Shown here: in pieces, positions 1 through 64,000 of the stretch
Position numbering within the stretch: the stretch's first letter is position 1
Layout: each line of letters starts with the position of its first letter
Assembly: GCF_008831285.2 (NCBI RefSeq)
Contig: NC_045140.1
Span: 27,732,131-27,796,130 of the forward strand
Length of the DNA: 64,000 nucleotides
Reading direction: 5' to 3'
From: Nymphaea colorata
Taxonomy: Eukaryota > Streptophyta > Magnoliopsida > Nymphaeales > Nymphaeaceae
Notes under the pieces: generated by a model
Databases searched by the model: none
The model's input: only the letters and a program-made list of their open reading frames with translations
What the model was told of the DNA's origin: nothing
Made by a program: the position numbers and the translations under genes

Positions 1-58
1 TACACTATATATATATTTTTTTCATTTGGTTGGGGTGGGCATAGGCGCGCCCCCTGCG

Positions 59-136
59 TGGAAGGGATAACAAAAATTAATGGCATGGTTGACTATATAT
101 AGTCAACCATGCCTTCACTTTTTGCTGCCCCTTCCA
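59..136. repeat. Foldback with perfect 32-bp palindromic core
   Basis: The core at 82-113 is a perfect palindrome, with half-site ggcatggttgactata and no loop. Symmetry about the same centre (97.5) continues outward: a less well matched part (67-81 against 114-128) and then an exact outer 8 bp, tggaaggg at 59-66 against cccttcca at 129-136. The whole 78-bp unit is therefore one inverted repeat. A very short MITE or the remains of one is the likeliest identity; no clear target-site duplication is visible. Confidence 0.7.
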
Positions 137-306
137 TGTTTATATATATATAATTGAAGATTTGCATGGTGGTCTATAAATTTGGCAACCTCTCCACATT
201 ATTGTATCACAAGCTCCACATAAGGAAGTAGTGGCTTCCTAGAGCCGTTCTTTTGTGACCTCTGCATCATCTCTTTTCTTTTGCTTTTTTCTTGTGATCA
301 GCCAAA

Positions 307-357
307 ATGGCTGGCGCCCTTGTTTGGCTCTGCTTACTGCTGGGCCTTGGAATATGA
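307..357 (+). other. Short signal-peptide-like ORF behind a TATA box
   Basis: A TATA-like tctataaat lies at about 173-181. The first ATG after it (307) has the context caaaATGG and reads MAGALVWLCLLLGLGI before a TGA at 355-357. This looks like the hydrophobic core of a secretory signal peptide. No mature protein follows in frame, and I could not find a splice donor leading to a plausible second exon. It may be the truncated start of a secreted-protein gene or a chance ORF. Confidence 0.25.
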
Positions 358-1764
358 CAACTCACAATGGCCAGCGGCCCCGGAGAGAAGAAGTCGGTGG
401 TGGCTGCTTAAACCGAATTCTATAATTTTATTTCATTTTATTTTATCTTTAACCATTACGTTTGAACACGACTTTCAAAAAGGAGGCTCACGGTCACAGA
501 TTTTTGAGCTTTCAAGATTTTCTCCAAGAATCGGCGGCGATGACTCTCTGCCGTCTGTCTTAAGCCGGCCGGTTTGGCATTGGGGTTTTAATTTGCTCAC
601 GACCTGATGAAAAGGACGCGAGCCTCGGCTTTTCTCATCAGCTTTTGCGTTTGCATAAATTCAAACCACTGATCAGGAGATACACTGGTTACAAAAACTT
701 GTATCTGATACGAGAAGCGTTCTTTGAAAAGGACAAGAATCATGAAACCCAACTTTGTGAAAATCAGTCCCCGAACTGGATCCATATGTGTCCTTGGTAA
801 GCAGATTTTATATGAGTCAGATCTGCAACTAAACCAACTCTATGGTTTTCCCAATTAACTCATACGTGCTTTACATTTGCAGAAAAGCGCCACTATTTTC
901 ATTCCTTCTTCCGCATGATAGGAATCGCTTACTCACGTCACTGTTTGATTTAATTTGGCCTGTAGCTAGAAATATAATTGTAGCATGCATGTACAACTCT
1001 TGGAACCTCCGGAGATTATATATGGGCTCAAATTAAAGATGATGCATGTCCAATGGAATTTGATGGGGATCAAGCTCATTAACTCACCACGCATAGCCGG
1101 CGCATGCAGATCAGACTAACATGAAAGAAAAATCACACAATCTTTTATCATGAAGTAATCACGCAAACGGTACTAGAAAACTACTACGGACATGAAGTTG
1201 GCCTGTAACATGAGCAGGACACAGGGGGCAGGTCAATGTCCACCCTTACGATTTATTCCGTAAAGACAAACCCATACATGCATGCATGGCCCAGATTTTA
1301 ATATAAAGAAGATGAAACTTAACAAGAAACAGATGGCGATGATAAATTGTCATGAGCAATGGAGCTGCACACGAAACAGTGCCGTTATAATTCATGAAAT
1401 CTCTTATATTTTTTTGTACGTGAAACTCAGAGAAGCATGTGGAGGCTTTGGTGATTGAGAATCCAAGTATTTATAATACGAGATCATCATCAAACTCGAC
1501 AAACTTCGGCCTAAAGTTCACAATTTATATCGCCAACTTTCAAACGATTCTGGTTTGATGCCTGAATAGGATTTCATAATATAGGATTAGTGAATTAATC
1601 TTTTTCAAACTTGATGTCTAGAGTCTCATATAATTACTTGCAAATTGCCAAAAAAAAGAAAAGAAAACAGAAGAAGACGCAAGCATCAACTGTTAAGATA
1701 TCAATGTATCTTCAAGGTTAATTAAAATATCGGAAGGAGCAGTTGCGAAATTGATTTGCGAATT

Positions 1765-2004
1765 GTGATTGCAAAGAAGTTGTAAGAAATTAGATAGTAT
1801 TGGATCCCAGATCAAAAAGTAAATGATGAAAACGTTGACGGCAAGTCAACAATGAACCTCATCTTATGAATTTAATTTATTCCTATAATTGCACAGAAGT
1901 TGTAAGAAATTAGATTGTATTGGATCCCGGATGAAAAAGTAAATGATGGAAAACGTTGACCGGAAGTGAACTATGAACTTGATCGCATAGTTTTAATTTA
2001 TTTC
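1765..2004. repeat. Two-copy tandem repeat, about 120 bp period
   Basis: Two imperfect copies lie head to tail. The landmark gcaaagaagttgtaagaaat begins at 1771 and its partner gcacagaagttgtaagaaat at 1891, a 120-base offset. The similarity continues through the blocks tattggatccc, aaaaagtaaatgatg and aaaacgttgac of both copies. No coding potential is seen. Confidence 0.8.
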
Positions 2005-2533
2005 AAAAGCCAGTAGTTTATATTTCCATGTTAATGAATAAACCGGCAGTAGTTCTCATTTACATGTAAATGAGAGCATTTCTATAAAGGCCGCCTGCCT
2101 GGGTGCAGGAGGGAAAACTGTAAGATTGAGACATCACTTACTCTAGGGTCGAGCCTTTCTTCCCCAGCGGGGACGAGTTGCAGGGGGAGGAGGCTTACCA
2201 GGGTAGACGAACCGTTTCAGCTTTGTTCGGCTCGTTAAGTTGGCGAAAAGTTTTTTCGTTTGTTGCAACTTGAACAGCTCCTACTACAGTAATGTGTTGT
2301 GCTGCTTCTTCTGTTGCAATATTCTATGACCACAACCATTCTTCTAAGTTAAGCATACATATATGTCATCAAGAACGTACCGCCAAGTTTAGAAGATTGG
2401 GAGTGACTCAATGAAGGAAAAGAAAACCAGGTCTCAATTAGTTACATTAATTCAATACAAATCAATTGACTCTTTAACCAACTTATATATTTTGACGCAG
2501 TCAGTCACTAAGAAGGCAAAAGTGGAAGGCGTG

Positions 2534-2534
<1 letters not shown>

Positions 2535-2610
<76 letters not shown>
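2535..2610. repeat. Compound microsatellite (CT)n(AT)n(AC)n
   Basis: About 16 CT units run straight into about 16 AT units and then about 6 AC units. Dipeptide-repeat open frames across it on both strands are artefacts of the repeat. Confidence 0.95.
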
Positions 2611-5600
2611 GGTACCAACCATTGGATGTACCAATGGCAGCCTGTGATATCTTTCTTTTTACCCTCTTGCATGTAGCCAGGCTGCCACTTGCAGAAACGC
2701 TCAATAACATGTCGCTGACAAGGACGAAATTTAAGACCCTTTTACGAACGAGTATGAACTGCCATTTATAAAATCGGAAGCAGAAATTATTGCGGCCTTT
2801 TCTAGAAGTGTTTCTTTGTGCGTGTCGTTAAGTGCGTCCACGGTTTAGAGTGTTGAAGTAGAAATGTAAGGCTTTTTAATGAAAAGGATTGCAAGGTAGT
2901 GGTTTAGGAAGAAAACTAAAGGAATGATATGCATGCATCTTCCTGCTGACAGGTTCAAGAAATCAAAGGGCATTGCCATTTGAGAAAGGGAAATTGAAAG
3001 AAATAAAAATCATCTGGTTCACAGTCTACTGGCCAACATTTTCCATCAATAAGTTTTTCAGCAAGGACTCGATTGATACAATCTAATATCCCACAATTTC
3101 TGTGCAATTGCGTTTCAGATTGTCAATTTCTTAATTCTGTTTTCAAATTGTAATAAGCTTGCAGATGTATTAAGTTTTAACAACTTAATCATTTGCACTT
3201 GCATCCTTCTTTATATAACTTGCATGTACAATAACAGCCATTAGATATCAAATTTATTTCTGCTGTCCTAGAAAGCCTCTTATCATATTATGCTGTCTGT
3301 CCAATCCACCAAAAGAAAAAAAAAATGAAATGATTGATCCAGGTCTTTTTTACATGCTATAATCATATCCCTGCAGGTATCATGCCCATTTAAAGAAAAA
3401 TTTGCTCCAATGAAAGCAATTCGTTTTTCTGTAACCAAAGACCACCATTTTTCAGATTATAATAAGTATTGGGGACAATAATGTTTAAGAAAATGAGGAT
3501 GAAAGTTCACACTTTACAAACTTCGAGCCGGGGCCCCTCTTTGGTAGCTGTTAGCAGAAGCGATAGCTCAAATCAGGCACTTTTCATATGGGAACCTTGC
3601 CTGTAAAAAAATACTATCAAATATTACCAAAATCATGGTAAAATATTACATATCAAATGAGGGAGCGAATAAGAAAGTCTTTTTCTATGATAGATCGCGG
3701 GGAGCTAGGCTCCTCACCATTAGTTTTGGGACAGTGACTCGACCGGGTCTGGTGGTGCTGATCCGGATAAGTGAAGCAAGGATTACCCAGATCCAACCAC
3801 TGGTAAGAAGGTCTCCTCCCTTGAAGGCCAACCAGCCATCGTTTTATTTAGATGGAGGACGCCAATTAGATGGAGGCCTTGTCTCCATCAAACGCGGCGC
3901 CCTGTCCCCCCCGTCAACCTTCAAGGTCGTTCGGTAACAGACGGCCGTGACAGAAATCGTCGATGACGTTCTTTTGTTCCTCGGCACCAAGCGACCCGGT
4001 CGGGACAATGCACACTCGTTACCTTCATTCACGTCCCCTTTTTTATTCTGATGAGTCGGTTTTCATTAGTCAGTCAAGCAGAACAATCCATGTGTAGCAA
4101 ACAGCATTCTGAAAATCATTTTCGGACCAAAATCATAGCGGGTGTCTGGACAACTTCATTTGATGATTTTTAATGAATTTTGAAAACTTGGTTTACTTTT
4201 GTGTTTGGGTTATACACCCAAAACTTGGGCTTTTATAAATAACCTGAGGAGAACAAGTTTTTTCAAAACCTAGTTTTCCTCAAACTATGTTTTGATGGTA
4301 TCAAAACACTCAAGCAGCTTGGTTTAGAATTTATATCGTTAGTTTAAGGGAAAACTAAAAAAAAAAAAAAGCTGAGAAATAAGAGCTACAGAAATGAAAA
4401 GAATATATACAAAATAAATAAAATTTAACGTATGCCCACGTAGTCACGGAAAGACTACAAGAAGATGAAGATACCATAAGTTCAATATCGGAGGGCCGGC
4501 TATGAATTTCTTGAGTCTGCCTATTCTTCCTAACAACTACCCGAGCGAGGGTTTCCTTCCCCAGCTACATGTTCTTCATTTTCCCATAGTCAAAGCCATG
4601 TCCGCATCTTATCAATGACAAAGGTCATGTCATGCCTTCTACGCAATATTCGAGTCTTCTAAAACATACATATCTTCAACAACGTGCTACCTAAGTTCAG
4701 AAAAAAATATTATGAGTGACGCAAAGAGGGACGAAAACCCCAGGTCTGTCTAGCCACTATCCTACATATTCACCACAAGGCACAAGCTCCCAAATTAATC
4801 ACTTTATTGGAGCGTAAGGTCTTGCAAAACAACGCACTTGACCGAGCAATGATCGATAATCTTCGTTTGAAAGTTGAAACCGAACATGGGATCAACTTTT
4901 TTATAACTATCCATCAAGAAATGGTAGGTCCACAAAAGCAGATCCAATCGTTTACCGTTATATTAAAGTTGATAGCACTAAGTTAGGTATTTTCAACATA
5001 TATATTAAGGGTTTTCCAAGAACTGACGCCCGAACGGTGCTCATCGAACGATGAAAATTTCGACGTAATGGAAACCCTGAAAGCCGCGGCCTCCACGCAG
5101 AAATCTAAGGCTTAATTAGGGTTCAATATTATAGACATCATTTAAGTAAGAAACATATGATAGCACTTTAGTTTCCTACTCCTTTCAACCTTTTTGGAGA
5201 GGGTGTGACTGACTTGAAGCCCGCCGTGCCGGCCAAACTGGGCAGTCATCGTTCCGTTCGCGCAGACCAAGAGCTACAGTTAATCGCTGTTTGCGGGAAT
5301 CTTTAGGATGGATGGAAACGGTGACGGTCCCGGACAGTTGCCGGAGACTTTGGCGCCGAGTAGTCGGCGGTTTCTTCCTGGCAAAGTGGTGGCAACGTTG
5401 GAAACAAATTACGCGAATGAAATATGATAGACCAAAACATCATTCTTTTTTTTGCTGGGTTCAGAATCGACCCATTCGGTAGGCAATTCTCAAGGGTGCT
5501 GGATTCCAGCTTTCTTAAACTGTTTTTAGTATAAACGATTTTGTATTTTTAATTGTTTTTATTTATTTTCTTATATTAATTGTTTCAAAATAACTACTAT

Positions 5601-5788
5601 TTTTTGTTGATTGACAACCAGAAAATCGACTGCGTATGAAATCCCGAACGCTCTTTTATTTTTTTGAGTGAGCCAGAGGCTAATCTCATCACTGTGAAGG
5701 CCAAAACCTCCTTCCTTTTCCTTCAATCTCCTAAGGGTTCAAACTGTGCAATATTAACGTATTAATGTCTTCTATTTTGAAGCTGATG

Positions 5789-5790
<2 letters not shown>

Positions 5791-5826
<36 letters not shown>
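5791..5826. repeat. (AT)n microsatellite
   Basis: An uninterrupted run of about 18 AT units in intergenic DNA. Confidence 0.95.
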
Positions 5827-5828
<2 letters not shown>

Positions 5829-6610
5829 CCCGAAATTACAAATTAATAGGGACAAAGTTACAAACTGATTGGAAAGCGGCCGTTCACAAACTACAAATTC
5901 ATATTGCCCGGAATGATACATTTGAAGAAACTTTTTAATCTCTCAATATTAATAGGTTGATTGTTTTGCTCATGTATCTTTGAAAAGAGAAAAAGATATC
6001 ATTACTTGAGTCATTCCAGTAACAAAAAAATGTATCATGTTTGAATCTAATTGGACTTTACGGTGGTAAGAAAAAAAAAGGGATTTTAATTGTAAGATAT
6101 CTAAGGAGAATGGGGGGCGAAGGTGCCTTTTATGATGGAGTAGCGGTTTATGCCAAACCGTCCATTGTTTAAATCTCTGATCATCTTCAATTCATTGGTT
6201 GCACAGCTACCAGGTTGAAGATTGGAGACCCATGAAGGGAAAAACAATGTAGAGAGCCAGTAACAACGTTTAGTCGCTTATGATCCTGTGGTTAAATTAG
6301 CAATAGAAGGTTTGGCATGAACCTCTGAATTGAAGAAAATGTTGTTCTCATTTACGAATAACCTCACGTCTCTGCGTGTTCATAAAAGGATACATTTTTG
6401 TTAGTGCATGGCAAAAGTACTAGGATACCTGACTTCTAACGTGATAATATTTTCATCGCATCCATGAATTTAAGATCAAATCCTCCTTTCCCTTGTACGC
6501 TTAGGCAAGACATTTTAGCAATGTAAATTAGGAATGCGTCTCTCCTGTATCTCTCTCTGTCTAACCTGAGATCTTCATATTTTGATGAGCATCTTTCTAC
6601 CTCAGCCTGC

Positions 6611-6812
6611 CAATCAGGGGTGGAGGGAAGGGGGGGCCCCGCCTAGGCCATTGCCCCATCCTGACAAATGAAAAAAAAATATTTTACATTAAAAAAAATA
6701 TAATTTTTTAAGTGCGCAATATATTTTTTAGAGTTGAATTCAATTTGGCCCTACCCAAATCCAAAGGTTGGACTGTCGGCCCGCCCCTAAGGAAAATCCT
6801 GGCTCCGCCCCT
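6611..6812. repeat. Dispersed repeat, copy 1
   Basis: This stretch shares its order of blocks with 43866-44050: a G-rich start (ggtggagggaagggggggcc), then cctaggccat..gcccc, an A/T-rich middle with a cgcaatatattttttt-like block, then ggccctacccaaatcc and a tggactgtcggcccg-like end. Similarity is obvious by eye but diverged. It ends in a ggctccgcccct motif that also occurs, on the other strand, near 48597. It is probably a fragment of a transposon family. Confidence 0.6.
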
Positions 6813-7729
6813 ATGACGAGATATAAAGAGCCCATTTCCAAGTTCAGATTGGGTTCCCTATCTAGCACGAGTAAAGAGAGAGAGTGTGTCCCATTCTAAT
6901 TTCAGATTGAGTTTGAATACCAGTAGAAGGACATTTTAGAAGAAGAATGACAATGGTCAAGTCTGAACATGGATCTACCTTGGTTGGTTGAACTCCTTTA
7001 CCAGCCAAACAATCTCTTTTAACTCCTCATCGTTTTATAACTCCGAGGAGGACTTGCCAATTCATGATGTAAGTAGAAGTTTGAGCTTTACAGAAGCTAC
7101 CAAAGAAATAATCAAATGTGTATAGTTGCTTTTGAATGCAAAGAGCTTGTATAACATGACAACTTCACATAACTTCCAATTAAGTAGAGCAATGTATGTT
7201 ATCAAGCTCCAACGATATCAAACTTAGAAGTTTGTCCCACCACAGATCGGCAAAAATATCATTGGGTATAAATTAAACTATGGACAAAAAAAAAGAAAAG
7301 CATGCAAGAAATATATATTATTAAAAGATGTTCTCATCATTGGCCTAACTTTGAACGGCGCCAATGAAAAGGAAGCGATGCAAAAAAATTGGCCGATTTT
7401 TTAATATCGTCAAATTGGCCTCGTGTTTCGAACCGAAAATAGACCATTCAAATTGAATCAACTAGTTCGTTATTGTCCCTCTTTTATTTTGAGATTTTAC
7501 AGCTATAAAGCTGATTTTCTCTGAATCGCCAGCCAGAAAATTGATCAATGTGAATTGGATTTTTTGTAGATTTTTTTTTTCATTTTTTAAAAATATTCTT
7601 CTGTTTTTGAAATTTTAATTTAAAATAATACCTTAAAAAGACCAATCAAATTCATGTTTCCCATTTTTGGCTTTGATTTTTTTCCATTTCATTCCCAAAA
7701 GTCCTTTTATGGATCGACATCGTCATCTC

Positions 7730-7736
7730 TATATAG
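7730..7736 (+). promoter_or_regulatory. TATA box of the defensin-like gene
   Basis: TATATAG lies 91 bases before the ATG of the defensin-like gene at 7821, a normal distance for a plant core promoter with a short leader. The diverged second copy has TATAAAAT at about 11590 at a matching place. Confidence 0.5.
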
Positions 7737-7820
7737 ACACCTTCTATCAGCAGCCCTTTTCACCAAAGAAATTAACTAGCGGCCAAGTCCAATTGGAGGG
7801 AACCATCAACGAAAGAAGCC

Positions 7821-8190
7821 ATGAAATCCCAGACGTTTCTGTTGGTCCTCATAGCCATCCTCATCTTCTCTTTCGGTAAGCCTATTTAACTCGCTGCTTT
7901 TGCCATCATCATCCTCCTTCTCGTCTTCAACATGAAACCTACCATCATCATCATCACGACTTTTAGCTGCTGGATTGTTTTTAAATATTGCTTGGTTGGG
8001 CGCAGGTACGCAGGAAGCATTTTCCAGAGTGGTGGCCGAGGGTAAGCTGCCATGCAGCAAGGTGCTGGACGATAAAAACTGCGTGCCGCTGCAATGCAAA
8101 CTAGAGTGTGCAACTCAATACGAGGGGAATGGTGTATGTACAGTGCGCATCGATCGGCCTCCTATGTGTGTCTGTTCTTACCCTTGTTGA
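7821..8190 (+). CDS. Defensin-like secreted cysteine-rich peptide
   Basis: Two exons, 7821-7875 and 8006-8190, are joined across a 130-base intron (GTAAGC...GCAG) and encode 79 residues. Exon 1 is almost exactly a signal peptide (MKSQTFLLVLIAILIFSFG). Exon 2 codes the mature peptide with eight cysteines, ending in a CVC-x3-C signature. Signal-peptide exon, intron, cysteine exon is the classic layout of plant defensin-like (DEFL/LCR) genes. These are secreted, disulfide-folded peptides that act in defence or in cell-to-cell signalling, for example in reproduction; which applies here cannot be read from sequence. I know no close named relative. A TATA box lies at 7730. A damaged duplicate lies at 11563-11859. 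The ATG chosen is the only one giving a signal peptide in the spliced frame. Confidence 0.85.
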
Positions 8191-9429
8191 AATGACACCT
8201 TTATAGAAGGCGAAGGATCAAATGGCGCTCCTCATGAATGAAAAAAATCCTTCCCCTTTCTGTTGTCAACCAAACAAGAACTTTAACTTCTTATTGCCAT
8301 CTTAGGTTCTTCTAGTTGAGTTCAATGTAAGAAGTTTAACTACAAGCTTATGTAACAGTACATCAGATGTATCCAATGTCTCATGCTGCTCTGTATTTGA
8401 AGTTAAAGATGCTATCTAGATGGTTAATTTTATGATGGATCAGTCCTTGGGTTGATATAGTCCGGCGTGCATATAACTACAGTCATTTTGAATCATTATA
8501 AGTAAAAGCCTATCAAAACCTCCATGTAAACTAATTAATGTGGTTGTGGACATATATTCTTGGTTTATAGAAATTGTTCATCTGGTTTTGGAATTTTGAG
8601 AAGGAAATCGAAATAGGATTTCTAAAGTTTATGTCACGGTTCTTTTTAAATGCATTTGAGTTCCACAAGACCAATCTCGAGCTCCAAAGTAGGGAGGTCA
8701 GCAGATCTGATTCAAATAAGGTATACCCTTAACCATATTTGTTTGTTCAGATTTTCACATATTAGAATTTGACCAAAGAAAAGTCGTATCTGAATCTGAA
8801 TCAAAAATCTGATTTTAAGATCTGTATTTGATCCAAATCTGATTTTTACATTTATATCTGAATCCAAATCCGAATTTTGAACCGAATTTGGCCGATTTTC
8901 AAGATGGAAGGGCATTAGATATATGATTTTGTTTAGAAGTAAATCTGATTCAAATCCACATTCAAATCCATCAGCTATTTATATATATCTAAATCCAAAT
9001 CTGATTGGATGTCATTTCTTAAATCTGAATATGATCCAATTTCTTAAACGGATATTATTATTTTTTACTTATCCGAACTTTTTTTGGGTTCGGTTCAATC
9101 AAGATGTTCGATCCAAATCAAACATATTGGCATACCACGTCCAAAGTACACATTCTTACACCAACCAAGTCAGAGGTCAATTGCAACACATTAATAAGCC
9201 GTGTAACTTGTATCGAGTTTGAGATGAAAGAAGTTACAACCTTATGATATTGAGATAGAAAAGAGAGACACCTGGTCGTCTCATTATGATAAACTCGTTC
9301 GCGGATTGAAATGATCAAATTAGCACCATATAGACATGTCATGATATGGGCGCTTGTCGCTTACCAAGGCACACGCATGTGAATCGACTTTTCATTAAAA
9401 ATATAGATTACATACTTAGTCTTTAGATT
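8191..9429. other. Intergenic, degenerate AATC/GATT-rich sequence
   Basis: This is the 3' flank of the defensin-like gene. From about 8700 to 9120 it is dominated by imperfect repeats of words such as aatctgaatcc and gatccaaatctg on both strands, a pattern common in old plant repeats. Open frames here (for example at 8712-8915 on the minus strand) mirror that composition, and I do not think they are genes. Confidence 0.6.
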
Positions 9430-11023
9430 TGGTACTCTACTACTGCTAAGGCTAAACTTCCGTAAGCAGGCTTGCAAATAATATTTGTGACAAGCAACAA
9501 GGCTTCTCCAGTTCGAGCAACTGCATCTGCACTCAAGCCAATACTTTACACAATTAAAGTGACAATTCGGAAAATTTGGAACACTAATTCGGAAAAAATT
9601 TGACAGGAAGCACACAATCGACTCAACTCTATCAGCATGCAGTCGGCAAGTCCTAGAAACTAAAATCACAAAACTGCATGCGCAAAACCAATTGATTCGA
9701 TATTTCAATTTGAATAGACAATCCTTGATATTTTAACAACTCTTCATCCTTTATTTCGTTTTCCATCCAGTTGTGTTTGATAACCTCGGCTCTCAAATCT
9801 GAGACTGCATAAAAAGGAACGAAATTGAGGATCTCAGTAGCATGGACCATCTCCAAAATGACCCTGCCATGACTGCTAAGTAGCAGTTTCCTTCCTAATA
9901 TCAAACCATCTTTCCAAAGGATGTCTGCACAGAATTTTCCTTACTCATTTTCCATGAAGACCACTTCAATGATCCAGGTTGATAAGTCTTTACTAAGCCA
10001 GTAAGGTTTAAAAATTCCAGTTCGCAGCCACAACTTTATTACTCTTTCAGCATGATAAGACCAATTTTGCTTTCAAATCACTTCCACACAAGCAAGCCAT
10101 ACCTCCCTTTCCACGTCTCCAGCTTTTCTGCATGAACTTTTGATGTTTGGCCTGATCTCTAAGACACCATACTTCCAAATTACAATGCTGAAAACCAGGC
10201 TCCAGCATTTTTTCATCTCTTTGCTAGGTAGTTTTCTATTAAACCACCAAACCAACTCTGCACATATGTCTCTGACGGGACTCCGATCAATACCAAACCA
10301 CCCTGTCCAGATGTTTGCAGCAAAAGAACAAGTAAAAAGAACATGGTCATGTATTTCCACTTGTTTTCTACACAGGAAACAGATCGAGGCTAAGTTCAGA
10401 TCAAATCCTTGCGCCCTCACTTCTGTAGGTAGCCTCCCAAAGCTTCCAATATAGACTACCCAACAACCCCTTGGAAACGAACCAGACAACCATATTTTCC
10501 TCCTCCAATTGATAACAGTACTCTTAGATCGAATCCTTTCCCATATTTGAGTCCTTGTCATGATTGGACTGTTGCTATTTTTTTTCATAATGTCCTTTCA
10601 TGAAGGGAACCATTTGCTTTTCAATTTTACATGTCCAAGTTCTTTTAAGATTGAGAGACTTTTTTCTACAGGTTCTTGCCCAAACATTATCCTCTTGTCA
10701 GGAACTTGCACCCCAAAAAAGCCAGATTGGCCACATTCTGTTCCTGTAATTTGCAGAATCCAACATCTCCCTCTAAATGTGGTCTAGCCAACATCTTCCA
10801 AGCAACTAGTGTGCTTTCCGATCAGCCTCTTTATCGTCTCCATCTTTTTAATCATAGTTGCTGGGCACTTTAGGACCACCGTCCAGTAGATTGGTAGAGC
10901 CTGAAGAACAATCTTGATCAAACAGATTTTTCCTCCAAAAGGACAGTAATCTGCTTTTCCATAAACACACTTGCTCTGCACTTTGAGAAGGTGGGGTCGG
11001 CATAGGTTAATCAAACACATCAT
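9430..11023 (-). mobile_element. Decayed LINE (non-LTR retrotransposon), 3' part
   Basis: Read on the minus strand, this is the C-terminal part of an L1-type plant LINE polyprotein. At 10784-11023 the frame holds the end of the reverse-transcriptase region (a GGKICLIKIVLQALPIYW block followed by an IxxIKRLI-like stretch). At 10073-10588 a 171-codon frame has the zinc-binding reverse-transcriptase domain (zf-RVT: CFLCRKQVEIHDHVLFTC then AANIW). At about 9440-9900 lies a frameshifted RNase H-like tail (FPNCHFNCVK, then ADAVART in another frame). Stops and frameshifts separate the parts, and the endonuclease and core RT are absent. It sits between the two copies of the defensin-like duplication. 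It is inactive. Confidence 0.8.
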
Positions 11024-11051
11024 TTTGATTCCAGAAATCTGGAATCAAAAT
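11022..11051. repeat. Short perfect hairpin beside the LINE remnant
   Basis: Arms of 13 bases (attttgattccag and its complement) flank a four-base aaat loop, immediately beyond the 5' end of the minus-strand LINE remnant. It may be chance or a junction scar; no function is assigned. Confidence 0.6.
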
Positions 11052-11562
11052 TCCGTCGACCGTAGTTTCGAAATCGGTTGTTAATATCATAAGGTAGTTT
11101 GGCTTTTTAAAAGGCCGAACTCAAATTCATTTTTGAATGGAAAACAAGTCTGACTAGTATTGGATCCACATTTTGATCATAAAAGATTTAACAATTCAGA
11201 TTTATGGAATTAGATGCTCGCTCACATTCACATATATATGAAAATACCTCATTGGTTGGGGAAAAAATGTTATAAACCAAAAATAAGAAGCCAATTTCAT
11301 CCGAATCTAGTTATACACAGGCGGACCATTCTAAGAATGCTGGTGAAATTTCCTGCACAGCGTCCGGTAGCCGGTTCTAATAGACTACTCTTTCAAAAAG
11401 GAACATGAAGATCAAATGACTTCAAAATTATCCCAAAAAAGCAAGGGAAAAATAAATATTTTCTTTCCTGTGACACTCTGTGGCAATCTATCTATATATG
11501 TATATCCTAGATTTCAATGATTTACTCACTCATCAATGCAAGATTTTTTTTCCAGATACCAT

Positions 11563-11859
11563 TTATGGCTCTCTCTCTCTCTCTCTCTCTATAAAATCAT
11601 CTTCAATCAGCAGGCCTTTCCCATCAAAAAGTCCAAGTAGAGGGAACATTCATTAGCTAAAGAAGCCATGAAATCCCATATGTATACGCTTCTATTGATC
11701 CTTATAGCCATCTTCTTCTTGTCATCCTGTAAGCTCACCGCTTTTGCCATCACAATCTTCATCCTAGCCTTCGTCGTCGTTGTCATCAACAAGAAACCTA
11801 TCATCGTGATCAGTATGACTGCACCTTCTGGATTATCGGTCATGCACACCCAAATTTGA
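11563..11859 (+). pseudogene. Broken copy of the defensin-like gene
   Basis: The 5' part of the defensin-like gene is repeated here: a (CT)11 run, TATAAAAT (about 11590), a gaagccatgaaatccc start block (ATG at 11668), a signal-peptide-like exon and the beginning of the old intron, recognisable to about 11834. The splice donor (tcct|gtaagc) survives, but the eight-cysteine exon 2 is gone. Without splicing, the ATG reads through the former intron to a TGA at 11857-11859. This gives 63 residues of mostly hydrophobic sequence with no cysteine framework. I call it a pseudogene; an expressed small hydrophobic peptide is possible but unsupported. Confidence 0.75.
11569..11590. repeat. (CT)11 microsatellite
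   Basis: A pure CT run directly upstream of the TATA-like box of the broken defensin-like copy. The intact copy has no such run at the matching place. Confidence 0.95.
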
Positions 11860-11974
11860 AAAACGACCTTTATGTTATAATTTCTTATCAGCAGGCCAGA
11901 TGTTTTTTAATGATAAATTTTCAAAAGCAGTAGTGGAAGGTCCCCGCTGACAGAAGTCCTCCCAATTTATGGTG

Positions 11975-12560
11975 TCAGGAGGACTGTTCTCCAATTTTTT
12001 TTCCCTTCCTGCAACACTCGTCTTCTATTCTCCTGTCTCCCTCTGCTGCTTTTCTTGAAAATCTATTTCATTTGATGCAATTCAATTGTTCTGAGACCAA
12101 ATGTAACTCCTTTATCTGTTTCCTTAGTTGCTTTGGTTTTTGTTGCTATTGCAGACGTGTCTGTTCAATGTTAAACATTCATTGGACGGATGTAAGCAGA
12201 AGGTAAAGAAGCTGCTGCAAGAAATAAATGGTGGGTGATATTCTTCAAGTTCTTCATGACAATGAATGTTAACTTTGAACAGACCTATTTCTTGCATCAG
12301 CTTCTTTACCTTCTGCTGATATCCATGCTGATATCCATGACAGTGAAGATTAACTTTGAACAGACACATCTGCAAGAGCAACAAAGAAAGCAACTCAAAA
12401 ATCAGATAAAGGATCTAGATTTAGGCTCGGAACAACTAAATGGAATCAAATGAAATAGATTTTCAAGAAAAGCAACAGAGAGAGACAGGATAATAGAGGA
12501 TGAATATTATGGACGCAGAAGAAAGAAGAAACAGGAGAAGGGGCTCCCCGGAGTAGCCCC
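11975..12560. repeat. Large inverted repeat (foldback)
   Basis: The left arm, about 11975-12226, is the imperfect reverse complement of the right arm, about 12286-12560, around a spacer of about 59 bases. Clear matched blocks are tcctgtctc (12031) with gagacagga (12482), ttttcttgaaaatctatttc (12051) with its complement near 12453-12472, cctttatctg near 12110 with cagataaagg near 12404, and gctgctgcaagaaata (12211) with tatttcttgcatcagc (12286). A gaacagac-type word with its flank also recurs around the centre, so a smaller repeat is nested in the larger one. RNA from either strand would fold into a long imperfect hairpin. The foldback fills the place where copy 2 should carry defensin exon 2. 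Confidence 0.8.
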
Positions 12561-12967
12561 TGACATGTTTGATAGCACGGGGAAACACTGTAGACTGGTT
12601 GAATCACGATTTCTTATTTTCCGAGCATTAAGCATTTTTTGTAATTTTTTCAAATCCATTATTTTTCATTAAATATTAAAAAAAGGGACGTGCATATTTT
12701 TTTTTCGAAATAATATGTTCTCCTCTAACTCTCTTCCATCTGGGTTCCGAAGCTGCCTGCAGAAAAAAAAACAAGCAGATACTTGTTCTGAAAACAAGAG
12801 CATCTTGGCAAACTTAATTTGAAACGACAGTGTAGGATAGAAATCCTTCACTTCACTTTTCCGTTTGAGTCTTCAAATTTTAAAATCCAATCCAAGAATG
12901 TAGCATGGGTCCTTTCTCAGAGACTCATTGGACGTATCATACGCGTCAAAGGGGACATTTTCGCACT

Positions 12968-13350
12968 CTGGTCTATATTTGATGTTGACGATGCAATCTA
13001 GATGGTTCATTTTATGAGGGATCACTCCTTGAGTTGATATAGTCCGGCGCCCAAGTAATTAAAGTCATTAAATGTATATCTGAATCCGAATCTCAATCTG
13101 AATTAGAATTTTGAACTGAATTTGGTTGTTTCTCAAAATGTAAGGGCATTAGATAAAGGATATTGTTTAAAAATAAATCTAATTTGAATCTGATCGGATA
13201 CTTTTAGAACAGTTCAACCACATATCTGATCCAAATCAGATGTTTTGACATCCTTACCAAAAGTGTCACATTCTTACACCAAGTGGAGGGCCAACTGCTA
13301 CAAAATAATAAGCCGTGCAACTTGTACCAAGTTTGAGATTAAGCAGATAT
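12968..13350 (+). repeat. Segmental duplication, copy 2, 3' block
   Basis: Similarity to copy 1 resumes at gatgcaatctagatggttcatt (compare 8409 onward) and continues through gttgatatagtccggcg, the aatctgaat-rich stretch, gggcattagat (compare 8909), and the cacattcttacacca and aataagccgtg blocks (compare 9148 and 9192). Internal deletions make it shorter than copy 1. Confidence 0.7.
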
Positions 13351-13600
13351 ATAGACACACACATATACCTACAGAGCAATTCAACCACATTTCAACAATG
13401 CTGAAAAAAAGCAACCTCAAAATCGGATGTTTAGATTTTCAACCAAAAAGTAGAATGATTTTGTTCGTGTTTTAAGTTTCAAGGCACGGGAGAATCAACG
13501 TCTTAAGTCAGGGACAGGGATGGTGCAGATAGTTTTGAAAAACATCTCCGCAGTCCAATTTAAGATCCATCAGATTTACTTACAGAAAAGCCAAACAACA

Positions 13601-14840
13601 TCAGCTGATAGGAAGGGGAATCCGATCATCGCTGGCCACATTAATTATCTGAGCGCCTAGAAATATACGACCTTTATGGGCATGGGTATGAAGGTCACAA
13701 TCATTGGGGACAAAATATACCACCTTTATCATATCATTAGTGGCTACTTGAGGTTGGATTAAGCCAAAAAGTTCCGACAGGATGAACTCGGGAACTGAAG
13801 GTAGCGGTGCTTTTTGCAAATCATTGACCAAGCAAACGAAAAAGACTAATTTAATCACAATTATGAATGAAGGCCCCGTTTAGATGTTCTATCAATGCTG
13901 TCATAAGATCTGGACATACGTTCATGTTGTATCTTTGTGGGTTTCTGCTTTTTTTCGCAGACCCTCCACCATTGATACTGGATAGCTTTATTTTGCTGCA
14001 AATTTCTTGCTCTACAGATTTTGTTTCTACCATTTCTACCTGATGCCCGGCACTTAAGAAATGTCGGCTAAAGTCATATATAGTCAATATGTAACTTTTA
14101 ATTACATCAGATAGCAAGGCAGTGGTTACAGCAAAATATCTGCTGCCCATTGGGAGGTGATGAGGACTAGAGGTGGCAATCATGCGTTCTACACCAATAC
14201 ATAGTGACTTATCGACCATGGGAAGCTTTGAATTATTGTGATCATTCAAGTGATCTGATTTCACTGCTTCAGCTCCAAAAGAAACCAAAATCTCCTTCCT
14301 CACCACCTTGCATTCAATGTGGACAACCTCACCATTTATGTAACTTTGTTTGGTTGGCATGCTTTTCACAAACAGGGAAACAGGTTCTGATGAGAGGAAA
14401 TAATCGTAGCCATTTTCAATGATTGCTTCGTGGTGCCCTCTTGAATAACACACAAAAGTAGCAATCCCATTCACCGCCAACCTCCATGCAGCCAAAAGAA
14501 ATCTTATCCTTGTCTATCTGTTAAAATAAAGTTCAACAAGATTTGAGTGCTAAACATTGAAACTAACCAAATTTATCATCTGAACATGGCAAAAGCTGAA
14601 TACTGTTCCTCAAGCTTGAGTATTGCACACAACCTTTTAACCAATTCGTTTGTCCATTTCAAATCCTTTTAGAAGCGTCACTATGCAGCTTCAGCTTTTG
14701 AACACTGATCTTAGAGATGAGAATGGTGCTGAATGCCAAGACAGGTAAACCCCTTTGTCAGCAAGAATTTGCAAAGACTGCACTAATATCACCTTCACTG
14801 TTGTTTGCACATCCAGAAGAGAATCGGGGGAAATAAACAA
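13601..14840 (-). pseudogene. Frame-broken copy of an unrecognised gene
   Basis: A long open stretch (13851-14513, minus) reads as ordinary globular protein (blocks AAWRLAVNGIATFVCYSRG and HIECKVVRKEILVSFGAEA). A one-base frame change near 13851 leads into another coding-like stretch ending RIPLPIS-stop at 13601. Upstream, 14584-14830 continues protein-like sequence (DVQTTVKVILVQSLQILADK, then KWTNELVKRLCAILKLEEQY) but needs two frame changes and has no room for normal introns. There is no convincing ATG. From memory it is reminiscent of the FIGL1-interacting protein (FLIP) family of recombination regulators, but I cannot verify this and do not name it. It is most likely a decayed or partly retro-copied duplicate; sequencing errors in a real gene are the alternative. 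Confidence 0.45.
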
Positions 14841-15396
14841 TTAGGTGATTTCAAAGGTTACATGATAACACCATTCCAAAACTTTGAGGGATGCAAGATG
14901 GATTCGGTTTCTCAAGCGGAAGTCTTAATTAGGAAAACAGTACGTTGCATCAATTCCCATGCAGTATGAAGAAACAACATGAAACAGCGAGATCTGGTTT
15001 AGGACGTAACATGCAGTATAAAGGCAAGCGGGAGTCTTGCCTTTGCATGTTGTAATTGTTTACTTTTTTTCATTTTTGCAGCGAGATCTGGTTTCACGTT
15101 ATTTAACATCCGATGTTTATGATATTCTTCCAATCATACACAACAATGAAGTAAACTTTGTTCGAACTTGAAAAACATACTTGATACGGATACCGCCGAG
15201 AAGATGTAGTCCGAATTGTGTGAACTTGATCAACTTCCATTGGTCTAATAGGTTCAGATTTCTTGTATCCTTGTTCTACAGTCTGCTTATCAAAACACCG
15301 CAGTGATTTTTTGTTTAACAAAGCTAATGATGATAATTAATCAGATAACCTTAATTAAAGTTTGGTATCAATGGGAAATATTACAAAGTCCATTCA

Positions 15397-15440
<44 letters not shown>

Positions 15441-16360
15441 AAGATAGAAAAATTAGAACTAGCCCATTGGTATATAAAGCTGGATGACAAAATTTAAAAA
15501 AAATTGTTATTAAAAACATCTTGCAATAGAAGCACTACTAATGGTTTATTATGGCAAGCGACAGTGTACGATGTTTTTAGTAGCGGCTTATGTCACATTT
15601 AGCCGTGCTTTTACATATTTAGCCGTCGGAAAACATTCTATGGCCGGTACATTTCCATGTTTCTGTATAAGATCAGATGGTGGAAATCAAATTAGAAGAG
15701 TAGAAACATAATTGTATTTTTAAGAAACTGAAATACCCTTTAAAGAAAACAGGTGGTATGGATTAAGGAAACTCATTTTTTTCTTCCTTCGGAAGGCATT
15801 TTACTCTCTTAAAAGTACAATTAAGTTTCTAAAACTCAATATTCATGATCTTATTTAAATTAATGGTCTAAATAATTCTCATAAAGTATAACATATATAA
15901 ATGCTTTGCTACACAAAGCACCCAACCGAGCAGTCGCTCAATTCATGCATCGACATTTTATCGGCAACAGCCTTCCCATTCTCTCTGATTAGTCGCCTAC
16001 CCAGTTGACAAGGGGCATTTTTTATTTTTATATTAAAATTTGTGATTTTTTTATTAAAAATTATGGCTTCTCCTCCCTCTTTTTCTCACTCTTTTTGTAT
16101 ATATTAGGACCGCTAAAAAATTGTAAATTGACCATATAATTATATTTTATAACTCCAGTTGCAATCAAATTTCAATAAATTTTACTCTTAACAAATTTAT
16201 ATCTTTTTCATTTATTTATATAGTTAAACTTATAAAAAAATTAACTTTGGGCACTAGAAAAATACATTAACTAGAGTTAGCTGAACTATTTGTTAGTTTG
16301 AGGTCGATCGCGTCTCGCATCATTGTCATATCGTGTCAATGTGATTTGGAGAGGGACTTC
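14841..16360. other. Intergenic, no gene seen
   Basis: AT-rich sequence between the broken gene copy and ERH. It holds a (TC)n(TA)n microsatellite at 15399-15440 and two occurrences of a gcgagatctggttt word (about 14986 and 15081). The last few hundred bases are presumably the ERH promoter; I could not pick out a firm TATA box. Confidence 0.5.
15399..15440. repeat. Compound microsatellite (TC)n(TA)n
   Basis: Ten TC units followed by about eleven TA units, intergenic. Confidence 0.95.
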
Positions 16361-16610
16361 TACTCCCAAGCAAAGCAAAGTCTATTGATTCCGTGGAGGG
16401 ACAGTTCCTTCGATTGGCAATAAGAAACCAAAAACCTCGAGGGGCTTCAGTTGGCCCGAAGATATTACCGGAAGGTGTATTGGTGTCCGACAAGGGGGTG
16501 AGAAAGAGATGAAGGGTGAGATGGAGCGTTGCTAATCGTTCTCAGATATTCATTTGAAACCGTTCTACCTCCTTCTCCTGCTCATCGATTAGTCTTTCTG
16601 CAACTCAGAC

Positions 16611-19600
16611 ATGGTAAGCTTTCATTTTACACGATTTTATACGTTTTTCGCTGGAGTTTTTTCATCATCTGGTTCTCTTGATTTCTTTTCTTGTGTTTTT
16701 TTCTTTCTGGTCCGCATTGTTTTTTTTTTTTCGTTATTTAAGCAATTGGGGTTTCTTTTCTTTTTCTTTTTTTCTGGTGGGTTGGTTATGGGCGAGCGAT
16801 TGGTCATCGGGAAAGTGTTCATTTGAGTGCGTAGCGGAGCGGTCTGAAGTGTTAGGACTCTAATCCTGAGGAAGAAGTTGTAACTCTAGTTATTACTGTG
16901 ATGCTGGTTTGTCTGCGATATCTATGCTCATTTTTCCTCTATTATTTGCCCTAAATCCCACCTGTTAGTCGTGATTCCCCTGACTCGGGGTGCGACGTTC
17001 TGCTGCATAGCTTTCTTTTAATCTCCTAAAATCAGGAGCCTGTTTTGCTGCTGCCCTTCAGGATAACTCCTGCTATACTCCTTGCCTGTAGGACGTAAGG
17101 TGTGCTTTTTCCCTTTTTTTCTGGATGTAAGAAGTGGTATGAATTTCCTGAGTGGTGGATGTCAAGTTTCGATCATCTCGAGAATGCTCCACTGAAAAGT
17201 GATGCTCAGATTCCATTTAAGTGTTATTGATGCCCTTTCTGCAGCTGCATGGGATCAAAAGAACTGAGGAGTACCAATTTGGTTTTTATCCAGTTTCTTC
17301 GGAAGCTGAAAGCTATTTTAGGGCTCATTAATATAAGCATATGGCCATGTACATCTAGCTGACTTGAAAATAGGTCAGTAGCCGATGGAGCACTGGGAAA
17401 ACAGCCAGGACTAGGTTCTGTATGGTGCTCCTGAAAACGACATTATCTCTCCTTATCAAGGATGAGTCATACTTTTATAGTGATAACTAACTGCAAAAGA
17501 TTGCCTACATTGTGGCTTAAGCTTTGATTATTGCACTCAAGGAAACTCTGATGACATGGAAAGTAACTGGTATGAAGTTTGAACAATTGTCTTACATGTG
17601 CTGCCCTGATTCATGATTCTGCCGATGAGTGACTTAACTATTTGAGATGCTTATGGACTGATTATTCTGTCACGCCCGTGTTTTTTAAGATCTACTGGTT
17701 TATGCACGAGGCAGATACTTGAGCATGAGATTAAGATAACATGCTTCAGGGGATTAGAAAGATGGTAATCATGAAAAATAGGCATGCTTGGAGTATGCAA
17801 TCTTTATTCCATATATAGCATCCAAACTCCAATTATACGTTTCGGCTGACTGTTCTCAAGAGCAACACAGACCACCTGGTCCTTTGAACTACTTCAGTGC
17901 TGAATGTGCTATTGGTTTATCTTTATTATGTATTTTTTTTTGTTTTTGGTAAACCAGCCAACAATTTGAGCTGCCACCTTCAGACTGTGAAGTAGTTAAA
18001 TGATTGGATCTTGAGAGTTTCATAGATGCACAGATTTTATGAGAGGAAAACATTGCTCTTGAGAAGTGCATTAATGATCATTCTGTTGAATCAACACAGT
18101 AGGGAGATTTAATATGACCACCGAAGCTCTGAGGCATGACATGGAAAAATCTCATTGTACTCAAGTTGAACTTTGATTGTGTTAGACCAACTGTAATAGA
18201 TGGTTGACCATTGTTCATTTCACGTGATTGATTAGCATTGGAAACAGATGGTCTAACATCGAAGATAATTGATGAAAAAAGTTCCTAATTTGGGTTTGTT
18301 GAAGCTTTTGCTTATAATCAGGTTGACCGGAAATTTATTTACTTCCCCCCTCTCTCTCTTGCTCTTTCTCTCCCTATATATATGTGTGTGTGTGTATATA
18401 TATATAATCAGATTAATTGAACTAAGTAACCTTTCACATGGAATTATGCAAATACTTATTTTTTTCCTCATCTCATTGAATTGGAACAGTTATATGGTTG
18501 GTTGATAGCTTGTATTTGTAAATGTTGGATTGGAAATATGAGCTAGAGAATATAATAGCTATACGCCTATACCTTTGTCTTATTTTTGTGAAAGCCAATA
18601 TTTTATTGTTGTAAAGCCATTTGATTTCTTTCATTTAATGACAGGGCAAATAATTTTTTGCATTTGCAAGTCCCAGCCCATAGGTGCTTACATCATATTT
18701 GCTATTTTAAGGCTTTTGCTGGGGAAGATCAATGTTAATTATGGTGATCCTAAAACTTGTCTTTCTTGCTTGCTCTTGGATCTCATTGCAGGCCAATCGG
18801 CACACCATAATACTTATGCAGACATCTCAGAGCAGAGCGACCCGAACGTTCATGGATTATGCTTCCATAAATCAAGCTATGGATGGTACTTTACATATTT
18901 CTAATCCATACTTGTTGCTTTTAAGTAACGGCTTATAATTCGTACCTTTTTTTTTTTTGTTGAAAACATGAGAGAGAACATAAGAATCCATTTGCTAAGC
19001 ACTATACTCAAAGCTTGTAAGTTTGCTGGTGTGTATTACTGGTTGTTCATGTTTGTGTATTTCATCTTATTACAGTAATCATGTGCTATGAGAAACAGCA
19101 ATAGTTCTCATAAATGATACTTTGCCAGTGTTGTGCCTGTAGATGTTCTTTGGGAGTATATCTGTTTCTGAAAGTATCACTTGTGTTTGTTATGTGGCCT
19201 ATTAGTAGACAGAAGGATCTGCTCTGGTGTATCCTGATACTTGATGTTCACGAACATGTCTCCTTTACATGTATCCCCTATCTACACATGATAATAACTA
19301 GTTTCCTATGGGAACTGTTGTCTTCATCTATTTTTTCCATTGATCCTGTGCCAGTGTGATGGTGGTATGACTAGGTGATTCCATATCAAGCTCCAAAAAA
19401 GTATCAAGCTCCATTTTTTTGTTGCTCGGGATATACTGATGTTCTTTTCTGAGTGACTTGCCTCCTGCTATCACATTCTGCTTGTATGCATACATGCATA
19501 TGTGTCAGGTTAGTTTTGGATCCAAGCTTTTTCCCTCTCACAGTTGTAAGATATTCAGGACCCTTTTGATGGGATAACAGAGTATCACAACTAGGGACTA

Positions 19601-20742
19601 GAGAGTTACCAGAGGCATCTGTTCAGCATTTCATATGATACACCTGTTTAAGGATATAGTATAAAGCTTTTTCCTTAGAAGTATGGTTTAGATGTTCACA
19701 AGGCTCCATTTTTGAGAAGCAGTGAAACAGTGTTGTCATTCTCGTATTGGCCATATTGGCATATTTGCCCATCCTTGAAAGGATGTTGAACTGATTAGTT
19801 TTGAAAAGAAAGTTTGTTTTCTGTTCTTAAATGAATTTAAATTACTTATAGAAGTACTTTTTATATGAAAAAATTAGGAAATAGGCTGATATAGCCAATG
19901 CATATCGGCCAATGTGCCATACTGACTTATATGATGTTATTGGCAACACTGCTCGAACACATTTTGGTTTCTCCTAATTTCCTAAATTATTTATCTGGAG
20001 TACTTAATTGCCATTCTAACCTCGGCTGAGTCTCTTGGTAACACTAAATTTCCCTTTCTTCTTAAGTGCCAGCAAAGAGCCATGTCAAGATTCTCCAATT
20101 TGACACCAACAGCAGGTCTAACTATTTAGAAGTCACTGAAATTTCACAAGGATTGTTGAATTCCATATGCACAGCCACATCCGTGTGGCATAGTCAAAGA
20201 TACTTGAGTTAAATGTTCAAGGACATCTCGTTATGGTAGCAGATCCACCGAGCCACCATGCTACTGAAAGTCATTAGCTTCTCTATCATTAGCCAGCATG
20301 AGATCAGCATAGTCACAATAACTATTCTACCCGTTTGCACACACTTCCACTCTTGTCCATTTTTCCATCGCAGCATATTTTTTTTCTTTGGCTTTTGGTA
20401 CTGTAACGATCTTTAAAATCGTTGTTTGATGAACCTTCAGGTATTTGTGAACTTTATGAAAGGAAGCTGAAGGAGTTAAACCCTACCATCCATAACCTTA
20501 CATATGATATTGCAGATTTGTACAATTTCATTGATGGCCTTGCAGACCTAAGCGCTTTGGTGTATGTATCTCCATTCTCTCTCACGAACGTTCTTGTTGT
20601 CTGAATTTCTCAGTCGATTGCTTTCTCATGAGCATGGCTTGATTTCAGGTATGACCATAATATTCAAGCTTACCTACCAAATGACCGACAGTGGATAAAG
20701 CAGCGTGTGCTTCAGCATCTGAGGAGAATGGCTACTCGTTGA
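16611..20742 (+). CDS. ERH: Enhancer of rudimentary homolog
   Basis: Four exons, 16611-16613, 18792-18885, 20441-20561 and 20649-20742, encode 103 residues; ERH proteins are about 104. The product starts MANRHTIILMQTS and carries the family blocks TFMDYASINQAMDGICELYE, LTYDIADLYNFIDGLADLS and LVYDHNIQAYLPNDRQWIK, ending in RMATR. ERH is a small nuclear dimer that acts as a cofactor in transcription, splicing and RNA surveillance in animals and fission yeast; its plant role is less defined. The first coding exon is only the ATG, cut by an intron immediately after it (ATG|GTAAGC), so the second codon lies 2.2 kb away. All splice sites are GT-AG. Introns are 2178, 1555 and 87 bases, and intron 1 holds a CT/TA/TG microsatellite. 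No missing residue or frameshift is seen. Confidence 0.95.
18349..18406. repeat. Mixed CT/TA/TG microsatellite in ERH intron 1
   Basis: A pyrimidine-rich CT stretch passes into short TA and TG runs. It lies in the middle of the 2.2-kb first intron of ERH, well away from splice sites. Confidence 0.9.
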
Positions 20743-22395
20743 TTCAGAGTACCTCTGCGATAAACTATAGTTGTTGCATAAGGAGTTTTGTTAGTGTTTG
20801 GTTTTTATTGGTGAAATATAAAATATGAGATTGTTGTCAAAATATTCATATATTTATCTGAAGAGAATGTACCCTTAGTGGCTTAGAGTTTGTCATTAGC
20901 ATCAGTGCAGTGGAGAGTTTTTTCTTTTTTTTCTTGATTATTTCTGCATTGACAGATGCTTGTGCACTTAGCACTGGAACATGGATGTGAGGAAAGAAGT
21001 TATGCTAATATGTGAAAGAATGCTCCAATATTTATGCATGTATCCTGCACATCTAGACATCTGAATCTTGCAGTCCAGGTCTGGTATGCGATATGGTTGA
21101 GATATTAACCTCTGGGTAACCAGGTCTGTTTCTTCATTAGCGCAAACTTCTAAAGGTACGATCATTATTCTATCGTATTAGATAAACTCGTGTGTGTGTG
21201 TGTGTTGAGAGATGAATTAAACGATGTTTCGTGTTGCTTGACCAAACATCATTGCTTATTAAAGACCAACGTAATGCTTAAACTTCTTTAGTGTTAGCTC
21301 AATAAACACGTTAGGCCAAAACCATAATTGGTGGTGGCGTCTGAATCTAGAAATGCAAGTTTATTGGCAATAGGATACAGAATTGGATCGCGTAAGGTTG
21401 AAATCGCAAGATGGAGACATGAGACTTAAGTTTGTGGTTATGCATCACGTAGTGATCAACAATCAGCGAAGTACAGAGGCATTTCATGTACTAAGCGTTG
21501 GTGACTAACTAGCTAGTTGGACTAGGAGACGTTTAAGTTGAAAGATATCAAAGGTTCAGCGGTCATGTGCATCTTTGAACATGCTTTTTTTCTTTAAGGC
21601 GAAAGATGCCAATTCCCTTGTTCAAAAAGAAGAAGAAAAAGAACCATGAATCCTGAAAAAAAGCATGGTCTTCGTTCAAATCCTGGTGCTTTGAGAGTTT
21701 GTAGGGAGTGAGTGCAGTCCGAAAGCTACTTTGCGGGATCACGCAAGAAAACAAAATGAAAAATAGGAATTTATGGACGGCGTCGGCTATGTTTGTACAA
21801 ATTCTCATGAAGGATGTCATTTTCTTAGAAATTGCTAAAATGTTGGTTAAGTTGACATTTATTATCCATAAAATTTTGTTTATGGGTTTGGGTCCTAACA
21901 CAAAGCTGCGTGTTATTATCTCCAAAAGTTGTTTAAGTGTTGGGCCACAAACACACAGCGACGTGCTAGGTCTCAAGCATGCACCATCCTCTCCTCTTCT
22001 CACTTTATTATTACGAAGTCTGTTATTTTTATTTGCTTTAATTTTCTGCAGATATATTTAACGCGAATCAAGCGATGCGAGGGGCCATACATTTCATTTT
22101 ATGCGGTTCCTATAAATCCTAAAAAGAAGAGAAAAGATAAAGACGAACTCAGAGACGTGAAGCGATTTTTCCAAATTAAAGGCGAACGATTGGTATTTGA
22201 AAGCTTGTAAAAGAAAAATAGCCGGAAAAGAAGCAGCGTGCAAGATGGCTTGTCCTCATGCCTGAAACTGGAAAGAAATCCTCTTCCCCCTTTTCTTTCT
22301 CTCGTGTCTCTTCGTTCTTCCAGTCTATACCTGTTGCAGAGTGGGAGAGGGAGAGGGGGAGAGAGTGGTTGAGCGAAGGACGTTTGTAGTTATTC
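20743..22395. other. Intergenic region with 5' leader of the RING gene at its end
   Basis: The first few hundred bases should hold the ERH 3' untranslated region. A (TG)n run lies at about 21191-21204. Short frames on both strands around 21563-22210 do not resemble protein families. A purine-rich gagagggagaggggg stretch at about 22341-22367 lies in the probable leader of the downstream gene. Confidence 0.5.
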
Positions 22396-25300
22396 ATGAC
22401 GAGCGCCTCGGAGCTCTTCTACCACCGGAGATCTCGCTCTTATTGGCGGAATTCGGCCGACCAGGGGTTTGCCGCGGCTACTGCCTCTACCGCCGCCCCT
22501 CCTCTTCCTTCTTCTCCTGCCCACCACCACCGACACCACCATCATCGCCATCGCCACTCCCACCATCGCGATCTCGACGACTGCGATCCTTACCGTCATC
22601 CCCACCACGCCAGGCAGCTGTGCAACCGCCTTTCGCAGATAGTAAGGCCTTCCCCCTCTTCAGCGACCTGGCTTCTCCACTATTGGAGTTATCTTTCCTC
22701 TCCCCTATTTTTTCCACTTTTAGGTTTAGTTTAGTCCTTGGGACCTGTGGGTGGGTTTCCATCGGCTTCTCGAGTGATTTCGCTGTTTTTCATCCGAAAG
22801 AACTTTAGCTGGTTCCAGTTGGACCTCTCTCTTCTCAATGGCGATTGGACAAGTGTTTTATCGGTAGATTCTTTGTGGTTCTTTCTTTGTTCTGTGTGCC
22901 GTCTGAGATTGGTTCTCTTTGACCATATCGTAGTCAATTTTCCCTGTTTCACTTGGTTACTGTCGCGTCATTTGTGTGGTGCATTTTTTGTCTTTGGTCA
23001 TCTTATGCTACAGAATACGCGTGTACTTTAAGTCGATTAGGCTGAGCCAGATCAAGGACTACCTTCAATTCCTTTCAATTGGAACAGAGAGTTGCTTTCT
23101 TCAAGCTGTTGGTTTGTTTTGCGTTGAGCCCCTGTTTTTGAACCATTAGCTAGTGATGCTGTTGCATTTGTGACCTTGGCCTTCAATGTCTTGTCTCTAG
23201 TTATGGCTTCAAAGAAATGTGTACTATGTCACAACTGAATCAATGGTTGAAAGAACGATGTAATGAAAGTGTCACAACTAGTGTATCAAAATAAACATAC
23301 GACATTGTTGAGTTGAAAAGTTGAAACATAGTGGGGACGGTTGTTCCCTAAGACATATTTTTTCATATGCTTCTCTGTGTGACACTGAGGGAGGATATTT
23401 ACCAGGGTGATGGCCTTTTGTATATTGCTAGTCTTCTTCATGTTGAAGCGTCAAAACATATGCGTTTATACACTTTATGATGCAATTACAATTGCAGTGC
23501 CTCGCTAGGACGACACAAGTTTGTATCTTGCAAAATTTGTGGACTTTTAACTCAAATGTGCAGGCATCGGTTGGTGCAAGGCTTGAGAATCCTCTTAATA
23601 TTCTCGGATTATAACTCAATTCTTTAGGATGGCTTAACAGATTGTAGTTGCACATTTGAAGGCCCTTTTGAACTCCATTCATATGTTCTTGGTTCCTCAC
23701 GTTCTCTGGCCTTCATCTTAATAAACCTCAGGCTAAGGTACAATAAGTCATATGCATCAGGGTCCACCCTTTGGTTTTTTTTTTTTTTGGTTTTTTTTTT
23801 TCTTCCAAATGTTAAATATATATATTTAGTGATACTTGTATAACATGCCATAAATATAAATATGCTTTATAGTTTATATTTAATGTTTTAAATGGTGGTT
23901 GGCAAGCTGGCCCATGTGTATTGGAAAATGCTTGCTGATTGTTGATAATGGTAACTCCTGTTGGGGCTGTTATTTTATTAGGTTGAGGTTTTGCCACTAT
24001 GTCCAAGCTTTTCATGTCTTGTTTTGGAGCTTGATTGCTAAGTCCAAATGAGTTTTTATAGCGGCAAGATTGAGGCGGTAGAGCTGTGTTTGATGTTTTT
24101 CACGTTAACTTCCATTTAAATTTAACATTTTGGAATAGGAAAAAATTTATATCCTCATCCTAGTGAACGTACTGCAAATAACCAGCTTGAAAGTTTCAGC
24201 AAGCTTTCAACCAAACCAAATTGAAGTAGGAGCTAAATAGTTTCAATTGAGGATGTCATCTTTGCAGCATCTTCACTTTATGCATGTGGAACAAGCATTT
24301 TTCGAGTTGGAATGCAACAAAAGCGCTTGTCTCTTCTTGACACTGAAAGAATATGGGCTTCACAATATGTGATTGTCTTTACATTTTCTATGTTGCAAGC
24401 TGTTTTTTAACCCTTCAAATGGTGTGAATACTGTAACTATCTGATCTGAGATCCATGCTGGGAGAGATCCATTGTTAAAACTTTAAACTTAAACAGTCAA
24501 TGGATAATGGACCCATGGTTTTCATATCCAATTTACATTGAAGAACTGTAGATCTAAGAGGCGAGGGGGGTGTTTCTGAATCCAAGTGGATCTCAGATTA
24601 GATCCGATGTGATCAAACATGGACTATATGTTTCTAACTGACATTTGCAGAGCTTGCAGTTTTTCTTCTTGATCCTGCAGAATTTTTCTTCTTTTCCTGG
24701 GACCTGGAGTGAGAATCATGTATGATCAGGAGCTCTATCTGAGTTGATCTACACAGCCTCATGTCCTCAGTTATCAGTTACTTTTGGGATCTTAAATACC
24801 AGAGTCTCAGATCCATGGATTTCACAGGGATCTCAGATTGTCAGATCCCTTGTTGAGGCAATGCATGAATTACAACGGGAGTCTGTGATCATGCATCTTT
24901 AATCCATAGAACTGAAGTCAGAACTCCCCCTTGCCTCCCTCTTCCTTTTCTCTAAATAGATGTCCATGGATTTGGTGGGTAAAAGGGACCACAAATTTAC
25001 TGTTCTAAGGTCTGCAGCTTGATAGAATGATGGAGCCGAGGTGGGCTGCACATTAGATTTTGACGCTTTAAATTTTTTATTAGATCCAGATAATCAAGCG
25101 CCCCTCTGTGTCTAAATTTCTGCTGGAACTTCAGCCTTAAGCAATTTTTCATAAAGCAGTGCATGTTGCAATCTCAATATGTTCTAATTCTTTGTTTACA
25201 AAAGGAGGTTAATGAAACAGCAACTTGACTTATTAGATGACACTGTCTTGAAAAAGAAACTTATCTATAAAAGAAAATATTTAATTATTGTCTCAGTAAC

Positions 25301-25778
25301 TTCTCAGAAGGAAACCAGTTATCATCTATCAAGTGAACTTATAAACCAGTTTTCATGTATCGAGTGAACACACCTCTACAGCCCTTTGCTACTTTAAGAG
25401 GGACAAACACTGGATCTGCCACTGCCATTCTCAATGGTTTCCTAACCTCTTTTAACTCTTCCCTGCCTTTCTTTGATGATGTGATAGAGAAAAGTCTTGG
25501 TTATCAACAGGCACTTACTGCCAGATGATGGGAATAATGAAATAAATCATCTATTTATTGTTTCCTTATATCACTGCGTTAATATTTCCAGGAACGCGAT
25601 TCTTCTCGGTATGACGAACCAACTGTTCTGTCTCACACAAGCACCAGCAGTGGTAATGGAACCTCTGGCAATGCAGGTAACTGGTTGGGGATAGACAGGA
25701 GCGAGCGACTTCCTGGGGCTGTACTACAAGCACGGGCAAGGCTTTTTGAGAGGTTGAGAGGGTCATCTCTTACAGCAA

Positions 25779-25810
<32 letters not shown>

Positions 25811-26760
25811 TTGAGTGCATGCATGCATGTATTTGTGTGGACTCCAGCAGCCTTAAACGGGATGTTTGTTTTAATGATGCCCTTTGTATAAAAGGTTGCT
25901 CTCTTCTGCTTGGTTGAAAGAAGCTTCAGGCAGGAAAGAGTGGATGGAGCCTTTACATTTCATAGAAGGCATTGAGTTTTATGTGCTTACGTCCACTTGC
26001 TCCTAGAAGAGCATCTCCCATTAGCGGGGGAGCGCCTTGACAGATTTTGTGCATGCCCGCTTTTGCCACCTCAAGGACAGAAGCGGCAGGCCAAGAATTG
26101 ATGTGCCGACTGGCTGCCAAGCCTGCCAGAGGGATAATGCTTCAACCCTCAACTAAGCTTGGTTGAATTTCAACTGTCCAAGAGGGCCAATTCACCCAAT
26201 GAATAAGCATGCAGTTGTGTTTGTATATGTGGTGCTGAATCACTGTCTGGAGTCTAGGTTCTTCTTATCAAATATATGCATGTGGATGAATATGAATTAA
26301 GTATTTTTTCATGTGTTCATGGCCATTATTGTGAATCAGGCAAAGTAATCATGCTCAAAACATGTCCGGGGGTGGTTTCTACCCAATGACCATTGATGAT
26401 TTGAGGTTTGTTGATGCGGGAGACTGGGAAATTGAATCACCAAGGGAGTGGCTGGCGCCAACCAACATATATTCATCAAGTAGGAGCCAAACTGAGGCGT
26501 TGCCATTTTCTAGTGAGTGCAAAGCAAAGCCTCCCGGCCTCAGTCGACAGGCTATCAATAGTCTGCACAGAGAGCTTTTTGCAGGGACTGAAGGTGTCTC
26601 CATTGAATGTTCGATATGCTTGGAGAGATTTATGGTGGGAGAGGGATTGATCCGCTTGCCATGTTGGCACAAGTTTCATCCCGTGTGCCTAGATCCTTGG
26701 ATAACTACTTGTGGAGACTGCCCATATTGCCGTACATGCATAGATGTGGGTTCTGGATGA
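22396..26760 (+). CDS. RHY1A: RING-H2 E3 ubiquitin ligase, RHY1A-like
   Basis: Three exons, 22396-22641, 25592-25782 and 26340-26760, give 285 residues. The start MTSASELF followed by RRSRS matches the N-terminus I recall for Arabidopsis RHY1A. Then come a His/Arg-rich stretch (about residues 44-60), a SERLPGAVLQARARLFERLRG block (about 120-140; RHY1A has ERLPGAVLLARERL there) and a C-terminal RING-H2 finger at about residues 236-276 with ligand order C-x2-C-x14-C-x-H-x2-H-x2-C-x10-C-x2-C. The finger should bind two zinc ions and recruit an E2, making this a ubiquitin ligase; the substrate is unknown. Intron 1 is 2950 bases. Intron 2 begins directly with a long CT repeat (see findings). Introns are in phase 0 and phase 2, and all frames join cleanly. 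Confidence 0.9.
25784..25811. repeat. (TC)14 microsatellite at a splice donor
   Basis: The run begins within the donor of intron 2 of the RHY1A-like gene (AG|GTCTCTCT...). The donor has only the invariant GT; the rest of its intron side is repeat sequence. Confidence 0.9.
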
Positions 26761-27196
26761 GGAGCTTCGTTCTACAGTAGGAAATTTGCTTTTCTGAGTG
26801 ACTGCATTTAACATTATAGTTTTTTTTTGGCCCGCCGTTGTGCCAAAATCTGTATGTTAGTAAGCTTAGAACTGTAACAAACAATTTTGTCAGCATTACA
26901 GAGGCTTTACATTGATGGAATGTAAGCCTTCAGTTATGACTAGCACCATTTCCAGAAAAAGGAAATTGGTTGCTGTGTAGTGGAAATTTCAAGAGACTGG
27001 ATATGTAACAATTTCACTCTGTTAACTTTCCAATTCAGCATAATTATTTACATACGTACACTGAAAAAATTAAAACTGATAAAACTGAAAAGTGCTGTGA
27101 CGACCACAAGCTGTCTATGCTATAGACGGTTGCTAAATACGATTGTGACGATTTTTTTTTTTATCGATAGTCTTCAATATCTGGCAGTTGGCAGCC

Positions 27197-27197
<1 letters not shown>

Positions 27198-27271
<74 letters not shown>
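27198..27271. repeat. Compound microsatellite (TA)n(GA)n
   Basis: About 26 TA units followed by about 11 GA units; open frames across it are repeat artefacts. Confidence 0.95.
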
Positions 27272-27937
27272 CCTTTTACGTGTTGAATAAAAGGAAAGGA
27301 GGCATCCTACTCAAATATTTTTGGAATTTCAAAGCCAAAATAACAAGTTTGAAGGGTTTAGGGGAAAGGTCGTATTAATTTTCTTTTAAGCTTCTCACTG
27401 GAGGCAACCGCACTTGAGCGGACGTACATTCTTGCTCCAGAATTGACGCTTATGGGGCGTTGTGGATTTTTTTTTTCTCCGAATATATGGATTCTAGTTG
27501 CTCAAGTCGAAGCAGAAAAAATAAAAAGAGGTCAGGGTGTATGTTTTCTTTGCATTGTCTCCCACTATTTCTGCTTGGTTCGTGGATTGGACTCTACAAC
27601 CCTTTAATTTTTTATCAGGAAAAAGCTTATCAAATATTTGGGACCTGAGGGAAAAAGAGACTTAAACTGTCTCAGGAGTCGTGTCATGGGAAAAATCGGA
27701 AAAGCTGTTAAAGACACATGAAACAGAGCGGATCTGGTCCTGTGAACGGCAGAATTTACAGCTATGGTGGCATAATAGTTGGCAAGGTTACATACACTAA
27801 GATCATGTTCAATGGAACGAGAGAGAGAGAGAGAGGTGCACCAGGCTAGATGGCTGGACTTATGGCTTTGGAGTTAAATGAAAATAAAAAATTCAATACG
27901 CTGGGTGCGCTTGTTGATTTAAACTGGTAGAGGGCCT

Positions 27938-28086
27938 CAATGGCTCAATCATCTTCTTCCACTTCTTCTGTCATCTAATTTCAGCTTTCAATTGCATATT
28001 TATACAAGTATTATACAAGTACAATGGCTCAATCATCTTCTTCCACTTCTTCTGTCATCTAATTTCAGCTTTCAATTGCATATTTC
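27938..28086. repeat. 65-bp direct repeat, two copies
   Basis: The word starting caatggctcaatcatcttct at 27938 recurs at 28022 and stays identical to the end of gcatattt (about 28002 and 28086). The 19-base spacer is itself a short atacaagtatt-type repeat. It looks like a recent local duplication. Confidence 0.85.
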
Positions 28087-28142
28087 CATTATGATTTTTA
28101 TCCAAATTGAAATAAACTTAATTAGCAGTTCAAGTATGCTTA

Positions 28143-28330
28143 GAGGTCGTTTGGTAGTAGGAACACCATGTGAATGTTCTATGAATTTGTCCCAAAAAGA
28201 TTGAGATATGTTCATAAATCACTAAAATATGTGATGTATGAATCTTCCTCAATCTTTAAGTTATATTCATGAAACACTCATTGAGCAAGTTCATAGAACA
28301 TGAATATTCCCCGATCTTTAGTTTAGTCTT
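28143..28330. mobile_element. Possible MITE
   Basis: It begins gaggtcgtttggtagtagg, a style of terminus common in plant MITEs. The two halves are loosely inverted: gaatgttctatgaatttg (28172) and aagattgag (28197) against caagttcatagaacatgaat (28289) and ctcaatcttt (28249). No matching right terminus or target-site duplication could be fixed. Confidence 0.3.
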
Positions 28331-29222
28331 ATTTTGCCGAGCTTTACGCTTACCTCTTATATTTTCACGTTGATAAATACTGTATATTTTATACTCAAAT
28401 ACCACTGAATCAGACCTCATTTTCACTGTTTCATGGCTTACTTAGCATGTTCGGGTAAAAGTTCCAAGGGTTAAGAAACTTCCACCTCAGTATTTTATGC
28501 TGTTTGCCGGAGGATTATAAGTATCGTAAATGAAATTAGTTTTTCTGGGCATTTCATGATTTCCCAGGGATATATAATTTTATATAATAATGACAGTTTG
28601 AGTGACATTTTAGAACTATACTTCCACAAAACTCACTTGTCACGACTTGGTTTCTAACTTCTAAGTGAGTTTTTTAGAATAGTCAAAATCAAGTTTTAGT
28701 TACTTGAACGACAACTGTTAACTTAATTTTTATGCAACTTGTTTTTTGTTAAGTTTTATGAGAATTTAATAAGCTTGATAAACAATATTACCCCTTTAAA
28801 ACTCGCGTTGGTTTAGAACTGAAGTTCTTTTCATTTTGATTTAGAGCTCGTTTCTTTCCAAATTAAGTTTCTGAAAAGTTTAGTTTTGGCATGTCTCAAC
28901 AAACCTCAAACCAAGTTGTTTGTTTAAACCGAGTTTTACACCACTGAAACAAACCAATTGCTTCAGAAAGATTATCTGTGGTTTTAACTGTTTGTTGATT
29001 TCCCGTGCGGCCACTTATTTTCTGTATTATGTGTAATCCGAAGATCAACACTCGGACTCGATCGATTGCTATGTTGCTCTTAGTCAGTTAATTGGCTCTG
29101 CAGCCTCCAAGGAAAAGATCGGCCAACGCGGCCCCACGGGGCGGGGCTCAATCTTCACCTTCTCTTCCCCAAAACCCTTCCATATAAGAACAGAACAGCT
29201 CCGAGGTCAGAGGGGTTTAACG

Positions 29223-29230
29223 TTTATATA
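29223..29230 (+). promoter_or_regulatory. Candidate TATA box of RPOTp
   Basis: TTTATATA lies 151 bases before the proposed CTG start at 29381. If transcription begins about 30 bases downstream, the leader contains no ATG at all before that CTG. A second candidate, catataagaa at 29181-29190, also leaves an ATG-free leader. Confidence 0.4.
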
Positions 29231-29380
29231 GTCCGAACTCAAGCACAGCAACAACCAGAAAGTACTCAAACTTCTCATCCAAAACTTGCTACCAGACCCA
29301 TCTTCAGTTTTTTCCCTTCCCCGCCATTACGGATTCTTCATCTTCTTCCTGTTTCAGCTTTTAGACCCGCTACCATCACC

Positions 29381-29383
29381 CTG
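29381..29383 (+). promoter_or_regulatory. RPOTp: Proposed CUG translation start of RPOTp
   Basis: The context is accCTGG, with A at -3 and G at +4, the strongest context for plant initiation. The codons after it (AlaSerThrAla) coincide with the residues after Met in Arabidopsis RPOTp as I recall it. The reading frame is open from 29084 with no ATG until 29855 (residue 159, well beyond the presequence). The first ATGs of any frame after the CTG (29458, 29499) open only 13-codon frames. Tobacco RpoT3 is a published case of CUG initiation in the same gene. Confidence 0.75.
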
Positions 29384-32300
29384 GCTTCCACGGCTGCATC
29401 TTTTCTCCCTTGCCCACCTGCCCACTACCACCACTGCCATTCCTCCCCCGCCACTTCATGCAGCAGGGTAAGAGGAAAAGGCCTGTCGCCTTCTCTTAAT
29501 GGCTCTCCTTATGCCGCCCACAGTAGGAAGCCGACCTTAATCTGCAGGTGCGTGCAGACCAACACCTTCGTCTCTTCCTCATCAGAATTCGAGGATTCGC
29601 CTGGGTTCAAGCGGCAACTTCTTATCGAACAGTTCTCTTCTCCTCTCCATTGCCCTCCCTCCCTCACCCCCGTTGACGATGATCTCGTTCTTGGTCCCGC
29701 CACCGATGGGTATCTATGGACGGCTCGTGGGGTTACCGACGTTCTGCCTGGAGAAGCCCCTCCGAGGGTTTTCCTCCTCGACCCACCTTGGCTTCCGGGG
29801 GAACTCGTGCAGGAGAGCAGAAGGCGGTTGCGGGAGAGGGAAAGAGAGAGCAGGATGTATAATTTGCTGAGGAGGAGACAGGTGAAGATGGAGACGGAAG
29901 CATGGGAGGACGCAGCCAGGGAGTATAGGGAGCTCATCAAGGAGATGTGCGAGAAGAAGCTGGCTCCCCATCTTCCATACGTGAAATCTCTCTTTCTCGG
30001 CTGGTTCGAACCGTTCCGGGATGCCATAAGGAAGGATCAGGAGTTCCAGGCCAAGCGAAAAAACCTAGCTGCCGCTTACGCACCGTACATTGGCCATCTG
30101 CCGGCAGATATGATGGCGGTTATTGTGATGCATAAGATGATGGTGCTGCTGATGAACGGGCAGGATGATGGGTGCGTCCGGCTGGTTCACGCCGCCTGCC
30201 ACATTGGGGAAGCTATCGAGCAGGAGGTGCGATGAATTCGTTGAACAAACCTCCTTTCTGCAGTACACATAGTTGCTCATTTTTAAATTCTTGCACTATT
30301 TGGATATAACTCAGCAAGTGGAATGTTAGCCAATTGTTGAGTTTGATCGATCTCAGGGTAGTGGCATTTTAAAGCAATTGGCGAGGTGTTTCCCAATAGT
30401 CTCTTATAATGACTTTCTCGTAGCTTCATTATTTGTGCCATAAGTTCACGGGATTGTGGAATATGGCTGTTGTTTGTTATGAATATACGACAGCTGTTGC
30501 AATAAATAATGTCGAACCCTCCAATCCACTACTCGGGTCAGGAAATATGAAATATGCTACACGTCGACGTAATTCAGTCTCTACTTTTAGAATAAGAAGT
30601 TGCTGCCTGTCATCTTGGTCTTTCTCTTTCAAATATCTGAATAAACAGATTGTAGGAGTTCAAGGTTACTCTTTATTTTTAGTTTGTATTTCTACAGGAA
30701 CAGCATTTTGTCCTCAGGTTCTATTCTGAAACTTGGATTGCCTCGGTAAATACTTCATTGCTTATTTCCTGACCCACTTTTGGTGACTATACTTTGCAGA
30801 TCAGGATTTATAACTTTTTCCAGAGAACTAAGAAATCTGCAAAGGAAAACCATGAAGAAGAAGTAAAGAATCAAAAGGCTCTAAGGAAACGTGTGATGAA
30901 TTTGCTGAAACAGAGAAAATTTCGTGATGTGCAATTACTGGTCGAAGATGAAGATCTGGAACCTTGGGGTAGAGATGCTCATGCTAAGGTTACTCATCTT
31001 TAATTCATTCTAGGGCAACCAATTATTTATCTTTAATACGTGCATCGTGCTACATGTTTCTTCTGGAGGACCAAGTCCGCCCTTGTCTGTCTGAACGTTT
31101 TCTGTTTCATGTGCTAGATCTTGAAATATTTGTATTTGTGTGTACATTTTCAGTTGGGAAGCCGCCTGATAGATTTATTGGTTCAAACAGCTTATGTGCA
31201 ACCTCCACTTGATCAACTAGCAGAAGGTCCTCCTGAAATTCGTCCTGCCTTCATTCATACATTTAAAACTGTCAAGAAGGAAGCAGAGTAAGATTTTTTC
31301 CTCCTTTTAGACATCAATCTATACCTATCTACAGCCTGCCTTTTATCCAACCTCAATATAGGCATCCCAACCCTGGTACGTGTGGTCATTTTAAGCAAGT
31401 CCCATTCTCTTTTGATTCAACTTTGCCACGTAGCACAAAATACCATTTTGTTTATTTCTTTTAGATCAATAAGGCGTCTGAGATTTCCAAACCTGTAAGG
31501 ATTTCAACACTAATTTTAGTTATGATACTCCCACCCATTGCCTATCTAGTAAGATGGAAGGAGTGAAATGTTGGTACTGTGGCTTCTTCTGATCTAGATG
31601 TATCTCTATATCACACTTCAATGAAGTCCATGTTCACAATTTATACATATCTTTACAAATGACTAAATTTGTTATTGAATTCTTACATGTAGCAAGTCCG
31701 TCAAGAGGTATGGAGTTATTGAATGCGACCCACTTGTACGTAAAGGGCTTGATGCAACAGTAAGCTGCCTACTTCTTTTTTAATCCAGACCTCACTTTTT
31801 TCTTTTTATGAGCCGACTATAATAGATGTATACTTTTATCAATCTTCATTCTAAAGATTTGTTAGATGTCAAGTTCTAACAGGATATGGAGTGAATTTTG
31901 TGAAGAGTCATATATGAAGAATCGATGTGTGACTTTTTCTTGTTAATTTCAAATTTTATGAAAAAGCACAATAATGTGTAATGTCTTATATCATATGTAA
32001 ATACGTGGCCTGTTCGTTCTTGAAACTGTGAAGTTCTTGTAGGATATACAGTTTTTAGCATCCTTATAAGGCAACATATGGTTAGATTTTAAGTTATTCT
32101 TTTGTTCTTGTTCTAACTGCTTTGGTTTTGTATCTAACAGGCAAGGCATTTGGTTATACCTTACATGCCAATGTTAATTCGTCCAAAAAAATGGACAGGG
32201 TACGTTGTGAAAATTCCATCTGTGCGTGTTTGTGTATGTATGCATGTAATAGAAATTATGGGGAGTGCCAATTATGAAACACCTTAGTTGATTCATTATC

Positions 32301-35300
32301 TGCAAATTTTCTAACTTTTGGTCAATTTGCATCTTTATGGTTATCTAAGATAACTGTCACATCTGTGTCTATTCCATGAATTCATGGTCCCGAGTATAAA
32401 CAATTTTTGTGATTTGCAGGTATGACAGTGGTGGGCACCTGTTCTTGCCTTCTTATATCATGCGCACTCATGGAGCAAAGCAACAGCGTGTTGCACTTAA
32501 AAGTGTTCCAAAGGACCAACTGAAGAAAGTATCTGAGGTCAGGGTCTCCCACTACTGACAGAAAACAATTTCTATTGATCACCTCACTTGAGGACCTATT
32601 TCAGTAGCTAACATGTATATTCGTAACTATCTTTTTCTTTACTGCAATTCAGCTCAATAAACATTATTATGAAGAGAAAAAGGTTTATGATTTATGAAGC
32701 ATCCCATTGAAAGAAAACTAAAAAGTTTGTTGGTCTTCATAAAGCTTAAAATTTGCTAAATTATGGGGTTATGGTTAAAATGTTGTACTCCACGTGGTCC
32801 TTCTTTCTAGATGTTAGGACAGGTTCCTGGCAGGCTAAAAACCTCTTGAGCAAGTGCTATCATCTATTTTGGATCACGGTTTGTGGAGAGCATGATTGTA
32901 GCTCATGACAAACAATGGTTGCAATTGCTTGAACAGTAGGTCTGTTCCTTAAAATGATTAAATATTTATGATTTTCTCTTGGATTCTTTTTAGTTTCTGT
33001 TTAGTGAATAGGAATGAGCTGAGGCACATATAGCATTTCCTTCTTTTAACTTTTGTTGAAAGTAGTTCCTTTTGCCATTTCATGTGCTGCAGTATGGCTA
33101 TGGAATATGATGCTATGTAGATCCACAATAAGCCATTCATATTTTATAATCCTTAGGGGTAAATTATTAGAAAACTTAAGAGGTTGAACCTGTTGTGATT
33201 GTTAAAGGAGTCACTGTTTCTCTCCTAGATCGGTACATACATTTGGTGCCAAATCTAGTAACATCTAGGCCCAGCTCAATTAACACTCATCCAGCTCAAT
33301 TAACACTCATCCTTTTCATTGGAATTAACACTCGTAGTTCAGTTGTTAGTCGTGACCAGCTCAAAACCATAAATGGACAAATTACACTCTGAACTAAAAA
33401 GATCTAAATTCAACTTTAGACCATTTAATTTATTGGGCCAGTATTTCCACTTGAGGATTTATGAGTATGATACTGATGGGCTGGATACATAAAGCATCCA
33501 GTTCATTGGCAATTTGATGTGTCTAATAAGTTTTTTTCTAGTGAATGAAGTTCATAGCTTCATCATTTCTAGGATGGAAGAGAATGAAGGAAATCTAGGA
33601 AAATGATGGAGAATATTGTGCTTATTATACTATTTCGGGTGAAGTGCAGTCCTTGCCAATTTCCTTCTCCCCACAAGCCAAGTGAAAATTTGAAAAGTAA
33701 AACTTAATGGTAGGTAAACTGGTCTCTCTCTCTATTCTCTTGAACGAACATTCTCAATATCGTATAGGTTTTGAGTAGCTTGTGATCAGACATTTAGATC
33801 ACTCTGGGAATTATGCACGATAAAGACAATGTATTAACCCCACAACTTTTTATCACCTAGGGATTCTGTCACCATATGCACACCAACAATATCGTTGGAG
33901 ATGATTATATATATCCATGAACTCTGCATGTATATACTCATGCATGCATGAATTTCTGCATATTGACATGTTGCACATGACATCTCAGTTGAGTCATGTC
34001 AGTTGTTTTATTCTTGTCTTCATTGTGATGGCAGAGCACATTTCATATACTGCTTTATTGTAGTTTGTAGATTTTCCTTTTTATGTTTGGGTTCAGTTTC
34101 ATCTTAGAGTTGTGCTATGTGGGAGTACTTGTTGATGGTGGTGAAATTATCCAGGCCCTTGATATTCTTGGAAGCACAAAATGGAGGGTGAACAGAAGAG
34201 TGCTTGATGTAGTTGATAGCTTGTGGGCATGTGGACAACCTCTTGCTGGCTTGGTAGATCGCAATGACGTGAGGCTTCTCGACTTCATCATGCCTTTCTG
34301 TTATTTTTTGCCAATTTTTTTTTTCATTTTTAGTCTTGTAAAATTCTTTTTTAGGTTCCTTTGCCTGAGAAGCCATGCACTGAAGATGAAGCACAAATGA
34401 GGCAATGGAGGTGGAATGTCAAAAAAGTAAAAAAGGAAAATAGTGAGAGGCATGCTCAGAGATGTGATATTGAACTTAAACTTTCGGTAAAATCCATATA
34501 AGTGCCTTAGGCTTTCTTTCATATCTCTTGCTTATTTGTACATCCTATAGTGCAAATTTAATTTTTATTGATGAAGCATAGTCTTGCATTTGTAGGTGGC
34601 AAGGAAAATGAGAAAGGAAGATGGCTTTTATTATCCACATAATCTAGATTTCCGAGGACGTGCCTATCCCATGCATCCACACTTAAATCATCTTGGTTCT
34701 GATCTTTGCCGTGGAATTTTGGAGTTCGCTGAAGGAAAGCCACTAGGAAAAAGTGGATTGCATTGGTTAAAGGTACACTTGGCAAACTTGTACGGTGGCG
34801 GTGTAGACAAGCTTTCATATGATGGGCGGTTGATGTTCATTGAGAACCACTTGGCGGATATATTTGATTCGGCAGAAAGGCCCATTGAAGGAAGGCGTTG
34901 GTGGTTAAATGCTGAAGATCCATTTCAGTGCTTGGCTGCTTGTATTGATCTGTCCAATGCATTAAAAAGCCCTTCTCCAGAAAATGCTGTTTCACACATT
35001 CCAGTTCATCTGGTAAGTTCATTAGTAATACGAGAAGCGGCACATATATTTGAGGTCACATAATAATCTTGCAGTATCCTCAGCTATAGTGATTCTATAG
35101 GGCCTGAGACCTAATGAAGCATTACTCCCAATGGCTCAAGCCAGTGAAGTTTGTGATTGGTATCGCAATGAATTGATTATTGACGTACTATGAAAACATG
35201 GAGATGTCTAGGTTTATTTGTTTCTTGTAATATTTGATCGTGTGTGCAATCCAAAAAGCTGCATAGGCAGACAGAAATGGTATCCTTCATGCAAGAATGA

Positions 35301-38300
35301 AGATAATAACACTTGGAACTTGGAAGGATTGATACATGATACACCAAATTTTCAAACTTGTTATGTGGAAAGGGGAACCTTGATCTTATGGAGAAACATA
35401 TTTTTGAATCTAAGATGAGTCATCCAATGTGAACAAAAAAATTAATAGTCATATATACTGCATGTAGACGTCTTCCTTGACTCCACATGAAGCATGTCAG
35501 TTGCCTGTCTTTCTGTGTTCTTCTTCTATTATCAAGTAGCTTGGAAGCATATTCTCCGGATTGGTTGCACCATCTTTTTTTATTATTTTTTGTTGTCTTT
35601 TCTTGGCTTCAGAAGGGTCTCATATTTGTCTTTTATTGTACAATACTCAACATGGGCTTATGCTGTTCATTCATAGGATGGCTCGTGCAATGGTTTGCAG
35701 CATTATGCAGCTTTGGGACGAGATAGGGTAAGATCTTTTAATTCTTGCATTTTTGTTTGTTCTGATCCTTGTCTTAGTTGTCTGTTGGGTAGTTTATATG
35801 CATCTTTAAATGTGGATTTCTACTTGTGGTCAACCTATGATTTTTGTCTGGGTTAAAAATGCTTGTATGCAGTTAGGGGCTGCTGCAGTAAATCTAGTTT
35901 CTGGGGAGAAACCAGCGGATGTTTATTCGGGTATAGCTGCAAGGTATTTTACTTCATTATATTTAATTATGACATTGTGGGGCTTAGCTCTGGATTCTAG
36001 AGATGTTATTGTTAATTTCAGTTTATAATGGCAAAGTGCTGGTTTTGGTAGTTTTTTGAGTCACTGTTAATATGACATTAGTGTACTCTTGAAAGTTGAA
36101 ACTATTATTGTGAACCCAGTTTGTGGCTTTCATGGTATTCAGAAATCATAAGAGCCTTACCTTTACTCATATTAAAAAAAGAAATTCATATATATTTAAA
36201 ACAACATCCTTAAATTTTACTCATATTCAAAGCAACATGTATATTACAAAATAATGGGAAACAACTTTGAAATCAATGTTATATCCCATACCCTCTTACT
36301 GACATTTTTAAAAGTATGCCATGCTCGCATGCACCACCATACCCATGCCAACACTTGACTGGCAGCCATGTGACATATCACATCACAGGTCTCTTTTCTG
36401 AAATAATGACAAAAAAATAGGTTTAAAACAAAAAGGAATTTATAGAAACCCTAATCCTTAACATGAGCTGTGTAGCATCTTCTCCTACTTTGAGGTATGG
36501 CTTCTCTTTCTCCTCCTCCGTGCTGCTCTTTTTTTTCTTTTTGGCTGCACCCAAGCATCATCCACAGGGTGTGAAGCAGGTGCAGCACCCAAGGTGCTGC
36601 TTCCATGAGTCACAGACGTATTTAAGGAGAAAACAACACATGTTCCCATTGTCACAAAGTTGAATTGATTTGCACCAATTATTTACTGGTAGTTTGACCT
36701 CCTGTGGAGTATTTAATCTTTTTTAGTTTTTATAAGGCCAGTTCAGTTGTGTTTCACAAGAAAGTATGCAGGGGATTTATTTAGTGTATCTATCGTGTTA
36801 TAAAGGCCCTAATTAGACCATCTTGTACACTAGTATCATTGGTGTTGGTCACTGGAAAAAGATCGATGAAAATTGCAACAGTTGGTGTTAGTTGTTTTCT
36901 TAGTTTCTCAAGCTGTAACTCATTTAGGTTTCCTCTGGCTTCATTAGTTCATTCATCAAGAACGTGAATTGAAAAATCCAGATAAAATTCCAAGCTCCCA
37001 CTTTTGGAGTTCTATGGAAATGAGCTCTTTTATGCTTTTATGTTTACTAACCATTTATTTGTTTAATGCTGCAAGAGTTTTGGAGATCGTTGTCAGAGAT
37101 TCTAAGAAAGATCCCATTGCGCATCCAACTGCTTTACTTGCTCGTGCTTTAGTTGGTCAGGTTGGTGATTTCATGTTGCTAGGGTTTGAGCATTCTGGTT
37201 GAGATTGATGTTCATTTGGAGCCTTTGAACTATTTTAATAATCTTAGTTGCTTTCTTATGTGATTGATTGTTGATTCTAAGAAAGATCCCATTGCGCATC
37301 CAACTGCTTTACTTGCTCGTGCTTTAGTTGGTCAGGTTGGTGATTTCATGTTGCTAGGGTTTGAGCATTCTGGTTGAGATTGATGTTCATTTGGAGCCTT
37401 TGAACTATTTTAATAATCTTAGTTGCTTTCTTATGTGATTGATTGTTGCAAATAATGCCTATATCAGTTTTCGAAGTGAATTTACAAAGAATACAAAGAA
37501 TTGGGCTATGTAGCAGTGTAATGAGCCACTGTGACTCAGTCAATTTTATTTTTTGAATTTTGAAAAAGAAAAATAATTTTAAAATAATTAAGAAGGCTGG
37601 CACAAATCCAAGACTTATATTGGCCTGTTTCCTTTCCACAAGTGGCCAGCAGAATGCATATATCAGCTGACTCATGCTTATAAAAGTGAATTGTCAATAA
37701 TACTGGTTTCAAAAATAACTATGGGATGATTTTGCGTGAGGCAGCACTCTTTCCATAATCTAGGATTTTCTGTAGCTTGAATATTGAAGCTGTACCCTTC
37801 TTGAAAACTGTAAAATAGTCTTGAATCTCTTGACACTGCCTGATGTACAATGTTGATGACTTGTATGAGTTTTCCTGTTTGTCAAATAGGTGGACCGCAA
37901 ATTGGTTAAGCAGACTGTGATGACTTCAGTTTATGGGGTTACTTATATTGGTGCACGTGACCAGATCAAAAGAAGATTAAAAGAACGTGGTCTCATTACT
38001 GATGACAAGCTGCTATTTAGTGCAGCTTGCTATGCAGCAAAAGTAATAAACATTATACTAACATCAGTTGGACCTTCCATTTTCCTGAGCCTTGATTTAA
38101 GGCAAGATTTTCCTTTTCTACCTTCAGGTTACACTGTCTGCATTGGAAGAAATGTTTCAAGCTGCACGGAGTATTATGTCTTGGCTTGGTGACTGTGCCA
38201 AGGTAAAGAGTTTTCATTCATATGTTTTTCTCTGTTTCCTTCATTTGCTATCCATATAGAACTCGTGATAATGGTCTACCATATGTGGGTTGGGCTCCAC

Positions 38301-41300
38301 AGGTGATTGCTTCAGAGAATGAACCAGTAAGATGGACCACTCCTCTTGGGCTTCCAGTTGTGCAACCGTACTGGAAACAGTCCAGGCACCTTGTAAATTC
38401 TTAGCCCTTTTCTATTGGTTCAGACGTCTCTCTTCATATTATAATTGCTGCAATTCTGAGTTTTGATAGATTCTAACGATAGAGCTTGTTGAAATAAATT
38501 GACACAGATTCAGAAGGTTTTTTATTAGGCAATCTGGCCATGTAAACCAAAAGAATAGATTACTAATTCTGTCATGGTTTTTGTATAAATTATTTGTTAT
38601 GATGAACAAGGTCCCATGGCCATTAATGTGGAATTTCTAAGTCACATGGCCTTGCCAAAATGACTGCTGCACCCATGCTGACTGCTTTTGGGTGTGGGTG
38701 CACCTCAATTGTGTGAAAGGACAAATTCAAATGAGTTGGTTACCATCAGCCATATTCAACTATTTTCCGCAATTATGGTGTGTGCGTCCAGAACTTGGAG
38801 TTGGTCAAATTTGACCTAATTTATTGTTGTCCAATTTTTAAGTGATAAAATTTTTAAAAAAGGTATAAAGATGGATTAGAGTGAACTCTCCTCTCTTTAT
38901 CGCTCTCTATGTGGTTTTTTTAGGGCTGCAGATCTATTTTCTGTGTGGCTTTAAAGTTGAATCTGTTTTATGTATTTATTTTGATTAATACTAGTTCTGT
39001 TTTATGTGGTTTTCATTTGAGTTCTAGTATTAAGTTTGGATTTAGATTTTATTATATTTTTGGCTGTGATATCTTGTTGGCAATTTTTTTATGATTATAT
39101 ACGTGTGCGTGTGTGTTTATGTGACCCTTGCTGCACCTGCGTCCAAGTTTTCTTGCGAAGTGCTGAACCTGCATGCTGCACCTGTATGACATAGGGTAAT
39201 TTTAAGAAGCATTAAACATAACAAATGTGTTGGTAAATACGTGAATCTTCTCATGTTGGCAAACAGTGAGGAACAAATGGATCTAACAAGATTTCACAAG
39301 TCAGATCCTCTGTCATGGCAAATTTGTAAAGATGTTTAATTCATTACTGCATAGCTTTGGGTAGTGTAAGAAATGCTGCTTGGTACATTGAATGGTCTCA
39401 TTGAACATATTGATTTTTTGAAGGCTAGTTGTTCCTTTTCTTTTGGAAGAATGTTAGTGTGTTTGGTATGGATAAGGTAGATAAGGTTGAAAAGTTGAAT
39501 TACTTGCTAGTCAGCTTAAGTGCAATATGATCAAGATAGTAGGTAACTCTTGGTGTCATCTTGTCTTGGAAGTGTTGCACTTATAGTTCCTTTGTATTGA
39601 CGCAGTTGTTCCATTATATGGCTTCATTCATTTCTTGGTACTTGCAGGTTAGGACTTCACTTCAGGTTCTGGCATTACAAAGAGAGAGTAACAAGGTAGC
39701 TCAGGAAGCCGTGCAAATGGTTTTTTTGTTAGAAATTTATGAGCCGTTTAAAAGCTGCTAGAAATGTTTGGTTCTTGGTGTGTAGTTTATGTATATACAT
39801 TTCCTTAATGTCTTCTTCTTTTTCTAATTCGTTTTTTGTTGAGCTTGAAAACCTTTGCTGATACTGTTTCACTATGTAGTGGACAAGCTTGTTTGCCTCG
39901 TTGTTTCTTGTCTTAAATGTTAATTTATCTTGTTGATGTTTGTTTTCTGACTCTTCTCAGGTTTTGGTAAAGCGGCAGAGAACTGCTTTTCCACCAAATT
40001 TTGTTCATTCGCTTGATGGTTCACATATGATGATGACTGCTGTTGCTTGCAATGATGCAGGTTTAAACTTTGCAGGTTAGTAACTGCGTGTTACATTTTT
40101 TGTTGAACAGATTTTTTTTGTTACAGTTTTGTCCTTATCCTCATTTTCATCTCATTGAGGTTATCCTTGTGATGATAATTCGGAATGCATGGTATTTTCG
40201 GGACATTATCCTTGTCAGAATTTTGGGGATATCCATGGATATAGCTCACTAGAATAAGTAACTGTCTTAAAAATAATGTTCAACTATAGGATAAAAAATC
40301 CACACGTGGATTGAATCCCTCAACCCAACATATTCGTTCTGTCACATTCAAATAGCTTTCCTGAAGCTGTAGATGGTCAGCACCATCCAAAACTTGGACT
40401 TTGAAAAGAAATGTATATTTTTTCATCCCTGCAAACTATCTGATATTTCATGTTGAATCCAAAAAATTAAGCATCAAAATAAGATTTTTCAATAAGTGCA
40501 ACTTGTATCCAATCGAACAAATTTATCTTCAGGTGGGATCATTTTTAGTAATTGCTGATTGAGTTTTATATGACTAGTTCTTCCTGCTGAGTGTTAATGA
40601 AATTGGTTGCATTTTGATCACCAGTGTGTCTTTTCTTTCTAAACCCATCAAGGTAATTCAGTGTGGGTACATCAATTAGGTCCGTTTACCCGTGTTGCCG
40701 TATCCATATCCGAAGTGGTACTTGGACACACTTGGGTGCTTTTTAAATCGAAATTTATCCAGGCTGCTTAGTTTATTTGATTTAATTTTTTTCAACTTAG
40801 TTTTCATTCTGTTTCTAGAGTTATTGTTCATTAACATGTAATGTTTTTATTCATATCACTTGTTTATTTAAATGTTTTCATTTTAATTTTTTAATGTTAT
40901 TTTGCATATATATACATCATAGTCACAAATAACGACTCGGAGTTTTGAATAGCGAAGTTTTTCTCAGGTATAACATGGTGGACTTGAAAAATACAGGAAA
41001 AAAATCGGGAAAAAAAAGTATTTTAAAAAAAAATAAAAAAACTAAAAGTGAGGAAAAATAAAATGTGAGAAAGTAATAATGCAAACATCAAAAGGTAAGT
41101 AGATTTACAACAAATAAAAAAAATAGAAAATGAAAAAATATTGTTTGGCATTAAAAAAATATAAAAAATGAAAAAAAGGCATAAAAATGAGTTTTTTTTT
41201 TTCATTTTTCACGTTTTAAAAAAAAAACGCATTTCTTTAAAGTTTTAAACGGCCTTACATTTTCTCGCGTTTTTTTTAAAATAACACGTTTTTTGTGACT

Positions 41301-41303
41301 ATG

Positions 41304-41357
<54 letters not shown>

Positions 41358-42274
41358 CTATCCTTGTACCCTTATTTCTACATTTTCTAAAGTTGCTGGT
41401 CCATATCTGCATCTCTGTACCCATGCTGAACAGTACCCGTACCCATGTGACTTAGCCATCAAGAGTATTGTTAGCAAATTAATTCACCAAAGCGATGATA
41501 GGGAATGAAGACATGCTAATGCTTAGAGTCATTTGACATCAAATGCAGGGATCACATGGTGGGCATTTATTCATAAAATGGTTGTGCTTTAGTATAAAAC
41601 GATTTGCTAAACGGAGAAACTAACAGTAGTTATGCATAAAACATATGCAAATGGAATTTGGGTCACGGCATGTATTCATAAAATGGTCATACTTTAATAT
41701 ATGACGATTTGGTAAAAGGAGAAGGTAACTAAAAGTAGTTTTGTGTATAAAACATAAACAAATGGAATTGGATCGCATGATGCCCAAACAGATGTATTAT
41801 GTGTCCTTATGAGTTTTCAGGACTAATATGGAAGATGATTGTGCTTGAATTGAAAGAAATTTGTTTTTTCAGAGAATCAAAAGTATTGACTTTGTATGTT
41901 TCTGCAACTCCTTAAATCCTAGTCTTCATCCCCATATTTACTTATTGAAGGGGTGCATGATTCATATTGGACGCATGCGTGTGATGTTGATGACATGAGC
42001 CGTATCCTCAGATCAACGTTCGTTGAACTTTATAGCATGCCCATTCTTGAGAATGTAAGTTTCTCTCTCTCAGCACGCACAGACCAAACCTTTGTTATGC
42101 TGACGGTTGGTCATTCTGATTTTCTAAATGAGAGTATCATGTATTTGCTTTTCTGCCATGCAGTTGTTGGAGAGCTTTCAAGCATCTTTTCCATCTCTTG
42201 TTTTCCCTCCACTGCCAGATAGAGGTGATTTTGACTTGCAAGAGGTGCTTGAATCTCCCTACTTTTTCAACTGA
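29381..42274 (+). CDS. RPOTp: Phage-type plastid RNA polymerase RPOTp (non-AUG start)
   Basis: Nineteen exons: 29381-30226, 30800-30988, 31154-31287, 31693-31759, 32141-32199, 32420-32537, 34155-34268, 34355-34486, 34596-35012, 35677-35727, 35873-35943, 37076-37160, 37890-38042, 38128-38202, 38303-38392, 39648-39695, 39961-40075, 41951-42054, 42164-42274. All joins keep frame and give 992 residues, against 993 as I recall for Arabidopsis RPOTp (RPOT3). It is the nuclear-encoded single-subunit T7-type polymerase that transcribes plastid genes. T7-equivalent catalytic residues are visible: Asp693 in DGSCNGLQ (T7 Asp537), Lys768 and Tyr776 in [10 protein letters not shown] (Lys631, Tyr639) and Asp925 in VHDSYW (Asp812). 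The protein ends YFFN. The N-terminus ([10 protein letters not shown], Ser/Ala/Pro-rich) suits a plastid transit peptide. No in-frame ATG precedes codon 159, so CTG at 29381 is chosen. Blocks such as [15 protein letters not shown] fit RPOTp better than the mitochondrial paralogues. Confidence 0.94.
33272..33311. repeat. 20-bp tandem duplicate in RPOTp intron 6
   Basis: cagctcaattaacactcatc occurs twice in immediate succession within the 1617-base intron 6. Confidence 0.9.
37098..37447. repeat. Identical 175-bp tandem duplication across RPOTp exon 12
   Basis: The unit from gattctaagaaagatcccat (37098) to the base before its recurrence at 37273 is repeated without any difference that I can find. 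The unit holds the last 63 bases of exon 12, its splice donor (CAG|GTTGGT at 37160) and 112 bases of intron. The second copy therefore leaves a duplicate exon tail and donor inside intron 12, with no new acceptor in front of it. The normal junction 37160 to 37890 still gives the right protein. Confidence 0.95.
40918..41303. mobile_element. MITE-like element in RPOTp intron 17
   Basis: Terminal inverted repeats of 17 bases with one mismatch, catagtcacaaataacg (40918-40934) and cgttttttgtgactatg (41287-41303), bound 386 bases. The inside is very A-rich on this strand and has no coding capacity. It lies in the 1875-base intron 17, directly before an (TA)n microsatellite; the AT-rich flanks hide any target-site duplication. 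Confidence 0.6.
41309..41351. repeat. (TA)n microsatellite in RPOTp intron 17
   Basis: A run of about 21 TA units, six bases after the right end of the MITE-like element. Confidence 0.95.
41550..41790. repeat. Tandem repeat of about 105 bp in RPOTp intron 17
   Basis: Blocks attcataaaatggt, acgattt..taaa.ggagaa, aacataa..aaatggaatt and gg.tc.c..catg recur at a 105-base offset (tcataaaatg at 41571 and 41676). Two diverged copies and the start of a third are visible upstream of exon 18. Confidence 0.7.
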
Positions 42275-43179
42275 TTCTCTGTTTCACGAGATCTTCAGTC
42301 TTGTGCATAGTGTTACTTCCCCAGTGGCCTGCATTTCATGTCATGGGCGGTTTCAGCGTGGAATGTCTTTGAACGCCAACGATGTAGCGTAATGGTTTGG
42401 TTATGGCAAACCTTTTGCAAACGTAACGGTAAAGCTCCGATTGAGCTCACTTTGTGAAGCGGCAGGCGTACACACCATACTGCAGTTCGTGCTGGAGAAT
42501 TCATCATGGAGGATGAAGATATGTTCATTCAACATAAGTCCACTCACATTCATTCTTATGGAAAAGTAATGTAATAAAAAATATTATTGCTGCATGGTCT
42601 GCAACCACGCAATCTGTATAAATTCATACGCCGCTAGCATCTGTCACCAAAGGTGTTGCCTCGGTAAGTTGAAGGACACAATTTGAGATGTGTAACAGCA
42701 GCATCCTCTTCCATCTGTATCTAGGCAGTCGCAGTTTTGGCTTGTATATTCACGAAGAATCCATCAGCTTTAGGGCATCCATTAAATCTAGTGATTTATG
42801 TTGCTCACAGTGGGTGTTGATAAAAAACACTCGTAAAAAAAATGATTTAATAAAATATGTTTTCCCCATTTATCTGGGGAAATTTACTTCTTGTTGTCAG
42901 TTTCTGTTTGGTGCTTATTTGTGGGCATGTCCATATATTAAGAATAATATAATTGACAATTCCTTGCCAAAGCTGGAATTAAGAGTACGTAAAATGAGAA
43001 AGTGTCGCTGATGACGAGAAGGGTTTTCTTTCTCACAATGTGAACAAGTTTCACTTCAAATATATACAAGCAGAAAAAAATATGAAAATCAGGTGCATCA
43101 CAATGCATGTTAAATGAATTTGTTGAGCACAATTGTCGACTGTAGAAATGCCCCTTTCCCAAATCCGTTAGTTAATATG
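42275..43179. other. Intergenic, RPOTp 3' flank
   Basis: This should include the RPOTp 3' untranslated region. The remaining short frames (for example at 42688-43011) show no family resemblance. Confidence 0.5.
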
Positions 43180-43870
43180 TCTACATGTTTTTTATTATGA
43201 TATATTTTCTGATAATAAAACACATTTTAAAATTTTTCACAAAGTAACAGTCAAGCTCAAACAAGCTTTGTATGTTTATGAAATACTGGACTTCGTTGAA
43301 ATGCGCAGTGCAGCCTGTTTATTGCAATATATTTTTATTGGATGAAATTGATCATACCCCAAATCTTCAAGCAAATATCTCAGCCATATTACCTCACTTA
43401 TTCTACTAGCCATGCTCCTATACTTGATTCCTGCGAAAATCGAGATATGACTTTTTTTCTTCGTTTTCCATAAAATGATATTACCTCTAAGAAACATATG
43501 ATAGCCGGTGGTCGATCTTTTAGTCATTGGACAACTCGATCAATTTCATTGTCTGCTTCGAACAATATACTTTATCCATTGGTTCCTTTCAAGTACTTTA
43601 ACAGTTTGATAGCACCCTTTAAATGTCAAGTCAGTTTTGCTCCCAAAATTCCTGCAGCTTTAAGCAAATCCATTGTGTATTTTCTCTAATTGAGAAATAG
43701 TCCTTTTTTGAGTGAGCTGTACTTCAATTCCTAGGAAATACTTAAAAAGTTTTCCTACTTTCTTAATATAAAACCTTTGCATCGAAGAACTTCTTCAAAG
43801 ATTCAATAGCATAACCGTTAATCCCAATGACAATACCATGAGTCACATAGACAGGTAACTGTTGGCAGGG
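43180..43870 (-). mobile_element. Ty1/copia retrotransposon remnant
   Basis: Reading the minus strand from 43870 downward gives, in broken frames, the end of a copia reverse transcriptase and its RNase H. Recognisable pieces are KYFLGIEVQLTQ (near 43750), KYTMDLLKAAGILGAKLT (near 43650), AIKLLKYLKGTNG (near 43580), KRSTTGYHMFLRGNIILWKT (near 43500), WLRYLLEDLGYD (near 43370) and YCNKQAALRIS (near 43310). Stops and frame changes occur throughout. No LTRs or integrase are present nearby, so this is a dead internal fragment. Confidence 0.85.
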
Positions 43871-44050
43871 GAGGAGGGAGGGGTGGGCCTGCCTAGGCCA
43901 TGGCCCCACCCTAACTAACTTAAAAAAAAACAAAATTATATTAGAAAATAAAAAATTATTAGTTGTGCAATGTATTTTTTTTATTTAAGTTTAGTTTGGT
44001 CCTACCCAAATTCGAGGTTGAACTATTTGGCTCGTCCCGAAACAAAAAGT
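43866..44050. repeat. Dispersed repeat, copy 2
   Basis: A counterpart of 6611-6812 in the same orientation, sharing cctaggccatggccccac, a gtgcaatgtatttttttt block, ggtcctacccaaatt and a ttggctcgtccc-like end. It abuts the copia remnant but is not recognisably part of it. Confidence 0.6.
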
Positions 44051-45194
44051 AACTTTAACTTAAAACAACAACGAATAATCAGCTTTAGATTGACCAAAAC
44101 CTCCTTTGGTCAAGGTTGACGAGACTTGGTATACCAATGGTGCGAAGCTTGTTTGAGACCACGAGTGTCGCCCTAACCAAGTGGCAATTTCATGTAGGTT
44201 TCTTCATCTAAGTCGCCGTGTAAGTGGAAATTTCATGTAGATTTCTAGTTCAGCTATAATTTAAATCAAGGTTCTGTGTTTCAGAACTCTCTCTGTCCAA
44301 TCTTAGGAAGCCTTCATATAAAAGTGAAATGATTTTTTTTATCTAATAAAAAAAGAAAAATGGAAATCTGCGAACCTTGTTTGTAGAAATTATACTGCCA
44401 CCTCTGCAGTATCTAAACACGCCCTTAAATTTTGAATTACCTAATTTCTTGCCGTGTCTTGTCCGTTGAAGTTGGCGAATAAATGCCAATTTCTTCGTAG
44501 TGTTTACGACGGGATAAAGCCCCACACGGGTTGTTCGTCAAAAATGGAGGCTGTCGGTTAGTAAACTATGGGATCACTCCCCTGCAGATTCCTCAAACAT
44601 GACAACACTCAAAGCGGACCAAAAAGAACTTCAGAAGGTAAAATCATTTCAGAGGGCCCATAGTTTTGAAAAAAAAAAAAACTTCGGCAAGAGCCGTGGA
44701 AGAAAATGGTCGTTGACTTACACTGAAGTAAACGCAGAGACTAATCGTTCCATTGTCTTTATTAAAGCCAAACACTAGAGAAAGAGAGAGAGAGAGAGTT
44801 GTTTCATTTACGGCGTAATCCAAGGTCACCTTTTATCTATTGGAGGGAACTCCCAACTTGTGAGCAGTGGAGAGACCCTCTCATGTCAGCAAGTGGGAAC
44901 CTTAAGCGTAAATGGCCGCTTCTTGCCAAATTTTAGACACCTTTTGTGTCTGCATGTTGTTTATCAGCTGCCAACCTTACAGCAAGACTGCCTTATTTCC
45001 GTGACACCATTTAGAAAATGCTTCAAGCCTTCAAGTAATTAACCCAACCCAGAATGAAGCAAATTTTGAAACTCAGTAACCAAAGGCATCTGAGAAGATG
45101 CATTAGCAGTCGGGTTCTCGAGAAACCATCCTCGTATGCAACTTAGAAACCTTTGGACATGTGCTCATCATCCATCATCCTGTGGAAAACGTAG
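44051..45194. other. Intergenic, upstream of the BT1 transporter gene
   Basis: No gene seen. A short (GA)n run occurs at about 44779-44798. The last few hundred bases are the presumed promoter and leader of the transporter gene. Confidence 0.5.
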
Positions 45195-48184
45195 ATGGAA
45201 GTCTCTGAAAGACTAAAAGCCAAAATGGGTTCCCATGAAATCCAGTCACTAGAGGAAAAACAGTGCTTGGTAGTCAATCCTGAACCCCGGGTTCTGCAGA
45301 ACAATGGCCGCAGAACCTTCTTTCGCCTCCTTAGGGAGCCATTTGATTGGTTGTCAATGCTCTGCAGGGAGCTCGAAACCAGCTTCATTTTGGCCATCAT
45401 TGTGGTGTATGGCTTTAGCCAGGGATTCTCGGGTTCTTTCTTCAAGGTGGTAACCGACTACTACTGGAAGGATGTGCAGCAAGTGCAGCCGTCGGCGGTT
45501 CAGTTGTACCAAGGCCTGTATGTCATGCCATGGATCATGAAACCCATCTGGGGCCTCCTCACCGATGTATTCTCCATAGCTGGCTATAAACGCAGACCAT
45601 ATTTTATGCTTGCAGGTGTGTTCATCCTTAACTTCACTTTCCTCAATTTTCCTTTTTTTTTTTTCCTGTTATATGAAATGCTAATATTCTATTCATGTGT
45701 GCTTTGTATCAAATTTGAACTTAAAGGTCGGGTATAATTTATTGTGAGAACACTTTTCAAATGATAACATGCATGAGAATTGAGAAAGGCATTTATAATA
45801 CCAAAAGTATTTTGTTTCACGTATTATATTTAGTTTATATAATCTTCCATTCAAAGTTCTGCTGGGAGACAAACTTCCCTTCCCATTATTACTAAGAAAT
45901 GATATTTACAGAGAAAAAAATGGGGATGCATCATAGACCGAGACCCTGGCAGTTGAACAATACTGCCCAAGAGGAAAATAAGCAGTCAGACTGCAGCAAC
46001 AAAACACAGATCTGAAACCACAAAAGTAGTAAACAGACCATCCAATATCCGAGTGTCCATCTATATTTCCATATCTACATAGAAATTTCCCTATTTCTAA
46101 CGTTGGCAGGTCACAACAATGGATAAGCGAGACCTTATCCGACTGAGAAATTCCCACTTTCTGGAAATGCCTCTTCTTCCCGCCAGCAAACCATTTAGCC
46201 TTCTTTTTCCATCCCCTGGTATTGGTGATAAGCACATCTGCGTTCCATGAAGAACCGGATTAAGCTTCCCCTTACATGTCCCTCCAACCTGGAGCTATCA
46301 CTTTCTCTGATTTCTTCCACATGGAGACAAGGTACACCATCCTTCTATAAAAGCTAGTTTCTCGGTTTCGCACTTTCAAAGTGAGTTTCGAGAGGAGCAA
46401 ACTTTCCTGTTCTCAGAAGATTCAAGCAGCCATATTGCATACTGTAGACAATACATGTTTGTCTCAGAATTGCCATTTAAGGAGATGGTAATTGGTTGTG
46501 TTGCATGGACTCAGGCACCCTTGGCAGCTTGTGCGCGTTGCTACTATTGCAGAAGAAGCCTCCTGTCCTGTTCGCCCTCATCTTTCTCACAGGCATAAGC
46601 ACTGCAATGTCAATAGCAGATGTCACCATCGACGCTTGTATTGCTCGCAGCAGCATTCAGAAACCTGCCTTAGCATCAGACATGCAGAGCCTCTGTGGGT
46701 TTGTCTCTTCTACCGGAGCAATTCTGGGGTACTCCACCAGTGGGATGCTAGTTCACACCCTTGGAGCGCAGGTAAAAGTCTCATCTAAAGCGACCGCTGA
46801 AGTTCCCCCCAAAAAAAGAGCAGCGATCTATAGCTTCCCATTTTCCTCGTTAATCATGATTAATCATTGATGATGAAGGTGATAATGAAGAATCTGCTCT
46901 TTTCTTCCCTCTGATGCAGGGAACACTGGGTTTGCTAACTTTACCCCTCATCATGATCATCACTCTTGGATTTACAATGAATGAGGCCAAAGGCATGATT
47001 CGAACTGATAAAAAGGTACTAACGAAGATATGAGGTTTCACTTCACTTTGCCTGATCTTGGTCTAAAATAGCATGGTATGTCTGCATAGAGAATCACAGA
47101 TCAAAAAATGCACAGCTATTGCAGTGGAGCATACTTGATCCGTGTTCTCTTAGCAAGGCACCATTTTTTCTTGAGCGTTGCAGCAAAGCTGCTCTGCATT
47201 ACACGTTGATTCTCTCAAACATATTAGCCATGCTTGAACCACAAGGAATTTATTCCAGTTGGGGTGACCAACTTGAAACCGCTCTTATGAATGTATAGTA
47301 TTTATTGGGCTCATGAATGAGTGTCTCCAACTTTATTTGAAGATGTTTGCAAAGGTGAACGGAGCAGTGCTAGACATGATCAAAACTATGAAGTATCCTG
47401 GAGTATGGAAGCCCTCACTGTACATGTACCTCTCCATAACACTTAGCATCAGCACGCATGAAGGACAATTTTACTGGTACACTGACCCTAAAGCAGGCCC
47501 TGCCTTCTCAAAGGTATAGTCTTAGCCGCACAAAAACACATAAGCATAAGCACAAACACAACCTTAGAAAAAAGCAACTTCTTTAATTCAATTCACAATT
47601 TCCCACAGGAGTTTGTTGGAGTAATATATGCCATAGGGGCTGTTGGATCGATTGTGGGGGTAATTCTATACCACAAGTTCTTCAAGGAGTTTCCATTTAG
47701 AACAGTGATCTTCTTTGCTCAGCTCCTGTATGGTGTCTCAGGAATGCTAGACCTCATGTTCGTTCTCAGGCTCAATCTGAAACTTGGGGTCCCGGACTAC
47801 GTCTTTGTAATAATGGAAGAAATGTGTGCGCGGATCATTAGCCGGATAAGATGGATGCCGATGATAATTCTAATCACAAGACTGTGCCCTCTGGGGATAG
47901 AGGGAACATTCTTTGCGCTGCTCATGTGCATAGACAGCACCGGTTCCTTGTCCAGCAAATGGGGTGGAAGCCTTGTTCTTCAACTGCTGAAGGTCACGAG
48001 AACAGATTTCAGGAACTTGTGGTTGGCTCTTCTGATAAGGAATCTGCTGAGGATCTCAACCTTGGCTCTGATTTTCCTAGTGCCCAAAGCAGGGCCAGCC
48101 GATGCGATGCTCCCTGATGAAATGCTGGACGCCTCCAGGAATGACCATGACAAAGAAGAAGGCCTACAATTGGTCTGTCCATGA
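45195..48184 (+). CDS. Folate-biopterin transporter family (BT1) membrane protein
   Basis: Five exons, 45195-45615, 46515-46771, 46920-47015, 47343-47513 and 47609-48184, give 506 residues, a normal length for the family. Family blocks in order are YGFSQGFSGSFFKVVTDYY, LYQGLYVMPWIMKPIWGLLT with DVFSIAGYKRRPYF, ISTAMSIADVTIDACIA, DMQSLCGFVSSTGAILGY, WKPSLYMYLS, a loop with FYWYTD and LCPLGIEGTFFALLM. The many hydrophobic segments fit the usual twelve-helix major-facilitator fold. Family members such as the plastid FBT1 carry folates and pterins; the substrate here is inferred only from the family. I see no obvious plastid presequence, so a plasma-membrane or other location is likelier than the plastid. 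Exon 2 could also be opened at 46485, but the 46515 acceptor restores the family LAG-x-x-G junction. The paralogue group resembles Arabidopsis At5g10820/At5g25040. Confidence 0.92.
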
Positions 48185-49182
48185 GTGACGAGAAACACGC
48201 TCATGGGTAGCTGTGTGATCCTTGTATAGTAGTGCATTCTTTCATGTAGTTAATCTCTTGCGAGAAAGAGAACAATCTGGGCATGTGCGCCATGATAACT
48301 CCAGCGGTTGATCTTGTTACTTATCCTAAGCAACCTGAAACATGAATCGGAAGGATTAAGAGAACCCGTGAAGTACAAGAAAGAGGAGGCAACCAGTGTT
48401 CGAATGTGCACCTTAAATCTTTTTGTTTATCGAGACGAAGTGAAACGCCGATACGCCCTGAACTAAGAAAATTCAAATCCCACTAGTAACTAGATTCAAA
48501 GGGCACACACGAGGCATCTGATACATTTTGTGAGAGTTGAACATGTTATTGAAGGAAAGTGTAAGGGAGCCTACTCCCTGCAGTCTTGCACCTCACGCCG
48601 CGGAGGCGGAGCCAAATATAGGGGCACATGTCCACCCTAACTTTCCAAAATTTTATATACAAGTGCATATATTTACATATGAGTGTGCCGATTCAACTAC
48701 TACTTTGTGTTTGTGCTCATCCTCACTTAAATTTTTAGCTGCGTAACTGGTATTATAGACTCAAATTGGTTGCTTTGGGTGGTCGCCCTTTTGGCACTCT
48801 TTTTGGAATGAACATGTACCCACCATTTTTATGATAATCAACAGAGCTAGCGTGTTCCCATCCTGCATAATGCGCCACCTCAAGACAACTCGAAGAGAAG
48901 AACGTGGTATGGATATTGTTCTTTGTGCTTAGAGCAATGACGCAACAAGTGAGGCAAAACCGAAGCACGTCAACTGCTGGTTGAAAATTAGCAGTTGAGA
49001 TGTTCTCCTCAAACAAATAACCTGCTCTGGTAAATGAGCAGGTCATTTCAGATCCATATCCAATTTTCATATACTCGTGCAAGATCAGACTCAGGTCTCA
49101 CTGCACTGCACCCACCTTTGGTATTGTAAATCCTTCATGGGAGACGAGGGTTTTGATCCTTCTGCTCCAGAGGGATAGTTTT

Positions 49183-49460
49183 GTTAAGTTATGGTTTGGG
49201 TCAAGTCAGACCCGTCAGACCCGACCCATAGCACATGGGCTGTGGCAAACTTGTAATATTTATTGTTCTTTTGTGTATTTTATTTGTAACAGTCAAGTGT
49301 AATTAGTTTAAGTGACTTATCAAAATCTTACAAGTTTCCAGAATGCACCTTGGAAATATTAATGAAGTATCTAAAGCCTAGATCCACAATTTTACTTCTG
49401 CTTTCCCTCTTTATTTTACCTGAATCCCAGTTCTAGTGGGGATTACTTCACCTTCATTCT
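49183..49460. mobile_element. Possible solo LTR
   Basis: The stretch opens tgttaagttatggtttgggt, followed by repeated cagacccg words, a tgtattttatttgtaac block and a pyrimidine-rich end (ttacttcaccttcattc). This is the texture of a small copia-type LTR. I cannot fix a TG...CA pair or a 5-bp target duplication, and no internal retroelement sequence adjoins it. Confidence 0.25.
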
Positions 49461-51072
49461 TTTTAGTTCCCTACTCAGCAAAAACTGACAGGAAGGAGGG
49501 GGGCTAGTTAATAAACAGAGATTTTATTGCCATTGGCATCCAACATCTTCTACCACATTGACAATACCACCCCATAACTATAATAAAAAGGAGGATGTTA
49601 TTATTAAGGCCCCAACAACGAACCCAAACATTAAATGTACTTTCTCCCTCAGCCACCAACTCCAGAATCTCACAAATGCAAGGTTCCTTACAAAACCCAG
49701 ACAAAATCATTCGACATTTTCAAAGAAGTAGACTAATGGCGTCAACAATTAAACATGATAGAAGCATGCAATGACTGAATGTGAATAACAGCTGTCTGTG
49801 CAATAACTCAATTGATGCAAAACATTACCACCAACATGAACGGGACAAAAATTTTATCTTGCCAAACACAAACATGTATTTTCTTGCTGCACCAGAAGAA
49901 ACAGCTGTTGGAAAAGGGAGAGATCAAAACATGAGATGCATCCTTTTAACTATTTCAAGGAAAAGCATAGAAAGATGACCTATTTGGATCAACAGCATGT
50001 CTTGTTTTTTTTCAATTAGTTTGGACAGAGGTCCAATTATTCCCATCAATGAGGTTACATAAGAGGGGTACAAATTGGTCAGGTCCAGGAGAGCTTAATG
50101 TAGTGGAGGTCAGGTTGAAAATACAGCCGAAAACAACAAAGATCATACACCAAATATGACCTATTTGGATCCCTATTACATAAGGACAACTCATTCCACA
50201 ATCTATGCCACCAAAGCAACATAATATTTTTTCAAAATATTCCCGCACCCGAGTTGACACAACTCAGGTGTGGCCTGGGTGCTGGTGTAGGTCCGGTTTG
50301 GATGTTGCTTGGGTGCAGCAACAAAAAACTTATGTTTTTTTCATTGAACAAATGATAGAATTATAGATTTTAAATTGTTAATTTTGTTGTTTGTGGACAA
50401 TTATATATATATATATATGCATCTTTTGTTTTTTCCTTTTGGTTAAATGTCATACCTATACCAGGCACCAGTGACATATGCCACACACATCTATGTGAAT
50501 TTTGTGATTAACTTCAAAAAGCATGAGTACAAGAATGCATGAAGAAGCCCCTATATGCACAGACACAATAGGCAACATTCAAATATGAGAGCGAGAGAGA
50601 ACCAACAAACTGTTCTTGTCTTTCAAATAGAGAGAACATGAAGACTCTAGAAACTAATAAAATTCAAATATTTGAAGTGTACAATTACCTTCTTTGATAC
50701 CGTCAAGTTTCTAATAAAATATTTGAACATTTTCAAAGTAGAAATTTAAGTGCATCTGCCGTTGGTATGGATGCAATCAAGGTTACGCTTGAAAAGCCAA
50801 TGACACTAGAAAAAACAACAAAAATGTCATGCACCATGTAACATGCAATTACACCCCACGTAACATGAGACAGTTCAAAATTTCAACTACGAGGCATGAA
50901 AAGCAATATGATGAAAATGCCAACTTTATCAGATCCAATAGAGTAAAATGATGCAACGAAAGGAGCATTCTGAAAAGTAGACTAAGGATCTTAGCAACCA
51001 AGGAAAGGAAAAACAGATTGAAATCAAGGTATCAACTGCACTAAACAAACTTAGGTGGGAGTAGGATCCTTC

Positions 51073-51110
51073 CATATGCTCCACATTTAAGCATATGCTC
51101 CACATTTAAG
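51073..51110. repeat. 19-bp tandem duplicate
   Basis: catatgctccacatttaag occurs twice, head to tail, in intergenic DNA downstream of SDRB. Confidence 0.9.
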
Positions 51111-51428
51111 CACAAGTTCACTTCAACACATCACAACTAACTGAATATCCAAAATAGGATAATCCAGATCCTATTGTGCAAAGTGGCCTGAGTAGCAAGG
51201 CAAAACATCATAAGGCTCAAACAAAGTAATAACTAGTTTCTTTTATTCTATATTTAAATTTTCATGTGGAACGTCTTATCATCCAGCAGAAATAATTTAA
51301 TAGATTTCATTAACTATTTTCATGATAATCCTGCAAAATATTTATGAAATGCTTTGACATATATAGTTGGAGCTAACAAAGGGTCTGAACTCTGGCTCCA
51401 CTAATACAGATCCAGATAGCCAATATTG

Positions 51429-54298
51429 TTACAGTTTGCTAGTGGGCAATCCTGTTGGTGATGTTCTGGATCTCAATTCAACAGCACGAGACAGTTCCTT
51501 CACAGTCTCCTTTGCAATGTGGCGTGGACGACTGAGCCAAATTCCTCCATCAACGATCAGTGTTGTCCCATTAACATATTTGCCTACACAGAAGACATGT
51601 GACGTCAACATTTGACATGGATAGCAGAGTACAACCAATTGGTTAATATTCGACAGCCATGTCTCACATCTATAGTTCATCGACAAACAATGCATCCAAA
51701 TATGATATCCAGAGAAACTTAACATCACAATGCTTTTGAATATAATATCTACAGAAACATAATAGAACAATAATTTTATGAAAGAAAGATCACAGAAATC
51801 TTCCTAGAACTATAGAAAGCAAAATGTTAATGGGCTGTACTTTTTTTCAGTTATGCAAGCCATCAAGGAATAAGTAAATTGTAGTGCTTGGAAAACTTTC
51901 TGCAAGAAGTCCAATGGAAAAAAAGGACATAAGTAATGGCCACATGGAGATTGTCTCAGCTAATGTCAATCTGACCGTATCTCCATTGTGCTACACATGC
52001 ACCTTGAAATGTCGAAGGGGAATGACAATCAGACCATAATAGGCACAAAGCGTTGAAGGATCAACATAAGGATTATGCTCTGGAATGCATATGTGATGTT
52101 AGGCCACTTGAATGGGATAGCAGATAAATAGCAAACTTGTGAGTAATTCACTTCTGCTCCTATTATCCCTAAAGCCAGGATAGGCCACTTAGACAGATAT
52201 GTTTTCAGAATTTTGCATCAGAACTCTATTCCAACTACTTGTATAGATATTTATGCAGAGATATAAAGCATAAATGCAAATAGTTAACCAAATCAAGATT
52301 TTATAAAAGTTTTTCATTCATATATGAACCCAATTGGTGAAAAAACTACCAGCATCTGATGCAAGATAGAGAGCAGCCATAGCAATATCCCATTTCTCGC
52401 CAAGCTTATACAGAGGGATGGACTCTTTAAACTGGCCCTTCATCTCCTCAGGTGCAAGCTTACTCATGCCTGGAGTGCCTCCAATTGGACCAGGTGCAAT
52501 TCCATTAACTCTAATGTCATAATCCGTTCCCCATTCAAGAGCCAAGGACCTGGTAATACTATCAACAGCTGCCTGCAACAGAACTCAAGAGTTACAAGAG
52601 TAAAATACAGGTACTTTCTCAAACAATAGCTCCCTGTTAAACAATAGCTTCCTGTTATACACCTTTGCGGCAGCAACATGAATTTGATACCACGATGCAG
52701 TATAATGAAGAGTTGCACTAATATTCAAAATTGTGCCACCTCTTGCAGGACCCTTCCCTTGTTCACCCTTCTTTAAGTACTTTAGTGCTTCATGGCACAT
52801 AGTGAATGTGCCAACAGAGTCTATGTCGATCACTGCAAAAGAGATGTGCCAATAAAATAACGCAGATGGTGGCGATTGATGAATGAAACACATATTGCTA
52901 AACATTGTACACAAGGCACAGTGGAAATCATGCCTACACATAGAAGTAAAGAAAGCAGCATTCTCAGTAATTCTTCAGCATCACTATTGGAACCAGATAT
53001 TCAAGCTGTCTGAGCAAAGGTATGCTCTAACCTGTACGAAACCCATTAGGAGACAAATCCTCTGCTGCTACTAGAAAATTCCCAGCCGCAGCATTAACAA
53101 GAATATCCAGCCTCCCGTAATGCTTGATAGTTGATTCTAAGACCCTCGCTGCATCTTCCCTCTTGCGTACATCACCCACAAGTCCAATGGCCTACAGTGA
53201 CAACAAAAATAAGCGGCCAAGTCTGCATAGTTTCATATCGTAATACTTGAATTATCTACTGAAAAAAATGTAATCCAGTAGCTTGAAGATACTCCTATGT
53301 TTTGAGATTCCTACAGAAGAAAGCATTTCCAATATCGTGACGCTAGCATCTATCTGTCGAGAGATGAATCATTACATCCACTCAGAGATGAATTGTGAAT
53401 TTAAAAAACAAAAAGCATCTGAAAAGGAAATAGGATGCGAATGCTGCAGCGAAACGAGATCAATCTAGTGAGAATTAATGATTGCAGCCATGTCTATGTG
53501 AGATGAACTCCTTTCTAATGAACTAGTTCACTTGTTTGACGCCCACAAAGTTCTAGATACTCAAAGCAAGTGCCCTTCAAATTGAGCCACAAAATTAAGC
53601 ACCGAAGTGATGAGTACAAACAGTTTCCTTCTTCCGGTGAGGAAACAGCTATAGCAGACCAAAAAAGGGAGTTCAAGCCAGCCATGAAATGTGCACATAC
53701 CCATAGGCGTGGCGATATTTATCTCACCTGACGGACTAAGTGGAAATTGAAGGTCTAAAAAGTTGCAGCCCCTCCCACCTCAACAAAGAAAAAAAGGTGG
53801 CAGAGCCCCCCCGGATTCTCCTTCACCGACATATTACGTGGCAAGTTATATCCAGGTATTCGAAATTCCAGATAAATGGGAAACAAAGAGTAATCGCGGT
53901 TATTTGACATCCAACGATGTGGGAAGATGCTCTAGGTCCTTCATCACTAATAGTCGTTCACAAGACGTAAATGAATATAAAGAGGAAAGCACATATCACA
54001 TAACACATATAAAGAGGAAAGCACATATCACATAACACAGCCCAGCTCAGCAGAAAGCTGAATCAGATTCCAACTTCCACACAGCAGAACTAGAAGGACT
54101 TGGTTTCAGTACCGGTATCCCTTGGGAGCGCAAGGAGTCGACTGCTGCGTCGAGGATATTCTGGCGACGGCCCATGATGGCGATGGAGGCGCCGTGCCTT
54201 CCAAATTGGGTGCTGATCTCAAAGCCGATGCCGGAACCGCCTCCTGTCAGTAGTGCCACCTTTCCCTTAAGTATCGTCTCCTTAAACGGCGACTCCAT
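51429..54298 (-). CDS. SDRB: Peroxisomal 2,4-dienoyl-CoA reductase
   Basis: Five minus-strand exons, 54298-54113, 53191-53032, 52832-52663, 52572-52350 and 51583-51429, give 297 residues; Arabidopsis SDRB (At3g12800) is about 298. It is a short-chain dehydrogenase/reductase that uses NADPH to reduce 2,4-dienoyl-CoA during peroxisomal beta-oxidation of unsaturated fatty acids. Visible features are the cofactor motif TGGGSGIG (residues 18-25), a MGRRQ loop suited to NADPH, NAAAGNF, the catalytic-region stretch SATLHYTASWYQIHVAAAK with Lys172, an IAPGPIGGTPGMSKL loop, and the C-terminal peroxisomal signal SKL. The classical YxxxK tyrosine is not in its usual place, as in other dienoyl-CoA reductases. 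All splice sites are GT-AG. The ATG at 54298 is chosen because it aligns with the family start; an in-frame open stretch upstream has no earlier ATG. Confidence 0.95.
53975..54038. repeat. 32-bp exact tandem duplicate in SDRB intron 1
   Basis: The unit beginning atataaagaggaaagcacat is present twice without a difference, about 75 bases inside the 5' end of intron 1 on the minus strand. Confidence 0.95.
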
Positions 54299-57200
54299 TG
54301 CTACCGCCACCACCACCAACAACTAACGCCAGAAAAACTCCAAAAATCTCCTCCCTCCCCTTTCGATCGAGGGGCAAGAGTTACAGTAGAGAGAAAGAAG
54401 GAAGAAAGGAAATGAGGAAAAATGGGACGCCGAACGTAGGGGACAACCACATGAAGGATTTTTCACAAGAATCAGAAGACCCCCACACTTGTCACCCGAT
54501 TTCAATTCTCAACATCAAATTTCCTCAAATTGACAATTAGGAGAAAGAGAAACTGAAGAAAGAAAATGAGATGTGAACGGTTCCCTTGCCGAAAACGCGA
54601 TCTAATTTCTCATACACTATTGATATAAGATCGCACCCATTTTTTTTCCCACTTATTCACAAGAAATAGCCACTATAATTGACTCCAATTATGTCAAACA
54701 ATATACTACGTGACTGACTGAAATAGGGGAAGTCTGCCGTGCCGCCTGGGATGAGAAGAACTTCAAATCGATGTATTGTTAAGTGAAGAAGATAATTTTA
54801 CAATCTTAACTGAGGCTTTCAAGATTAGGAGTATACGGGTATGCTTTTTTAAATCCAAAAAATAGAGATCTATTTCAGAATTGGATTGCCTGAACTGCAA
54901 ACTTTCAAGTTTGTGAAAGGTTTTATCTTTGTTTTATTAAGAATTCGCATGCCTCTTCCTCGGTAAGTTCCTCACGTAAATCAACAAGTAGGTATTGCTA
55001 CTCTCTTATTACTTTACATTTGGCTATTAATATATTTAAATGTTCTAGTCACATCTTGTTTGACTATCACATGAACAAAAATGCTTGCAATAAAAGGTTC
55101 AAGAAATTAAAACACCAACCAGATATGATTTGAGATTTTTGGGATCTAAGATCTTATAATTTCAAATCCGTGATTTTCAAAATATATTATAGTTTCAAAT
55201 CTTCTTCGAAAGGTGCATCAACTATGACGAGAATAATTTGCCACTCATGCACTTGGATTTGAAGTCAAGCTCCTTCCTACTCAATTGAGGATAACAGAAC
55301 GATTAAATTTATAGTTTCAAATCTGTAGTTTGACAAGACCGGGTTTAAGATAAGACCCAACGACAAATCAGATTCCGAATATGTGGTCATAAAAAAACGC
55401 CCCTTAAACTTTGGAACTTCCAACTGAAATTGTTCTTCTGCCCTCGGCCTTTTGTGCCATAGCTATGAAAGGTACTCGAATTTTCTGCAAAGGCAATGAG
55501 GGCCTCATGTTTTTACTAAACTACTAAACGAAGAAGTTAATTCACAAGATCCTTACAAAATTTAAATCTTGAATTTGATGGCCTTCACATGCCAAGTGTT
55601 TGTGCCATTGTAATTAATGGATGGCCTTTACTCCTTTTTTCATAAACCACAGGCAATTTAAACTTATAAGATTACCAAAATTTTGGATCAGTCTGCCCTG
55701 TTTGACATGGAATTAATTCAACATGAAGAACCCCCATTCTTGATCAAATCTAAGCCTTACTTTTCGCTTCTTGCATTAGAAAATCATGTTCCAGAATCAA
55801 AGGTTCCAAAACTCGTTTAAACAAGTTATTTTGTAAAAAAAACCTACAAAAGAAAAGATCTGTTCATTAGTTTCTTGCCGTCACTACTCTCTCTTTCTCT
55901 CTCTAAACCATAAACGGAAGAGATATCTGGTGCCCCTTTCGAATAAATTACCAGTTTGACAAATTTAGAATGCACTTTCGCATCAAGTTCGTGTTTATTT
56001 GTTCTTTGAATAAGAAAACGTATCCAACTTTTATTTGTTTGTCTTAGCTTATGACGTAGCGAAGTTGGAACCTTTTTGTCCAACTTTTCTCCTACCAGCC
56101 TCCTTCAAGACAAAGAAACCCTTTTCTTTCTTTCTTTCTTTTTCTCCTTGAAGCTTTTTCTTTCACCTCACACCCACATTCCAACTGCTGCAACAAACTC
56201 AAATTTACCTGTTCTTCAGCAAATTCCAACTGGAAAAGAAACAAAAAAGAAGTTCCTGTTTTGGGCACCGAGTAATGCTCACAAATCATAAAATTGAAGG
56301 GAAAAAAAAAGAAAAGAGAATAAAAATATGTGGGGAGACAATTGAGCAAATTTGACAATAAGATCAAGAGAAAAAAAAAAGCGGATTTGGATCTAGCTCA
56401 GAATCATTTTGTCCTTTCATACTAACGCCTTTGTCCACTTTCCACTAGCAAGTTAGTTAACACAGGGTGGTCAGCGAACATAACGACCAACTCCCACCTA
56501 TAGAATGGGCCCATGCTACTCTTTTCCTTGAATAATTTTCATTCTCTATCTTTTCCTTTGCTTCCCAGCGTATACCATCAAACATGCTGGTGGAATGTTT
56601 TTGAAACATTTCCTTCTTACTTTCACTTATATGTTGCACCCTTCGCTCGCCGGAAAATTATGAGAAAGGGCATCGTGGTCCCGTGGATGTGCAATTTGTT
56701 GAAGATATGTAGCTTTAAGTTGTGATTAAGCAGACAACTCTGATTAGTAACTTATGCCAAAAGAGACACTTCAAGTATCAAAATTTAACTACCTTTACGG
56801 GGCTTTTGGATTCCTAAGGGGGTTGGCGCAACGGACGGGGTGGGAGTTGATAGGCGGCCAATCTTCATTTTGAAATCTCAAGGCATCAACTTTCTATGCT
56901 GCAAAAAAAAATATTGATGTGCAAGTTGAACTATAATACAAGCGTCACCCTCGAGCTCCAAAGGTAAGTCTATATCATGAAAGATAGAAAGAATGGAGGG
57001 GACGACGGGGCTTGTGAGAGCAGTGCAACAACCTGATTCCCAGGGATGCTTTCACTACCTTTCCTTGCTGTCTGCCGCCCCCTTTAGGATTGGCCGCCGT
57101 TTGCTGCCTGCCGCCAATTAGCCTCCCTATATCCCTCTCTTGCTTTTGTTCCTCCTTTTTTTTTTCTGTCGAATTTTGTAAAATTGGTGACCCAATTTTT

Positions 57201-57714
57201 TAGTTTAATATAATTAATTATACAGCTTCCCATTTGATCGGCAAAATTTGACTGCCTCTATTTTAAAAGTAGAGTCGGAACCCAGTGAATGGAGCTTTTG
57301 TTGGCTCTTAATCACCTCACCTTTAATTGTTGTGAAAAATTATGCTTGCTCGACATGAACCCATTACAGAATGCATGTTCTTTTGCAATGCTTAAAACAT
57401 GAGGGGAAAAAAATTGTGCTTTCCACTTGCCAAAAACAAATGAAAGAAGATTCTCTCATGTACACACTATTCTACATTCATTACTCTGCAAAATATACAC
57501 ATCTTATTTTACCCAGCGTTCACCGGCTGTTCATTCACAAACATGAACATACACCATCGTCATACGCAATCATATACAACTTATTGCAAATCGCTACAGC
57601 CAAACAATGGAAATTACACGCGCAAGAAGATGAATGTGAATCATGGATATATAAGCAGTTCTAACTTACCAAAGAGGGGAGAAGCACTGAGGTAGCTTAA
57701 CCGTATGTCCTGCT
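54299..57714. other. Intergenic, no gene seen
   Basis: The first few hundred bases are the SDRB leader and promoter (minus strand). The remainder is AT-rich with scattered homopolymer runs. Short frames around 55844-56725 and 57371-57664 show neither domains nor exon continuity. Confidence 0.5.
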
Positions 57715-58494
57715 TCATTGGGGATGTCCATCATCTTCTACTTCTTCCCCTTCCTCCATTGCACCATGTTCCTGCAACATATTCATGAGCATCGAAATCT
57801 GGTCCTGAAGCATCGAGTTCTCCCTCTCAACTTCCGACCTCTTACTCCGTTCCTCTCTTAGTTGAAGCTGCAAATGTTCTAGGCACCTGGCGTCCTCCTC
57901 CAACTGCTCGTTCAGACCGTTGATCTCTCTGTCCTGGTCACAGCCATCGAATTCACTTATGATCTTAATTTCACGGTAGGTATCGTTTAAATCAGCTCAT
58001 TAGTACAGTGAAAAATCAGATCACGGCTTATGCAATGGTCTGGAATTTATAGATCTAATGAACGAAACCATCACCGGCACTACAGCAGGAATCAGAAATA
58101 CTTACAGCTTGCGGAAAGAAGCAAATGAAGTCCAAAGATGGGTGAAGTTCAGGAGTACCTTCCTATTCATCTCCTGGACGGCAATCCTCCGCATGCTCTC
58201 TACGACGTCGACGTTGACGAGCTTGCGCTTCTTGCCAATCAACCATCCCCGTGGGTACACGGCGGAGTCGAAATCCGGCGGTGGCAGTAGCGATTCAGCC
58301 GGCAGAGGTCGCCGACCGTTGGCGTTCAGTGGCTCCAGTGGCTCGAAGAGCGCTTTCCTCTTCTCCGACAGGAAAGCACCACTCTGCTCCAATTCCGGTT
58401 TATCCTTCTCCAACGGGGAAGCCTGCAATTCCTCGATTTTAGCAGCGTCCATCTCCATCTTCTCTCTCTCACTGTCGTCTTCCTTCTCCTTCAT
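57715..58494 (-). CDS. Small nuclear coiled-coil protein, possibly HDR1-like
   Basis: Two minus-strand exons, 58494-58159 and 57933-57715, are joined in phase 0 and encode 184 residues starting [16 protein letters not shown]. The N-terminal third is acidic. The centre has a [20 protein letters not shown] segment with a basic cluster (GKKRKLV, about residues 87-93) that could be a nuclear signal. From about residue 96 ([20 protein letters not shown]) to about 170 lies a long charged helix with heptad spacing ([36 protein letters not shown]), and the tail is acidic. The second half looks strongly conserved among plants and reminds me of rice HEADING DATE REPRESSOR 1, but I cannot confirm that name. 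A role as a dimerising nuclear regulator is inference. There is no basic DNA-binding region of bZIP type. Confidence 0.75.
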
Positions 58495-61406
58495 CCCTAA
58501 TCAACAGGTTAATTGAAAACACTGTTTCGAGCAATTCCCGAGAAAAAAACAGAGGAACTAAGATGCGTGTGCTCAGTTCCACAAGTAATTGAAAAGATTG
58601 GTTCGAGCAAAAGAGAAACTGAGAAGATGGGGACGAGCAATTCCACAAGAAACATGGAAATGAAGAAGATGGCAGCAAACTATTCCACAAGAAACAGAAA
58701 GCTAGAGATTATCCACACGATTTCTGCAAAGCAAAGAGCAAAGCTTTCGGGAAGGGATTATGTGGAATTACCCCTTCTTTTCCGCGAGTTCCAGAAAATC
58801 CGAGTAGGAGAGAGCGGGGAGAAGCCATCAAGAGGCGATTGGCTCCCAGGCCTCGGGTCTGATCCTGCGGGATCCCTACCCATCTGATGAACACGATTGA
58901 AAAGATCACAGAGCAGAATCCCTGAGGAAGACCTGCTAAAGAAACTAAGAAGGTCTGGTCAGGTGGGAAGGTGGAGGAAGATGAGAGGGCCTTTTCTTGC
59001 CATCAATGTTTTCCTTTTATTTTTTGCTAAAATAATTCTTTGTTTTCTCTTTCTTGCGCCAATTTTTTCTATTTTTATTTATCTACCTTGCAGACTTACT
59101 CCAACTAGAAATATATAACATACATATTTTAAGTTTTCCATTCGAGAGGGCATCAACGAAGATTCTCTTGCAGTTGGTTGGGGAAATTATTATTATGTCA
59201 GTCGCAACGCTTTCCACATTCTTGGACGGCCTTGCTCCCTGTTTGTCTTCGTCTCAACACGTACCGGATCACCTGGGTCCCATTCATGATCCATTCACTT
59301 ATTGGACTTTGGATATGGGTCTCTCATATCCAAACCCCTTGATGCTATCATGTGAATAGTTAACCATGTTTAGAGTAACAAAAGATAGATTTCTTAAAAT
59401 GCAGATGCCATTAAGTAGGCGTGAACTTATAAGTTGCCAACATTTTTTAAACTGTAACGTGGTTTGAGCAAAAAGGGTTTAGCATGGAGGTTTTGTTACA
59501 GCAAGTAATTGTAGCTTAGTAATCAATATGGTAATTCACGAGAAACCTGTTCTTGATTGTTGACCTGTTTTTCCTATTAAGCACCGTTATAATCGCCACG
59601 TTGTGTGCCCTATCAATGTATAACGTCACCAAGACCACATGCTGGTCGGTGTACCATCATTAGTAGCTTTCCATAAAGCTTGTTTTATGTAATGCATCTC
59701 AATCTTTTCTTTCACCAATGTCCTTTGATCTAAAAATTGTACAAACTTTAGTTCGATTTCATAAGTGAATCTTCGCACCCACTTTTCTTTCAACTTGGGA
59801 GGAAGAACCTCCGGCAGGGTCGTGTCGGCACTTTTCTTTCAACTTGATGATTTTAATCTGAGCAGGTGGATGGAGCTTCATGTTGGCTTCCCACCCACCA
59901 TTCCTGTTCTTTAGATGGACGATTTCACATAATTGCCTCCCATCATTGTACAAGAGATGGTTCATGTCGCTTTACGAACAAAAAAAAAAAAGGAAAAAGA
60001 AAGGCTGTTTCATGTCCAAAAGGAATTCAGAAACAGATATTATCAACATTCTTCATTTAGAAGATGTTTGTTTCCCTCATTTACCAAGGAGATGGCCCAT
60101 GAAATGAAAACGATTGACGCTCCCAACTGCCCAGGTGAAATAGGTATTGTATTGACGCGCTCCAGTTAAAACCTACATTCTCATATGAAACTGTGGTTTG
60201 CATATGACAGGTGCAGCTCCACGCTCTTGATTGCGCAATAAAATTGCCGAAAACCAATTGGTTGCAGTGATGTATTATTTTACGAAAGGGATCGTGGAAG
60301 ATGAAAGAGAAAGTACATGACTTTGAGCCCACGCGGAGCTACACAAGATATAACTGCTGATGATGAGATTGAAGTTCCGTCTTCATACGCTCAGCTGAGT
60401 ACAGATCAGGTCATCTGGCTTTGCAGTCTTCTAATGCCACTAGAACCATTCGTTTTACCGTCGAAGGCAGAGGCCTGACCATAGGCGCAAGTTGTGCAGA
60501 CTGCCAGGACCTGACCAAACTTGTCTCACACAACTTGCGTGTATGAATCGTTTTACGAAATGGTATAGAGAACGTGCATTTCATGAATAGGCATGCATCA
60601 GCATTTTAAAACTACCTTTTACTACGGAAAATAAATGGTTTTATTAAACAAAGGACGAAAGGTTAATCTCTACCTGCATATTAAACAGAGTATAAAACTG
60701 AAATTTGACCTGCCAACTCTTTCCATGAAGAACCAGTACACGTTAATTACTACAGCGATAGAACACTTAACATCAAGTTGAATAAAATGTCAACGATATC
60801 TTTTTGACACACATTTCACTCGGACCTACAATAAGAAAACATACAAAATGATGAGCCCTTGTTTGACAATTCATAGCAAAGCTCTACAGCGCATACTGGG
60901 AAATTCAAAGGCATGATGCTTGAATTTTATATTATGTTCTAAAGACAGGATCCTGAAAGGAAGTTTCCCAAAAAATAAAAGAAAAAAAGTCTTACACGAG
61001 CACCTTAGTATGCTTTGAGAACGACAGTCTGTATCTGTCTGGTCTACAACAGAGACTCCAGTTGCTTGATAATTGAAAACAAACAACAAAGAACAAACTA
61101 AAACAGCCGTATATCATGCATGCCACATGCATAAACACATACAGGAAGAGGGTACAGTACATAGCTGCAAAATGATCAATTTACATCGATATGCAGAAAC
61201 AAGCATGAATATTGTAGAACATTTCCTATATCAGGATTCGTCATGTGCAATTATCTGAATCCCAAGATCTAAGAGCTTCTCATCACGGATTTCAACATCT
61301 AAATCCAGTTGGAACAGAAACAATAGGACAGAGGACAAGATACTACAGAATTGCTGTTCAAATATTACAATTTATACAATGAGCTCTCAACTGAATTGAA
61401 ACTACA
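58495..61406. other. Intergenic, no further gene seen
   Basis: The first 400 bases probably hold the leader and promoter of the coiled-coil gene (minus strand); they contain three copies of ttccacaag (58577, 58638 and 58684). Further on, the only structure noted is a hairpin with cgcaagttgtg and its complement cacaacttgcg (about 60484-60540). Short frames around 59759-60332 do not look like genes. The last few hundred bases should include the 3' untranslated region of the next gene on the minus strand. Confidence 0.5.
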
Positions 61407-63282
61407 TCACCTTGCACGGCCACCATCGTCTGATGGATTGAATAAGAACTTTGGAAGAGATGCAATTCGAGGAAGGCCAAGCAGCAAATCACCAAGAGAG
61501 TCCTTTCTAGACATTGCTGAATTCTGCTTGTTATTAACATTATCAAGTTTGGATTTAGATGATGTTGCATACTCAGACATTTTCCTTTTGCCTCCCAGTG
61601 GGGACACAGTATCACGCTCATCATCATCATCGTCATCAGATTCCTCGTCTGTACTGGTTTCTGCATCAACCTTTTTTTTACTGTTCATATGTAGTGCATG
61701 ATCTGTATTTGCATCCTTCTGTAGAAGACAATAAAGAGAATTCACTCTTGACATGAGACACTGCTCATCAGAAGCCAAGGGATTTTGTGAATCACTGAGT
61801 AGATGCTGAGTTATCTCGTCCAAAACGTCTTTGTTCCACTGGTCTTCACCAGACATAGCAGGATTTCCAGAAGTCATCTGTTCTGTGATGCAATGTTCAA
61901 GGTGATTTACTAAATCAGTCACCGACATAGAACCCCGGAGAGAAGGAACCTTCAATTGTTCCCAAAAGTTTGATCCCTTTGACACTACATTTTCATTGCA
62001 CGTACGGTCTTCAATAGCCCTTGAGTCCATCACTGCATGCAAATTTAAATAATGTAATTGTGTCCAACGGGATAAAGGCAGACAGTTAGAAACAGCAATA
62101 TCCCTTGAGAAGCATTTTGTCCAGAAGAAAGAAAGTCCTTTCTTGTTAGAACAGCAGAAAAATATAAAGAAGAAGACAGGAACAGCATTTGCCCTTGGAG
62201 AAAAAAAAAAGGAAAGGTTTCTTGCTAAATCACTGGTCTGAAGCAAACGTCCAAGTTCTAACTTACTTTCTACTGTCGAAAGACTCGAAACATGCATGAG
62301 TTTTATGGAGGCAGAGTCCAGCAACGAGAACTCAAGCACATGAGAGAAAAAACACAATAAATTGGAGCAACGGCACACATAAGCCTGGACTATAGTGTTT
62401 TATGAGGAGTGAAAAAGAAAGAATGTCCTAGATTAGCCTTTGTTACAAGAAATGCCTTGACAACACCGTGCACCTGAGTATGAAACATGCTACTGATACA
62501 TGGTCATGAATATTCAGTCTTTTCTGCACCCACCAACGTGTATCATGCTGTCCTTGGGCAAGCACCAAACTAGACAACCAGAAATGCCAGGAACAAGTGG
62601 TTTTTTTCAAAAGAATAGACAACTGAAATTTAGGAGAACACAGTGCACCTATAACTTTTCAATCACTTCACTAGAGGCCACAGCTGGAAATAAAAACTTG
62701 ATAAAGAATTAAATTATTGAATAATTCATTATTCTCTCTTGGTTGTTGGTCAAAAGTGGTCCCTCGTGGTCCAGCTAGGGATGCTGATGAGCAGTCAAGC
62801 ACATTGGTAGCAATAGTGATGGCATACCAAGCAAAGGACCAAAGTAACTTGACTGACTGTTAAAACAAGCCACGTGACGTTCAAATAACCATCAGCTTCA
62901 CATTTTGCAAAATTATACAAGAGCTAAAACAGGCTGAAAGAGCATACCTGAGCTAGGTGAAGGAGTTTCATGAGAGACAGATTCATGTACTCTACCAACA
63001 GGATCCACAGGCTCAGTCTTCAAGCTCAATGACTGAGCAGTACATGTTGATCCAGAGTCTGGACAGCCAGAGAACATTGAAACATGATTATCCTTCGAAT
63101 GGTCAAACCCATGAAACTTTGAGTCACTTTGATCCTCAAATGCAGGAGCCCTGGAATCAAAGTATGGGGAGTCCAAGGATATATCTCCTCTCTGACTTAG
63201 CAAGTTCAACCGCGGGTCACATTGAATGAGCTTCTCAAAATGTTTATTAAGCAACCCATGAGGCACCTTTAAGAAATGTCTC
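61407..63282 (-). CDS. Unrecognised acidic protein, last two exons (partial)
   Basis: Two minus-strand exons are clear: 63282-62948 (phase-1 borders at both ends, following an ACGCAG acceptor) and 62032-61407, joined across a 915-base intron. They encode about 319 residues ending DDGGRAR. The first exon starts RHFLKVPHGLLNKHFEKLIQ and contains LLSQRGDISLDSPYFDSRAP. The second has a DLVNHLEHCITEQ helix, an acidic run (STDEESDDDDDDERD), a basic GGKRK cluster and a C-terminal block DSLGDLLLGLPRIASLPKFL. The acidic and basic clusters suggest a nuclear protein. I do not recognise the family. The 5' exons were not found in the remaining 718 bases, so the start is probably outside the window; an upstream first exon in 63283-64000 cannot be excluded. 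Confidence 0.7.
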
Positions 63283-64000
63283 CTGCGTGAACAGTTTGGA
63301 CATATCATGATCATGATATACATAGAACTACATAAGTCAAAGCAGCCACAGAATATCACAATGAAGAATTTGACTGGGAGAGAAAAGTATGTTCTTGGAA
63401 CGACTATTATCTAGATAGGAGGAGAAGAAAGAAGAAGGAAGAAAGACTACTTGGGGTTTGAGTCGTTTGACTAAAGTATAAGCTAAGATTATTTTACTTT
63501 ACGAAATATGTGTTCTAAGTTCTAACAAAAAAAAAGAGGTTAATTTGATGAAAAAGCTTTAATCCAGAGAAAGAGCAGAGCATAAACTACAAAACCACAA
63601 TTACGAGAAAACCCCTTTCCCGTCTTAAGAGTTTGCTTCCCAACTCCAGTTCCCTTCCCACTTTATACCGCTTCCTCAAATCCTGCTTCACGAATGCCTT
63701 CACATATCCTTTTCATTTACAAGTAATCATGTTCAAAACTCTCCATACTCTTCAATCCACAGACAAGGAGTGGCCTACTTTGTTAGTAATGAAACATCTA
63801 CCCACTGAATTTTACCATTTAGGCAAAAACAAAGATGCTTAAGCTTTGAAATTTTTTCATTCAACTGCATATTAGTCGTAGTTAGTTGTAGTGTGTTTTA
63901 TATTTCACGTGGTAAATGAAAATTTTAGAAACTTGAACATATTTCTCTTATTCCATTAAAAAACAAGCACCCCATTTCAAATTTGTAATCCTGAGCTGTA
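63283..64000. other. Probable intron or 5' flank of the partial gene
   Basis: AT-rich sequence upstream of the partial minus-strand gene. A 69-codon plus-strand frame at 63633-63842 has no recognisable features. I see no exon that would join the acceptor at 63283. Confidence 0.4.

Follow-up and report, generated by a model that had tools for sequence, protein, structure and literature searches.

Where does translation begin in a gene whose first in-frame ATG lies at the very edge of the conserved enzyme? The question is raised by a polymerase gene in a stretch of 64,000 nucleotides from the water lily Nymphaea colorata (the window), which would be the nuclear RpoTp gene for a plastid-targeted, phage-type, single-subunit RNA polymerase. 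The answer that we consider very probable is that RpoTp initiates at a CUG codon at 29381 and yields a 992-residue preprotein that is imported into plastids. A preliminary description had proposed this start from the nucleotide sequence, and both the anatomy of the gene and an experimentally tested gene from another water lily, Nuphar advena, support it; for the Nymphaea gene itself we infer it.

Gene Structure and Relatives in the Genome

The structure of the gene follows directly from computation. Its exons were placed manually, guided by reading frames and GT-AG borders, giving a model of 19 exons and 18 GT-AG introns that ends with a TGA at 42274 and reproduces the 992 residues previously counted from the CTG (Table 1). 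RPOL_N (PF14700, E = 2.3e-26) is matched by exon 1 from residue 166 onward, and RNA_pol (PF00940, E = 2.1e-35) by exon 9. When compared with solved structures, exon 9 matched mitochondrial RNA polymerases and T7 RNA polymerase, and as a query against viral contigs it found one relative, with 43% identity. The number of introns equals that given for angiosperm RpoT genes in the available extracts of Yin et al. (2010; PMC3022604). By its domains and its 18 introns, the gene is a plant RpoT phage-type RNA polymerase.

Two further features lie within the gene. A perfect tandem duplication of 175 bp (37098-37448, two copies, 100% match) includes most of exon 12; its second copy is located in intron 12 and is devoid of the first bases of the exon. 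It could be either a very recent duplication and potential alternative exon, or an assembly artefact. An antisense open reading frame of 172 amino acids (29509-30027, minus strand) overlaps exon 1 and is probably a by-product of GC-rich coding sequence.

Table 1. Positions of the RpoTp gene features in the window.
Feature	Positions	Strand	Remarks
TATA box (TATATA)	29225..29230	+	sole TATAWA in 29084-29380; 1 observed vs 0.035 expected by shuffle
Putative 5' leader, about 124 nt	29257..29380	+	68% C+T, without ATG in any frame
Proposed initiation codon CTG	29381..29383	+	A at -3, G at +4
Proposed plastid transit peptide, residues 1-68	29381..29584	+	0 acidic, 19 Ser/Thr
First in-frame ATG, codon 159	29855..29857	+	edge of conserved polymerase region (RPOL_N from residue 166)
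Exon 1, coding part	29381..30226	+	exon model
Exon 2	30800..30988	+	exon model
Exon 3	31154..31287	+	exon model
Exon 4	31693..31759	+	exon model
Exon 5	32141..32199	+	exon model
Exon 6	32420..32537	+	exon model
Exon 7	34155..34268	+	exon model
Exon 8	34355..34486	+	exon model
Exon 9	34596..35012	+	exon model, RNA_pol domain match
Exon 10	35677..35727	+	exon model
Exon 11	35873..35943	+	exon model
Exon 12	37076..37160	+	exon model
Exon 13	37890..38042	+	exon model
Exon 14	38128..38202	+	exon model
Exon 15	38303..38392	+	exon model
Exon 16	39648..39695	+	exon model
Exon 17	39961..40075	+	exon model
Exon 18	41951..42054	+	exon model
Exon 19 with TGA stop	42164..42274	+	exon model

A search of the whole genome (407.77 Mb, 783 contigs) with the exon 1 protein gave three matches from four scored candidates: the window gene, the only one matched over the full length of exon 1, and two paralogues, on C3 near 10.39 Mb and on C8 near 24.14 Mb. 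Their exons were obtained by spliced alignment to residues 159-992 of the window protein with no junctions imposed, so that exon 1 is partly covered, and each paralogue was resolved into 19 exons. From exon 3 on, the paralogues and the window gene agree in coding length (exon 19 being compared without its stop codon), except for exon 13, which has 150 instead of 153 bases in the paralogues; exon 2 measures 204 and 210 bases in the paralogues and 189 in the window gene. The window protein is 71.2% and 71.3% identical to the two paralogues (830 and 832 aligned residues), which share 81.5% identity with each other over 837 residues. The window gene is here taken to be RpoTp.

Both paralogues have in-frame ATGs well ahead of the conserved domain, whereas the window gene has none there. 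Their related starts, MWK and MWR, lie 160 and 158 codons before the domain. In the C8 paralogue (minus strand, upstream of 5390), three ATGs fall within the 100 bases before the MWK start, its first in-frame ATG, and are possible upstream open reading frames. The genome also holds a fourth RNA_pol match, divergent and intronless (C12:1439820-1443764, E = 4.1e-20), on a 23-Mb contig; its frame, listed with 932 and open for 987 amino acids, is adjoined by a second one of 294, and we take it to resemble the polymerases of the mitochondrial-plasmid type. Beyond the own genome, the exon 1 query produced 17 pattern matches in a collection of genome contigs, none of which was confirmed as a relative.

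The Start Region

Re-reading of the sequence bears out the anatomy on which the preliminary description had relied. The RpoTp frame is closed upstream by a TAG (29081-29083), is open from 29084 and has its first in-frame ATG at codon 159; the CTG is flanked by A at 29378 and G at 29384; and no frame contains an ATG from the TATA box up to the CTG, the earliest one occurring at 29458. The ATG of codon 159 sits seven residues ahead of the RPOL_N match, so that an AUG start would leave no presequence. It is also preceded by six ATGs downstream of the TATA box (29458, 29499, 29511, 29679, 29706, and 29716), all of them out of frame, which makes leaky scanning from the region of the CTG as far as codon 159 unlikely. 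From the spacing of the TATA box, transcription would start near 29257. Between this point and 29458, five near-cognate codons are in frame, and a purine at -3 is combined with G at +4 at 29381 alone.

Chance expectations for this region were obtained from 2,000 dinucleotide shuffles in each case. The absence of ATGs is unremarkable, both in any frame (P = 0.72 for 29257-29380 and P = 0.36 for 29257-29457) and in frame across codons 1-158 (P = 0.27), and as a matter of composition it was dropped as a statistical argument for the CUG start. An in-frame CTG with a purine at -3 and G at +4 within 29257-29458 is less common in the shuffles (P = 0.03). The pattern gains its meaning because the product of the frame is a conserved enzyme dependent on a presequence, and because the Nuphar gene has been tested by experiment. 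The residues ASTA that follow the CTG would coincide with those after the Met of Arabidopsis RPOTp.

An N-terminus free of acidic residues and rich in Ser and Thr is typical of plastid transit peptides. Residues 1-68, counted from the CTG, agree with this composition as expected: besides their Ser and Thr they include six Lys or Arg, and the earliest Asp or Glu is residue 69. Over the same length, the two paralogues read from their MW starts contain six and three acidic residues, and within residues 159-992 of RpoTp no acid-free run exceeds 35. The in-frame codons between the putative transcript start and the CTG are, however, nearly acid-free too (one acidic among 41), so that composition does not pin the start to the CTG exactly.

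RNA structure was considered as an enhancer of the start and rejected, as the predicted folds are no stronger than those of shuffled sequences. Downstream of the CTG (29381-29480) the fold gave z = -0.28, with 78 of 200 shuffles equal or better, and leader and start together (29257-29480) showed no excess structure (z = +0.48). For NsRpoT-C of Nicotiana sylvestris, the extracts of PMC2001202 describe a hairpin predicted to form at position 22 (-12.7 kcal/mol). By contrast, no stable hairpin was found 12-30 nt downstream in the Nymphaea gene; such a hairpin is a prediction for NsRpoT-C rather than a required feature of CUG-initiated RpoTp.

Taken in order, ribosomes would scan a leader that is short, rich in pyrimidines and free of AUG, and would begin translation at the CUG with initiator Met-tRNA, helped by A(-3) and G(+4). 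The acid-free, Ser/Thr-rich N-terminus would then carry the 992-residue preprotein into plastids.

Comparison with Nuphar advena

According to the extracts of Yin et al. (2010; PMC3022604) at hand, Nuphar advena possesses three RpoT genes, as do eudicots. The RACE cDNAs of its plastid gene, NaRpoTp, have 18 introns at known sites and support the start, and the gene has no in-frame ATG before nucleotide 466. With its native leader, the CUG at +148 sends GFP to chloroplasts, and changing CUG to CAC abolishes import; the N-terminus read from the first ATG is reported in these extracts to lack targeting properties. They give the leader of the GFP construct as 236 nt, a length not reconcilable with +148 (PMC3022604).

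The two genes are alike in having 19 exons and no in-frame ATG before the end of the presequence; the window gene would also share with NaRpoTp the plastid identity and the CUG start, and is most simply its Nymphaea counterpart. The protein lengths are similar (985 residues in Nuphar, 992 in Nymphaea), as is the distance to the CUG. The genes differ in the first in-frame ATG, which is codon 107 in NaRpoTp (nucleotides 148 and 466) and codon 159 in Nymphaea. Upstream stops are reported before the Nuphar CUG, whereas the Nymphaea frame stays open for 99 codons upstream, past the putative transcript start. The evidence for the start also differs in kind, comprising RACE, GFP import and the CUG-to-CAC change for NaRpoTp, and sequence for the Nymphaea gene. 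In NaRpoTp, 106 codons separate the CUG from the first ATG; the equivalent point in Nymphaea is residue 114, at 113 codons from the CTG. This comparison is arithmetic on the reported lengths, counted from the C-terminus. If the shared part is without indels, as it assumes, the two CUGs would lie within about seven codons of each other.

The remaining members of the family are less alike. The extracts report the mitochondrial RpoT pair of Nuphar as 96.8% identical (PMC3022604), compared with 81.5% for the other two Nymphaea RpoT genes; the difference would require duplications of different age, with an independent or more recent one in Nuphar, or else gene conversion in that species.

Alternative Explanations

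The CUG start has to be weighed above all against an additional first exon upstream, which would supply an in-frame AUG and be spliced to a point before codon 159, for instance at an acceptor that ends 23 bases upstream of the CTG, at 29357. Such an arrangement can be built: with a score of 9.0, the acceptor exceeds the lower quartile (8.0) of 54 RpoT acceptors and stays below their median (9.8), and at thresholds set to the tenth percentile there are 30 combinations of an upstream ATG (26761-29456), a donor and an acceptor in which the frame is uninterrupted. The splice-site matrices used here were built from the 54 introns of the three RpoT genes, which also served as the yardstick, so that real sites are flattered. 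Yet the TATA box would put the transcript start downstream of the ATGs in all 30 combinations, strict GTRAG donors leave just one candidate for the acceptor at 29357, and in a leader of this C+T content acceptor-like sites may arise by composition. The cDNAs of Nuphar, as far as extracts of the paper report them, point the same way, with 18 introns at known sites and the first in-frame AUG at nucleotide 466 (PMC3022604). We regard an upstream exon as unlikely. More unlikely still is a start at another near-cognate codon or at multiple sites. The best example would be a second in-frame CTG at 29483 (codon 35, G at -3), which leaves 34 acid-free residues ahead of residue 69; an out-of-frame AUG precedes it at 29458, its +4 base is T and, assuming no indels in the shared part, it fits the reported Nuphar distance of 106 codons less well than the CTG at 29381 with its 113. 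As a minor start this second CTG is possible.

Two other explanations were considered. An assembly error might hide the true ATG, or the gene might be a decaying copy, and the perfect 175-bp repeat running from exon 12 into intron 12 could be an artefact of this sort. Against either stand the intact frame of 992 codons with its 18 GT-AG introns, the full-length match of exon 1, confined to this gene among the three genomic matches, and the same CUG-start trait found independently in Nuphar, as given in the extracts of PMC3022604; we find this explanation highly improbable. A cryptic intron (29468-29585) could join the ATG at 29458 to the frame (MQQEFEDSPG...) and give an AUG form without transit peptide. 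Its donor, at 9.0, ranks in the top quarter of the 54 real donors (upper quartile 7.9), and the splice is in frame, but the acceptor (4.8) falls under the tenth percentile of real acceptors (5.5), and in base composition the segment (53% GC, 25% T) departs from the 18 real introns, which have 29-41% GC and average 40% T. The product would have an acidic start and no presequence. On account of the poor acceptor and the exon-like composition the cryptic intron was rejected, and we give it almost no credence. Initiation at the CUG at 29381 is the preferred reading.

Non-AUG Starts in Plant Nuclear Genes

Translation from CUG is recorded for tobacco RpoT3/RpoTp and for NsRpoT-C of Nicotiana sylvestris (Hedtke, 2002; Kobayashi, 2002; both as cited in extracts of PMC3022604 and PMC2001202), and the former cites the tobacco gene as a precedent for plastid RpoT. 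These resemble the Nymphaea gene as plastid RpoT genes read from CUG, and differ in belonging to eudicots. The sharing of a non-AUG start by distant angiosperms, put forward in the preliminary description, was already in print for Nuphar and Nicotiana in 2010, according to the extracts of PMC3022604. Nymphaea RpoTp is a new, probable member of this known case.

Organellar proteins with non-AUG starts of their presequences were reportedly described by Christensen in 2005. AGAMOUS of Arabidopsis has an ACG start (cited in PMC3022604 and PMC2001202, as extracted). Like these organellar proteins, it belongs to the plant nuclear genes with non-AUG starts, but none of them is RpoT. Among the matches listed, titles and abstract lines of the open-licence literature reported no start for Nymphaea RpoTp. 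Within the open-licence literature searched, RpoTp, CUG and translation came together in PMC3022604 alone, and the available extracts of PMC7412009 mention neither CUG nor a start codon nor a transit peptide.

Should the start be confirmed, one and the same gene would have an exclusive non-AUG start in tobacco and in two water lilies. Such sharing would speak against coincidence, and a comparison of the start column among angiosperms would gain interest. RpoTp of Arabidopsis has an AUG start. It is conceivable, though we rather doubt it, that the CUG start is ancestral in angiosperm RpoTp, dates from before the divergence of water lilies from the remaining flowering plants and was kept because weak, stringency-dependent initiation limits the plastid polymerase, AUG starts being later reversions. 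The suggestion that CUG use is a regulatory device acting through the stringency of initiation is speculation. In practical terms, automatic annotation that demands an ATG would be expected to truncate RpoTp at codon 159 and to lose the transit peptide.

Neighbouring Sequences

Upstream of RpoTp, inspection by eye revealed a stretch of about 64 bases starting CAATGGCTCAATC, present in two copies about 84 bases apart (27938-28085); this repeat is absent from the tandem arrays detected in the window. The reading frames 26362-26760 and 45195-45737 match the RING finger and the BT1 transporter family, respectively.
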